A stretch of 47,645 bases of DNA from Lewinellaceae bacterium. Lineage in GTDB: Bacteria > Bacteroidota > Bacteroidia > Chitinophagales > Saprospiraceae. The stretch lies in contig CANJPT010000018.1 of assembly GCA_947476195.1 (NCBI GenBank), positions 1 through 47,645 of the forward strand, in the 5' to 3' direction. Below are positions 1 through 47,645 of this stretch, one piece after another. The notes beneath the pieces are model-generated. The model worked only from the letters and a program-made list of their open reading frames with translations. It searched no databases and had not been told where the DNA came from. Every line of letters begins with the position of its first letter. The first letter of the stretch is position 1. The translations under genes were made by a program, and so were the position numbers.

Positions 1-427
1 CTTCATCCACCATCACCTCCTCCAAAGGTTTCAATGTTCCAAACAGCCCTTTGGCCTCGATCGCGTCTTTAAATCGACTGATCCGGGACAATGCCTGCGC
101 TTCGAGGATTATTTTCGCAAAAATCGGAAGCGTGCATGCCTTTGTGTGGTAATGGCCTATGTTGGCTTCTGCTTCGCTGATCCCTTCCAGAAAAAAGTCT
201 ACTTCGTTCCCGTTGGCTGTTTCAACCATCAGTGCATATTCCGCTTTCATTCCGTCCTGCCTTTCCCGATGAGATTTCTGTCCCTTCTGAAAGTAGAAGT
301 CTTGTTGGTCAAGGTTGTTCAATTTATCCTGCAGAATCAGAATGTCTCGCAGCAAGCCTTGAACGCCGGTAGTGGAAACTTTATCGGTGAGCAAGGGCAA
401 GATTCGGTCAAAGTAGATTTTTGACAT
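1..427 (-). CDS. Unrecognised protein, N-terminal part (runs off left edge)
   Basis: An open frame starts at ATG 427-425 on the minus strand and stays open without a stop to base 1, giving 142 residues of the N-terminus; the end lies outside the window. The protein begins MSKIYFDRILPLLTDK and is hydrophilic, mixed helical in character, with no signal peptide or membrane segment. Codon use looks like the neighbouring genes, and the frame is much more protein-like than the antisense reading. I do not recognise the family. It is divergent from the sensor kinase at 747, with about 320 bases between the two starts. Confidence 0.6.
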   Translation of the reverse strand, partial: MSKIYFDRILPLLTDKVSTTGVQGLLRDILILQDKLNNLDQQDFYFQKGQKSHRERQDGMKAEYALMVETANGNEVDFFLEGISEAEANIGHYHTKACTLPIFAKIILEAQALSRISRFKDAIEAKGLFGTLKPLEEVMVDE

Positions 428-640
428 GCAAGGTATTTTTTTTGGGGCTTATTAGTCGGGCGTGTTTGAATACAGGCGACTTTGGGTATGTTCGGATATT
501 GAATTTTGGCACTAGTTCCGGCTTCCTCTTTTTCCAGTTCAGGCCAGTCGCTGCAGCGGCCTTTTGATCGCCTTCACTGGACTCCTTCCCTCATTTTCAC
601 GAACAAAGTTAGGCATTCAAAACTGCAGTATTTTGAACAA

Positions 641-700
641 AATAACAAACGGTCGTATGGGCAAACCAACGGTCCTATGGGATAACCAACGGTACAGGTA
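641..700 (-). repeat. Triple 20-bp direct repeat, candidate LytTR operator (array 1)
   Basis: Three direct repeats have the ACGGT core at exactly 649, 669 and 689, a 20-bp period. The 9-base sites are 645-653, 665-673 and 685-693. On the minus strand they read ACCGTTTGT, ACCGTTGGT and ACCGTTGGT. All three fit the LytTR-domain pattern [TA][AC][CA]GTTN[AG][TG]. The last site ends 24 bases before the -7 box at 718, the expected place for an activator touching the -33 region. A LytTR regulator is encoded in the operon downstream, so autoregulation is the simplest inference. Confidence 0.7.
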
Positions 701-717
701 TCCCCATTTTCTCGGCG

Positions 718-725
718 TATCTTTG
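718..725 (+). promoter_or_regulatory. -7 promoter box of the sensor kinase operon
   Basis: TATCTTTG matches the Bacteroidota -7 consensus TAnnTTTG and lies 21 bases before the kinase ATG at 747. No good -33 TTTG is seen at the usual distance; the repeat array ends there instead, which fits an activator-dependent promoter. Confidence 0.55.
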
Positions 726-746
726 TCCACTACTCCTAAGAAGTTC

Positions 747-3620
747 ATGCGCTGTAATTATTCGCTTTTCTTTGTCTTCCCGCTGCTCCTGTTTGCTTCC
801 CTGCAACTGGAGGCGCAGGTCTATTATAAGCCGTATCATTTGTTCAGCATCCGCGATGGACTTGCGCAGCAGCAGGTGCGGGCTTTTTTGGAGGATTCCC
901 GTGGATTCGTCTGGATTGGCACCAATGCCGGGCTTTCTCGTTTCGACGGGCGTAGCCTTCAATCTTATCCTTCCCAGCAGGGTTTTGCCGGCAAACAGGT
1001 TTACGCTATTCTGGAGGCCCTTGATGGGGCCATCTGGTATCGCTCTGCAGATACGGTGTATGCCTTTGATGGTCGCAGGGAACGGACACTGCCTATGACG
1101 AATAGCTTTTGGCAGGCGCAGCCACCGTATCTCTGGCCACTGATCACCCTGGACATTCGCAAACGCCTGGGCCAACGGTATCCGGAGATCCGTGCGCTGG
1201 GGGATTCCTATACTTTGTTTACGGATACGGCTGGCGCAGCCATTGTAATCGACTGGGAAAAAAGACTTTGCCACCGTTTCCTGGATCGTTGTAGCACGAC
1301 GCCGCTGCCTAAAGATTTTCCGCGCATTGGGATTGAGGATTATACCTATTCTTTTTTAATTTGTCATAACAACTATTATACCTGGACGCCCCAGGGTCTC
1401 CAATGTGTGGCCCGATACCTGCCAGGGCCTGATTCGGTGCAGGTATTGCATCCGCTGGCGCCTTCGGTGTTCAACTATAACAACCACGTTGTAAATCATT
1501 TTTGGTACAGGGACGGGAATCAATACCATCGCATTGAATTGGGGAAATTCAACCGTCTGGACAAGATCGTGCTCGACCGTCAGCGCAGGCTGCATATTGC
1601 AACCGACGAAGGGTACGCGGTGATGTACCCCTACGGTCCGGAGTGGGTGGAACTGCCGCAGGCCACTTATCCCTGGTCGGTGCTAACAGACAGCCATGGA
1701 AGTCTTTGGATTGGTTCCAATAAGGACGGGATTGTCCAGTTGTTGCCCGGTAATTCGCATACGATTCTACATCCAATGCCGACGGATGATAATATTCATC
1801 AGATTTTCCCTGGCAAACTCAGCGGACCGGGCGGCGCGATGCTGTTTGGTGGCTACAAGGGCTTTTACCATCTAAAAAAGGGGCAGCCTGTGCTGTTTAA
1901 CCTGAACGAACCAGTTGAGGCCTTGAGCTGGGATGTGCATCGGCAATGTTATTGGGTGGCCGGCACCAGTCTTTACGGCATTGATCCGAGGTTTGAGCGG
2001 GTCGTTCAGACCCTTTCGTTGCCCTCCAAAGTTACCCTTGGAGCCGGACTTTCCGACCTGGAGGTAGCTGCGGATGGCAGCATTTGGGTGGCGGGTCGGG
2101 GCGGCATTTTGCACCTTGGTCCGGATGGGACGGAAAAGCAATTTTATGGGGTGCCCGGGCGTAGCAATTGTTTGTGGATTGATGTAGCCGGGATGCTATG
2201 GATTGGTAGCCAAAAGGGTCTTTTCTTTCTGGATCAGGGTAGCGATCAATTTGTTGCAGCGGCCGGTTATCTGACCAACAATCCGGTGAACAACCTGGTG
2301 CCGCTTCCGGATCATTATCTGGCGGTTGTGACCGATACCGAGCTGCTTTTGCTGGATATTCATCAGCAAGCCACCCCGATTCTGAAGGGATATTGGGCAG
2401 AGAAGAATGGTTTTCAATTGCTTGAAGCTTGCGACAACGGTGCTTGTTTCGATGGGACAAACCTTTGGATTCCGGCTGGGAATGGTATACAGCGGATCAA
2501 CCTGGCGAATCAGATCCTGAAGCCGATGGCCCGACCGGGTCTCCGACTGGAAAGCATCCACAATGAACCGATGGCTTTCTCTCAAATGGCACCGGAGCAA
2601 ATAGTGAAAGGCAATACGGTGGAGGTAGTGCTCAACCTGATCAACCTGAATGCAGGTGATTTTAGTTTGTCGTATTCCCTGAATGGGGGAGAATGGCAAA
2701 AAGCCAAATCTCAGACTACGGTATACGTTGTTGGATTAGAACAGGGCTCCAATACCCTGTTGTTTCGGGCCGAGATTCCGATGATCGCGGCTTCAGAATG
2801 GCCTTATGTTCAGGCGAGTGTTCAGGCAGAATTGCCAATAATGCAGCGCACCTTCATACAATGGTTGTTTTGGGGTGGAGGAATATTGTTGATTGGCTTT
2901 TTTATCAATTCCTGGTTGAAGGAGAAAAAGGAGAAAAAACTCAGGGCATTGCTGCATAAAACCCAATTGAGTACGGTACAAGCTCAATTGAATCCCCATA
3001 TCTTGTTCAATCTATTGAGTTCTTTGCAGAATTCCATCACTAACCGTGACAAGATGGAGGCTTCAGAGCATTTGGTCCGCATTGCCCGGTTGATTCGGGA
3101 GATCCTGGAGCTTTCGATTGCGCCCGCTCCGAACGCCCGTTATCCATTTCCAACCATTTCGTTGCGCCATGAGATTCGCTTTCTCGATAATTATCTGCAA
3201 TTGGAATCGATGCAGCACACGCCCAATTTCAAATATGAGATCAGGAATGAGGTGACCACTGATCCGGAACGTATTTTTATTCCGCCGCTTTTGGTGCAGC
3301 CATTGGCTGAAAATGCGGTGATTCATGGTATCAAGCCTCAAGCCGGGAAGGCCAGTTTTATTCGCATAATTTTTCGGGAAGATGGGGACGATCTGGTCAT
3401 TTCGGTTGAAGATGATGGGGCAGGGCCGTCGGGAGCTTCTGGTGCGCGGTCGGTCTTGTTCAGACATCGATCCAGGGGGGGAGAATTGTTGCAAAAGCGA
3501 TTATATTTGATGGGCAAGCTTGGGTTTCCAGCGAAATGGCTGGTGGAATTAAGGCCGGAGGGTGGGACGGTTGCGGAGATTCGAATTCGGAAGATAGAAG
3601 ACTTGATACAAAAGAACTAA
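747..3620 (+). CDS. Propeller sensor histidine kinase (LytS/His_kinase type)
   Basis: Membrane sensor kinase of 957 residues that should pass phosphate to the LytTR regulator encoded next. A signal peptide (start MRCNYSLFF, end LEAQ) leads into a periplasmic beta-propeller with Reg_prop-like repeats such as DSRGFVWIGTNAGLSRFDG and GSLWIGSNKDGI, then a Y_Y_Y-like Ig domain, one membrane helix near residues 705-724, and a cytoplasmic His_kinase/HATPase pair. The phospho-acceptor is His751 in LNPHILFNLL; Asn856 sits in the N box (PLAENAVIHG) and DDGAGPSG is the G1 box. The start at 747 is chosen because it gives a clean signal peptide just after a promoter box. The ligand cannot be told from sequence. 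Unlike hybrid HTCS regulators, the kinase and regulator are separate proteins. Confidence 0.92.
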   Translation: MRCNYSLFFVFPLLLFASLQLEAQVYYKPYHLFSIRDGLAQQQVRAFLEDSRGFVWIGTNAGLSRFDGRSLQSYPSQQGFAGKQVYAILEALDGAIWYRSADTVYAFDGRRERTLPMTNSFWQAQPPYLWPLITLDIRKRLGQRYPEIRALGDSYTLFTDTAGAAIVIDWEKRLCHRFLDRCSTTPLPKDFPRIGIEDYTYSFLICHNNYYTWTPQGLQCVARYLPGPDSVQVLHPLAPSVFNYNNHVVNHFWYRDGNQYHRIELGKFNRLDKIVLDRQRRLHIATDEGYAVMYPYGPEWVELPQATYPWSVLTDSHGSLWIGSNKDGIVQLLPGNSHTILHPMPTDDNIHQIFPGKLSGPGGAMLFGGYKGFYHLKKGQPVLFNLNEPVEALSWDVHRQCYWVAGTSLYGIDPRFERVVQTLSLPSKVTLGAGLSDLEVAADGSIWVAGRGGILHLGPDGTEKQFYGVPGRSNCLWIDVAGMLWIGSQKGLFFLDQGSDQFVAAAGYLTNNPVNNLVPLPDHYLAVVTDTELLLLDIHQQATPILKGYWAEKNGFQLLEACDNGACFDGTNLWIPAGNGIQRINLANQILKPMARPGLRLESIHNEPMAFSQMAPEQIVKGNTVEVVLNLINLNAGDFSLSYSLNGGEWQKAKSQTTVYVVGLEQGSNTLLFRAEIPMIAASEWPYVQASVQAELPIMQRTFIQWLFWGGGILLIGFFINSWLKEKKEKKLRALLHKTQLSTVQAQLNPHILFNLLSSLQNSITNRDKMEASEHLVRIARLIREILELSIAPAPNARYPFPTISLRHEIRFLDNYLQLESMQHTPNFKYEIRNEVTTDPERIFIPPLLVQPLAENAVIHGIKPQAGKASFIRIIFREDGDDLVISVEDDGAGPSGASGARSVLFRHRSRGGELLQKRLYLMGKLGFPAKWLVELRPEGGTVAEIRIRKIEDLIQKN

Positions 3621-3646
3621 AATTAGCAGACCATATTACTGGATAT

Positions 3647-3696
3647 TTTAGATCCAGACCTATTAGGTTTTTGAAACTTTTAGGTTTGGGTCTAAA
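3647..3696 (+). other. Inverted repeat between kinase and regulator genes
   Basis: Arms of 14 bases at 3647-3660 and 3683-3696 flank a 22-base loop. Two positions are not Watson-Crick matches but become G-U pairs in RNA, so the transcript could form a fully paired 14-bp stem. It lies in the 122-base gap between the two coding regions and has no U-run right after it, so it looks more like a processing or differential-expression hairpin than a terminator. Confidence 0.4.
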
Positions 3697-3742
3697 TCAA
3701 AAAGTTCCAGAAGTATGTATTCAGACACATAAAATCAAAAAA

Positions 3743-4525
3743 ATGCGAGCCATCCTAATCGAAGACAATCCCCAAATCAGGGAACTGATCAAAAGCCTGT
3801 TGGCGATCCATTGTCCCGGCGTGACCGTTGTGGGTGAATCGGAAAGCATCGAAGCGGGCACTGTACTACTCTCTACGGTACCGGCTGATCTTTGGCTACT
3901 CGATATAGAGTTGCAGGATGGGACCGTCTTTGAACTACTGGACCGCCTGAATCCGGCATTGTTTGACAATGTGGGGATGGTCTTTCTGACGGCCTTCAGT
4001 ACCTACGAATATGTGATTCAGGCCCTGCAAAAGTCAGCCGTGGAATATTTGCTCAAGCCCATAGATCCGGAGCAATTGCGGGTGGCGGTGGCTAAAGTGC
4101 AGAAAGAGATTTCAAACAGGAGTTTACGCAATCAGTTGGACGAACTCCGGCGTTTAGTGGCTCGGCCGGAAAGTGTCCCTACCCACATAGAAAAAATTCC
4201 GATTTTTCTTGCCAAAGGCGTGGTCAATTTTCTGACGCTGAGTGATATCTTGTACTTTGAGGGTGAAGACATTCTGACCTTCATCCATAGTGCTGCGGAC
4301 CAAACTATTGTTTCTTCCGTCCGCAACCTTGGGTTTTACAGCGATTTACTCTTAAAGCGTGGCGGCTTTATTCGGGTATCCAAAAAACATTTGGTGAACA
4401 CGATGTATATCGATCGGTTTGATCCGGTAGACGGGTCGGTATATTTGAGCAACGGCGTCGCATTATTGGCAAGCCGGCGGGGTGGTCAGCAATTGTTGGC
4501 GTTTTTCCGGGGGATATTTGAGTGA
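3743..4525 (+). CDS. LytTR-family response regulator
   Basis: DNA-binding response regulator of 260 residues. The receiver domain (about 1-125) has the acidic pair Glu7/Asp8, phospho-acceptor Asp54 in WLLDIELQDG, Thr82 and Lys104 in LLKPIDP. The C-terminal half (about 155-258) is a LytTR DNA-binding domain with typical segments such as LSDILYFEGEDILTFIH and FIRVSKKHLVN. The frame is open further upstream, but ATG 3743 gives the normal receiver start MRAILIEDN and the extension overlaps the kinase end. It follows the propeller kinase and is its likely partner. The two triple-repeat arrays in this window match the known LytTR site pattern and are its predicted targets. Confidence 0.93.
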   Translation: MRAILIEDNPQIRELIKSLLAIHCPGVTVVGESESIEAGTVLLSTVPADLWLLDIELQDGTVFELLDRLNPALFDNVGMVFLTAFSTYEYVIQALQKSAVEYLLKPIDPEQLRVAVAKVQKEISNRSLRNQLDELRRLVARPESVPTHIEKIPIFLAKGVVNFLTLSDILYFEGEDILTFIHSAADQTIVSSVRNLGFYSDLLLKRGGFIRVSKKHLVNTMYIDRFDPVDGSVYLSNGVALLASRRGGQQLLAFFRGIFE

Positions 4526-4553
4526 GGTTTTTGGGTATCGAATTTGATGCCTT

Positions 4554-5141
4554 TTACCGTTGATTTTTCTGAAATTTCAACGCAAGATCCCTGTTGGAAT
4601 AGGCAGCCGTAAGTTTCGGATTGAGTTCAATTGCTTTGGTGAAATCTGCTATTGCCTTGTCCCATTGTTTATCGTGACAGTAGGCCAAACCGCGGTTGAG
4701 GTAGAATTGCGCATTTTTTGAATCGAGTCCGATAGATATGGAGAAGTTAACGATAGCCTCATCCCATTTTTCAAGCATACCGTATGTGCTGGCAAGGCTA
4801 TTATAGGTACTCGGGTTTTTAGGATCGATCTTAATTGCGATCAGGTAATCGGCAATTGCTTTGTCTGATTGTTGCAGGCTTGCATAGGAAATCGCCCTGT
4901 TGGTATAAGCAAGTGAATTCGTGGGGTTAATACCAATTTCTTTTGTGTAGTCATTTATTGATTTTTCAAATAGTCCTTGTTTGAAGTATATACCTCCACG
5001 GTTAAAATAAGCGTTTGAATTTGTTGGATTTAGTTCTATGGCCTTGGTAAAGTCACTCAATGCCTGTTCGTATTTTTCTTCTTTGAGATAAACTAAGCCC
5101 CGTTTTTGGTAGGCAGCTTCAAATTTAGGTTCAATTTCCAA
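4554..5141 (-). CDS. TPR part of the broken TMTC-like protein
   Basis: A 195-residue stretch of about five and a half tetratricopeptide repeats with the usual 34-residue spacing, for example NAYFNRGGIYFKQGLFEKS and TAAYSNRDLALKFQKNQR at the end. The same frame is open upstream of the first ATG (5141) to about 5330 and encodes one more TPR (YLNRGNYYRKNDNNDLAIAD) plus the linker seen in TMTC proteins, which shows that ATG 5141 is only an internal methionine. It could be a free TPR protein if re-initiation occurs, but a single gene with the membrane part is far more likely. Confidence 0.6.
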   Translation of the reverse strand: MEIEPKFEAAYQKRGLVYLKEEKYEQALSDFTKAIELNPTNSNAYFNRGGIYFKQGLFEKSINDYTKEIGINPTNSLAYTNRAISYASLQQSDKAIADYLIAIKIDPKNPSTYNSLASTYGMLEKWDEAIVNFSISIGLDSKNAQFYLNRGLAYCHDKQWDKAIADFTKAIELNPKLTAAYSNRDLALKFQKNQR

Positions 5142-5307
5142 GGTTTTAGTATAATCAGCTATGGCCAGATCATTGTTGTCATTTTTTCTATAATAATTAC
5201 CCCGATTTAAATAGCCTCTGGCCTTATTTGGAGATTTTGATACGACATCATTCCAAAGCGTAAATTCAGTTTTCCAGACTTTGTTTCTTTCATAAGTCAG
5301 AAATGAA

Positions 5308-6465
5308 TTAGAGGCTATAATAGCGCCTATAAATAGCTATGGCTAAAAACTTGTTTTTATTCCAGCATAAATGGAATATTAGGGAGCTAACAAGGATAAA
5401 AAAACCAACGGAAGGGAGGTAGGTGCGGTGTTCAACAATCACATCATCGATTGGTATGATGCTTGATTCGATGGATAGGGTAAGGAAAAACCAGCATATT
5501 CCAAAAGAAACAATCCTGTTTTTATTGTAAATATATATGGCAAGTAAGATTAAAGCAGAAAGGGTCAGAAAGCTTAAAAAAGTTCTTATTTCAAAAAAAC
5601 GCATTGAAACAGGAAAGTCATAGTCCAAATTCTGATGAATTGGTAAGCATAGCAGTTGAATATATTTTAAAATAACACTGAACTGTGTAAATAAATAAGT
5701 GAATGGGCTTAATATGTTATTATGGGCACTGGAAGGCGGAATCGTCTCAAAGAAAACAAATGAAGCCTTCGAAACAATCAGAATAGCAGCACAAATGAAC
5801 AAAGCGATTAACCGAGTGCTCTGCTTGTTCAATTTATGGGCAAAAACTACCTTTTCTTGTAAAAAGAAAATCTCCAGCAGCATGATTGCGAATGGCAATG
5901 TGAAGGTGTTTTCTTTCGTGCCAAAGGCTAATATTGCTGAAATAATAGCCCCGGTGTAGCATAGATATTTCCAAATATTTTCCTTATTTATTAATCGGGC
6001 CTTTAGATAAAGGGATAATGAAAGCAGGTAAAACAGCGCTGCCAAAGATGCCATTCGTTGGACGATATAAGTAACGCTTTCAGTCGCCAATGGATGGGAA
6101 ACAAACAATAAAGCCGTAGATAAGGCGATTAGATTTTTATGTCTTGTGATCGGATTATTCTGAAGGATTGGAGCAGAAAACAGGAGGGCTGTAAACCAGT
6201 ATACCAGGCAAGCGTTGATCAGATGAATGGCTAGGTTTACATAATGCCAGTACTTAATATCAAACTGGTTGAAATGATAATTAAGCACAAAGGTAGAGAC
6301 AGCAACGATACGTCGTTCATCCAAATTGAACCAACCCTTTACGTTGGATAAATTTTGCAAATTTTTATGCTCGACGATATTTCTAAAATCGTCAAATTGA
6401 AAGGAACAATCAAATGAATTGGAATAAATAGCAATCCCTAGCAATATCATAAGGCCCAGGCCCAA
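5308..6465 (-). CDS. Membrane part of the broken TMTC-like protein
   Basis: This 385-residue open frame begins at a TTG (6465-6463) and holds about ten hydrophobic segments. Signature segments of TMTC-like GT-C enzymes are visible: FQFDDFRNIVEH in the first loop (the DD is the usual catalytic/metal position), HPLATESVTYIVQRMASLAA, FGTKENTFTLPFAI and VEHRTYLPSVGFF. It ends in an unrelated tail, AIYRRYYSL, caused by the frameshift near 5331. The true start is probably ATG 6568, out of frame by one base in the A9 tract. Such proteins transfer sugars from lipid donors to extracytoplasmic proteins in eukaryotes; the bacterial role is unproven. Confidence 0.6.
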   Translation of the reverse strand: MGLGLMILLGIAIYSNSFDCSFQFDDFRNIVEHKNLQNLSNVKGWFNLDERRIVAVSTFVLNYHFNQFDIKYWHYVNLAIHLINACLVYWFTALLFSAPILQNNPITRHKNLIALSTALLFVSHPLATESVTYIVQRMASLAALFYLLSLSLYLKARLINKENIWKYLCYTGAIISAILAFGTKENTFTLPFAIMLLEIFFLQEKVVFAHKLNKQSTRLIALFICAAILIVSKASFVFFETIPPSSAHNNILSPFTYLFTQFSVILKYIQLLCLPIHQNLDYDFPVSMRFFEIRTFLSFLTLSALILLAIYIYNKNRIVSFGICWFFLTLSIESSIIPIDDVIVEHRTYLPSVGFFILVSSLIFHLCWNKNKFLAIAIYRRYYSL

Positions 6466-6613
6466 TATGTCAGCATATTGGAAGGTAGCTTCTTTTTCTG
6501 TTGGTTTCTGTACGGAATGGGGTATTTTCTTTTCTGAAGCGATTTTAGGCAGGTCCTTTTTTTTTCATGGTTTTGGCTACGCTTGAAGTTATAAATAAGT
6601 TTTATTTGTAATT

Positions 6614-6657
6614 GGTTAGCACGATCTGAAAATCCCTTTGGGATTTTTAAAAGATGC
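6614..6657 (+). repeat. 44-bp inverted repeat, left copy
   Basis: This copy starts GGTTAGCACGAT and ends AAAAGATGC. It matches the reverse complement of 6789-6832 at 41 of 44 positions. Each copy contains its own short palindrome (AAAATCCC, 3-base loop, GGGATTTTT), so each can fold into a hairpin alone and the two can pair with each other. The arrangement resembles REP/BIME-type elements or a MITE-like unit. Confidence 0.75.
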
Positions 6658-6705
6658 TTGTCATTCCTCAAAAATATGGAATAAAACCATTCTAAAATCA
6701 AAAAA

Positions 6706-6765
6706 AATAACCAACGGTGAAATATCGCAAGCAACGGTTCATTGGGCGAACCAACGGTAATACCC
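6706..6765 (-). repeat. Triple 20-bp direct repeat, candidate LytTR operator (array 2)
   Basis: ACGGT cores lie at 6714, 6734 and 6754, exactly 20 bases apart as in array 1. The 9-base sites are 6710-6718, 6730-6738 and 6750-6758; on the minus strand they read ACCGTTGGT, ACCGTTGCT and ACCGTTGGT. Two fit the LytTR pattern fully and the middle one differs at one position. The orientation relative to the protease (plus strand) is the same as array 1 to the kinase, but the protease promoter box is about 200 bases away, so the target could be the TMTC-like gene or an unrecognised short transcript instead. Confidence 0.65.
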
Positions 6766-6788
6766 CAAAGTGCTTTTGAAACTGTTTA

Positions 6789-6832
6789 GCATCTTTTAAA
6801 AATCCCGAAGGGATTTTGAGTTCGTGCTAACC
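6789..6832 (-). repeat. 44-bp inverted repeat, right copy
   Basis: Reverse complement of the left copy (6614-6657) with three differences; similarity continues weakly for about seven bases past the outer ends (TAATTGG against TAACTGG). The internal palindrome here has a GAA loop. Together the copies bracket the triple repeat array almost symmetrically. Confidence 0.75.
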
Positions 6833-6964
6833 AGTTATGTGTTTTTTTGAAATAACTGTTAACCTGCCAACAATGAAGACCTGGCTATTGTTGAAAAAAA
6901 TCACTTATTTTTGTTAAAATTTTTCGCCTGATAAGTTTGGTCCAAGAAGGTTTCCCAAAGGCCA

Positions 6965-6972
6965 TACTTTTG
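6965..6972 (+). promoter_or_regulatory. -7 promoter box of the protease gene
   Basis: TACTTTTG fits TAnnTTTG and ends only eight bases before the ATG at 6981, so the transcript would have a leader of only a few bases. A TTTG at 6936-6939 is a possible, slightly distant, -33 element. Confidence 0.5.
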
Positions 6973-6980
6973 CATCTAAG

Positions 6981-9635
6981 ATGATATTTCGCGTTGCCCT
7001 CTTTATTTTCTCCTTTATTTTCTTCGCGTCCTGCCCAACCGATGCTCAAACCGCCGAGCATCTTCCTGGCGAGTTTTTGGTGTCGCTTTCTGAAGGGTTG
7101 GATGCTGTTATACTGGCACACCGAAAAGCTGATTTGGCTCCTCCGGAAAAGGTTTCTGACCTCTTGAACATCTGGCTTTTTCATTCAGATCTGCCCGAAC
7201 AGGAAGTAATATTCTGGCTTCAGCAGCAGCCTGAAGTACGCATGGTACAGTTCAATCATTTGCTGGAAAACCGAACGGTCCCCGATGATCCATTTTTTTC
7301 GCAGCAATGGCACATGTTAAACAATGGCTCCGCTGGGGGCGTTCCGGATGCCGACCTGGATGCCCAACATGCCTGGGAAATTAGTACAGGCGGGCTAAGT
7401 CCAGCCGGTGATACCATTGTGATCGCGGTTATAGACGGAGGTCTTCAATATAAGCATCCTGATCTTGCACCCAATCTTTGGCACAACTGGGGAGAGATTC
7501 CGAACAATGGCCTGGACGACGACAGCAATGGTTATACCGATGATTTTAGAGGTTGGAATGTTTTTTCAGAAAGTGATTTAATTGAGGGGAATTCCACCGC
7601 ACACGGAACGCCTGTAAGTGCCATTTTGGGTGCAAAAGGCAACAATGGTTTGGGTGTTTCCGGAGTCAACTGGAATACCAAAATCATGTTTGTAGCAACC
7701 TCTGGTACGGAAGCTGAAATTTTGAAAGCATACGATTACGTACTCCGTTCCCGATATCGATACAACACTTCCTGGGGTGAAAAGGGCGCATTCATCGTAG
7801 CTGTCAATTGTTCCTGGGGCATCAATTACGGCCAGCCTGCGGATGCCCCGCTTTGGTGCGAAGCGTTTAATCTATTGGGAGCAGCAGGGATCGTAAGTGT
7901 AGCGGCAACAGCCAATCTGCCCATCAATGTAGATGAGGAAGGAGACCTGCCAACAGGCTGTCCAAGTAATTACCTCATAGGGGTCACCAGCCTGAACAGT
8001 AGCGACCAAAAAGCAGCCAATGCCGCATGGGGCAAGGAGCAGGTAGATCTCGGTGCGTACGGACAAGACGTGTTCACCGCCAGTGCTGGTAATGGATATG
8101 GTACTTTTTCCGGAACCTCGTTTGCGGCCCCCCAAGTGGCCGGCGCGATTGGATTACTGTATGCAGCCCCCTGCCCAAACCTCATTGCGCTGGCTAAAAT
8201 CGACCCTCCCGCTGCTGCTTATTGGGTTAAAAGCCTGATCCTGGACAATGTATCCCCCAATGCTGCACTCAATGGAATTACCCTTACCGATGGCCGGCTC
8301 AATCTGTTTCGTACCCTTCAGGCCTATGAAGATCAATGCAGCAGCTGTCCAACGCCTTTTGCGCTTAAAACTGAATCATTGACCGATACTTCCGTCCTGC
8401 TGCTTTGGTCAGAACCACCTGCTGCGATTGCGGTTAATCTGCGGTGGCGCTTAATGGGGACAGGTACCTGGAAAGTGCTGCAGGCCATTCAGGACACCTT
8501 TTTGCTAACAGGTCTGTCCGTTTGTACTTCCTATGAATTTGAAATGCAATCTAAGTGCGAAGGGCAGTTAAGTGCCTGGTCACAACCTTTGATTTTTGAA
8601 ACCAAAGGCTGTTGCAGGGTTCCGTCCGCCATATGGTTGGATGATTGTTCGACCGCGGAGGCAAAAATTGCCTGGGAAGCTACGAGCGATAATAATTTTT
8701 ATCTGATACGCCTGCGAGAAGCATCCGGAACCTGGATGTATTTTGAAATAGAAGATACTACGCGGGTATTTAAAGATCTGAGCTCCTGCACCGATTACCA
8801 GTTTCAGGTGCAAGCCCATTGTGTGGACTGGATCACAGATTTTTCTCCAGTGTTTTCTTTCCAGACAAAAGGCTGTGGATCCTGCAATGAAATCGAATAT
8901 TGCCATGTTTCGGGCCAATTAGCCACGGAAGAATGGATTGAATCGGTACAAATCGGCAATTGGGCCCATGTTTCGGGCGCGGGGGGCAATGGATATCAAA
9001 ACTTCAGTGCTGACCAATCTGTGTTGCCTCAGTTTGCTTCAGAACAAGTGCTTTCAGTGGCCGTTTTACCTGGATTTTCGGGTAATGTGACCAAGGAATA
9101 TTTTCGAATATTTGTTGATTTTAATCAGGATGGTGATTTTGAAGATGATGGGGAGTTGGCTTTCGACCCGGGTTTTGCCCTGGAAGGCCTTGCCTTGGGG
9201 CTGATCCATGTACCCGCGCTTGCGACAAGCGGGCTCACCCGACTTCGGGTGATGATGAAATATAATACCCCCAATGATGATCCCCCCGGAGCCTGTAGTA
9301 GTTTTGATTTTGGACAAGTGGAGGACTATTGTGTTGAATTGCAGCTGGATTCTGTCAACAGTTCTATTCCAGTGTCAACGGATGCGCCGGCCCTTCATAT
9401 TTATCCACAACCAGCCCGGGATTGGGCCTTACTGGAATTCCGGGAAGCGATTTCATGGGGAGATTGCGAACTCCTTGTACGGGATCTCAGCGGGCGGGTA
9501 GTCGCGCAACAAAACGCTTTGACGCTCCGGAATGGCAAGGCTTTTATAGACACAAGTAATTGGTATACAGGTGTTTATGTGGTGACCATTCAATGTGGAG
9601 CTCGGATAATCCGTGGCAAATTACTCAAGTTCTAA
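6981..9635 (+). CDS. T9SS-exported subtilisin-like serine protease (S8)
   Basis: Secreted protease of 884 residues. A signal peptide (MIFRVALFIF, ending near DAQ at 23) precedes an S8 catalytic domain with Asp152 in VIDGG, His208 in AHGTPVSAI and Ser380 in SGTSFAAP. Two fibronectin type III-like segments follow (about 455-545 and 555-630), then a GEVED-type domain with FVDFNQDGDFEDDGE, and a C-terminal T9SS sorting domain from about residue 800 (LHIYPQPARDWALLEF, end GKLLKF). It would cross the outer membrane by type IX secretion and be released or surface-anchored. The N-terminal region before the catalytic domain resembles the short inhibitor-like prodomain of this family. The substrate is unknown. 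Array 2 lies upstream. Confidence 0.93.
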   Translation: MIFRVALFIFSFIFFASCPTDAQTAEHLPGEFLVSLSEGLDAVILAHRKADLAPPEKVSDLLNIWLFHSDLPEQEVIFWLQQQPEVRMVQFNHLLENRTVPDDPFFSQQWHMLNNGSAGGVPDADLDAQHAWEISTGGLSPAGDTIVIAVIDGGLQYKHPDLAPNLWHNWGEIPNNGLDDDSNGYTDDFRGWNVFSESDLIEGNSTAHGTPVSAILGAKGNNGLGVSGVNWNTKIMFVATSGTEAEILKAYDYVLRSRYRYNTSWGEKGAFIVAVNCSWGINYGQPADAPLWCEAFNLLGAAGIVSVAATANLPINVDEEGDLPTGCPSNYLIGVTSLNSSDQKAANAAWGKEQVDLGAYGQDVFTASAGNGYGTFSGTSFAAPQVAGAIGLLYAAPCPNLIALAKIDPPAAAYWVKSLILDNVSPNAALNGITLTDGRLNLFRTLQAYEDQCSSCPTPFALKTESLTDTSVLLLWSEPPAAIAVNLRWRLMGTGTWKVLQAIQDTFLLTGLSVCTSYEFEMQSKCEGQLSAWSQPLIFETKGCCRVPSAIWLDDCSTAEAKIAWEATSDNNFYLIRLREASGTWMYFEIEDTTRVFKDLSSCTDYQFQVQAHCVDWITDFSPVFSFQTKGCGSCNEIEYCHVSGQLATEEWIESVQIGNWAHVSGAGGNGYQNFSADQSVLPQFASEQVLSVAVLPGFSGNVTKEYFRIFVDFNQDGDFEDDGELAFDPGFALEGLALGLIHVPALATSGLTRLRVMMKYNTPNDDPPGACSSFDFGQVEDYCVELQLDSVNSSIPVSTDAPALHIYPQPARDWALLEFREAISWGDCELLVRDLSGRVVAQQNALTLRNGKAFIDTSNWYTGVYVVTIQCGARIIRGKLLKF

Positions 9636-9686
9636 GCTGATACTGTTGTACCAGCACAGGAAAAGAACCTGCGTTGCAGATCCGTT

Positions 9687-12203
9687 TTACCGTCCGATAA
9701 ACCTTCCGGGGTATTTTTGGGTAAATTTTTTATTATCATACACACAAATTCCGTTTACCCAAACCTTCAAAATGCCATCAGAAAGGGCTTTTGAGTTTTG
9801 GACCGTTGAATTATCTTTAACGGTCTCCGGGTCCAGGAGCACGAGGTCTGCCGAGTAGCCAGGGGCCAGAATTCCCCGATTTGAAATGCCGGTGTGGGCG
9901 GCTGCCAATCCCGTCATCTTTTGAATGGCCGTTTCCAGGCTCATGATCTTCATGTCACGCACATAAAGCCCCAAGACCCGTGTAAAGGAGCCATATCCCC
10001 TCGGGTGTCCGCCATTTGAACCATCGGAACAAATATTGGTATGTGTCCAGGCTATGATATTAGCTACGTCGTCCTCAGACATAGATTTTCCCAGAATGCC
10101 TTCAATTCCAGTGGCTTCCGGATGGCTTTTTTCAAATGCATCGGCTTCAGCGATCAAACCCATAAGGGTTTGGGCAGGGGTTTCCTGGCGCATTTCAGCA
10201 ATTTCTGAGATGGTTTTTCCGGCATATTCGGGGTTTGCTGCAAATTTGGGCACAATAGATTGGGTTGGGTCGAAGGTGTGGTCTACGGCATATTGCGCAC
10301 TGACAGGATTGGTGTAATCCGTTTTAGGAAACAAGACTTTCAGGGTGCTATTCCAATAAACATAAGGGTAGCAATCTGCTGTAATATCAATGCCCTGGCT
10401 GCGCGCAGCTTCGAGCCAGGCGAGTAATGTAGGCGCTGAGCCCCAATCATCCTTCAGGGCAATTTTGAAATGCGAGATCTGTACGGGTAATTTGGCTACC
10501 CGACCAATTTCAAGGATCTCTTCCATGGCTGCTTCCAGGGCAATATCTTCACTCCGTAAGTGACTGATATAACGGCCTTTTTCTTCCGCGGCAACCTTTG
10601 CCAATTGTAGGACTTCATCATGCGTCGAAAAATAGGCGCCAGCGTATTCCAGCCCGGTCGAAAGTCCAAGCGACCCTTTTTTTAATTCGCTCCGCAGGAG
10701 CAACTTCATATCTTCGATCTCCTCCTGTGTTGCCGTTCGTTCCAATTGATCTTCACCGCCCATAGACAATTCACGAAGCGCTGTCTGACCGGTATATGTC
10801 GCAACATTGATGGCAATCGGATTTCTTTTGAGCTGTGCATGGATACTATCCACCCAACTACCGTAGCCATCCTGCCCCGAAATGATGGTCGTAACCCCCT
10901 GATTGAGCGCTGCAAGGGCTTCCGGGAAACGTTCGGTAGAACCATCCAAATGGCTATGTGTATCAATAAAACCAGGCGTAAGTACTTTTCCACCACCATC
11001 GATAACCGTTTCGTCGGGGTAGGGCGTCAGGTGACCAACTTCCAAAATTTTGTCGTCCATGATCCTGACCGCAGCATCCCGGGCCGGAATACCTGTTCCG
11101 TCAATCACGCGTACGTTGGTGATCAATTGCGTAGCGGGTAGGGTATAGGTCTGCCCATAGAATATTGCCTTTGCATAATCCATAAAAAGGCCCGTCTCAT
11201 TGCTGCTCAGGATAATCAGACTGCGCTTGTTCTGTATATCCCGGCAGATCAGATTTTTAAATCCGTTCCATCCGCCGGTGTGATCATACAACTCGCCTTC
11301 TTTTCGGACAAACCAACCAAATCCGTAGGGAGCCGTTTGACCGTTGTTGAGCGTGACAGGCAGTAATGCCGCATCAATACTCGATTTTTTGACCAGTTTT
11401 TCTGAATACCAGGCTTGTTCCCATTTCAGGAGATCTTCTACGGAGGAATAAATATTTCCATCACCGGTAACCCCATCGACCGCAATCAGATCACACAGAT
11501 GCTTCACCCCGTTTTCTTCTTTGAAGCCGATGACATGGTTTTTCGGAACAGCAGGCATTAGGATGTTATAGACATAGGTGTCATCCATACCTAATGGGCT
11601 GGTAATGTATTTTTGGATAAATTCATTGGCCTGCATACCTGAAATGCGTTCTAAGATCAGACTAAGAAGTACATAATTGGTGTTGCAATATTCCCAGCGT
11701 TCACCTGGTGAAAATAGAACCGCCGGCTTTACTGTTGCGAATAATCGAACCAATCCGTCATTGGTCAGGGTATCCAGTGTTTTTTTGTATTGCGTGAATA
11801 CCTCAAAATACTCGGCCAATCCGGAGGTATGGGTCAGCAGGTGTCGGATGGTGATGTCTGGATAATTCAGTTCAGGGATATATTGTTGAATGGGGTCGTC
11901 CAAATGCAATTTTCGCTGTTCAGACAGGATTAGGATGCCCATCGCAAAAAACTGTTTAGAAACAGAGGCCAGGTTAAAGGAAGCCGTGGTTTTTAAAGAA
12001 TCGTTGGAGGTAGGATCTGTCACCCCAAAGGCTTTTTTATACAGCACTTTTCCGTTTTCGGCATATAAGGCGGTACCATTGAATTGATGGATCTGGTGCA
12101 GGTAGCTTAAGCTTTCGTCGAGCCGTTTTGGGATAGCACTGTTCTGCGTTAATGCAGTAAATGAGCTTAGCAGGCAAAAGCAGCGTACTATAACTTTAGT
12201 CAT
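9687..12203 (-). CDS. Secreted serine hydrolase / D-aminoacylase fusion
   Basis: An 838-residue two-enzyme protein. After a signal peptide (MTKVIVRCF to about TQ) comes a beta-lactamase/penicillin-binding-like serine hydrolase with Ser80-x-x-Lys83 (SVSK), Tyr172-x-Asn174 (YCN) and His308-Thr-Gly-Gly. From about residue 362 an amidohydrolase of the N-acyl-D-amino-acid deacylase type follows: a metal-binding HxH at 416-418 in DTHSHLD, GLSTGLEYAGAYFS, His548 in ISHLRSE, His578 in QISHFK and SNGGHPRGYGSF near the end. D-aminopeptidases belong to the first family, so the fusion could release and deacylate D-amino acids from peptides or wall fragments. ATG 12203 is preferred over the ATG 24 bases upstream because it starts the signal peptide. 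It lies downstream of dgcN-dgcA, in the same direction. Confidence 0.88.
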   Translation of the reverse strand: MTKVIVRCFCLLSSFTALTQNSAIPKRLDESLSYLHQIHQFNGTALYAENGKVLYKKAFGVTDPTSNDSLKTTASFNLASVSKQFFAMGILILSEQRKLHLDDPIQQYIPELNYPDITIRHLLTHTSGLAEYFEVFTQYKKTLDTLTNDGLVRLFATVKPAVLFSPGERWEYCNTNYVLLSLILERISGMQANEFIQKYITSPLGMDDTYVYNILMPAVPKNHVIGFKEENGVKHLCDLIAVDGVTGDGNIYSSVEDLLKWEQAWYSEKLVKKSSIDAALLPVTLNNGQTAPYGFGWFVRKEGELYDHTGGWNGFKNLICRDIQNKRSLIILSSNETGLFMDYAKAIFYGQTYTLPATQLITNVRVIDGTGIPARDAAVRIMDDKILEVGHLTPYPDETVIDGGGKVLTPGFIDTHSHLDGSTERFPEALAALNQGVTTIISGQDGYGSWVDSIHAQLKRNPIAINVATYTGQTALRELSMGGEDQLERTATQEEIEDMKLLLRSELKKGSLGLSTGLEYAGAYFSTHDEVLQLAKVAAEEKGRYISHLRSEDIALEAAMEEILEIGRVAKLPVQISHFKIALKDDWGSAPTLLAWLEAARSQGIDITADCYPYVYWNSTLKVLFPKTDYTNPVSAQYAVDHTFDPTQSIVPKFAANPEYAGKTISEIAEMRQETPAQTLMGLIAEADAFEKSHPEATGIEGILGKSMSEDDVANIIAWTHTNICSDGSNGGHPRGYGSFTRVLGLYVRDMKIMSLETAIQKMTGLAAAHTGISNRGILAPGYSADLVLLDPETVKDNSTVQNSKALSDGILKVWVNGICVYDNKKFTQKYPGRFIGR

Positions 12204-12240
12204 GGTTTTATCTTTTTGAATCGGCATTTTTAAAATTCAG

Positions 12241-12260
12241 CTTGCACCTATTGCTGCAAG
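12241..12260 (-). terminator. Weak hairpin between dgcA and the fusion gene
   Basis: CTTGCA and TGCAAG form a 6-bp stem with an 8-base loop; on the minus strand an AT-rich tract follows after a few bases, but there is no clean U-run. It could weaken read-through from dgcA into the fusion gene. Confidence 0.25.
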
Positions 12261-12344
12261 AAAGATCATGTATTTTAGCAAAGCACATTTTTATTCCATA
12301 AGCACAACTTCACAAAGCACGCCTAATCGGTGAACTAAAACCGA

Positions 12345-13412
12345 TTAAAATTTTGCGATACCCAACCCGGGTTTGCCGCTGAGTTCCATACATCCATCTT
12401 TTAATAAGAAACCACCAGAAACGATGTCTTCTGCCAGGTCAAAGCTGCCATCCAGGTCCAGGTATCTGGTATTGGGGCAGGCAAAAGCGACGTGTAAGGC
12501 TGCGGTGATACTTACGATGCTCTCATCATTACAGCCCCAAAAAAGATCAATAGATGCATTTTGGGCAATATTGGCAATTTCAAGGGCACTTCTAATACCG
12601 CCACATTTCATCAGTTTGATGTTGAAAACGCCAAATGGCTGTGGTTCTTGTGTGAGTTTTAAGGCATACTTTGGTGATTTTAGGCATTCATCCGCTACCA
12701 GTATTTTTCGGGTGGAAGTATGGAGATTCAGTAGCTCAGACTCTTTCCCAACCAGCAAGGGTTGTTCGATCAATTCAATATCGGCAGATTGGGTGCCGGA
12801 AAGAAAGGAGTTCAGGTCAGACAGCGAATAACCCTGATTGGCATCTACCCGAATCTTGAAATGCTGTTTAAATCGTTCCCGAAGCTTCAGGATGCGGGCG
12901 ATATCTTCCTCCGGATCGTGCCCGGTTTTTACTTTTAATATCCGGAATCCCAGATCTTTGAATTGTTTGGCCTCCTGTATTGTCTCCTCAACAGACATGA
13001 TACCGATCGTCACAGAAGTTGGGAGGGCCTGTATCTTTTGGCCGTAAAATTCGACCACGGGAATCCCTAAATATTGGCCAAAAGCATCGTGCACGGCAAT
13101 ATCGAAGGCAGCCTGTGTGCCCGGCAGGTTTGGAAATTGAATATTGACCTCATCGATCAATTGCTTGAAATGCCGGATATCCCGACCGACCAGTGCTTGA
13201 AAATACGATGAACTGCAATGTTGAAAGGTCTGTTCACAGGTTTCGCCGACCACTTCCTCGGCCGGACTTGCAGATCCAAGGCCCAGGATGCCGTTTTCCA
13301 GTTGGATTTCCAGAAAGATGTTCTCTACATCTGTAACTGTATGGCGTGCAATGGTGTAAGGCTTGCTCAACGCCAGGTTCTTCCGAAAAGCATGGATAGA
13401 TCTTATCTTCAT
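12345..13412 (-). CDS. dgcA: Enolase-superfamily epimerase, likely N-acetyl-D-glutamate racemase
   Basis: A 355-residue muconate-lactonizing/dipeptide-epimerase-type enzyme. The catalytic lysines are Lys162 in LKVKTG and Lys266 in IKLMKCGG; the metal ligands are Asp190 (RVDANQGY), Glu216 (IEQPL) and Asp241 (ADE). These are the hallmarks of L-Ala-D/L-Glu epimerases. The start codon overlaps the stop of the upstream DUF1611 gene (ATGA, 13409-13412), so the two are translated together. That exact pair, DUF1611 plus an epimerase-like enzyme, was reported as DgcN/DgcA of a D-glutamate catabolic pathway, where DgcA converts N-acetyl-D-glutamate to N-acetyl-L-glutamate. A role as a muropeptide-derived dipeptide epimerase remains possible. 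Confidence 0.85.
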   Translation of the reverse strand: MKIRSIHAFRKNLALSKPYTIARHTVTDVENIFLEIQLENGILGLGSASPAEEVVGETCEQTFQHCSSSYFQALVGRDIRHFKQLIDEVNIQFPNLPGTQAAFDIAVHDAFGQYLGIPVVEFYGQKIQALPTSVTIGIMSVEETIQEAKQFKDLGFRILKVKTGHDPEEDIARILKLRERFKQHFKIRVDANQGYSLSDLNSFLSGTQSADIELIEQPLLVGKESELLNLHTSTRKILVADECLKSPKYALKLTQEPQPFGVFNIKLMKCGGIRSALEIANIAQNASIDLFWGCNDESIVSITAALHVAFACPNTRYLDLDGSFDLAEDIVSGGFLLKDGCMELSGKPGLGIAKF

Positions 13413-14467
13413 AGGGCCTTTGATTTTAGTAGTGCTTGTATCACAGGAATGATCTTTCCGACCCCTTGCTGCATTGGCAATAGCACCGGAATACCCAGGG
13501 TGTTTTCATATAAACTTTGAAAATTAAGGGCTTCAGCATTGCTACAATCCTCCGTATTCAGGGCCAGCGCGATTACGGTTGACCCAAATTTTTGCAGGAT
13601 CTCAATCTCCGATTCGACCGACGGGATTTCGCCCCAGCGCGGATCCATGTCGTAATATTTTCGTTTGGGTGCATGTACCAATATTACCTGTTTGGCTTGC
13701 CCGGAGATCAGTAATTCAAGGCCACAGGGACCGCTTGGGTTCCGGAGTGCCGATTGGCCTTCGAGCAAAATTACATCCGCTTTAGTTTCTTTCCAGCAGG
13801 AAACAATGGCATGTTCCAATTCGCCAGAGACAAAATCATTTAGGGTAGAATCGAAAATGAAGCCATATTGCCCCCCTTGCAGCCAGCCGGTTTGGCCCGT
13901 ATAGATCATTTGTGCCTGCATTTTTTCCAGGGCACAGGCCTCCCGGATCATTCGGGCGGTGGTCCGTTTTCCCATGGCGCAATCCATACCCATGACGGCA
14001 ATAATGGGCGCGTTTACCTCAAAAATAGCACCTGTCCAGAAATGCAGATCCTTTCTGGATTTGGGTTTGCGGACATCTGTCAGACTGACTTGAAATTGTG
14101 CGGCAAGGGCCACCAATTCCTGATTTTCATTGAGGTAATCGTGCAGGCCATTGACCACAGAAAGTCCGTTTTGTATGGCTTCTTTAAGGATCAAAAACAT
14201 ATCAGGCGGCAGAATACCACCTACCGTTGCCACGCCAACGATGATACAATCAATGGGCTCCAATGCACCCAGGGCATCCTGTAAAGACCTGAATATCGGA
14301 ATATTGCGGTGTTTGCCATCGAGCACTTCGCCAGCATCCAGCCCAGCGGTAGGTGGGTCAATGAGCCCGGCTATTTTATAGCGGGTGGTGCCACGAATGA
14401 GTCCGTGCGCGGTTTTTGCATCGCTGCTGTTTAGTAGTCCGTTAGTTAGAACAAGGGCAGTTTGCAT
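13409..14467 (-). CDS. dgcN: DUF1611 protein, likely D-glutamate N-acetyltransferase
   Basis: A 352-residue protein with an N-terminal Rossmann-like DUF1611_N part and a C-terminal P-loop-like DUF1611 part with GMDCAMGKRTT at 160-170. Members are often labelled NAD-dependent epimerase/dehydratase, but the biochemically studied relative DgcN acetylates D-glutamate. It overlaps the epimerase gene by four bases and stands first in the minus-strand run. A promoter box TACATTTG lies just upstream (14489-14482). The family call is solid; the substrate is inferred from the pairing. Confidence 0.85.
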   Translation of the reverse strand: MQTALVLTNGLLNSSDAKTAHGLIRGTTRYKIAGLIDPPTAGLDAGEVLDGKHRNIPIFRSLQDALGALEPIDCIIVGVATVGGILPPDMFLILKEAIQNGLSVVNGLHDYLNENQELVALAAQFQVSLTDVRKPKSRKDLHFWTGAIFEVNAPIIAVMGMDCAMGKRTTARMIREACALEKMQAQMIYTGQTGWLQGGQYGFIFDSTLNDFVSGELEHAIVSCWKETKADVILLEGQSALRNPSGPCGLELLISGQAKQVILVHAPKRKYYDMDPRWGEIPSVESEIEILQKFGSTVIALALNTEDCSNAEALNFQSLYENTLGIPVLLPMQQGVGKIIPVIQALLKSKAL

Positions 14468-14481
14468 GGCTTGTTTTGTTG

Positions 14482-14489
14482 CAAATGTA
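14482..14489 (-). promoter_or_regulatory. -7 promoter box of dgcN-dgcA
   Basis: On the minus strand this reads TACATTTG, a fit to TAnnTTTG, and ends 14 bases before the dgcN ATG at 14467. Confidence 0.5.
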
Positions 14490-14505
14490 TGATTATGATC
14501 TATAA

Positions 14506-14699
14506 AAAAAATTGTCTAAATATATCCCAAGGGGCATAGTTGCAGACCAACATGCCATCCGGGATCAGCATAGAATATTTGAAGAGCTGGCACCAGAAGT
14601 TCGGTATCAGGTCTATGATTCCTATTTGAAAGCACAGGGGATTCGTGCCGGGATACTAAATTATGAGGAGGTGATGGTTGGTACGGGCCTGGAGGAAAA
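14506..14699 (+). pseudogene. Possible gene fragment or short unrecognised gene
   Basis: The plus frame after the stop at 14503 reads a protein-like stretch (first possible start TTG 14512): RIFEELAPEVRYQVYDSYLK and AGILNYEEVMVGTGLEEN are plausible helical, charged segments. The frame continues to 14856, but beyond 14700 it is antisense to the histidine kinase and the translation becomes unnatural. This suggests the 3' remnant of a gene cut off by the kinase end, or a very short real gene. No family recognised. Confidence 0.3.
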
Positions 14700-15749
14700 T
14701 CAGGCCTTCTCAAGGGTGAAGCCAAAGGTGCTTCCCTGTCCTGGGCTGCTGCGCACATTGATGGTCTGCTTGTGTGCTTCTATGATGTGTTTCACAATGG
14801 AAAGTCCCAGTCCGGTACCACCAGCATCCCGGGAGCGGTGTTTGTCAACACGGTAGAACCGGTCAAATACATGGCTTAGGTGCTCTGGCATTATACCAAT
14901 GCCATTGTCGCTCACTTCAACCAATACGTAGGATTCCAGGTCATAGAAACTGATTTTGCTCAGCCCGCCCTCCGTTCCGTATTTGATCGAATTGTGTACC
15001 AAATTCATGAGCACTTGTCGGATGCTTTCTTTGTCGGCGCGGACGCGGAAGTTTTGACTGGCGCCTTCTTTATAGGCAAGTCGGATATTTCGGTCTTTGG
15101 CTCGCATTTCAAGGTCACCATATACCTCGTCAGTAAGGTCGTGCAAATCAAATTCCTGCAGATCTAATACCATTTGGCCAGCCTCCAATTTGTTGATGGT
15201 TTCCAGATCCTCCACGATTATTTGCAGCCGTTCAATGTTTTTGGCAGCCCGTTGCAGGTAAAGTAAATTTACCGACGGATCGTTAAGCGCCCCATCAAGA
15301 AGGGTATGAATAAAGCCTTGAATGTTGAAAATAGGTGTCTTAAGCTCGTGCGATACATCGCCGATAAAGCGACGACGATAGGTTGCTAAGCGTTCCAGTT
15401 CTTCGAGTTCGAGGTCTTGTTTGTCTGCCCATTCTCCGACTTCTTTTTCCACATCGTCTAACACACTTTTGGACATATCAAGGTTGCCAGCCTTAAAATC
15501 TGCGGGCAGTTTTTGACGGTGTATTATTTTGTAGATCAGTTTGATACGCCGAAAAACAAAGTAGCGAACGAGATAATAATTGGTCAAAAAAGCAATGCCA
15601 AAGGCCAGCACAAATAGTCCTAAAACCTCGGGCCAGGTTACGGCAAGTAGTCCGAATGCTTTCATCAACAGGAGCAAAAAAGCAATGGCTGCTGCTGAGA
15701 TTCCTGCAATAAAAAAGGAAAGCTGCTGTGGTGTCTGGTTCTTGAACAT
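14700..15749 (-). CDS. PhoR-like sensor histidine kinase
   Basis: A 349-residue membrane kinase. Two N-terminal helices (about 11-34 and 39-62) are separated by a very short loop, so there is no sizeable periplasmic sensor. A juxtamembrane coiled segment leads to HisKA with phospho-acceptor His134 in DVSHELKTPI, then HATPase with N box NLVHNSIKYG, G1 VSDNGIGI and G2 GGTGLGLSI. The start overlaps the stop of the upstream regulator by one base (TAATG), indicating translational coupling. With little periplasmic part, it probably senses through its membrane helices or a partner protein, as PhoR does; the signal is unknown. Confidence 0.92.
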   Translation of the reverse strand: MFKNQTPQQLSFFIAGISAAAIAFLLLLMKAFGLLAVTWPEVLGLFVLAFGIAFLTNYYLVRYFVFRRIKLIYKIIHRQKLPADFKAGNLDMSKSVLDDVEKEVGEWADKQDLELEELERLATYRRRFIGDVSHELKTPIFNIQGFIHTLLDGALNDPSVNLLYLQRAAKNIERLQIIVEDLETINKLEAGQMVLDLQEFDLHDLTDEVYGDLEMRAKDRNIRLAYKEGASQNFRVRADKESIRQVLMNLVHNSIKYGTEGGLSKISFYDLESYVLVEVSDNGIGIMPEHLSHVFDRFYRVDKHRSRDAGGTGLGLSIVKHIIEAHKQTINVRSSPGQGSTFGFTLEKA

Positions 15750-16441
15750 TAAAAGTCAAACTTATATCCGATACCCTTCATTGTCTTAATGTAGGTTTCT
15801 CCGATGTGCTCCCGGAGCTTTCGAATGTGAACGTCTATGGTGCGATTGCCCACAATGACGTCGGCGCCCCAGATTTTGTCAAAGATCTCTTCTCTCGTAA
15901 ATACTCGCCCTGGTTTGGAAGCCAATAGCCAGAGAATCTCAAACTCCTTTCGAGGCAGTTCAATGGTTTCGGCACCTTTAAAAACCAAAACTTTGTCTTT
16001 GTCTATCACCAGATCATTGAGACTGATGGTTCTGGCTTCTTCCTCTGTTGCGCGGCCACTTCTTCGAAGTAGGGCGTTGATTCGGCTGACCAAGACCCTT
16101 GGTTTGATTGGCTTGGTGATATAGTCGTCACCCCCAACGTCCAGTGCAGCAATTTGCGAAAAATCTTCGTCACGGGCAGTGAGAAAAGCAATGGGGGTAT
16201 CATTAAATTCCTTTCGGGACCGGAGTGTACGACAGGTTTCTACTCCATCCATCTCAGGCATCATGATGTCCAGTAAGATTAAATGAGGTTTTTCCCGCTC
16301 TGCAACTTGTATAGCTTTAACACCATCCGCGGCCGTAACCACTTGATATCCCTCCTTTCGGAGGTTGTACTGCAAGAATTCGAGGATGTCGGGCTCGTCA
16401 TCTACAATGAGAATTTTCTTTGCTTGGTTTCCTTCCTTCAT
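15749..16441 (-). CDS. OmpR/PhoB-family response regulator
   Basis: A 230-residue regulator: receiver with acidic Asp14/Asp15, phospho-acceptor Asp58 in ILLDIMMPEMDG, Thr88 and Lys110, followed by a winged-helix Trans_reg_C domain (ELPRKEFEILWLLASKPG, RTIDVHIRKLREHIG). Longer starts at 16462 and 16453 exist, but a promoter box at 16467-16460 covers the first of these, so ATG 16441 (MKEGNQAKKILIVDDE) is chosen. It is translationally coupled to the kinase that follows. The pair resembles PhoB/PhoR, but no Pho genes are nearby to support phosphate sensing. Confidence 0.92.
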   Translation of the reverse strand: MKEGNQAKKILIVDDEPDILEFLQYNLRKEGYQVVTAADGVKAIQVAEREKPHLILLDIMMPEMDGVETCRTLRSRKEFNDTPIAFLTARDEDFSQIAALDVGGDDYITKPIKPRVLVSRINALLRRSGRATEEEARTISLNDLVIDKDKVLVFKGAETIELPRKEFEILWLLASKPGRVFTREEIFDKIWGADVIVGNRTIDVHIRKLREHIGETYIKTMKGIGYKFDF

Positions 16442-16459
16442 GCTGTTCTGCATTTTTTG

Positions 16460-16467
16460 CAAAGATA
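16460..16467 (-). promoter_or_regulatory. -7 promoter box of the PhoB/PhoR-like pair
   Basis: Reads TATCTTTG on the minus strand, a TAnnTTTG match. It rules out the ATG at 16462 as the regulator's start and leaves a short leader to 16441. Confidence 0.5.
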
Positions 16468-16713
16468 GACCTGGCTTATAGCTGGGCGTTTATGCCAGGC
16501 GGTTAATTCTGTGTAAAGTTTTGTACTGAAAATTTTCCATTTGACTGAGTTTCCGGATAAAGGGATTGCTTAAAACAATTTTTACTTGTGCTCCAGGATA
16601 AACAATCAGACCAATCTCTATGGTGGGACCTGCTACTTATAAACAGGGTTTTTACAACAACATAAAGGGTGCTTTCATGTTTTTTTTCAAGGTCAGGTTT
16701 ATTTAGAGTCAGT

Positions 16714-17388
16714 TCAAAGCTGCTTTTCAGCACAAAGTATCCAATTTCCTTTAGTATCAATAGCCCAGGCTTCCGGAAATACATTTCTAAAACGCCTTTC
16801 AAAAAAACGCTCGGTTACCTGCTGTATACTTACGTCCTCGCCATGGAGTCGGTTAAAGAGCAACAGCCCACCAGGCCGGAGTAGCGCAGCACAGGCTTGC
16901 AAAAACTCCTCTGTGCAAAACTGAGGAGGCGTGATCTCATCCTCAAAGATATCTATGATCAGGAGATCGAACTGTTCTTCCGTTACTTGAACAAAAACCT
17001 CGGCATCTGCTGTAATGATCTCAATCGGGCTTTCCAGTCTGGACAATGTATATTTGACAGCAAGATGCGCTACGGTCTCGTCCCATTCAACCGCTGAATA
17101 GTGATAGTTGCGGTTAAAAACCTTTTCCAACATGTATGGAATTGAACCTAATCCAAGGCCCAACAACAAAACATCTTCAATCTTCCGCTCGTCAATTTTT
17201 AATCGATCAAATGCAACCAAAAAATTCTTGTAAAGATCGTCCCAAGAATAAATGGCATCACCACTCAGTAATTGTACTCGACCCTGCGAGAGTATCACAC
17301 TCAATTCTGGGTTTTGCTCCGATGAAGCCTCCTCCAGTGTAACTGGTATTAGGTGTGAGAGCCACTTTTTCCAAACAGGTATATGCAC
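16714..17388 (-). CDS. Spermidine-synthase-like methyltransferase-fold protein
   Basis: A 224-residue Rossmann-fold protein of the polyamine aminopropyltransferase/spermidine synthase group. The nucleotide-binding loop is VLLLGLGLGSIPYML, the acidic end of strand two is SAVEWDE, motif DAEVFV follows, and LLIIDIFEDE is the position of the catalytic acidic loop. It lacks the N-terminal tetramerisation domain of true SpeE and is shorter (SpeE is about 280-300), so it may be one of the many SpeE-like proteins of unknown substrate. No polyamine genes lie nearby. Confidence 0.75.
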   Translation of the reverse strand: MHIPVWKKWLSHLIPVTLEEASSEQNPELSVILSQGRVQLLSGDAIYSWDDLYKNFLVAFDRLKIDERKIEDVLLLGLGLGSIPYMLEKVFNRNYHYSAVEWDETVAHLAVKYTLSRLESPIEIITADAEVFVQVTEEQFDLLIIDIFEDEITPPQFCTEEFLQACAALLRPGGLLLFNRLHGEDVSIQQVTERFFERRFRNVFPEAWAIDTKGNWILCAEKQL

Positions 17389-17401
17389 GGTTTTATGGAT
17401 A

Positions 17402-17443
17402 AACTATGATGTATGAACTATGATGTATGAACTATGATGTATG
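17402..17443. repeat. 14-bp perfect tandem repeat, three copies
   Basis: AACTATGATGTATG occurs three times back to back without a mismatch. A short inverted repeat, GTATGA and TCATAC with a three-base loop (17439-17453), overlaps the end. It lies in the 71-base gap between the AsmA-like gene and the SpeE-like gene and could vary in copy number. Confidence 0.85.
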
Positions 17444-17459
17444 AAAGTCATACACCCTT

Positions 17460-20400
17460 CTAATTGTCCTTTTTTTTCTTTTTGAACGGATCAAATTTGT
17501 TCAATCGATCCTTTATTTCATCAGCTTTTTGCTGGCCTTCCTTACCCAAAACATCACCGGCTTCTTTGCCAAGTTTATCTTTTGCCTTTTTAATCGCCTC
17601 GTCGGTTGCTTCTTGTATTTTGTTGTTTGCCAGATTTTTGAGGCTGTCTGCGGCTTTATCAGCAGCTTCTTGCGCCTTTTGTTTTGCCTTGTCTATTTCA
17701 TGGGTTACTACGGTCTTAAGCGAGTCTTTTGCCTTGTCTATTTGGGCGGTTACTGCGCCTGTTGCGGTTTCTTTGATGCTGCTTTCTCCATCCGAACCAA
17801 GGACTTTCATGGCCACTTTTGGACTAAAAAGCGATCCGGTAAGGTCGAATCGAACGTTGATAAATTCCCCTTGTGCGACACTTACTCCGACTTTTGAGGC
17901 TTCTGTAGTGAGTAGGTCTAATCCTGTATTGGCAGCAGTACCGAGTGATTTTCGGGGTACTTTAGTCAGGATTTGATAATCCATTTCGTTTTGGAGGCTG
18001 TGGGAGCCACCGATTTGCATCGCAATATCTCCCATCTTAGTATTGAAGGGTTTGATTGTTACTTTTCCATCTTTTATCTCGAACCAGTTCTTCGTGTTTT
18101 TTAATTCCAACTTTTTCAAAGAGCTAACATTCAATTTTTCGCCAATAGCGTTCATTGGTTTGAAATTATTAAAGATGGCAGAAATGGTTTCCAAAAATCC
18201 AGTTGCAGAAAGGGTGGCGAGGTCGGGCATCATATCCTTACCAAGTCCTCCGGTCATGGAGAGTTTGGTGTTAAACTTGCCATCCATTAGCTGCGCCACC
18301 GAGGCTAAAGCTTTCACTGTTGCGAAGTTTTGGTAGGCTTCTCGGAAGCCCATATTTTGTAATGCCATATCCATGTTAAAGGTTGGCTTGGCCATGTTTT
18401 GGGTATTATAATCACCCGACAGACCAATCTGTCCGCCCAACAAATCTGCCGTACAGTCTTCAAGCTTGGCGATGCTGTTTTTTACGGCTATCTTACCATT
18501 GAGGTTGTTCAGCTCGTAGGTCGTGTATTTGATCTTTCCGAAATTTGCATTGATGGTCATATCCATGTTTTCAGGTACTGGAATGACGGCTTCGGCAGGT
18601 GGTACAGCAGGAGCATTCCCTTTGACTGTAGGAGCCGCTGTAGGTTCGGTCATGAACTGGTTGAGGTCAAAATAGGTAGATTTTAGATCTATTACTCCCA
18701 TTACGGTTTGGTTGTCAAAGAGATAATTCCAGGCGTTCAAAATTTGCCCGGAACCACTCAGGTCACTTGTGCCGCCAAATTTCAGACCAAAATTGGAGAT
18801 ATCCATTTTGTTAGGTGTGAAATGCCCGGCTGCAGTAAGGTTTGAAATATCGTAAATGTCATATTTCAATTTGACTATTTTACCGTCCATGGTGAAATCC
18901 CAGCGATCAAAGACGGTTGATGCTGCTTCTGTTGTAGTTGGAGGCACATCACTGGGTACCACGCTGCCATCTACCGGAACCGGCTCCATCCATTCATTTG
19001 CGTCAAAATAAGTAGAGGCAAAATTGAGATTGCCACGCATGGTCTTTGTTGTACTGAAATAGGCCAGTAGGTTGTCGATACTACCGGATGCACGGAGATC
19101 ACTGTTCCCAAGTTTAGCATCAAATGTTTGAATATCAATCCGTTGTGGTGTTATATTGGTGGCTAATGCGTTAATCTTTATCATTGGGGCTCCGGCCGAC
19201 TTGTAGGTAATGCCGCTCATGCCAAAAGTGCCGGCCATATTAACCTCATCGTATTTACCCTGCTCAATCTGGCTCATGGCTGCCTTCAGGGTCATGTCAG
19301 CTTCAATGATTCCAGCGAGTTCTTGTACCCCTTCCATTGGGAAGGCTTTAGAAAGCTCGGCAAGGTTGAGCGTACCATTTAGTTTCATGTCTACGGTAGG
19401 ATCGCTTTCCGGGGTCTTCAGGTTAAAGTACCCTTCCAGTGGGTTGGTGCCGACCTTCAGGCTAAACTTCGGAATTTTTACCGTCAGGTCATTGAGGCGG
19501 GAAGAAGGCAGCGCAATGGAGGCATCTACGTTAATATTGCTCACCCCCAGCGGAAGACTTGGATATTTAAAATCGGCGTTTCCGATCTTAAAATCAAGTT
19601 TGAAGGCTGGATACATTTTTTCATTGTAAGTACCTTTTGCAAATCCGGAGAATTGTACGGTACCATTGGCCTGAACGTCCTTGTAATCTTTGGTATAAGC
19701 ACCGGGAACAATGCTCAATAAGCTTTTAAAGGTGTTTTCGGGGGTGCCAAAATTGAGATCCATCCGAATATCTTCGGTATTTTCCGGCATTTGTACCCAG
19801 CCATCCAGCAAAAGCTTCAGGTCGTTTACTTTCAGGTCATTTTCCTTGAATGTAAACTTCATGTTTGCCATATCAGCGCCTAAAGTTGATTTCCAGTTAG
19901 CTTGTGCATTGCGCAAATACTGAACCCCACCGTAATTTACGGATAGTTTTTCAATGGATGTTGTCATCACCAGATCATACAGCGTCGAGGTGAATTCACC
20001 AGAACCCGAGTGGTTCAGACCTTGCATTTCTGCCTTCATATCAAGTCCCCGGTCGTCGTAAAAGATAATACCGTCTTCGATACCATAACTTTCAAGTTTT
20101 ATGGGAGCGGCCTCGGTGGTTTCGACGGCTGGTTTGGTTGCCGAATCATCGGGTTTGGTGATGTCATAGTTGGCCTGCCCATTACTCAGGGCGTATACTT
20201 TGATATCCGGTTTTTTGAAAAATAAACCTTGTATGATGACCTCCTGTCTAAAGATAGCGGTCCAGAGGTCAACTGCAATATCAAGTCGCTCACATTTTAC
20301 GAGTTTAACCCCTTCAAAAGGGCCAGGTCCATTGGTGATATCCAGGCCCTCCAGGCCCAGTGATAATTGCGGAAAATGTCGAAAAATAGAGATGTTAACA

Positions 20401-20549
20401 TCGCTGAATTCCAACTTGGCAGTCAGACGCTTGTTTGCAGCTGTTTTTACCTGCGCAATGATCTCATCTTTGAACAGGTATGGAATGGCGATGAGTGAGG
20501 CCATGAGGAGAAAAATGAAGATGGCAATGCCAAAAAGGACTTTTTTCAT
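17460..20549 (-). CDS. AsmA-like inner-membrane-anchored protein
   Basis: A 1029-residue protein with one N-terminal membrane helix (MKKVLFGIAIFIFLLMASL) and a long beta-rich periplasmic body typical of AsmA/TamB-type proteins: FSDVNISIFRHFPQLSLGL at the N-terminus, repeated blocks such as FASTYFDANEWMEP and LKSTYFDLNQFMTEP, and LSMTGGLGKDMMPD later. Such proteins form hydrophobic grooves thought to move phospholipids to the outer membrane. The last 110 or so residues are a very Ala/Lys-rich helical tail (repeats of DKAKDSL and KAQEAADKAADSL) ending in FDPFKKKKKDN, which is unusual. A promoter box TAAATTTG lies upstream at 20589-20582. Confidence 0.88.
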   Translation of the reverse strand: MKKVLFGIAIFIFLLMASLIAIPYLFKDEIIAQVKTAANKRLTAKLEFSDVNISIFRHFPQLSLGLEGLDITNGPGPFEGVKLVKCERLDIAVDLWTAIFRQEVIIQGLFFKKPDIKVYALSNGQANYDITKPDDSATKPAVETTEAAPIKLESYGIEDGIIFYDDRGLDMKAEMQGLNHSGSGEFTSTLYDLVMTTSIEKLSVNYGGVQYLRNAQANWKSTLGADMANMKFTFKENDLKVNDLKLLLDGWVQMPENTEDIRMDLNFGTPENTFKSLLSIVPGAYTKDYKDVQANGTVQFSGFAKGTYNEKMYPAFKLDFKIGNADFKYPSLPLGVSNINVDASIALPSSRLNDLTVKIPKFSLKVGTNPLEGYFNLKTPESDPTVDMKLNGTLNLAELSKAFPMEGVQELAGIIEADMTLKAAMSQIEQGKYDEVNMAGTFGMSGITYKSAGAPMIKINALATNITPQRIDIQTFDAKLGNSDLRASGSIDNLLAYFSTTKTMRGNLNFASTYFDANEWMEPVPVDGSVVPSDVPPTTTEAASTVFDRWDFTMDGKIVKLKYDIYDISNLTAAGHFTPNKMDISNFGLKFGGTSDLSGSGQILNAWNYLFDNQTVMGVIDLKSTYFDLNQFMTEPTAAPTVKGNAPAVPPAEAVIPVPENMDMTINANFGKIKYTTYELNNLNGKIAVKNSIAKLEDCTADLLGGQIGLSGDYNTQNMAKPTFNMDMALQNMGFREAYQNFATVKALASVAQLMDGKFNTKLSMTGGLGKDMMPDLATLSATGFLETISAIFNNFKPMNAIGEKLNVSSLKKLELKNTKNWFEIKDGKVTIKPFNTKMGDIAMQIGGSHSLQNEMDYQILTKVPRKSLGTAANTGLDLLTTEASKVGVSVAQGEFINVRFDLTGSLFSPKVAMKVLGSDGESSIKETATGAVTAQIDKAKDSLKTVVTHEIDKAKQKAQEAADKAADSLKNLANNKIQEATDEAIKKAKDKLGKEAGDVLGKEGQQKADEIKDRLNKFDPFKKKKKDN

Positions 20550-20581
20550 AGTATTAAATTAACGCAGACGCTTTTGAAATG

Positions 20582-20589
20582 CAAATTTA
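20582..20589 (-). promoter_or_regulatory. -7 promoter box of the AsmA-like gene
   Basis: Reads TAAATTTG on the minus strand (TAnnTTTG), 32 bases before the ATG at 20549. Confidence 0.45.
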
Positions 20590-20705
20590 GGGGATGTTTT
20601 TGCTTTGATCGTTTACAAACAGAAGAAATGGCTTTCTTTAAATTTAAAATCGGAGCTATCTACACACAAATTACGCGCTTTTCATTCAGGGATTTTTTTC
20701 CTGAC

Positions 20706-20713
20706 TATCTTTG
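20706..20713 (+). promoter_or_regulatory. -7 promoter box of RNase D gene (near-leaderless)
   Basis: TATCTTTG ends only six bases before ATG 20720. With the box at -7 the transcript would begin within a few bases of the start codon. Confidence 0.5.
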
Positions 20714-20719
20714 CCGATT

Positions 20720-21886
20720 ATGAATCTACCAGTACACCTATTAGAGAACCAATCCGACTTCGATCGTGTAATGGACACGCTTGCTTCCGCTCATTGGATC
20801 GGATTTGACACCGAGTTTGTAGGCGAAAAATATTACATCCCCGTTTTAGGTCTTATCCAGGTCGTCTCTGAAGATGATATATATCTCATTGATACCCTTA
20901 AGATCCATGAACTTGGAAAATTCCTGCATATTGTCCAAGATCCGGCTATTTTGAAAATAACGCACGCGGGCGACAATGATTACCGTCTCCTCTATACCCT
21001 TTTTGGAACGGTTCCAAGCAATACATTCGATACTCAAATAGCAGCAGGCTTCGTTGGGTACAATTATCCAGCAGGTTTTGGCAAGATCGTAGAGAAAGAA
21101 CTTCGGGTCACCCTTGCTAAAAGCCATACCGTTGCCAATTGGGAGGCACGCCCCATTGAGCCCAAGGCGCTCGAATATGCTGTTGAAGACGTAAAATACC
21201 TTCCGGGGTTACATGAAAAACTGACCAATAAACTCAGAAAGCACAACAGAGAATCCTGGGCGCGTGAGGAAAACCGAAAGTGGGAAAGCGCTGGTTTTTA
21301 CGAAGTTGAGCCTCACAAAGAATTGTTCGCCAATGATTTAGTGCACCAGGTTGATTTTCGCGAGAAGGTGTTTCTCCTGCGGATTTACCGTTGGCGAATC
21401 GAACGTGCTCAACATAATAATATTCCCAAAGAAACGGTGCTTCAAAGCAGGCATATCAGTACCGTTCTTCGTTCTACCAAAGGTGGCCCCAATGCTTTTA
21501 AATCTAACAGGACCATGCCTGAAGGCGTGTGGAAGAAATATTTAGATATTTGGCAGGAACTCTGGAAAGCCCCTGCTACGGAGGTGGAAAAAAGCGTGTT
21601 GGATTCGATTCCAAGGCCTTTACCTGACGACCCTGAGCGTGAATGGACCATGGAACTCCTGTATCATTTTATGAAAAAACAGTGCCTGGAACATGAAATC
21701 AGCGCTGCTTTGCTGTTTCCAAAAGGAGATTTTAACCGCCTTAAATCTGGCAGCGAAGATTTTGACCAGGACTTGCTAAAAGGATGGCGTGCCGAGCTTA
21801 TGGGTGCCGAATTGGTTGAATGGATGAAAAAAGGAGGTAAGGTTGACTTGAAATGGGGGCATGGGGAATGCCGTTTGACCATGTAG
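20720..21886 (+). CDS. rnd: Ribonuclease D
   Basis: A 388-residue 3'-5' exoribonuclease for tRNA and stable RNA 3' ends. The DEDDy nuclease residues are visible: Asp30 and Glu32 in FDTEF, Asp87 in HAGDNDYRLL, and Tyr153-x3-Asp157 in YAVEDVKYL. One or two HRDC domains follow (for example the LLRIYRWRIERAQHNN segment), as in RNase D. ATG 20720 is used; an upstream TTG lies inside the promoter box. The gene faces namZ, and the two stop codons are only two bases apart. Confidence 0.9.
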   Translation: MNLPVHLLENQSDFDRVMDTLASAHWIGFDTEFVGEKYYIPVLGLIQVVSEDDIYLIDTLKIHELGKFLHIVQDPAILKITHAGDNDYRLLYTLFGTVPSNTFDTQIAAGFVGYNYPAGFGKIVEKELRVTLAKSHTVANWEARPIEPKALEYAVEDVKYLPGLHEKLTNKLRKHNRESWAREENRKWESAGFYEVEPHKELFANDLVHQVDFREKVFLLRIYRWRIERAQHNNIPKETVLQSRHISTVLRSTKGGPNAFKSNRTMPEGVWKKYLDIWQELWKAPATEVEKSVLDSIPRPLPDDPEREWTMELLYHFMKKQCLEHEISAALLFPKGDFNRLKSGSEDFDQDLLKGWRAELMGAELVEWMKKGGKVDLKWGHGECRLTM

Positions 21887-21888
21887 GA

Positions 21889-23184
21889 CTACTCCGGATA
21901 AATCAAATACTGCTGTCTGATTGTCCGGAAAGCGGCCAGGTCTTCTGCCCAGGTATCTCGAATTTCAGCCTCTGTTTTTCCATCAATGATTTGCTGTTGC
22001 AAATTGCTTGTACCGGAAAGCAGATCAAAAAAATGATCTTCCCGGAAGAACACCGCTTTGTTTGGAAATTCTTTGTAAAACTGGAGTAACCAACTTAAAT
22101 TTAATTGTTTGGAGGCCCTTAGCGTATCAAGGGAGATATTGCTAAAATCCCAGCCACCACAAAGCAATCCTGAATAGGGCGGGTTTTTGTTGCCCATAGT
22201 GGGTCTTGGAACGAAATCGAACGAATCACAGGAGAATTCAGGATGTCCCACAACCTCAAAAGCCCAATCAGTACCCCTTCCAACACTACAGTTGGTGCCT
22301 TCAAAAAGGCAAATTGAAGGATAAAGTAAAATGGCCCGCATCGTTCGCAAATTGGGTGATGGAGAAACCGGTAGTCCATAAGGGGTTGAATGCGTGTAGT
22401 TTAAGCAGGGAATTACGTCCAAATGCAAACGCTTTGGTCGATAGACCCAGTTTTCTCCTATAAATAATTTAGACAGTTCCCCCACCGTGCAGCCATGAAC
22501 GATTGGCAGCGGTGCAATTCCAACAAAGGAACTCAGCCTGAAATCCAGTACCGGCCCATCCACATAATGGCCATTGGGATTAGGTCTGTCCAGTACAATG
22601 ACCTCTTTGCCTTGCTCTGCACAGGCCTCCATAACATAGTACAGCGTACTGATATAGGTGTAAAATCGTGCGCCAACATCCTGAATATCAAAGATTACAA
22701 CGGATGATTGTTCCAGATCTTCAGGGAATGGCTTGCGGTGTTTTCCATACAGTGAAATGATTGGTATGCCGGTCTTTGGGTCATAACTGTCACGCACGTG
22801 TTCTCCTGCATCAGCCTCTCCACGGAAACCGTGTTCCGGGGCAAGAATAGCAGCAATACACACGTCGAGCTGATGCAAGGTATCCACCAAATGTGTTTTT
22901 CCAACCATTGAAGAAGGATTTACCACCAAGGCAACCACTTTCCCTTTAAGCATTGGCAGTAATACATCCAGTCGCTCTGCTCCGACGATGACCCGATGCG
23001 CCTCAGGTGTTTGCGCTTCGATGGAAGGGGCAGAAAACCGGAATAAAATTAGGATTGCAATGGTTTTTGTCCAAAACCTGATCGCACCACCTATATTCAG
23101 GGTATAATGGATGTTATTTGCCTTTATATTCAAGTTCGGGCGTTCTGAAAGTGGGTAATAGTACTTCCGGGATGCAGTCCGCAT
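21889..23184 (-). CDS. namZ: Exo-beta-N-acetylmuramidase NamZ (DUF1343, GH171)
   Basis: A 431-residue DUF1343 protein; this family was shown to be exo-N-acetylmuramidase (GH171), cutting MurNAc from the non-reducing end of peptidoglycan fragments. Family motifs include ALVVNPSSM, APEHGFRGEADAGE, IFDIQDVGARFYTYIST, DRPNPNGHYVDGP and EGTNCSVGRGTDWAFEV. A hydrophobic segment, TIAILILFRF, ending SIEAQ near residue 58 looks like a signal peptide placed unusually far from the first ATG; no closer ATG exists, so the real start may be a rare codon or the residues before it may be nonstandard. A small ORF with its own signal peptide overlaps this 5' end in another frame. Confidence 0.88.
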   Translation of the reverse strand: MRTASRKYYYPLSERPNLNIKANNIHYTLNIGGAIRFWTKTIAILILFRFSAPSIEAQTPEAHRVIVGAERLDVLLPMLKGKVVALVVNPSSMVGKTHLVDTLHQLDVCIAAILAPEHGFRGEADAGEHVRDSYDPKTGIPIISLYGKHRKPFPEDLEQSSVVIFDIQDVGARFYTYISTLYYVMEACAEQGKEVIVLDRPNPNGHYVDGPVLDFRLSSFVGIAPLPIVHGCTVGELSKLFIGENWVYRPKRLHLDVIPCLNYTHSTPYGLPVSPSPNLRTMRAILLYPSICLFEGTNCSVGRGTDWAFEVVGHPEFSCDSFDFVPRPTMGNKNPPYSGLLCGGWDFSNISLDTLRASKQLNLSWLLQFYKEFPNKAVFFREDHFFDLLSGTSNLQQQIIDGKTEAEIRDTWAEDLAAFRTIRQQYLIYPE

Positions 23185-23248
23185 AGTTTTGAGCGAAGGA
23201 TCGGCTGCTCAGAACCGAGCAAAAAAGAAGTATTGACAGGTATTTCAT
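23114..23248 (-). CDS. Small secreted peptide or truncated gene overlapping namZ
   Basis: ATG 23248 opens a 44-residue frame, MKYLSILLFCSVLSSRSFAQ then NYADCIPEVLLPTFRTPELE, ending in YKGK and TAA. The first 20 residues are a textbook signal peptide with a cleavage site after FA-Q. The last 71 bases overlap the annotated 5' end of namZ in a different frame. It lies between rarA and namZ on the same strand. It could be a small exported peptide, a leader coupling translation to namZ, or the start of a gene whose rest was lost. Confidence 0.4.
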   Translation of the reverse strand: MKYLSILLFCSVLSSRSFAQNYADCIPEVLLPTFRTPELEYKGK

Positions 23249-23346
23249 CTAGTACGAGATATTAGATTTAATTGTAAATACCGGAAAGTATTAATTTGAT
23301 TCGACCTTTACAAAATAGGGAAAGTCAAGTTCCTAATAACTCAACT

Positions 23347-24621
23347 TCAATATTTATATTTTCCTTTCCAATCCTCCCTCAACTTTTGGCGCACTTTTTC
23401 CTCGGCAGGATTGGCGCCAGGCTCGTACAATACTTTCCCGTCAATCCCTTCAGGCAGATTGTCCTGTTGGATAAAATTCCCTTTAAAATCATGGGCGTAC
23501 TGGTATCCGGAGCCATAATTGAGCTCTTTCATTAATTTGGTAGGCGCGTTTCGCAGGTGTAAGGGCACCGGAAGCGAGCCAGTTTGTTTTACAAGCTCAA
23601 GCGCATTTCCAATGGCCAGGTAGGAAGCATTGCTTTTGGGTGAGGTGGCCAGGTAAATGGCACATTGGGACAGCATGATTCGCGCTTCAGGCATTCCGAT
23701 CATGCGGATGGCGTCCATGGTGGTCGTCGCCAATAAAAGTGCATTAGGATTGGCCAGGCCGACATCTTCAGCAGCAAGAATGACCATCCGGCGTGCGATA
23801 AATTCAATGTCTTCGCCCCCGTCAAGCATTCTGGCGAGCCAGTACACCGCAGCATTGGGATCGCTGCCACGCATACTTTTTATGAAAGCCGAAATTATGT
23901 CGTAGTGTGCCTCTCCACCTTTGTCATATAACGCTGCATTCTGCTGTATGAGTTCGCGTACAAAGTCGTTGGTGACCGCTAAGGATGTTCCGGGTTCCCT
24001 GAAGTTGCCAATCAGTTCGAGGGCATTGAGCAGCCGTCTGGCATCGCCCCCGGAATAGAGCAACAAAGCATCATACTCAGCAATTTTAATGTCCTGACTT
24101 TTAAGATATACATCCTCAGCCAAGGCACGATCTACCAGTCCGATGAGTTCTTCTTTTGTAAGGTGCTGAAGCACATAGACCTGACAACGGGAGAGCAAGG
24201 CAGGAATTACTTCGAAGGACGGATTTTCCGTGGTAGCACCAATTAAGGTTACAGTCCCCTTTTCTACGGCGCCCAACAGGGCATCCTGCTGACTTTTACT
24301 AAACCGATGGATCTCATCAATAAACAGGATCGCCCCTTTTTGCTGAAACAGATTTTGCTTATCCGCGCTTTCAATAGCCTCCCGAATGTCTTTCACGCCG
24401 GCGTTGATGGCCGAAAGTTGGAAGTAAGGTTTTTTTAGCAGTTTGGCAATGAGTTGTGCAAGGGTTGTCTTGCCTACACCCGGTGGTCCCCAAAGGATAA
24501 AAGAAGGGATCTTCCCCCGTTCAATGGCCTGGCGCAACACCGCATTTTCGCCCACAAGGTGTTCCTGGCCCACAAATTCAGTCAGTGTTTGGGGGCGCAT
24601 TCGTTCAGCAAGCGGTGTCAT
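23347..24621 (-). CDS. rarA: Replication-associated recombination protein A (AAA+ ATPase)
   Basis: A 424-residue RarA/MgsA/WRNIP1-type clamp-loader-like ATPase acting at stalled replication forks. Walker A is GPPGVGKTT (45-53), Walker B is LFIDEIHRF (99-107), sensor 1 is GATTENPSF, and [11 protein letters not shown] holds the arginine finger region. The C-terminal RarA domain is present ([39 protein letters not shown]). Full family length. It follows the choice-of-anchor B gene by 27 bases on the same strand. Confidence 0.95.
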
Positions 24622-24648
24622 TTTATTCTTTCCTTAGATATTAAAGTA

Positions 24649-26526
24649 CTAAGATTTTACAAGCTTTTTGACCGAAATTTCTTTTCCATCTTGCTGCAAA
24701 ACAGCAAAATATATCCCTGCCGGCAGGCCGGTTCCAAAACTCATCTGCCCTTCCGAACCAGATAATTCAGCCGTCTGTACGATCTGCCCAAGGCTATTTA
24801 ATAAGGTGATCGTAGCTCCGGCCTCCTTGAATTGGTATTGGAACAAAGTTTCTGTGGTGAATGGATTTTGGGTAAAACGCCATTGTTCTGTTGCTTGTTC
24901 AGATAAACCAATGCCATCGTTCATGGCATCTTTTCGTAAAGTAGTAAAAAGCTCTATGGTAACGCCAGTGCTACCAACAATGGTTTGCCCGGAAAGCATA
25001 CCCATACCCAAGCCCGGTGCACCAGCAGTTATGTTGTAAATTCCAGCTTTAATATTGTTAAAATTGAAGGCACCCATGGCATCCGTGGTGGTTGAACTTG
25101 GGGTCGGAGCGCCATAAAGCCATACGCTTGCATTGTTTACCGGTTGGCCATCGCTGTGATTGATCACAGTGCCTGTTAGGTTAAGCAAACCGTTGGGGAA
25201 AAGAGGAACATCCAGCAAAATAAGCTCGCCACGCTGGAAATGAATATAGGTTTCAAAATCCTGGTAACCGGTCTTGCTTACCCGTACCTTGTAGTATCCT
25301 TCCGCTTCCTGCCCGGTTTTGTAAAGGCCACTGGTCGCACTGATCTCCTGTAAAAGTGGTGTGGTTCCAATAACCTGAATCTGAGCACCCTGCAGATTGG
25401 CTCCGGTAATCCCATCTGTGATTTTTCCTTCCAGGTAACATGCCCGGACATAATTGGGTGAGATAATATAAAGTTCACCAGGGGCGCCGATGTTAGAAGC
25501 AATCAGGGTTCCGCTTGGGAAGAAAGGATAAACACCCCAGCAACCCTCAAAACCACTGCCCGACCCCGCATAGGTATCGTAATTGCCCACCTGAATCAGA
25601 TTGTTAGGCCGTGTTATATCTACAATCGTAAATCCATCTTTATACCAGGAAGTGACAGCCCAATGTCCCTTTGCATAGGTGTTGTGCACAATACTGTTGG
25701 TACCCGGGTTGCTCTGGATCTTATCCAGAAATTTAATATCGGTCGGATCACTTACATCCCAGGCTGACAAGAACGAATTGTTTTTCTCATCGGTCGCCAG
25801 AATGGTCTGACGGTCAGGGGCGAGCCAGGTATTGTGCGGAAATACGTCTGGGGTGGTCTGCGTATTAATGAGTTCAGGCGCAGATTTATCTGCCATATTC
25901 ACAATCGCAAACTGCCCTGCATATATATGGCAGCTATACATCGTGTCGTTGTCTACATAGCCATCGTGGACATAGCCAAGTTGGTCATATTTTCCAACAT
26001 ACTTTGGGTTATAGGGGTCAGCCTTAAGGTCAAAAATTTTAGCTCCACCACCAAAAAGACCACCACCCCAGGCATAAAGAAAGCCTTTGGTCTCGTCAAT
26101 ATGAAGTGCGTGAATGGTATTTAATTGCCCGGCTATTGCCCCATCACCGGTGTAAAAATGGCTATCGAGGGTTGGCGATGGTAGTTTTGCCAGGTCGATC
26201 ACTTGTATGCCCTGTCCACCTTCTGAGGTGACATAAGCATAGTGTTGATAGGTTTTGATCTCTTTCCAGAGGTTATCCGGCCCAGGAATCTGGACAATCT
26301 GCTGTGGAGCGTCCGGGTTCGTAATATTAACAATTACAAGGCCTTTAGACGCACCTACCAATGCATATTCTTTGCCCCGGTAAGTATAACCCCATATATT
26401 GGCAAGCGTCTGGCCGGGATAGCTTATTTTAGAACGATAGGTAGTATTGATGTTCTGTGCATGGAGCGGAAAAGCAGCCATTAGGCTTAATGCGGCAAGT
26501 ATTGCGAAGGTGGTACGTAATTGCAT
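24649..26526 (-). CDS. Choice-of-anchor B (LVIVD) T9SS surface protein
   Basis: A 625-residue exported protein. Signal peptide MQLRTTFAILAALSLMAAF to LHAQ (start ATG 26526 chosen for this; the frame is open another 50 codons upstream). The first 370 or so residues form LVIVD-type propeller repeats (GLVIVNITNPDAPQQI, GIQVIDLAKLPSP, FTIVDITRPNNLIQVG), the choice-of-anchor B family. Two carboxypeptidase-regulatory-like beta-sandwich domains follow (LEGKITDGITGANLQGAQI, NLTGTVINHSDGQPVNNASV) and a T9SS sorting domain closes the protein (TITLLNSLGQIVQ, GIYFAVLQQDGKE). It is probably surface-displayed; the ligand is unknown. Confidence 0.87.
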   Translation of the reverse strand: MQLRTTFAILAALSLMAAFPLHAQNINTTYRSKISYPGQTLANIWGYTYRGKEYALVGASKGLVIVNITNPDAPQQIVQIPGPDNLWKEIKTYQHYAYVTSEGGQGIQVIDLAKLPSPTLDSHFYTGDGAIAGQLNTIHALHIDETKGFLYAWGGGLFGGGAKIFDLKADPYNPKYVGKYDQLGYVHDGYVDNDTMYSCHIYAGQFAIVNMADKSAPELINTQTTPDVFPHNTWLAPDRQTILATDEKNNSFLSAWDVSDPTDIKFLDKIQSNPGTNSIVHNTYAKGHWAVTSWYKDGFTIVDITRPNNLIQVGNYDTYAGSGSGFEGCWGVYPFFPSGTLIASNIGAPGELYIISPNYVRACYLEGKITDGITGANLQGAQIQVIGTTPLLQEISATSGLYKTGQEAEGYYKVRVSKTGYQDFETYIHFQRGELILLDVPLFPNGLLNLTGTVINHSDGQPVNNASVWLYGAPTPSSTTTDAMGAFNFNNIKAGIYNITAGAPGLGMGMLSGQTIVGSTGVTIELFTTLRKDAMNDGIGLSEQATEQWRFTQNPFTTETLFQYQFKEAGATITLLNSLGQIVQTAELSGSEGQMSFGTGLPAGIYFAVLQQDGKEISVKKLVKS

Positions 26527-26650
26527 CTTAAAAAAGTTTGGGCGAATGTACAAAAAAAATGGCAATAAATTGGTGTCTGGTATTTTGAAAAGACCGGATT
26601 TTGACCGCATAAAATTCTTGTCTTTGAATTCCATTCTATTGCAGTACAAA

Positions 26651-27994
26651 TCACTTTCGCTTCGCCAATTCTCCATCTAAATAGGCCTCCAAATTGATCC
26701 TGGAAAGTACTCGGCTTACGACATGTCGGTCTTTATCCAGGGCGATCAGGGTCGGAGTGCTGGGTGTCGGGAATAGGCGTGCTATTTCATTTCCCTGTTC
26801 TGCTGGGACGTATACATTGATCCAGGGGGTTGGATGGGATTGTAGGTCTTCGCGCCATTTTGCCGCCTCCCTATCCAATGAAAGGGCATATACTTCTATC
26901 CCTAAGGGGTGATATTTATTATAGATTTCTACAAGCTTGGGCTCAAATTCCTTACAATGGGTGCAGGTGCTTCGCCAAAATAGCATGATTGTCAATTTGT
27001 TTTGGGCACAAACAGTGCCAAGATTGACCGCTTTTCCCTCTGGATTTGAAAAGTTAAGATCTGGAGCCAAATTGCCTGGGGCACATACTTTCAGTGCTTT
27101 CAGGAGGTTTTGGATATAATTAGGTTGAGGGTTATCGTTCGGGCAGTCTGGTACGTACCATTTTAACAGGTAGCTTAAGGAAGGGTCGTTTTTGAAATCC
27201 ATCAATTGGTCCAGTGCAAACCGGAAAAGAAATCCATCTATAGCATCATTGCCATTTCGTCGTGCCATGAGGCCATCCACAAAGGCATTGTCTCCTGATT
27301 CGGTGTGTTCAAAGTAATTATAATATCTGACTACTGCTTTGAAAAAAGCAGTGTGGTACATAATATCCTCATGCTCAAAAGGAATTTTTTCCAATGCATG
27401 GGCCTTGGCGAATTCATTGGCGGTCATCTTTTCGATGGCAGCATTTCCAGCATAATCTCCTTTCTGTGGTTCGTACAACAACAGTGCAATATCGCCAACC
27501 AGGGTCTTTCGGTGATGCGCAACCACTTCCACACAGCGGCGATTGAGTTCCTTTATTGCCGTCTCAGGGGCATCTGGCAGCATGCGTTGCCGATAAGCGT
27601 CCATAAGTTCGTAATATAGTTCGTTTGCTTTTGAGCCGATGATACGGGCTGGTCCCCCATTCAGTTGGGTATAGTCGAGCGCGAAGACAAGTATGGAATC
27701 TGCCATTGACGAGTCTGGTACGATGAAGTCGGCCCAAACCTTGTTTTCCCCAAACATACGTAACCGATATTGACCTGGCGTTGCCGTAGGTAGCGTGGTC
27801 TGGAAGGTAAAGTCTGCCTTTACATTGCCCCCGCCACCTTGTTGCCAATGGTCTACACTCCAATATTCTATCGTAAACATTGAATTAGTCTTGTATGCCG
27901 GTTGGTTCACAAGGGTGCCTCGTAGCTTAATCTGGGCTGGTAGTATAATTTGGGCCAACAAAAAAAGAAAGCTTAGTAGCGTAGTTTTATTCAT
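26651..27994 (-). CDS. TlpA-like thiol-disulfide protein with N-terminal DUF domain
   Basis: A 447-residue exported protein. Signal peptide MNKTTLLSFLFLLAQIILPA; an N-terminal beta-rich DUF4369-like domain (to about 115), a helical middle domain resembling DUF5106-type regions (about 120-305), and a C-terminal thioredoxin fold with active site Cys344-Thr-His-Cys347 in FWRSTCTHCKEF. The redox motif differs from the common CPPC or CxPC but keeps both cysteines. It probably acts as a periplasmic or outer-membrane-associated reductase. It is divergent from the fucosidase gene, with only 51 bases between starts. Confidence 0.82.
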   Translation of the reverse strand: MNKTTLLSFLFLLAQIILPAQIKLRGTLVNQPAYKTNSMFTIEYWSVDHWQQGGGGNVKADFTFQTTLPTATPGQYRLRMFGENKVWADFIVPDSSMADSILVFALDYTQLNGGPARIIGSKANELYYELMDAYRQRMLPDAPETAIKELNRRCVEVVAHHRKTLVGDIALLLYEPQKGDYAGNAAIEKMTANEFAKAHALEKIPFEHEDIMYHTAFFKAVVRYYNYFEHTESGDNAFVDGLMARRNGNDAIDGFLFRFALDQLMDFKNDPSLSYLLKWYVPDCPNDNPQPNYIQNLLKALKVCAPGNLAPDLNFSNPEGKAVNLGTVCAQNKLTIMLFWRSTCTHCKEFEPKLVEIYNKYHPLGIEVYALSLDREAAKWREDLQSHPTPWINVYVPAEQGNEIARLFPTPSTPTLIALDKDRHVVSRVLSRINLEAYLDGELAKRK

Positions 27995-28007
27995 TTTATT
28001 TGCACGA

Positions 28008-28015
28008 TAATTTTG
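28008..28015 (+). promoter_or_regulatory. -7 promoter box of the fucosidase gene
   Basis: TAATTTTG fits TAnnTTTG, 30 bases before ATG 28046, inside the short divergent region with the TlpA-like gene. Confidence 0.45.
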
Positions 28016-28045
28016 TTGAAAATCGCGTCAATATTACAGCTACTT

Positions 28046-29467
28046 ATGCGCACACTCCTGACTGGAATCCTCTTTTTCATTTTCTTAACGTCCCAAGTAC
28101 TTGCTCAAAAAACAAGTCTGCCACATCCAACAGCCGCTCAATTGGCCTGGCATGACACAGAGTTCTATCTCTTTTTTCATTTCGGACCCAATACCTTCAC
28201 GAATCTTGAATGGGGGCATGGCACCGAAATAGAAGACCTCTTTAATCCGACAGCGCTGGATTGTGACCAATGGTGTAGGATTGCGAAACAGGCTGGCGCA
28301 AAAGGGGTGATCATTACCGCAAAACACCATGACGGATTCTGCCTTTGGCCATCAAAATACTCAAAACATACGGTTCGGGAGAGTAAATGGCGCAATGGAG
28401 AAGGCGATGTATTACGTGAACTCGCTGAAGCCGCCCGCCGAAACGGACTCAAACTGGGCTTTTACCTCAGTCCCTGGGATCGTAATCACCCACAATATGG
28501 CACCCCTGAATACAATGAAGTATATGCCAATACCCTGACTGAATTGCTAACAAGCTACGGTGAATTATTTGAAATCTGGTGGGATGGCGCCAATGGTGAA
28601 GGACCAAACGGCAAACGGCAGGTGTATGACTTTCATCGATTCGAAAAGATCGCCGCTCAACTTCAACCCAATGCAGTGATTTTTAGTGATATCGGCCCAG
28701 GATGTCGCTGGGCAGGAAATGAAGCTGGGCTAATTTTGACAGAGACCAATTGGTGTACCCTTGATACTGTAGGTTTTCAGCGGGGCGCTGGTGGACCTCC
28801 GCAGGATACGCTGAACCAGGGTAATATCAATGGCGCGAACTGGATGCCTGCAGAATGTGATGTAAGTATCAGGCCAGGCTGGTTTTACCACCAGGAGGAG
28901 GATGAAAAAGTCAAAAATCCGGATCAACTCTGGGATCTTTATTTAAATTCGGTTGGCAAAGGAGCCAACCTGATCCTCAATATACCGCCGGATCAACGGG
29001 GGAGGATTAATGCGCGTGATTCGGTTTCCTTAGTAAGCTTTGGACAGAAGTTGCGGGATGGCTTTGATATGAATTTACTCAAAGGAAAAAAGCGCGAGTC
29101 AACGGGCGCCAGGTGTGTTTTTGCGCCTAAACGGTTTGTCGGGGAAGTAAATGATGGGGACAGAAGTACTTATGAGCGCGTTCGTTTCGACCGCGTTGGC
29201 GAAGCTGTGGTACAATTTGACTTGCGCAGAAAAAAACACTTTAATACAATCGTACTTCGGGAGTATATAGCGGATGGTCAACGGATTCAATCCTTTAAAG
29301 TGGAGGCTAAATATGGCCAAAAATGGAAAGAAATTGCACAGTCAAAAACCATTGGTGCCCGAAAAATCATTCAATTCCCTACCATAAAATCAAGAAGGAT
29401 CAGGGTCATCGTGCTCGAAGCCAAAGATATGCCTCTATTAAGTGAAGTTGAATTGTACAAAATCTGA
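28046..29467 (+). CDS. Alpha-L-fucosidase (GH29)
   Basis: A 473-residue exported glycosidase. A signal peptide (MRTLLTGILFFIFLTSQVLAQ region) leads into a GH29 barrel: HFGPNTFTNLEWGHG, the paired histidines in AKHHDGFCLWPS (about 94-95), GFYLSPWDRNHP, and the nucleophile Asp180 in FEIWWDGANGEG. The C-terminal part (about 345-473) is a discoidin-like sandwich (FNTIVLREYIADGQRIQSF). Active on terminal fucose of host, algal or exopolysaccharide glycans. ATG 28046 is preferred to the upstream TTG, which overlaps the promoter box. Confidence 0.92.
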   Translation: MRTLLTGILFFIFLTSQVLAQKTSLPHPTAAQLAWHDTEFYLFFHFGPNTFTNLEWGHGTEIEDLFNPTALDCDQWCRIAKQAGAKGVIITAKHHDGFCLWPSKYSKHTVRESKWRNGEGDVLRELAEAARRNGLKLGFYLSPWDRNHPQYGTPEYNEVYANTLTELLTSYGELFEIWWDGANGEGPNGKRQVYDFHRFEKIAAQLQPNAVIFSDIGPGCRWAGNEAGLILTETNWCTLDTVGFQRGAGGPPQDTLNQGNINGANWMPAECDVSIRPGWFYHQEEDEKVKNPDQLWDLYLNSVGKGANLILNIPPDQRGRINARDSVSLVSFGQKLRDGFDMNLLKGKKRESTGARCVFAPKRFVGEVNDGDRSTYERVRFDRVGEAVVQFDLRRKKHFNTIVLREYIADGQRIQSFKVEAKYGQKWKEIAQSKTIGARKIIQFPTIKSRRIRVIVLEAKDMPLLSEVELYKI

Positions 29468-29481
29468 TGCCCGAACAAGCG

Positions 29482-30408
29482 CTAACTTCCAAGTTTATAC
29501 CCATTCAAAAAGTCCTTGATTGACATTCGTTTTTTCCCTTCCAATTGTAGTTCCAGCACAAAAATGTACCCATCGGATGTGGCAAACTTTAGAAAGCTTT
29601 TTCCATCAGAGGAAAATTGACCGATTTGATTGGTTTGTCCGCTATCCGATGTGTGGTGGGGATTGTCCAGACTTGATCGAAGAATCTTCATGTTCTTCCC
29701 TTCGAATATTGTCCAGGCGCCCGGGTAAGGGTTTAATCCACGGATAAAATTGTGAACACTGACAGTTGGCTGATCAAAATTGATCCGGCATGTTTCAGCA
29801 AATATTTTGGGCGCATGGGTAGCCTCGATATCGGCCTGTGGCATGGGTTTTGTTTCGCCGCGTTCAATGGATTGTACCGATCTTAGTACGAGCGCTGCCC
29901 CGATCTGCATCATGTTGTCGTGCAATTCTCCGGCTGTCTCATCCGGACCGATTGGTACTTTTTCCTGATAAAGCAGATCACCAGTATCTATTTCATGCTT
30001 CAGTAGAAAAGTGGTCAGACCGGTTTCTGTTTCGCCATTGATGACAGCCCAATTAATCGGTGCGGCTCCCCGATACTTTGGCAACAAAGAGCCATGTAGG
30101 TTCATTGTACCCAGGGGGGGCATGGCCCAAACAGCTTCAGGCAGCATCCTGAATGCTACTACAATCTGCAAATCAGCTTTTAATACCTGAAGGGCTTCCA
30201 AAAACACAGGATCTTTGAGTCTTTCAGGTTGTAAGATCTTTAGACCTTTACGCACTGCAAACTGCTTGACCGCCGACTGCTGTATACCCTGCCGCCCGCC
30301 TGGTTTGTCGGGTGCAGTAACAACGGCAGCAATTTCGTAGCCGTTTTCTAATAATATTTCAAGCGATGGCACTGCAAAAGCTGGTGTGCCCATAAATATG
30401 ATGCGCAT
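29482..30408 (-). CDS. fmt: Methionyl-tRNA formyltransferase
   Basis: A 308-residue enzyme that formylates initiator methionyl-tRNA. The start MRIIFMGTPAFAVPSLE, the catalytic Asn103 and His105 in MNLHGSLLPKYRGAAPINW, and Asp141 in HEIDTGDLL are all present, and the C-terminal OB-like domain is complete (LNPYPGAWTIF). Normal family length. It stands alone, convergent with the fucosidase gene and divergent from the OmpA-like gene. Confidence 0.97.
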   Translation of the reverse strand: MRIIFMGTPAFAVPSLEILLENGYEIAAVVTAPDKPGGRQGIQQSAVKQFAVRKGLKILQPERLKDPVFLEALQVLKADLQIVVAFRMLPEAVWAMPPLGTMNLHGSLLPKYRGAAPINWAVINGETETGLTTFLLKHEIDTGDLLYQEKVPIGPDETAGELHDNMMQIGAALVLRSVQSIERGETKPMPQADIEATHAPKIFAETCRINFDQPTVSVHNFIRGLNPYPGAWTIFEGKNMKILRSSLDNPHHTSDSGQTNQIGQFSSDGKSFLKFATSDGYIFVLELQLEGKKRMSIKDFLNGYKLGS

Positions 30409-30430
30409 ATACTAATCACGAATAATCCAC

Positions 30431-30438
30431 TATTTTTG
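30431..30438 (+). promoter_or_regulatory. -7 promoter box of the OmpA-like gene
   Basis: TATTTTTG fits TAnnTTTG and lies 20 bases before ATG 30459. Confidence 0.45.
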
Positions 30439-30458
30439 TCCTGTAGAACGGATCTGAA

Positions 30459-31097
30459 ATGAATAAAAAACACTTTTTGTGGACTGCCTGCTGGATATTA
30501 TCCTTCGTTTGTTCATTCCAAGCCATTTCCCAATCCTCAGCGGATCCGGTAAAACTCGGCAAAGAAAAGGTTTTCTTCAGCATAGATATGCCTCGAGGCG
30601 TATTAATCCTCTATTTTGACAGGGGTAGTTGGAACATTCCTGAGGTGGAAGCCAAATACCTTGACCGTGTCTTGAATTTTATGAAAGCCAACCCGGATAT
30701 TGCATTAAATCTTGAGTCACACACCGATACCCGCGGTAAGGAGGATTATAATTTAGAACTTTCCAAACGGCGTGTAATTACCGTTTCTGCTTACTTTGTC
30801 CAGAAAGGGATAGATATTGCCAGAATCAAGGCCCGGAGCTTCGGCGAACAGAAACTTCTAAACAGATGCCGTAACGGGGTGAAATGTTCGGAGGAGGAGC
30901 ATCGACAAAACCGCCGGATTGAATGTAGCATTTCAGGTACTTCAACGGAATGGTTTACCTTGCTAAAAAGTTTGAAAGCGGAGAAAACGCATCCTAATGA
31001 TAAAAGTAAAACACCCCGGCCCATACAAATGCCGGAAGCCAATAATTCTGTACCACTACCAGTATTAAAGCCATCCAACAAGGGTTCCTCCGTATGA
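30459..31097 (+). CDS. OmpA-like peptidoglycan-binding protein
   Basis: A 212-residue exported protein: signal peptide MNKKHFLWTACWILSFVCSF, then an OmpA C-terminal-like domain (about 50-155) with FDRGSWNIPEVEAKYLD, ESHTDTRGKEDYNLELSKRR and HRQNRRIE, the residues that bind diaminopimelate in peptidoglycan. A disordered Lys/Pro/Ser tail of about 50 residues ends the protein. There is no beta-barrel and no lipobox. Its stop overlaps a possible start of the next gene (ATGA at 31094). Confidence 0.87.
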   Translation: MNKKHFLWTACWILSFVCSFQAISQSSADPVKLGKEKVFFSIDMPRGVLILYFDRGSWNIPEVEAKYLDRVLNFMKANPDIALNLESHTDTRGKEDYNLELSKRRVITVSAYFVQKGIDIARIKARSFGEQKLLNRCRNGVKCSEEEHRQNRRIECSISGTSTEWFTLLKSLKAEKTHPNDKSKTPRPIQMPEANNSVPLPVLKPSNKGSSV

Positions 31098-31123
31098 GGA
31101 CATTCCATAAACTCAACAATAAT

Positions 31124-31945
31124 ATGCAAGAAATACATTGGAAAAACGCCCAGGGTCTGACTCTTTTTGCTGTAAATTGGGCAGTCGAAAATCCTCGTGC
31201 GATCATAGCACTGGTTCATGGTCAAGGTGAGCATATTGGCCGCTTCAATCACCTGGCAGACTGGTTCAATCAACATGGCATCGCTGTATTGGGTTTTGAC
31301 CATCAGGGTTATGGGAGAAGCGAAGGCAAGCGTGGCCATGCCCAAAACCTTCAGGTACTTATGGATGATATCGGGCTTCTTTTGGATCAGGCCCGAAAAT
31401 TGTATCCGGGCACCCCGCTTTTCCTGTACGGACATAGTATGGGAGGAGGATTAGCCCTTAACTATGTTACACGCGAGCAGCCAAAACTGAATGGACTAAT
31501 AGTCACCGGCCCCTGGATTAGATTGGCATTTGAAGCACCTGCATTTAAAGTGATCGCCGGAAAAATATTGCGGCGGTTTATGCCCACACTAACTTTGCCA
31601 ACAGGCCTGGTTTCGTATTTTATCTCCCGGGATCCGGCAGTTGTAAAAGCTTACAATGCAGACCCCCTTGTCCACAATAAACTCAGTGCAGCAGCAGGAA
31701 TCGCCCTGTTGGAAGGGGCGAAATGGCTGGACGGCTGGTCGAGCGAGTTTAAAATACCAGTCCTTCTCCAGCATGGCGGTGACGATAAAATCACCTCTGC
31801 ACCAGCTACACGCAGGTTTGCTGAACGGGTAAAAGGCGATATCACCCACCGTGAGTGGCCAGGGCTGTACCATGAAATTCACAATGAAAAAGAGCAGGAG
31901 CAGGTGTTTGAATACACGCTCCATTGGATGGAGAGTAAGCTTTAA
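31124..31945 (+). CDS. Alpha/beta hydrolase, monoacylglycerol-lipase-like
   Basis: A 273-residue serine hydrolase of the Hydrolase_4/monoacylglycerol lipase group. HGQGEHIGRFNHLADWF carries the oxyanion HG motif, Ser105 is the nucleophile in GHSMGGG, the acid is Asp221 in QHGGDDKITS and the base is His250 in GLYHEIHNE. It is cytoplasmic, with no signal peptide. The frame also allows ATG 31094, which overlaps the stop of the OmpA-like gene (ATGA) and would add ten residues; MQEIHWKNAQG at 31124 looks like the normal family start. Translational coupling to the gene before it would favour the longer form. Confidence 0.87.
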   Translation: MQEIHWKNAQGLTLFAVNWAVENPRAIIALVHGQGEHIGRFNHLADWFNQHGIAVLGFDHQGYGRSEGKRGHAQNLQVLMDDIGLLLDQARKLYPGTPLFLYGHSMGGGLALNYVTREQPKLNGLIVTGPWIRLAFEAPAFKVIAGKILRRFMPTLTLPTGLVSYFISRDPAVVKAYNADPLVHNKLSAAAGIALLEGAKWLDGWSSEFKIPVLLQHGGDDKITSAPATRRFAERVKGDITHREWPGLYHEIHNEKEQEQVFEYTLHWMESKL

Positions 31946-31959
31946 AGGCTAGATTAAAA

Positions 31960-32040
31960 TATCCGCCAATCGTATGTTTAATATCATGACCTCATTTCCC
32001 AAAAGTGACTCTTCAAATCGTACGGTTTGGATTGCGGATA
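31960..32040. other. Inverted repeat in a convergent gap
   Basis: TATCCGCCAATC (31960-31971) pairs with GATTGCGGATA (32030-32040), leaving one bulged base and a loop of 58 bases. It fills the gap between the hydrolase gene and the convergent DUF2461 gene and may act as a bidirectional transcription end, but there is no strong U-run. Confidence 0.35.
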
Positions 32041-32066
32041 ATATCTGTTCCAAATTGACCAAAAAA

Positions 32067-32729
32067 TCAAACCCCAATCGATTTACGTAAGAACTCGTTC
32101 AACGCTTTGCCAGCTTTAAAATAATCAACAATAAAGTCAGCAAGATCTGGCTGCAAGCAGATTTCCGGATCCAGTTCAGCCATAAAAAAAAACTGCTTAT
32201 TGGCAATTAAGGGCTCTTTTTTGGCAATCTCCTTGAATTCCGCGGGCAGTACCTTGTTCTTTTCGCCCTTTAATTCCCCGTATTTATCAGAAAAGCTTTT
32301 GTCAAAAACAATCGAACGAAAAGCCTCCGGGTCTTGTGCGATTGCCTTACGGACATTCGTCAGCGGCTCCTTGTCCAGGAAATACCCGCCGCCACCCAAC
32401 ATAAGGTTGCCAAATTCGAGGTGTAGATAATAACCGGGAGTATGCATGGTCTGTCTTCCTCGTGGGGTAAAAACGGCTGAAACATGACTTTTATAGGGCG
32501 TTTTATCTGCAGAAAACCGTGTGTCACGATAAATTCGATGGATGCAATCCTTGGCTTGAATTTGAAAATCTGGCTCAATGATCCGTAGCCGATCGATCAG
32601 TTCGCCAACCAATTCCTCGAAAGGCTTTTTCACCGTGACTTCGTAGCGTTTTTTATTTTTTTCAAACCATTCCCGGTTGTTGTTCTGGCTGAGTTCGTAG
32701 AGAAATTGAAGAAAGTCTGACTGTAGCAT
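32067..32729 (-). CDS. DUF2461 (TIGR02453) family protein
   Basis: A 220-residue cytoplasmic protein of the DUF2461/TIGR02453 family. Conserved stretches: FLYELSQNNNREWFEKNK at the N-terminus, HRIYRDTRFSADKTPYKSH in the middle and GGGGYFLDKEPLTNVRKAI. Full length for the family (about 220). The function of the family is unknown. It lies 12 bases after the large barrel protein gene on the same strand, so the two are probably co-transcribed. Confidence 0.9.
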   Translation of the reverse strand: MLQSDFLQFLYELSQNNNREWFEKNKKRYEVTVKKPFEELVGELIDRLRIIEPDFQIQAKDCIHRIYRDTRFSADKTPYKSHVSAVFTPRGRQTMHTPGYYLHLEFGNLMLGGGGYFLDKEPLTNVRKAIAQDPEAFRSIVFDKSFSDKYGELKGEKNKVLPAEFKEIAKKEPLIANKQFFFMAELDPEICLQPDLADFIVDYFKAGKALNEFLRKSIGV

Positions 32730-32741
32730 AGAAAAAGTCTG

Positions 32742-35700
32742 TTAAAAATCCGTACCCAAAGCAATATGCGTCAAGGGTTTTTGAATCTGCCTGGATTCAA
32801 TACCCCAGGCATAATCGGCGCGCAAATAAAGCCCAAAGATCATGGCCCGAACCCCTATTCCATAGCCCATTACGATTGGGTCGCGGAAGTAATTGACCTT
32901 CATGATCGAGATGATCGGGCCTTCTGAGGGTCTGTAAAGGGTCGTTGTATTGATTGGATTATCTAAAGAGTAGGGGCTTCTGCCTTGCCAGGCCGTTCCG
33001 GCATCGAAGAACCCAACGATCTGAAAATTGCGCCAGAAATTGCCCGTGATTGGGTTTTTACTGAAGTATTTGAATATTGGCATCCGTAACTCAGCATTTA
33101 ACAAGGCAAAACTATTTCCGTTTCGGATGTTTTGCGCAAAACCACGCACATTGACCGCGGGCGCTTGGTAAGCAAATCCTTCGTCTGTAGGAAGCGTGAT
33201 GTTGGTGTTAAATTTGGGAAATAACCAGTTATCTACACCGCCTAAAATATAAAGCATTTTTTCAGAACCAAACGATGTAGCTCCGGCTACCCGTATCGCC
33301 AGTTGAGAACGGCGGTCCAACATTTGATAGTGTCGTGCATCAAAGCCTATAATGGTCATAAAGCCGTTATTTAGTTTTAATTTCCAGCTTGGATCCGTAT
33401 TAAAGGCAAATCCTTTCACAACATTCGTGTAGATTTTGGCTCTTGTACCGGTCTTTAAATTAAGGTCAACATCTACCGCATTATCAAATACCGCTGCGAG
33501 GCGGATGGATGCACGTTGTTCGGCTCGATCAGGCGTGTTGAGGCTGACGGCATCAGAGCTAAGTGCGCGAACCTTGTCTTCGCGCAAAGAGAAGGTCGCT
33601 CGAAGGCTTGTAAACACGTCAAAGGGATAGCGCAATTCATATTGTGCCATAACCGTATTGGTACGCTCCTGGAAGTCAGGGGGAAGAATGGGGGAACTTA
33701 AAGTTGATCGCAGACGATTGGTTACCAAGGTGCGGCGATAAAGCACATAGCGTTTGTCAAGACGTTCCTTCTTATCGTCCATCCAAAGGTAAAATTCCGC
33801 TCCATTAAATGTCAGTGGAAGGCGAAAACCGGCTTCAATCACATAGTTTTCCAGCAAGTCCTTAAAATTAGCTTTCAACAGTACGCCTGGAGGGGGCGTT
33901 AGCAAGCGACTTTGAGGACCTTCATAGAGTTGTAGCCCTTCAAACATTTGATTATTATCCATGGTCGTAGATACGTAATCATTCCGGAAACGCAGTCGGT
34001 ACGGGATAATTTTGAACGAATAAAATCGCACGATTTCTGCGTTTTTGCCAAATTGGACGGAGTGTTTTTTTGACGGCACCCTGGGCGGGGTTAGCATCAT
34101 GGAGTCTGTTATGATTTCTTTTAAGGGGTCTATCTTGTCGTCCCTTTTATGCGCAACAACGGGTTCATTTCCCGTTTCTATTGGAGCTAAATAGTCGGGA
34201 ACTTGAAAAAGCCAACCCGGCTCAATATTTGGCAAGGAATCCAGATTGGGGGTATCCAACGTAAGATCTGCCCCTTTCCCATCCTTCTTTTCAGGAGTTT
34301 GTGGGATATCTTCGATTGGGGGTTGATCAGGCATTGGAAGTCCTGCAGCCTTCAATCCTTGTTCCCGCCAGCGGGTTGTTTTAGCCAGGGTAGATATTTC
34401 TGAATTGCTTAAATGCAGATAGAATACATCCTTTTTCCCCTTAGTCATCCGTTCCACAATCCGACCTGAACCTTGGGCAGAATGTTGTTCCTGGATATTT
34501 CTGTCGTAATTTGTCAAATTCCAAATGCGTGGTTTTTTCTTAAAAACAGGCATGCTGCGAATGCTGTCAATTTGAGTGGAGTCGATATTTTTCAACACAG
34601 TATCCAAAGGGGCCAGATAGGTCAGGATGCGTCCTAATGGCCAAACCATTGGTTGTGTCATATCCAATGCTTTTACTTCGGCCCCGTCTTTAAGGTAAAC
34701 GACTGCTTGATGATAGGCCACAAATGGCTCGAGTACACCAGCCTGTCGGTTGAAAATTCCACTTTCATCACTTCGGAAGGCGAAATGAGTGGAGTCAAGC
34801 TCAATAGGATTTCGCTCATCCAAATTGGGTGTATTGGTAATACGCACTAATTCGGGGCTACGACTTTCCAGATCAAAAAGGAAAATATCAAAAGATGCGA
34901 TGGGTAAAATGGTGTCCAGCCGTTGGAAGGAAAGGGTATCCGTACTCCGGTTACTGGCAAAAAGAAGGCTTTTTCGTCCATCAATCTTGGCAACGCAGAC
35001 ATCCAAATCATCCCAGAAATCATTGGTCAAACGTTCCGTTTGATGTGATATGGTTCTGTAAACAAACAAGTCAGACTGTCCCTTAACCGCTGCTGAAAGT
35101 GCTAAATCATTGGGCGAAATATAGTCCATGCTATAAACCCGCTGGAATTCAGGCGAGAGGTTGCTAAGGTCTTTTTTATGCGTACTCAGATTGATTGTCG
35201 TGAGGCGTTGTACATCTCTGCGTTCATGAAGGACTGTTAAACGTTGGTTATCCGGATTCCAGGCTAATTGTGGTAAATTGTAGTCGGTAGCTTGTAAGGC
35301 ATTCCGGGCACCACCTTTTAGCACCCGGATACGTTGGTGCGCCTTTTTGGACGCTGGTCCTTCCAGGTCCTGTACATAAACTTTCCACTTCCCAATATCG
35401 TTGCTTGCCCAAGCTATTTTTTTGCCATCAGGACTTATTTTTAATTGATAAAGAGGAAGCTTTTTACTGTTTTTTACTATTACTTTTCCGGCCTCGTCGG
35501 GTGATTTTTGGCTGCGGGCCTCCTCCTGAAACTGCTTTTTGTAGTCATCCAGCATGGCATCAGTTGTACGCTTATATCCGCTGCCTAAAATGTAGAAAAA
35601 GCCGTTGTCAACACTTCGGTTGATACGAGTCAGATAAAGAAGGTTACTTATGGTTCCCGGCCCAAAGTGGGTTGCAATGTAATGCCAGAATACATGCCCG

Positions 35701-36434
35701 GCAAAGCGAGGGTATTCACCAGCAAATTTGTCGAATGTCTTGTAGCGGCCTGTTAAGAGTAAGTCCCTTAGTCTATCATCCTGCTGGGCGGTCCAATCTT
35801 CGCCACAGTATGCCGTTAGACCGCTCGTATACCAGGGCGGAAGGTTTAGAAGTACTGCATTGGATACGATTTCTTGTAAATTTGCGCCGTAAAGCATCGC
35901 ATTTAGCAAGACTATTGCTACCCCTTCACGGATCTGAGCTCTAAGGTGTTTATGGTTGCCATCAAAGAAGACAAAGATCTTATTACCGATCACTTTGGTT
36001 TCACCGCTGTTCAGGAGAAATACATCATCCTCGCTTATATTGCTTTGCTTTAGATCGCTGAGATCACTAAACACTAAGATTTCAATTTTTTCCGTAATCT
36101 GATGCTCCAGCAATTGCTGCAAGGACGTGAAATCATATTCTGCGATTTGCAGCGCAGATTGTGCAACTGTCCGGGCATCTCCGTACCAATAGGTTGTGAA
36201 ATTAGTGGTTTCGTATAAGCTCCATTCATCAAACTGATGGTGGTACTGCACCCGGTTTTTTCCAAATGAGGTTTGTGTTGTGGTTTGTGCCAGGAGTGCA
36301 ACATTCAACCATACAAAATACAAAATGCAGACCGCAAAACGTAAGAAGTACCGCTCATTTCGAAGGTTCACAAAGCCGATTATCCGGGAGAATGACCCAA
36401 CAATGGCCTGTTTCAAAAACGATATCATTACCAT
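32742..36434 (-). CDS. Peptidase-MA-like / TolB propeller / outer-membrane barrel fusion
   Basis: A 1230-residue exported protein. After a signal sequence ending near LLAQ (about 50) there is a peptidase-MA-like domain (about 60-300; ATNFTTYWYG-type opening as YETTNFTTYWYG, later PWYTSGLTAYCGEDW). The zinc-binding HExxH is replaced by IREGVAIVLL, so it should not be an active metalloprotease. A WD40/TolB-like propeller follows (about 315-600; ISPDGKKIAWASNDIGKW, LAWNPDNQRLTVLHE), and the last 400 or so residues form a BamA/D15-like barrel (FFDAGTAWQGRSPYS, YFRDPIVMGYGIGVRA, ending HIALGTDF). It is probably an outer-membrane protein of unknown role. Confidence 0.8.
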   Translation of the reverse strand: MVMISFLKQAIVGSFSRIIGFVNLRNERYFLRFAVCILYFVWLNVALLAQTTTQTSFGKNRVQYHHQFDEWSLYETTNFTTYWYGDARTVAQSALQIAEYDFTSLQQLLEHQITEKIEILVFSDLSDLKQSNISEDDVFLLNSGETKVIGNKIFVFFDGNHKHLRAQIREGVAIVLLNAMLYGANLQEIVSNAVLLNLPPWYTSGLTAYCGEDWTAQQDDRLRDLLLTGRYKTFDKFAGEYPRFAGHVFWHYIATHFGPGTISNLLYLTRINRSVDNGFFYILGSGYKRTTDAMLDDYKKQFQEEARSQKSPDEAGKVIVKNSKKLPLYQLKISPDGKKIAWASNDIGKWKVYVQDLEGPASKKAHQRIRVLKGGARNALQATDYNLPQLAWNPDNQRLTVLHERRDVQRLTTINLSTHKKDLSNLSPEFQRVYSMDYISPNDLALSAAVKGQSDLFVYRTISHQTERLTNDFWDDLDVCVAKIDGRKSLLFASNRSTDTLSFQRLDTILPIASFDIFLFDLESRSPELVRITNTPNLDERNPIELDSTHFAFRSDESGIFNRQAGVLEPFVAYHQAVVYLKDGAEVKALDMTQPMVWPLGRILTYLAPLDTVLKNIDSTQIDSIRSMPVFKKKPRIWNLTNYDRNIQEQHSAQGSGRIVERMTKGKKDVFYLHLSNSEISTLAKTTRWREQGLKAAGLPMPDQPPIEDIPQTPEKKDGKGADLTLDTPNLDSLPNIEPGWLFQVPDYLAPIETGNEPVVAHKRDDKIDPLKEIITDSMMLTPPRVPSKKHSVQFGKNAEIVRFYSFKIIPYRLRFRNDYVSTTMDNNQMFEGLQLYEGPQSRLLTPPPGVLLKANFKDLLENYVIEAGFRLPLTFNGAEFYLWMDDKKERLDKRYVLYRRTLVTNRLRSTLSSPILPPDFQERTNTVMAQYELRYPFDVFTSLRATFSLREDKVRALSSDAVSLNTPDRAEQRASIRLAAVFDNAVDVDLNLKTGTRAKIYTNVVKGFAFNTDPSWKLKLNNGFMTIIGFDARHYQMLDRRSQLAIRVAGATSFGSEKMLYILGGVDNWLFPKFNTNITLPTDEGFAYQAPAVNVRGFAQNIRNGNSFALLNAELRMPIFKYFSKNPITGNFWRNFQIVGFFDAGTAWQGRSPYSLDNPINTTTLYRPSEGPIISIMKVNYFRDPIVMGYGIGVRAMIFGLYLRADYAWGIESRQIQKPLTHIALGTDF

Positions 36435-36481
36435 AGCCTCAGTTTTTGTGTTTGAACGCTCAAATATGGGGAAAATTTTCC

Positions 36482-36520
36482 AAAAAAGAGGCCTCCAAAG
36501 GTAATAAAACCCTGGAGGCC
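36482..36520 (-). terminator. Rho-independent terminator after the BT_3928-like gene
   Basis: GGCCTCCA (36490-36497) and TGGAGGCC (36513-36520) form a perfect 8-bp stem; on the minus strand the stem is followed by CTCTTTTTT. It lies between the BT_3928-family gene and the barrel protein gene and separates their transcripts. Confidence 0.75.
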
Positions 36521-36568
36521 TAAACTGATGTTATATTTTAACGCGGGGTTGCCCTTTGTTGGCAAAAA

Positions 36569-38086
36569 TCACTTCCATTTTGCGCCCAAGGCCTCAAATG
36601 TAGGCAAATGGCGGTGGTGGTACATATCGAGTACCACACCGTCTTTCCATACCACTATGCCTGGACTGGCGCGAATGATGGTCTTCAGCAACTTGTCGTC
36701 TGCACGGTAAAAAGGGTAATCAGCACCTACCTTTTTAGCAAAATCCCTGGCTACTTCCGCGTCGCTAAAAGTTGTAATACAATAAACTTTCCAACCTGCT
36801 TTTTTGGCAGCTTCAGCCAGCGGGTTTATGCTGTTTTCAAAACGGGCAGCGTATTCAGGTGTAGGCACGAATACCTTGCGTTCTACCTTTCTTGGCTCAA
36901 CTGAAATGACCCGCCGTTGCAATCGGGAAGAATCAGCGGTCACGGGAATGGTATCGTTGGCCCAGGTAGTGTCTTGAACGGTATAGGTTTCAGTCTGTTT
37001 TTCGCCTTCGAGGTGGTAGGCTACGATCATCAGGCTGTAGTTTTTCTCACTTAAAATGTCCTCAGTGACCTCCATATTGTCTGCATTCTCCACGGCAAAC
37101 TCGCTGACCTTTGTCTTGGTAATAGGTGTTTTTACACTGTCAACCATTACATAAAAATCGGTCTTTATTTGTTCACGCATCTTCCAACCCTTGGCAGCAG
37201 TATATTCTTTGTAATAGGTAATTTTGCCAATCTCAGGTTCCATGAACTTCAGTTTCACATGGTTGATGGTGTCTTCCAGAAGCCACCCAAGGATATCAAT
37301 TTTGGCGCTGGCTTCGAGTTCTTTGCGTTCACGGACGTTGCTACCTACTTTGAAAGGACGAAAATCTACGACAGGCAAATCCCAATAGGTATTTTGGAAG
37401 CAAAACAACAGAGAAACTGCTGTAACCAACCCAACCAGAATGTTCCGTACCAGGCCCGACCAAAGTTGATGCATATTCCGGGAGCGGAACAAGAACAGCA
37501 AGGCTGGCACCATTAAGCCGAGGTCCTTAAAGAAGGAAATTTTTGGGTCCAGTTTGATAAAATCACCAAAACAGCCACAGTCCGTCACGCGCATATGCTC
37601 TTTTACATACGGGCCCCATTTGGCAAAATCAAAGAAATTGGCCTCCGTGGGCACATAACCAGTGAGATAAGTAAAGCCAGTCAGGATGGTAAAAAAGAAA
37701 ACAATCAGAAAAAACAACCAGGCTGTCCATTTTCGGGAATAACCTACCATAAGCATGGCACCAATGGCAATTTCAAACACGATCATGGTAATCGAAAATC
37801 CTTGACTATACTTTGCCAGCCAGGGGAAAAGTGGCGCAACACCTTTCAAACCATTGTCAAGGCCTTCAAAAGTAACCTCAAAAGCTCCAAAATAATCGAG
37901 CATTTTGTAGGCAGTCCCGATAGGATCCACCGCTTTCACTAAGCCTGAAAAAATGAACCAGACTCCGCAAAAGTGTTGCAGAAAAGTCCAAAAAGTGGAT
38001 TCCGATTTTTTCTTCCATACCGTCCATGCGGTTAAAAACATGCCAACGAAGGCAAAAGAAATAAGCAGAGTAGGTAGAGATGTCAT
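36569..38086 (-). CDS. BT_3928-family membrane protein (MauE/DoxX-like)
   Basis: A 505-residue protein. The N-terminal 220 residues hold a DoxX/MauE-like four-to-five-helix membrane domain (FCGVWFIFSGLVKAVDPIG, TDCGCFGDFIKLDP), the BT_3928 signature. A soluble middle part and a C-terminal thioredoxin-like fold follow (AGWKVYCITTFSDAEVARD, ASPGIVVWKDGVVLDMYHHR), which lacks a CxxC motif. MauE-like proteins are linked to disulfide or quinone chemistry; the exact role here is unknown. It follows the DUF1599 gene by 48 bases on the same strand, an arrangement common in the phylum. Confidence 0.85.
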   Translation of the reverse strand: MTSLPTLLISFAFVGMFLTAWTVWKKKSESTFWTFLQHFCGVWFIFSGLVKAVDPIGTAYKMLDYFGAFEVTFEGLDNGLKGVAPLFPWLAKYSQGFSITMIVFEIAIGAMLMVGYSRKWTAWLFFLIVFFFTILTGFTYLTGYVPTEANFFDFAKWGPYVKEHMRVTDCGCFGDFIKLDPKISFFKDLGLMVPALLFLFRSRNMHQLWSGLVRNILVGLVTAVSLLFCFQNTYWDLPVVDFRPFKVGSNVRERKELEASAKIDILGWLLEDTINHVKLKFMEPEIGKITYYKEYTAAKGWKMREQIKTDFYVMVDSVKTPITKTKVSEFAVENADNMEVTEDILSEKNYSLMIVAYHLEGEKQTETYTVQDTTWANDTIPVTADSSRLQRRVISVEPRKVERKVFVPTPEYAARFENSINPLAEAAKKAGWKVYCITTFSDAEVARDFAKKVGADYPFYRADDKLLKTIIRASPGIVVWKDGVVLDMYHHRHLPTFEALGAKWK

Positions 38087-38134
38087 TTTTTAATGTGAAC
38101 AAGGTGAGAAATGTGGACAGTTTTAGGCAAGTGA

Positions 38135-38677
38135 TCAATCGTTTTCGTCCAATCGGATTAGCGCAAACACTGCATAATTTATTATGTCGCGGTAGTTGGC
38201 TTCTAAGCCTTCGGAGACGATGGTTTGACCGGAATTATCTTCTATCTGTTTGATTCGCAATAATTTTTGAAGAATCAGATCAGTCATACTACTTACACGC
38301 ATCAATCGCCATGCCTCATCATAGTCGTGGTTTTTAGCTTGCAATAAGCGGATATTTTCACCAATATGCTGGTCAAAAAGCTTGGCAACCTCTAAAGTGG
38401 CCAGTTCCAATGGTGTATCGGCTGGCAGGGCTAATTGGATAAGTGCCAACACGCTATAATTCACCAGCCCTGTAAATTCTTCTGCTATAGAGTCTTTGAC
38501 TTTTTGAGCACCCTTTTCCTCAATACTTCGGATGCGGAGGGCTTTGATGTACAACTGGTCCGTGATACTTGATGGGCGCAAAATGCGCCAGGCTGTACCG
38601 TAATCGGCAGCTTTTTTTACAAATAAATCGCGGCAGTGGCCTACCACATGGCTAAATTGTTTGAGCGTTTTTTCCAT
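38135..38677 (-). CDS. DUF1599 protein (two repeats)
   Basis: A 180-residue cytoplasmic protein made of two DUF1599 repeats: KAADYGTAWRILRPSSITDQ and NHDYDEAWRLMRVSSMTDL are the paired signatures, each followed by a conserved IKALRIRSIEE or KLLRIKQIEDN helix. The family is of unknown function; similar proteins often precede the BT_3928-like gene. ATG 38677 is used because a promoter box lies at 38696-38689, inside the longer reading. Confidence 0.9.
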   Translation of the reverse strand: MEKTLKQFSHVVGHCRDLFVKKAADYGTAWRILRPSSITDQLYIKALRIRSIEEKGAQKVKDSIAEEFTGLVNYSVLALIQLALPADTPLELATLEVAKLFDQHIGENIRLLQAKNHDYDEAWRLMRVSSMTDLILQKLLRIKQIEDNSGQTIVSEGLEANYRDIINYAVFALIRLDEND

Positions 38678-38688
38678 ATTAAGGAGGG

Positions 38689-38696
38689 CAAAGGTA
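38689..38696 (-). promoter_or_regulatory. -7 promoter box of the DUF1599 gene
   Basis: Reads TACCTTTG on the minus strand, 11 bases before ATG 38677. Confidence 0.45.
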
Positions 38697-38760
38697 GGCA
38701 ACTGAGTAGCGGCTTAACAAGTTCCCCATGCTTTTTTGATTTTTGTTAGCGTTGAAGCAC

Positions 38761-38768
38761 TACTTTTG
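38761..38768 (+). promoter_or_regulatory. -7 promoter box of the VOC gene
   Basis: TACTTTTG fits TAnnTTTG, 19 bases before ATG 38788; TTTTG at 38741-38745 or TTTTTTG at 38732-38738 is a possible -33 element. Confidence 0.5.
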
Positions 38769-38787
38769 TCCGTTCAAAAGAAAAAAT

Positions 38788-39159
38788 ATGAAAAAAGTAA
38801 TCGGCTTAGGCGGCATTTTCCTCAAATGCCAGCATCTTGAAGAAACCCGTGCATGGTATTCCCAACATTTAGGTATTCATCTCGAAAGTTGGGGCGCGCA
38901 GTTCTTTTTCAAAGAGGATCCTAACCCGGAAGCCTGCTCTAACCTGAGTTTTTTCAAATCTGATACAGGCTATTTTGCACCGTCAGAATCAGCTTTCATG
39001 ATCAATTTTCGAGTTGATGACCTCGATGCATTGGTGGCTGCTTTACTTGAAGCAGGTGTTCCACTGGTTGGCGAGCCAGTCTCCGCAGAATTTGGCAAAT
39101 TTGCCTGGGTCATGGATCCAGAAGGGAATAAGATCGAATTATGGGAACAACCCGCCTGA
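38788..39159 (+). CDS. VOC (glyoxalase/bleomycin-resistance) family protein
   Basis: A 123-residue single-module vicinal-oxygen-chelate protein: GIFLKCQHLEETRAWYSQHLG at the start (the conserved fold opening), MINFRVDDLDALVAAL in the middle and WVMDPEGNKIELWEQP at the end, the usual PEGNxxELW closing motif with its metal-ligand Glu. The first-half His ligand is not obvious. Substrate unknown. The upstream extension of the frame lies over the promoter and is rejected. Confidence 0.9.
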   Translation: MKKVIGLGGIFLKCQHLEETRAWYSQHLGIHLESWGAQFFFKEDPNPEACSNLSFFKSDTGYFAPSESAFMINFRVDDLDALVAALLEAGVPLVGEPVSAEFGKFAWVMDPEGNKIELWEQPA

Positions 39160-39176
39160 TTTTAGTTTATACCGGT

Positions 39177-40184
39177 TTATTGTGCTAGTATGTGTGCCAT
39201 GCGTAGCATGTTCATGTTTAGTGGTTTACTCTTCGAAATCGCCTCTTCAAAGGGCGTGAAGTGTACTTCATTGTTTCGAATACCAACCATTACACCGGTC
39301 CTTCCCGCCATAAGTGCTTCTACAGAAGCAAAGCCTAATACCGATGCGAGTACACGGTCAAGTGTGCTCGGAGAACCTCCACGTTGTAAATGACCGATAA
39401 CAGTCACCTTGATGTCGTCGTACATGTGGATCTTTTCTTCCACTTTTTGGGCGATGTCATATACGGTGCCCATGTGATTGCCTTCTGCTACGATGACAAT
39501 ACTGAATAGTTTGGCCCGTTTTGCGCTGCGTTTGAGGAGTTTTACCAGATCTTCGATAGAAGTCTCTTCCTCAGGAATAAGTATCCCACCGGCGCCACCG
39601 GCGATTGCGGTATGAAGGGCAATAAATCCAGAATTTCGGCCCATTACTTCTACGAAGAAGAGGCGATTGTGGGAATCTGCGGTATCGCGGATTTTATCCA
39701 CAGCCTGTACTGCCGTGTTGACAGCCGTGTCAAATCCAATAGAGAAGTCCGTGCCAAAAAGATCATTGTCAATCGTGCCTGGAATACCGACTATAGGCAT
39801 ATCGGGAAATTCTTCCATGAACTTTACGGCGCCTGTAAAAGTACCGTTTCCTCCAATCGCAATGAGGGCGTCAATATCATTATCCATCAGGTTTTCATAC
39901 GCTTGACGGCGGCCTTCCAGGGTCATAAACCGCATGCTGCGGGCCGTTTTCAGGATAGTACCTCCACGATGTATAATGTTGCTAACGTCTGTGGTCTCCA
40001 GACGTTTGATGTTTCCATCGATCATCCCCTCATAGCCACGCATGATACCATAAATGTGCAGGTCATTATTGAAAGCATTTCGCACTATAGCACGTACTGC
40101 GGCATTCATACCCGGTGCATCGCCACCTGAAGTGAAAACTGCGATGCGTTTTATGTCTTTTACTTCCTTTGTTGTTTTTGCCAT
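39177..40184 (-). CDS. pfkA: 6-phosphofructokinase
   Basis: A 335-residue PfkA-type enzyme: VFTSGGDAPGMNAAVR at the N-terminus, the catalytic PGTIDNDLFGTD with the active-site Asp, MGRNSGFIALH and HLQRGGSPSTLDR. The ATP-site motif is GGNGT (111-115) where most ATP enzymes have GGDGS; the Gly that marks ATP rather than pyrophosphate use is kept, but the Asp before it is Asn. ATG 40184 is chosen because the frame upstream (56 codons) is not protein-like. It is the committed step of glycolysis. Confidence 0.93.
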   Translation of the reverse strand: MAKTTKEVKDIKRIAVFTSGGDAPGMNAAVRAIVRNAFNNDLHIYGIMRGYEGMIDGNIKRLETTDVSNIIHRGGTILKTARSMRFMTLEGRRQAYENLMDNDIDALIAIGGNGTFTGAVKFMEEFPDMPIVGIPGTIDNDLFGTDFSIGFDTAVNTAVQAVDKIRDTADSHNRLFFVEVMGRNSGFIALHTAIAGGAGGILIPEEETSIEDLVKLLKRSAKRAKLFSIVIVAEGNHMGTVYDIAQKVEEKIHMYDDIKVTVIGHLQRGGSPSTLDRVLASVLGFASVEALMAGRTGVMVGIRNNEVHFTPFEEAISKSKPLNMNMLRMAHILAQ

Positions 40185-40269
40185 TTTGTAAGGTGGTTCC
40201 CAAATTATTGATGCAGCTATTTTGAGTATCGCGGGTAATTGCTCGATTTGATTAAAGCAAAGCAGTGCT

Positions 40270-41115
40270 TTAATCAGCGACTCCCATGTGAAATTCCGCC
40301 AATGGATAAATTGGTTTCCGAACGATACGGCCCAATTGTAAGCGACGATCATCCATACACTTTTCCAGGATCACTTGAAAATGATGGGCAATAGAGCCTA
40401 CAAAATGGACTGGTACATGTTGATAGCCCTGGTATTTGCATACATGGCGGTCAAGGAATTCGCCCAAACACTCCGACACCAATTTTTGAATAAAAGGATG
40501 CTGAAGGTTATCGCCCAAAAAACGTGTAAAAGTAGCAAGATAGGCATTTGCTCCTTTTTCGTAAGCGCGGTCTTTGATGGCGTCTGGCCCTTCAGGATGT
40601 TCTTTTTTAAATATTATATCCAGATCAGCAGGTAGTTCACGGTAAAACCAGGCCCTGAGCAGCGCTTTGCCCAAATGTGTACCACTTCCTTCATCGCCGA
40701 GTAGCCAGCCCAAGGAGGGTACATTGTCGAGTATTTTGACACCATCATAATAGCAACTGTTTGAGCCCGTACCCAGGATACAGGCAATGCCTGCACTTCG
40801 GCCACATACGGATCTTGCTGCGCCCAACAGATCGTGCTCTACTTCAATTTTTGCATCTGGAAAGCCGGCTTTTAACGCAGATGCGACTATTTCAGTTCTA
40901 TGGGCATCATGCACACCAGTGCCGTAGAAATATACTTCCTTGATCTCTTCGGCCTTAATTTTAGGCAAAAGTTGTGCTTCAATTATGGTACGAATTTCGG
41001 ATGTAGAATGAAAAAACGGGCTAAATCCTACGGTATGCTCAAGCTGCTGGTCGCGATGACTGTGCGTGAGCAGCCAGTCGCATTTAGTAGAACCGCAATC
41101 GGCAATGATAACCAT
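40270..41115 (-). CDS. BadF/BadG-type ATPase, N-acetylglucosamine kinase-like
   Basis: A 281-residue sugar-kinase fold (ASKHA). MVIIADCGSTKCDWLL holds the phosphate-1 loop, Asp95 in VEHDLLGAAR the catalytic position, GTGSNS (115-120) the phosphate-2 loop, and GDEGSGTHLG (140-149) follows. The closest named group is N-acetylglucosamine kinase. ATG 41115 gives the normal start; a longer frame crosses the promoter box and palindrome upstream. It is separated from pfkA by 85 bases on the same strand. It could phosphorylate wall- or chitin-derived GlcNAc. Confidence 0.87.
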   Translation of the reverse strand: MVIIADCGSTKCDWLLTHSHRDQQLEHTVGFSPFFHSTSEIRTIIEAQLLPKIKAEEIKEVYFYGTGVHDAHRTEIVASALKAGFPDAKIEVEHDLLGAARSVCGRSAGIACILGTGSNSCYYDGVKILDNVPSLGWLLGDEGSGTHLGKALLRAWFYRELPADLDIIFKKEHPEGPDAIKDRAYEKGANAYLATFTRFLGDNLQHPFIQKLVSECLGEFLDRHVCKYQGYQHVPVHFVGSIAHHFQVILEKCMDDRRLQLGRIVRKPIYPLAEFHMGVAD

Positions 41116-41205
41116 TATTAAAAAGAGGATTTGTATTAAAAATCTTGAGTAAAAAATCATCTGTTGGCTTTGAGCAATCAGACGACTAGGTGAAAAGACT
41201 GTCAG

Positions 41206-41225
41206 GTACTTTATGTATAAAGTAC
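41206..41225. promoter_or_regulatory. 20-bp palindrome, candidate operator
   Basis: GTACTTTAT and ATAAAGTAC form perfect 9-bp arms around a central GT. It lies just downstream of the -7 box at 41243-41236, at about the start of the transcript of the GlcNAc-kinase-like gene, a typical repressor position. Confidence 0.45.
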
Positions 41226-41235
41226 ACTTTCGGCG

Positions 41236-41243
41236 CAAATGTA
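41236..41243 (-). promoter_or_regulatory. -7 promoter box of the GlcNAc-kinase-like gene
   Basis: Reads TACATTTG on the minus strand; leaves a leader of about 115 bases that contains the 20-bp palindrome. Confidence 0.4.
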
Positions 41244-41277
41244 GTTTTTTCTTAAAAAAGCCTCGGTGAATAAACAC

Positions 41278-41312
41278 AAAAAAGCGGCGGAGCGAAATAT
41301 TCGCCCCGCCGC
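41278..41312 (-). terminator. Strong rho-independent terminator after the coiled-coil gene
   Basis: A 7-bp GC stem (GCGGCGG and CCGCCGC), one mismatch and five more pairs close on an ATA loop at 41284-41312; on the minus strand six U residues follow. It ends transcription of the coiled-coil protein gene (stop at 41347). Confidence 0.9.
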
Positions 41313-41346
41313 AGGTAGTTTTTTTATCCGTTTGTTTTGGATAGAA

Positions 41347-42369
41347 TTAATTCAGTTTGAAGCTGCCAGTACCTACCAGATAGCCTTTGTTAAAGATCTC
41401 AACCTGATATTTTCCTTTTACAAAATTCTGACCTGGCTGCCACGCGCCGCAAACTTGTGTCGCACCGTTGGTGTAATTGCAAGTGGCTGTGGTGGTATAT
41501 CGGAATTCACTTTCGTCCCGTTTGTTCTGACCCACACCTGAGCCCAGGGTTTCGATAGCAAGAGGAGCGCCAGTTGGATCTACTACACGGATGTAGAAGG
41601 TCTCTTCAGCAGCCGGAGTTACTTCGTTGGCTTCGGTCATGAAGCAAATGCTCAATTTGTCAACTTTTTTAGCTTTGGATTTGGTGCGTTCTTTGCCGTT
41701 GCCGCGAACGTCTTTTGCCTTTACTTCAATATTTTTAACACGAATGGCAGAAGCTACATCTACTTTCTTACTTAGTTGGTTGCGCTCGGTTTCGATGGCA
41801 GCTTTTTCAGAAATCAAGGCAGCTTTTGCAGAACCTTCCTCTTGCAGTTTGCTCTGTGTTTCATTCAAAGAAGTCGTAAGCTGCTGATTTTGTCCGGTCA
41901 ATTGGGTGTTGCTCTCCGTAAGAATACCGTTTTGTCTTTTCAAATCATCGATCTCAGCAAGAAACTGATCCTTTTGGCGCTTCAGGCTAGCCATACCACT
42001 TTTGTAGTCTTTATTACTACGGATAAGGCCAGCGATTTGATTTTTACTTGCCTCAAGGTCGGATAATTGCTGGTTAATCTTGGCATCAAGTTCGGCGTTT
42101 ATGCCTTTTTGCTGCTCAAGCTGGGTTACTGCCTCATTGTATTTAGCATCCAGTTCAGTGAAGGCTTCTTTTTGTTGGGTCAGCTCCATGGTAGTCGCAT
42201 CCAGCTGTTTGCCGGTATTGAGTTTGCTCACAAGGAGGAAAACGCAAAGGCCAAGCAGGACAGCAATAGTCACACCCATAATGGTCGTGACACGTTTTTG
42301 ATTGTTGCCGCCATCAGGTGAGCCATAATTAGGTGTTGAAGGCTGATTGAAATTGGTGGGAATGCTCAT
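41347..42369 (-). CDS. Membrane-anchored coiled-coil protein, function unknown
   Basis: A 340-residue protein. A short cytoplasmic N-terminus (MSIPTNFNQPSTPNYGSPDG) is followed by one membrane helix (about 30-50), a long coiled coil (about 55-205, with heptad-rich runs such as LEASKNQIAGLIRSNKDY), a basic stretch and a compact C-terminal beta domain (about 235-340; SICFMTEANEVTPAAEETFY, YQVEIFNKGYLVGTGSFKL). I do not recognise it beyond a general resemblance to Bacteroidota envelope proteins of unknown function. ATG 42369 starts the conserved-looking N-terminus; the extra upstream codons are not protein-like. A very strong terminator follows. Confidence 0.8.
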   Translation of the reverse strand: MSIPTNFNQPSTPNYGSPDGGNNQKRVTTIMGVTIAVLLGLCVFLLVSKLNTGKQLDATTMELTQQKEAFTELDAKYNEAVTQLEQQKGINAELDAKINQQLSDLEASKNQIAGLIRSNKDYKSGMASLKRQKDQFLAEIDDLKRQNGILTESNTQLTGQNQQLTTSLNETQSKLQEEGSAKAALISEKAAIETERNQLSKKVDVASAIRVKNIEVKAKDVRGNGKERTKSKAKKVDKLSICFMTEANEVTPAAEETFYIRVVDPTGAPLAIETLGSGVGQNKRDESEFRYTTTATCNYTNGATQVCGAWQPGQNFVKGKYQVEIFNKGYLVGTGSFKLN

Positions 42370-42713
42370 AAGAATTTGAAAAATTGAAAGGTTTGCGAAT
42401 GAATGATGTCTAAATTCTGCCATAGGCTGCCATTCGCGGTGAAAAAAGTTGGTAAGTGTTATGTCGGCTGTTAAACGGCCAATGTTTGAAAAAGATATAC
42501 TATAAACCGCTTCTAAGCTTCTTTATTGCTTCCAGAACGGTATGTTTTTTTGAAAAATATTTAATCAAATTTAATAACTGATTGATTTTCAAGGACAATA
42601 ATTTGAAAAAGTGTTAAAAAATATTTTTCGCTTTAAAATAGGTTTATCTCAAAATTCAGGGGATACCCTACCTTTGGGGCACCGGGTTTTTCCGGGGCTT
42701 AATTTCTTGTGCT
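42370..42713. other. Intergenic region between divergent genes
   Basis: A 344-base AT-rich gap. The only feature I can support is the -7 box TACCTTTG (42669-42676) for the exonuclease gene. The middle (42540-42640) is a run of A/T-rich sequence without repeats of note, and no open frame looks like protein. Confidence 0.5.
42669..42676 (+). promoter_or_regulatory. -7 promoter box of the exonuclease-rpe run
   Basis: TACCTTTG fits TAnnTTTG, 37 bases before ATG 42714. Confidence 0.45.
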
Positions 42714-43472
42714 ATGTCTGCTTTTGACGTTTACGACATCTATAATATTCTCTTCCTTGACATTGAAACGGCGCCTTGTGTGCAGGAATTCGATGATCTA
42801 AGCGATGAGATGCAAGAACTCTGGCGCTTAAAATGTCGCACCCTGCTCAAAAGACCTGAAGAGGAAATTGAGCAGGATGACTTAGAAGCCATGTTTAAAA
42901 CCCGGGCTGGTATTTATTCCGAGTATGGCAAGATCATTTGTATCTCTGTTGGTTTCTTAACGCGCCAGCAAGATAGTAATGAGCCAATTCTTCGGCTCAA
43001 ATCATTTTCAAACCATCTTGAAGCCACTGTAATTGAGGATTTTGCAGACCTGCTTGGCAGGCATTTCAACAGTCCGGAAAAATTTGCCGTTTGCGGCCAC
43101 AATATTAAGGAATTTGACGTGCCATACATCTGCCGCCGTTCTTTGATCAACCAATTGCCGCTGCCTAAAATGCTCGACATCGCCGGGAAAAAACCCTGGG
43201 AAACGAAACATTTGCTCGATACCCTGGAAATGTGGAAATTTGGCGACAACAAAAACTATACTTCCCTTCGGTTGCTTTGCGCCGTTTTTGACATCCCTTC
43301 ACCCAAGGATGACATCAGTGGTGCCGATGTAGGGCAGGTTTATTGGGAAGAGCGCGATCTCGACCGGATCGCAACCTACTGCGAAAAAGATGTGCTGGCA
43401 ACTGTACAACTTTTCTTGCGTCTCAAACGGCTACCTTTGCTCCGTCCAGATCAGGTGGTTACAGTTCGGTAG
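42714..43472 (+). CDS. PolB-like 3'-5' exonuclease (DEDD family)
   Basis: A 252-residue nuclease of the predicted PolB-like 3'-5' exonuclease group. Exo I carries Asp16 and Glu18 in FLDIETAP, exo II is GHNIKEFDVPYICRR, exo III is IATYCEKDVLATV. It acts on DNA or RNA ends; the physiological substrate is unknown. It heads a co-directional run with rpe 91 bases downstream. Confidence 0.85.
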   Translation: MSAFDVYDIYNILFLDIETAPCVQEFDDLSDEMQELWRLKCRTLLKRPEEEIEQDDLEAMFKTRAGIYSEYGKIICISVGFLTRQQDSNEPILRLKSFSNHLEATVIEDFADLLGRHFNSPEKFAVCGHNIKEFDVPYICRRSLINQLPLPKMLDIAGKKPWETKHLLDTLEMWKFGDNKNYTSLRLLCAVFDIPSPKDDISGADVGQVYWEERDLDRIATYCEKDVLATVQLFLRLKRLPLLRPDQVVTVR

Positions 43473-43563
43473 GTTTTTGGACATTGGACTTGAGACCGTT
43501 CAATATTTAAGATCTCAGGTTACAAAATACATCATCCCATCAGTCCAATTATTCAACAGTCCA

Positions 43564-44241
43564 ATGTCAACAAAGAAACATCTCATCGCACCTTCTGTGC
43601 TTGCTGCCGATTTTGCGCGGCTTTCTGAACAAATTGAAATGGTAAATGGCTCCGAGGCTGATTGGTTTCACCTCGATGTGATGGATGGCCGTTTTGTGCC
43701 AAATATTACATTTGGTATGTTTATCGTAGAGGCAATTGGCCGATTGGCCAAAAAACCACTGGATGTTCACCTGATGATCCTGGAACCTGAAAAGTATATT
43801 GAGCAATTTAGAAAAGCCGGGGCTGAGGTCATTACGGTCCACGCTGAGGCTTGCCCACATTTGCATCGCACGATTCATCAAATTAAAGAAACGGGCGCTA
43901 AAGCCGGGGTAGCCCTCAATCCCCACACGCCGGTTTCTGTACTGGAGGATATCATTGAGGATATTGATCTGGTCTGTATCATGTCGGTGAATCCTGGATT
44001 TGGCGGACAAAAATTTATTTACCAAAGTCTGCCGAAGACCCGAAAACTCAAGGAGTTGATCATCGCTTCCAACTCAGCTGCGCTCATTGAAATTGATGGT
44101 GGTGTTGGACTGCACAATGCAGAAAGCCTGCTTCAGGCAGGTGCCGATGTGTTGGTGGCAGGGAATAGTGTTTTTGGAGCAAAGGATCCTTTGGCCGCGA
44201 TTCATGCCCTGAAAGCGTTTGAGGCTCGATTTGATTTTTAA
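43564..44241 (+). CDS. rpe: Ribulose-phosphate 3-epimerase
   Basis: A 225-residue TIM-barrel enzyme of the pentose phosphate pathway. APSVLAADFARLSEQIEM is the N-terminal signature, FHLDVMDGRFVPNITFG and VHLMI carry metal ligands, MSVNPGFGGQKFI is the phosphate-binding loop region and EIDGGV the last catalytic Asp. Full length. The frame is open 58 codons further upstream, but that part overlaps the exonuclease gene and lacks family similarity, so ATG 43564 is used. Confidence 0.96.
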   Translation: MSTKKHLIAPSVLAADFARLSEQIEMVNGSEADWFHLDVMDGRFVPNITFGMFIVEAIGRLAKKPLDVHLMILEPEKYIEQFRKAGAEVITVHAEACPHLHRTIHQIKETGAKAGVALNPHTPVSVLEDIIEDIDLVCIMSVNPGFGGQKFIYQSLPKTRKLKELIIASNSAALIEIDGGVGLHNAESLLQAGADVLVAGNSVFGAKDPLAAIHALKAFEARFDF

Positions 44242-44304
44242 GGGGCATTCATTGAACTCAATTTCCAGATAACCACACCTTCGCTGAGGCTTCGGCGGGT
44301 AAAC

Positions 44305-45906
44305 ATGAAGAAGATAGACAAACTGCTGCTCAACAGTTCCCTCGGTCCGTTTGCCGCGGCCTTTTTCATCGCGGTCTTCGTGCTGGTGATTCAGATAATG
44401 TGGCTCTACATTGACGAAATTGCGGGAAAGGGAATAAGTATCTTCATCATGCTTGAATTGGTGGGATATATGTCAGTTTCCGTGTTTCCAATGGCTTTAC
44501 CGATTGCAGTCCTGATAGCTTCCGTGATGGTGATGGGCGGTTTAGCAGAGCGTTATGAGCTTTCCAGTATGAAGAGCGCGGGTATTCCGCTGATTCGGGT
44601 GATGCGCACCCTGATAATACTGGCTGCTTCAATTTCTGTTTTTTCTTATGTCTGCTCGGACTTTTTGATCCCCATCGCGAACCTTAAATTTAAAAGCAGG
44701 CTTTTTGACATTCGGAAACAAAAGCCTGCACTGGCTATTGAAGCAGGCGTTTTTAACGAAGATTTCAGGCAATTTGTGATCCGGATAGGCGAAAAAGACC
44801 CTGACGGAGAAACGATTGAAAGCGTCATGATCGAAGATCAGTCCAATTTAGGCCAGGTGAAATTTAGCCAGATTCTGGCTGACAGTGGACAGATGTACAC
44901 GACAGGCGACAAACGCTTTTTTGTAATGAACCTTTTCAACGGCACTCAATATCAGGAGCCGGGTAACCAAGGCGCTGGCACGAGTAAAAGAAGATTTCCT
45001 TTTATTAGAACCAATTTCAAATCCTGGTCAAAAGTGTGGGATATGCGGGAATTTGAAATGATTCGGACCGATGAAGACCGATTTAGTACGCAGCGCACAA
45101 TGTTGAGCATGAACCAATTGCGTCAAAATGTAGATTCGCTCGAATTCAAAATTAAGGAAGCCAGCCAGTTGGTTGTTAGTGATCTGTTATTGAATCTCAA
45201 GCGTCAACCTATTCCGCCACCTGCCGAACCAATCGTTAACCCTCCTGCAATTGCCCATCCTTCCAAACTAGTGGCCAAAGCGAGCCAAAAGTCAGGGGTT
45301 CGACCTGGTATCGGTGTAGTTGCCGTGAAGCCCGAGATACAGGCAAGCATTACTGCTGGCCCATTTCTCCCGGTTCAGGAACTTAACAAACCACTTAACG
45401 CATACAGTTCAATTCTGGAGACCTTTCGGCCCCGTGATCACAGCTACCTTTTGACGGAAGCAAAAACCAGAATTGGACTCAGTCAGAATATTGTTGAAAG
45501 GCGCAATAAAACAGTCGAAGACAAAAAACTTGATTGGGTAAAAACCGGCTATGAACTGTATAACAAGTACAGTTTTGCCCTTATCTGCTTTATTTTTCTT
45601 TTTGTAGGGGCCCCAATGGGCGCTATCATTCGAAAAGGAGGATTTGGTTATCCTATTCTGGTATCCATTTCTTTTTTTGTCACATTTGTTTTCTTAGCTA
45701 TTCTTTGTCGAAAACTGGCTGAATCATATTTAATGACTCCGTTTTGGGCTGCTATGACGCCTTGTGCTATTCTTGCTTTTTTTGGTTTATACGTTACGAG
45801 GAAAGCCATGAATGACTCCCAGCTGTTCAGTACGGTAGGTCTGGAAAGATTCCTTTTCCGGCTTCGGTCAGCCAGAAATCAGAAAAAAGCACTGGATACC
45901 CCATGA
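44305..45906 (+). CDS. LptF/LptG-family lipopolysaccharide export permease
   Basis: A 533-residue inner-membrane permease of the LptF/LptG (YjgP/YjgQ) family, which with LptB extracts LPS for transport to the outer membrane. Three N-terminal helices (about 15-125, with LYIDEIAGKGIS and FPMALPIAVLIASVMVMGGLAER), a periplasmic jellyroll-like domain, then three C-terminal helices (about 420-505). Between about 285 and 400 there is an extra, Pro-rich stretch (RQPIPPPAEPIVNPPAIAHP) making the protein longer than E. coli LptF/G (about 360). Whether it is the F or G partner cannot be told. Its end overlaps the PAP2 gene by four bases. Confidence 0.9.
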   Translation: MKKIDKLLLNSSLGPFAAAFFIAVFVLVIQIMWLYIDEIAGKGISIFIMLELVGYMSVSVFPMALPIAVLIASVMVMGGLAERYELSSMKSAGIPLIRVMRTLIILAASISVFSYVCSDFLIPIANLKFKSRLFDIRKQKPALAIEAGVFNEDFRQFVIRIGEKDPDGETIESVMIEDQSNLGQVKFSQILADSGQMYTTGDKRFFVMNLFNGTQYQEPGNQGAGTSKRRFPFIRTNFKSWSKVWDMREFEMIRTDEDRFSTQRTMLSMNQLRQNVDSLEFKIKEASQLVVSDLLLNLKRQPIPPPAEPIVNPPAIAHPSKLVAKASQKSGVRPGIGVVAVKPEIQASITAGPFLPVQELNKPLNAYSSILETFRPRDHSYLLTEAKTRIGLSQNIVERRNKTVEDKKLDWVKTGYELYNKYSFALICFIFLFVGAPMGAIIRKGGFGYPILVSISFFVTFVFLAILCRKLAESYLMTPFWAAMTPCAILAFFGLYVTRKAMNDSQLFSTVGLERFLFRLRSARNQKKALDTP

Positions 45907-46523
45907 GAAATATCTGGGATCACCCCTGGTTTGTTGTCCCGGTAGCGATGTTCTTCGTTTTTAGCGGGATACTTGCTGTATTTGTGCCGTACAGCCATGA
46001 AATTTTATATTTCAATCAATGGCGGTACGAACCTTTTAATTCAATCTTTTTGTTTTTTACCCATTTTGGTGAGTTTTGGGCCTATATCGTATTTGGTTTA
46101 GCCGTCTTTTTTTGGAAGCCCAGATACACGCTTATCATTGCTTTTGTAGGTTTACTTGCCATACCCGTTGGATACTTTATCAAAGATGCAATAGGCGTTG
46201 ATAGGCCCATCACGTACTTTGAAAAAAAAGCATCCATGGCTGATGTTGTGCTGGTGCCCGGTGCAGACTTTAATCGAGGCCAAACGAGTTTTCCTTCTGG
46301 CCATACGATGGCAGCCTTTGCACTTTACAGTTTGCTCGTGCTCATGCTTGGGCGCAGGTATGAACGCTGGGGCTTGGGATTTGCTTTATTAGCCATCCTG
46401 GTTGGGGTATCAAGAATATTTTTAGTGCAACATTTTTTGATAGATGTGTTGGCCGGGGCATTTATAGGGCTCTTGTTGAGTGGGATTGTATGGAACATAG
46501 CTCGACGTTTTTTAGTAATATAA
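45903..46523 (+). CDS. PAP2-family membrane phosphatase
   Basis: A 206-residue membrane phosphatase. All three PAP2 motifs are present: Lys94 with Arg101-Pro (KDAIGVDRP), PSGH at 131-134, and Ser170-Arg171 to His177 and Asp181 (SRIFLVQHFLID). Around five membrane helices. The start overlaps the stop of the LptF/G-like gene (ATGA). Possible roles are lipid A or undecaprenyl-pyrophosphate dephosphorylation or phosphatidate phosphatase; the neighbour suggests envelope lipid work. Confidence 0.92.
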   Translation: MRNIWDHPWFVVPVAMFFVFSGILAVFVPYSHEILYFNQWRYEPFNSIFLFFTHFGEFWAYIVFGLAVFFWKPRYTLIIAFVGLLAIPVGYFIKDAIGVDRPITYFEKKASMADVVLVPGADFNRGQTSFPSGHTMAAFALYSLLVLMLGRRYERWGLGFALLAILVGVSRIFLVQHFLIDVLAGAFIGLLLSGIVWNIARRFLVI

Positions 46524-46532
46524 ACAATCACC

Positions 46533-47585
46533 ATGTACATTCTCCGTCGTTTGGCCTATGGCATTTTGGTTATGGTATTAGTGGTTGCAACCATCACAGG
46601 AATCATCTTTCTTGCGCCGGTCGATCCCGCTCAGCTCACTTTTGGACAAAGAAGCGATATAAGCACCGTTAAAGCCAAAACAGCTGAACTTGGTCTTGAC
46701 CAGCCATTATATGTCCAACTTGGGATGTATCTGAGCGACATTTCTCCGCTGTCCGTATTAACACAAACCCCTGAAAATAAACGGAAATATCAGGCTGTCC
46801 CAATTCTTGACTTTGGAAACGGGCAAGTCCTGGTAATCAAGTTTCCGTACTTAAGAGAATCATACCAGTCTGGTCGCCCAGTCACCGAAATTCTGGCGGA
46901 CGCTATTCCTGCTACCGCTTTGCTCGCTGGAACAGCGATGCTTCTGGCTACTATTCTTGGATTGATGTTCGGTGTTTTCGCTGCACTCAAACCACATACC
47001 TGGCTGGATCATTTGGTATCCGTTATCTCGGTATTTGGGTACTCCTTACCCTCGTATGTAGCCGCTATGTTTTTTGCACTGGTGTTTGGCTATGCCTTTG
47101 GAAACTGGACCGGGTTGGAAATTCAGGGAAGCCTGTTTGTGCTCTCTGATTTTGGTGAATGGCAGCTTCATTGGAGAAATCTGGTGTTGCCTGCACTTGC
47201 CCTCGGACTTCGCCCGGTAGCCCTTATTACCCAGCTCACTCGAAGTGCCATGCTTGATGTACTGACGCAGGATTTTGTGCGAACGGCTACGGCCAAAGGG
47301 CTCTCACAAAGGATCGTTGTGGTCAAACATGCGCTTCGAAATGCCTTGAATCCATTGGTTTCCGCTATCTCTGGCTGGTTTGCAGCTTTGCTTACAGGAG
47401 CTTTTTTTGTAGAAAATGTATTCAATTTTAAAGGACTTGGTGACGCAACTGTGAATGCGCTCCTTAATTTTGATATTCCCGTTGTATTGGGTTGCGTCTT
47501 GTTTACGTCGGCGGTTTTTATTGTCATTAACCTAATTGCTGACCTGCTTTATGCCTGGCTTGATCCAAGGGTGAGCGTAGGATAA
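46533..47585 (+). CDS. OppB/DppB-type ABC transporter permease
   Basis: A 350-residue inner-membrane permease of peptide-type ABC importers. N-terminal helix MYILRRLAYGILVMVLVV, a periplasmic part that is larger than usual (about 30-125), then five helices with the EAA loop around TATAKGLSQRIVVVKHA and the closing LLYAWLDPRVSVG signature of OppB/DppB proteins. It begins nine bases after the PAP2 gene. The second permease and ATPase genes would be expected to the right, outside the window, but only 60 bases remain after the stop. Confidence 0.9.
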   Translation: MYILRRLAYGILVMVLVVATITGIIFLAPVDPAQLTFGQRSDISTVKAKTAELGLDQPLYVQLGMYLSDISPLSVLTQTPENKRKYQAVPILDFGNGQVLVIKFPYLRESYQSGRPVTEILADAIPATALLAGTAMLLATILGLMFGVFAALKPHTWLDHLVSVISVFGYSLPSYVAAMFFALVFGYAFGNWTGLEIQGSLFVLSDFGEWQLHWRNLVLPALALGLRPVALITQLTRSAMLDVLTQDFVRTATAKGLSQRIVVVKHALRNALNPLVSAISGWFAALLTGAFFVENVFNFKGLGDATVNALLNFDIPVVLGCVLFTSAVFIVINLIADLLYAWLDPRVSVG

Positions 47586-47645
47586 GCGTTAAAATAACGG
47601 AGTGCCGCGTGTTGTGTTCTATACGGACTTGGATTAAAGCATATA

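Follow-up and report, generated by a model that had tools for sequence, protein, structure and literature searches.

Kinase-paired LytTR regulators are frequent in Bacteroidota. From other bacteria, YehT is a LytTR regulator that was later renamed BtsR, and the agr promoters P2 and P3 are divergent. In LytTR operators, direct repeats of 9-11 nt are separated by spacers of 10-13 nt (PMC4847170, PMC11347149). In the HdrR and BrsR operons of Streptococcus mutans, two LRS operons with positive autoregulation, the repeats are located 8 bp above the -35 box and read toward the promoter, which by our summation places them 31-32 bp from the -10 box; in the other operons given in the same paper the repeats lie 4-11 bp above the -35 box, mostly 10 (PMC6193735). 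The BrsR site is ACCACTTAT-12 bp-ACCGCTTAT (PMC6193735, Table 2). Three direct repeats of 8 bp with 12-13 bp between them are bound by the LytTR domains of RcoM1 and CoxC, and for CoxC the three repeats overlap the -35 box and represent a repressor site (PMC11347149). The YehT oligonucleotide of Escherichia coli contains ACCGCTTAC...ACCACTCAG (PMC4847170), and AgrA of Staphylococcus aureus acts at agr P2 and P3, one of which serves the operon of the regulator (PMC4227749). Triple LytTR operators, LytTR autoregulation and a LytTR regulator that controls two promoters within one region are already in print. The accessible text of the retrieved papers describes no triple array shared by two promoters at fixed but unequal distances. 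Searches yielded no LytTR operator for Saprospiraceae and nothing on LytTR together with this family, and the papers retrieved for LytTR direct repeats in Bacteroidetes were, judged by title and abstract opening, not on the subject. The two-sided, conserved array layout reported here is new, with related operators known.

Here, we describe an array of three direct repeats between a kinase/LytTR operon and a divergent promoter in a Saprospiraceae genome (224 contigs, 97% complete). The window, i.e. the whole stretch of 47,645 nucleotides that was analysed, contains the following features:

2..427, minus strand: divergent open frame of 142 aa that runs off the contig, ATG 184 nt after the -7 box
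604..611, minus strand: -7 box TAACTTTG of the divergent promoter (CAAAGTTA on the plus strand), TAnnTTTG, 32 bp from the array
644..653, minus strand: repeat unit 3, ACCGTTTGTT, from the pattern scan; the unit nearest the divergent promoter
664..673, minus strand: repeat unit 2, ACCGTTGGTT, from the pattern scan
684..693, minus strand: repeat unit 1, ACCGTTGGTT, from the pattern scan; the unit nearest the kinase promoter
718..725, plus strand: -7 box TATCTTTG of the kinase/LytTR operon, TAnnTTTG, 24 bp from the array
747..3620, plus strand: sensor histidine kinase, Reg_prop propeller and His_kinase PF06580 (Pfam)
3743..4525, plus strand: LytTR response regulator, Response_reg PF00072 and LytTR PF04397 (Pfam)
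6465-5308, minus strand: hydrophobic frame of 385 aa without Pfam match, faced by the away promoter of the second array
6669..6676, minus strand: -7 box TATTTTTG of the second array, TAnnTTTG 32 bp off, reading toward the 6465-5308 frame
6709..6758, minus strand: second array of three units with 20-bp spacing, from the pattern scan

On the minus strand, the array at 644-693 reads ACCGTTGGTT-N10-ACCGTTGGTT-N10-ACCGTTTGTT, i.e. three 10-bp units 20 bp apart with the consensus ACCGTTKGTT. The ACGGT cores on which the initial annotation was built were found at 649-653, 669-673 and 689-693 with a spacing of exactly 20 bp, and the distance of 24 bp that it gave between array and TATCTTTG box is correct. 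All three minus-strand 9-mers also match the recognition pattern quoted there, and with 11 bp between copies they show the spacing of LytTR operators. By sequence, the units resemble LytTR sites, and the array is a predicted operator. The triple arrangement had been called unusual; it has precedents in the sites of RcoM1 and CoxC, which also comprise three direct repeats (PMC11347149), and only four of the seven arrays at orthologous loci have three clear units. The second window array and the divergent -7 box at 604-611 had been overlooked.

With up to three mismatches, a degenerate triple pattern matched twice in the window (644-693 and 6709-6758) versus not once in 20 mononucleotide shuffles. 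The window arrays are not a chance occurrence. A scan of the whole genome for triple sites at 20-bp spacing, as had been suggested, revealed six arrays versus none for a reversed-pattern control: two on contig C18, one each on C1, C117 and C215, and a diverged one on C190. A profile of array and leader, trained on the same six arrays, scored them between E 6e-25 and 6e-20, with E 0.5 for the best match after these.

The -7 box consensus of Bacteroidota is TAnnTTTG at position -12 to -5 (PMC9723704), and boxes of this sigma-A type flank the 644-693 array on both sides. In the reading direction of the repeats (the away side), all six arrays of this genome show a TAnnTTTG box 31-32 bp off, namely TAACTTTG, TATTTTTG, TAAATTTG, TAGGTTTG, TAAATTTG and TAACTTTG; the two n positions vary, as expected for a Bacteroidota -7 box, and the background of TAnnTTTG in the window is 0.0005 per position. 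On the opposite (toward) side, a TAnnTTTG box at 24 bp is found in two of the six (TATCTTTG, at the 644-693 array and at C215). The toward side of C215 also has a TTG at 20 bp, and the C1 array has TGTATTTG there. Since each of the six arrays has a divergent -7 box, the reading in which the array serves the kinase operon only was abandoned.

The same geometry was observed for 13 strict arrays from five genomes of the genus, ten of which have an away box at 31-33 bp and four a toward box at 24 bp. In these ten, the repeats are located directly above the divergent promoter and read in its direction, as in known LytTR operators; the exceptions are both G280 arrays, which have no adjoining TAnnTTTG (one flank is only 74 bp long), and one of three G284 arrays. 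Strict arrays are matches to a strict genus-wide triple pattern only, which excludes 22 of 35 profile hits. Four of the excluded hits belong to kinase loci (G248 C623, G253 C135, G268 C315, G279 C264). The other 18 (G278 C5 and C420; G270 C170; G284 C197, C223 and C225; G280 C72, C77 and C93; G279 C772, C191 and C56; G248 C139; one each in G252, G258 and G260; two in G277) include several with one or two units or possibly due to chance.

The initial annotation had assigned the array to the kinase promoter as an autoregulatory operator. The part of this claim that stands is the LytTR-like appearance of the units and the retention of the array upstream of orthologous kinases; the repeats, however, point away from the operon, and the position matching published LytTR-activated promoters is that of the divergent promoter (31-33 bp), not the kinase side. 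Since the away promoter has HdrR/BrsR geometry, the kinase promoter lies on the far side and the repeats point away from it, the array at 644-693 is probably a divergent operator for the LytTR regulator 3743-4525 which serves two promoters.

The locus resembles the HdrRM and BrsRM LRS operons in having ACC-rich direct repeats above its own promoter and in repeats that read toward a promoter, here the away promoter, about 31-32 bp above its -10 box (PMC6193735). In contrast to the LRS operons described there, which have two repeats and a membrane inhibitor as partner, the 644-693 array has three, its own operon lies on the opposite side of the repeats, and the upstream partner of the regulator is a His_kinase/Reg_prop protein, i.e. 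a propeller histidine kinase. Three direct repeats are shared with RcoM1 and CoxC, but the repeat there is TTCNNGCA / TTNNNGCN as opposed to ACCRYTKGTT here, both are CO-responsive unlike the kinase/regulator pair, and the available text of that paper does not mention a divergent partner (PMC11347149). The YehT elements ACCGCTTAC and ACCACTCAG resemble the units ACCGCTTGTT / ACCACTTGTT of two genomes of the genus (G270, G278), but YehT differs in having two repeats, another host and other targets (PMC4847170). AgrA is similar in that a LytTR regulator controls two divergent promoters, one of them for its own operon, and differs in having a separate site per promoter instead of one shared triple array (PMC4227749).

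A kinase 5' end is visible in eight genomes, and the array is present upstream in seven of them: this genome (W1), G248, G253, G268, G270, G278 and G279. The initial annotation had tied its claim to this presence upstream of orthologous operons. The exception is G280, whose kinase 5' region has no array; in G266, the kinase upstream region runs off its contig. TBLASTN with the window kinase gave 40-51% identity in the 5' part at the array-bearing kinase loci; matches next to six of the ten further LytTR loci in this genome were confined to a stretch of no more than ~140 residues with 27-32% identity. Four weak profile hits (G248, G253, G268 and G279; E 0.001 to 0.03), located without knowledge of the genes, fall directly upstream of the orthologous kinase. 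Three clear units are present at the kinase loci of this genome, G268, G270 and G278, two clear units and a weak middle one in G248 (ACGGT kept, 7 of 10 positions, counted by hand), and two clear units in G253 and G279. The unit spacing is 20 bp in this genome, G270, G278 and G253 and 21 bp in G268, G279 and G248 (the latter counted by hand).

At all seven array-bearing kinase loci the away box lies 31-33 bp from the first unit, and at five (this genome, G248, G268, G270, G278) the kinase-side box lies exactly 24 bp from the last unit. In G253 this distance is 30 bp (counted by hand) and in G279 34 bp, which, like the restriction to two clear units in these two genomes and the weak middle unit in G248, counts against a divergent operator. 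At all seven loci, the first ATG on the kinase side lies 11-29 nt past the beginning of the box; the kinase mRNA should therefore carry little or no leader. A TTG within 40 bp above the kinase-side -7 box is absent from six of the seven, and G270 has one at 19 bp.

Two genomes deviate further. G280, which harbors one of the two closest orthologs, has good arrays elsewhere and none at the kinase, and this also counts against a divergent operator. In G284, two arrays precede the LytTR gene itself, which has no neighbouring kinase in the frame list of its contig. The closer of the two lacks an away box and shows TATCTTTG 23 bp off in the direction of the LytTR gene; the second one has an away box at 33 bp that reads into a TonB-dependent receptor gene. 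The LytTR ortholog of G284 (L090 7498-8283) carries Asn in place of the presumed phospho-acceptor Asp, a further point against the proposed operator. For G268, G270, G278 and G279, the LytTR gene is on another contig than the kinase 5' end, and so we only infer that they form one operon there; in G270, G278 and G279, the kinase is split into complementary parts between the two contigs. The kinase and LytTR genes overlap or are at most 5 bp apart in G248, G253, G270, G278, G279 and G280.

Orthologs of the regulator (E 1e-57 or better) were detected in ten of 42 genomes of the genus, this genome included; no other listed match is better than E 9e-37. All ten group in one clade (support 0.995) in a tree that omits two of the 11 LytTR loci of this genome, which are without usable frame, and whose other rows are one relative per genome for 30 genomes, this genome included. 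Among the best 80 of 553 matches in named genomes, one relative exceeds 50% identity (a Saprospiraceae MAG contig) and the others reach at most 38%. At E<=0.1, the profile gave 30 hits in nine of the ten ortholog genomes, all except G266; excluding this genome as the training source, 24 hits in eight of nine remain. The non-ortholog genomes gave five hits in four of 32, with about three expected by chance. Strict triple arrays occur in five of the 42 genomes, all five of which carry the ortholog, an overlap with a probability of 252/850,668 = ~3e-4 under the assumption of independent genomes, which is violated because the genomes share ancestry. The reversed-pattern control had no match in 41 of the 42 genomes and 12 matches in G285. 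These counts support the view that array presence tracks the orthologous regulator. The units have drifted: they are ACCGTTGGTT-like in this genome and G280, ACCGCTTGTT/ACCACTTGTT in G270 and G278, and mixed in G284 (ACCACTGGTT, ACCGCTTGTT, ACCGTTGGTT).

Beyond the genus, the strict ACCGTT pattern matched in seven of 248 family genomes, this genome and six others, and the reversed control in five. The six others were rejected as tandem repeats (G046, G168) or single hits with three mismatches (G004, G161, G202, G219). With two mismatches, the degenerate pattern matched in five of 398 family genomes and its reversed control in none; in the 367 genomes outside the genus, only G168 matches, via its tandem repeat. 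This repeat, ~13 palindromic units in tandem, was taken as unrelated. It is located in another genus of the family (L050 3100-3355), with units of 20 bp that are AACCATTGGTT-like palindromes upstream of a 258-aa frame.

For the proposed divergent operator, we infer that in response to a signal phosphorylated regulator molecules would align on the three units, about two helical turns apart, and the array-bound regulator would act on two sigma-A-type promoters. The divergent promoter, with its -7 box 31-33 bp off in the direction of the repeats, would occupy the classical position of LytTR activation, so that the away gene would be activated. The kinase/LytTR promoter, with its -7 box at 24 bp on the opposite side, would be autoregulated via a less usual, back-to-front arrangement, and the five further arrays in the genome would constitute a small regulon. 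This autoregulation is more likely positive, because six of the seven kinase-side promoters lack the TTG and seem to need an activator. The layout provides a motif, a unit spacing, two fixed promoter distances and a candidate regulon of six arrays for one kinase-paired LytTR regulator, and it raises the mechanistic question of how one directional repeat array serves promoters on both sides.

An opposite sign on the kinase side is possible but less probable: by analogy to CoxC, the array would block the polymerase at the 24-bp side and repress the kinase operon while activating the other side. This is a variant of the proposed divergent operator that differs in sign on one side, and the probabilities of the two overlap. 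It would suit the repeats, whose orientation is wrong for LytTR activation of the kinase promoter, and the repressor site of CoxC is likewise made of triple repeats, which overlap the -35 box (PMC11347149). Against it stand the six promoters without TTG, for which an activator is expected, and the end of the array, which lies above the place where we presume the -33 element of the kinase side from usual promoter spacing.

It is unlikely that the array serves divergent promoters alone, with the kinase operon uncontrolled, or that its ligand is another regulator, LytTR or not. The first variant draws on the contrast between the away box at six of six arrays of this genome and the 24-bp TAnnTTTG box at two of six; against it stand the exact distance of 24 bp at five of seven array-bearing kinase loci and that of 23 bp before the G284 LytTR gene. 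Regarding the ligand, the regulator 3743-4525 exceeds the cut-offs of both domains (LytTR 32.7 bits, cut-off 22.6; Response_reg 59.1 bits, cut-off 30.2), but is the weakest of the 11 LytTR matches in the genome, among which adjacency is its sole physical link to the array. On the other hand, array presence follows the ortholog of this very regulator, and none of the ten other LytTR matches is ever located on an array-bearing contig. The regulator 3743-4525 is the predicted ligand of the array. In a search against solved structures, the best 60 of 176 matches fell in the receiver part of the query and gave no help on DNA-contact residues.

That the arrays belong to a mobile or repetitive element is very improbable and was dropped: a stretch of 145 bp around the array is 80% identical between C1 and C117, the similarity in other pairs covers the array and at most ~40 bp more, and several arrays have palindromic repeats of a different type nearby, but the flanks beyond are without match, the distance to TAnnTTTG is fixed, and the array position at the kinase is kept across species.

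Under the proposed divergent operator, the frame 2..427 is the predicted target of the divergent promoter; it has no match in Pfam, PADLOC or NCBIfam. At five of the seven kinase loci (G248, G253, G268, G278, G279), an away frame with a length of at least 60 aa begins at an ATG located 41-50 nt past the first base of the away box; in G270, there is no such frame within 260 nt of the box. The away frames of this genome, G248, G253 and G268 have no Pfam match, that of G279 is HSDR_N-like and that of G278 GmrSD-like, and no two of the examined away frames match each other (BLASTP, E<=0.01). The flanks on both sides are ~73% identical between G270 and G278, with the GmrSD gene present in G278 only, between the away box and a hairpin that is kept in both (hairpin by eye). 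Operator and divergent promoter might thus form a kept expression slot in which the far-side gene is swapped between species and is sometimes nuclease- or defence-like. We regard this as rather doubtful, and the exchange in G278/G270 is a lead only, because it comes from one pair.

At the other arrays, the away promoter of C190 faces a PorP/SprF protein and that of C215 an exonuclease ~700 nt off, beyond palindromic repeats; the away sides of C1 and C117 have no frame of at least 40 aa on their short contig ends. The toward side holds a subtilase with sorting domain at the 6709-6758 array and a glycosyltransferase at C1. The away genes in G284 encode a Kelch/HYR protein and the TonB receptor, and a PKD-domain protein follows the array of G279 C772. 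A shared function was sought among these targets (PorP/SprF, TonB receptor, Kelch/HYR, PKD, glycosyltransferase, exonuclease, GmrSD-like) and not found; surface or secreted proteins recur, for which we do not claim a common function. PADLOC gave hits for five of ten proteins; that of the G279 protein, to Cas4, reaches no better than E 2e-4, and three of the five belong to neighbouring genes that do not adjoin an away promoter. A defence theme among the array neighbours is weak.

Several further observations concern the surroundings of the arrays. G278 (L095 2239-2282) and G270 (L101 4314-4354) have a common site of one to two units beside a frame which we take to be peptide-deformylase-like; on its other side, the two genomes have different genes of restriction type, a PT-DNA HNH endonuclease-like one in G278 and an SspD-like one ~3 kb off in G270. 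In G280 (L089 148-3376), an AbiEii-like frame (PADLOC) is found upstream of an array, and two more frames of this region resemble AbiE proteins by look. A match to the LytTR domain at G000 C13:51196-51459 contains two TAA codons in frame and is a probable decayed gene.

A MITE-like palindromic repeat of the ACTGGACATTTT...AAAATGTCCAGT type is located near several arrays (window 3637-3720, L032 171-265, L033 1596-1691), with a further copy at L049 about 1420-1500 (by eye); one copy sits within the 122 bp that separate the kinase and LytTR genes. The second array is flanked by a 50-bp inverted repeat with 92% identity (6609-6658 and 6788-6837). At 6555-6568 on the minus strand, an ATG is followed by nine A; this frame stops after seven codons, and the neighbouring frame runs on into the hydrophobic 385-aa protein, so phase variation, slippage or an assembly error is possible at this A-run.
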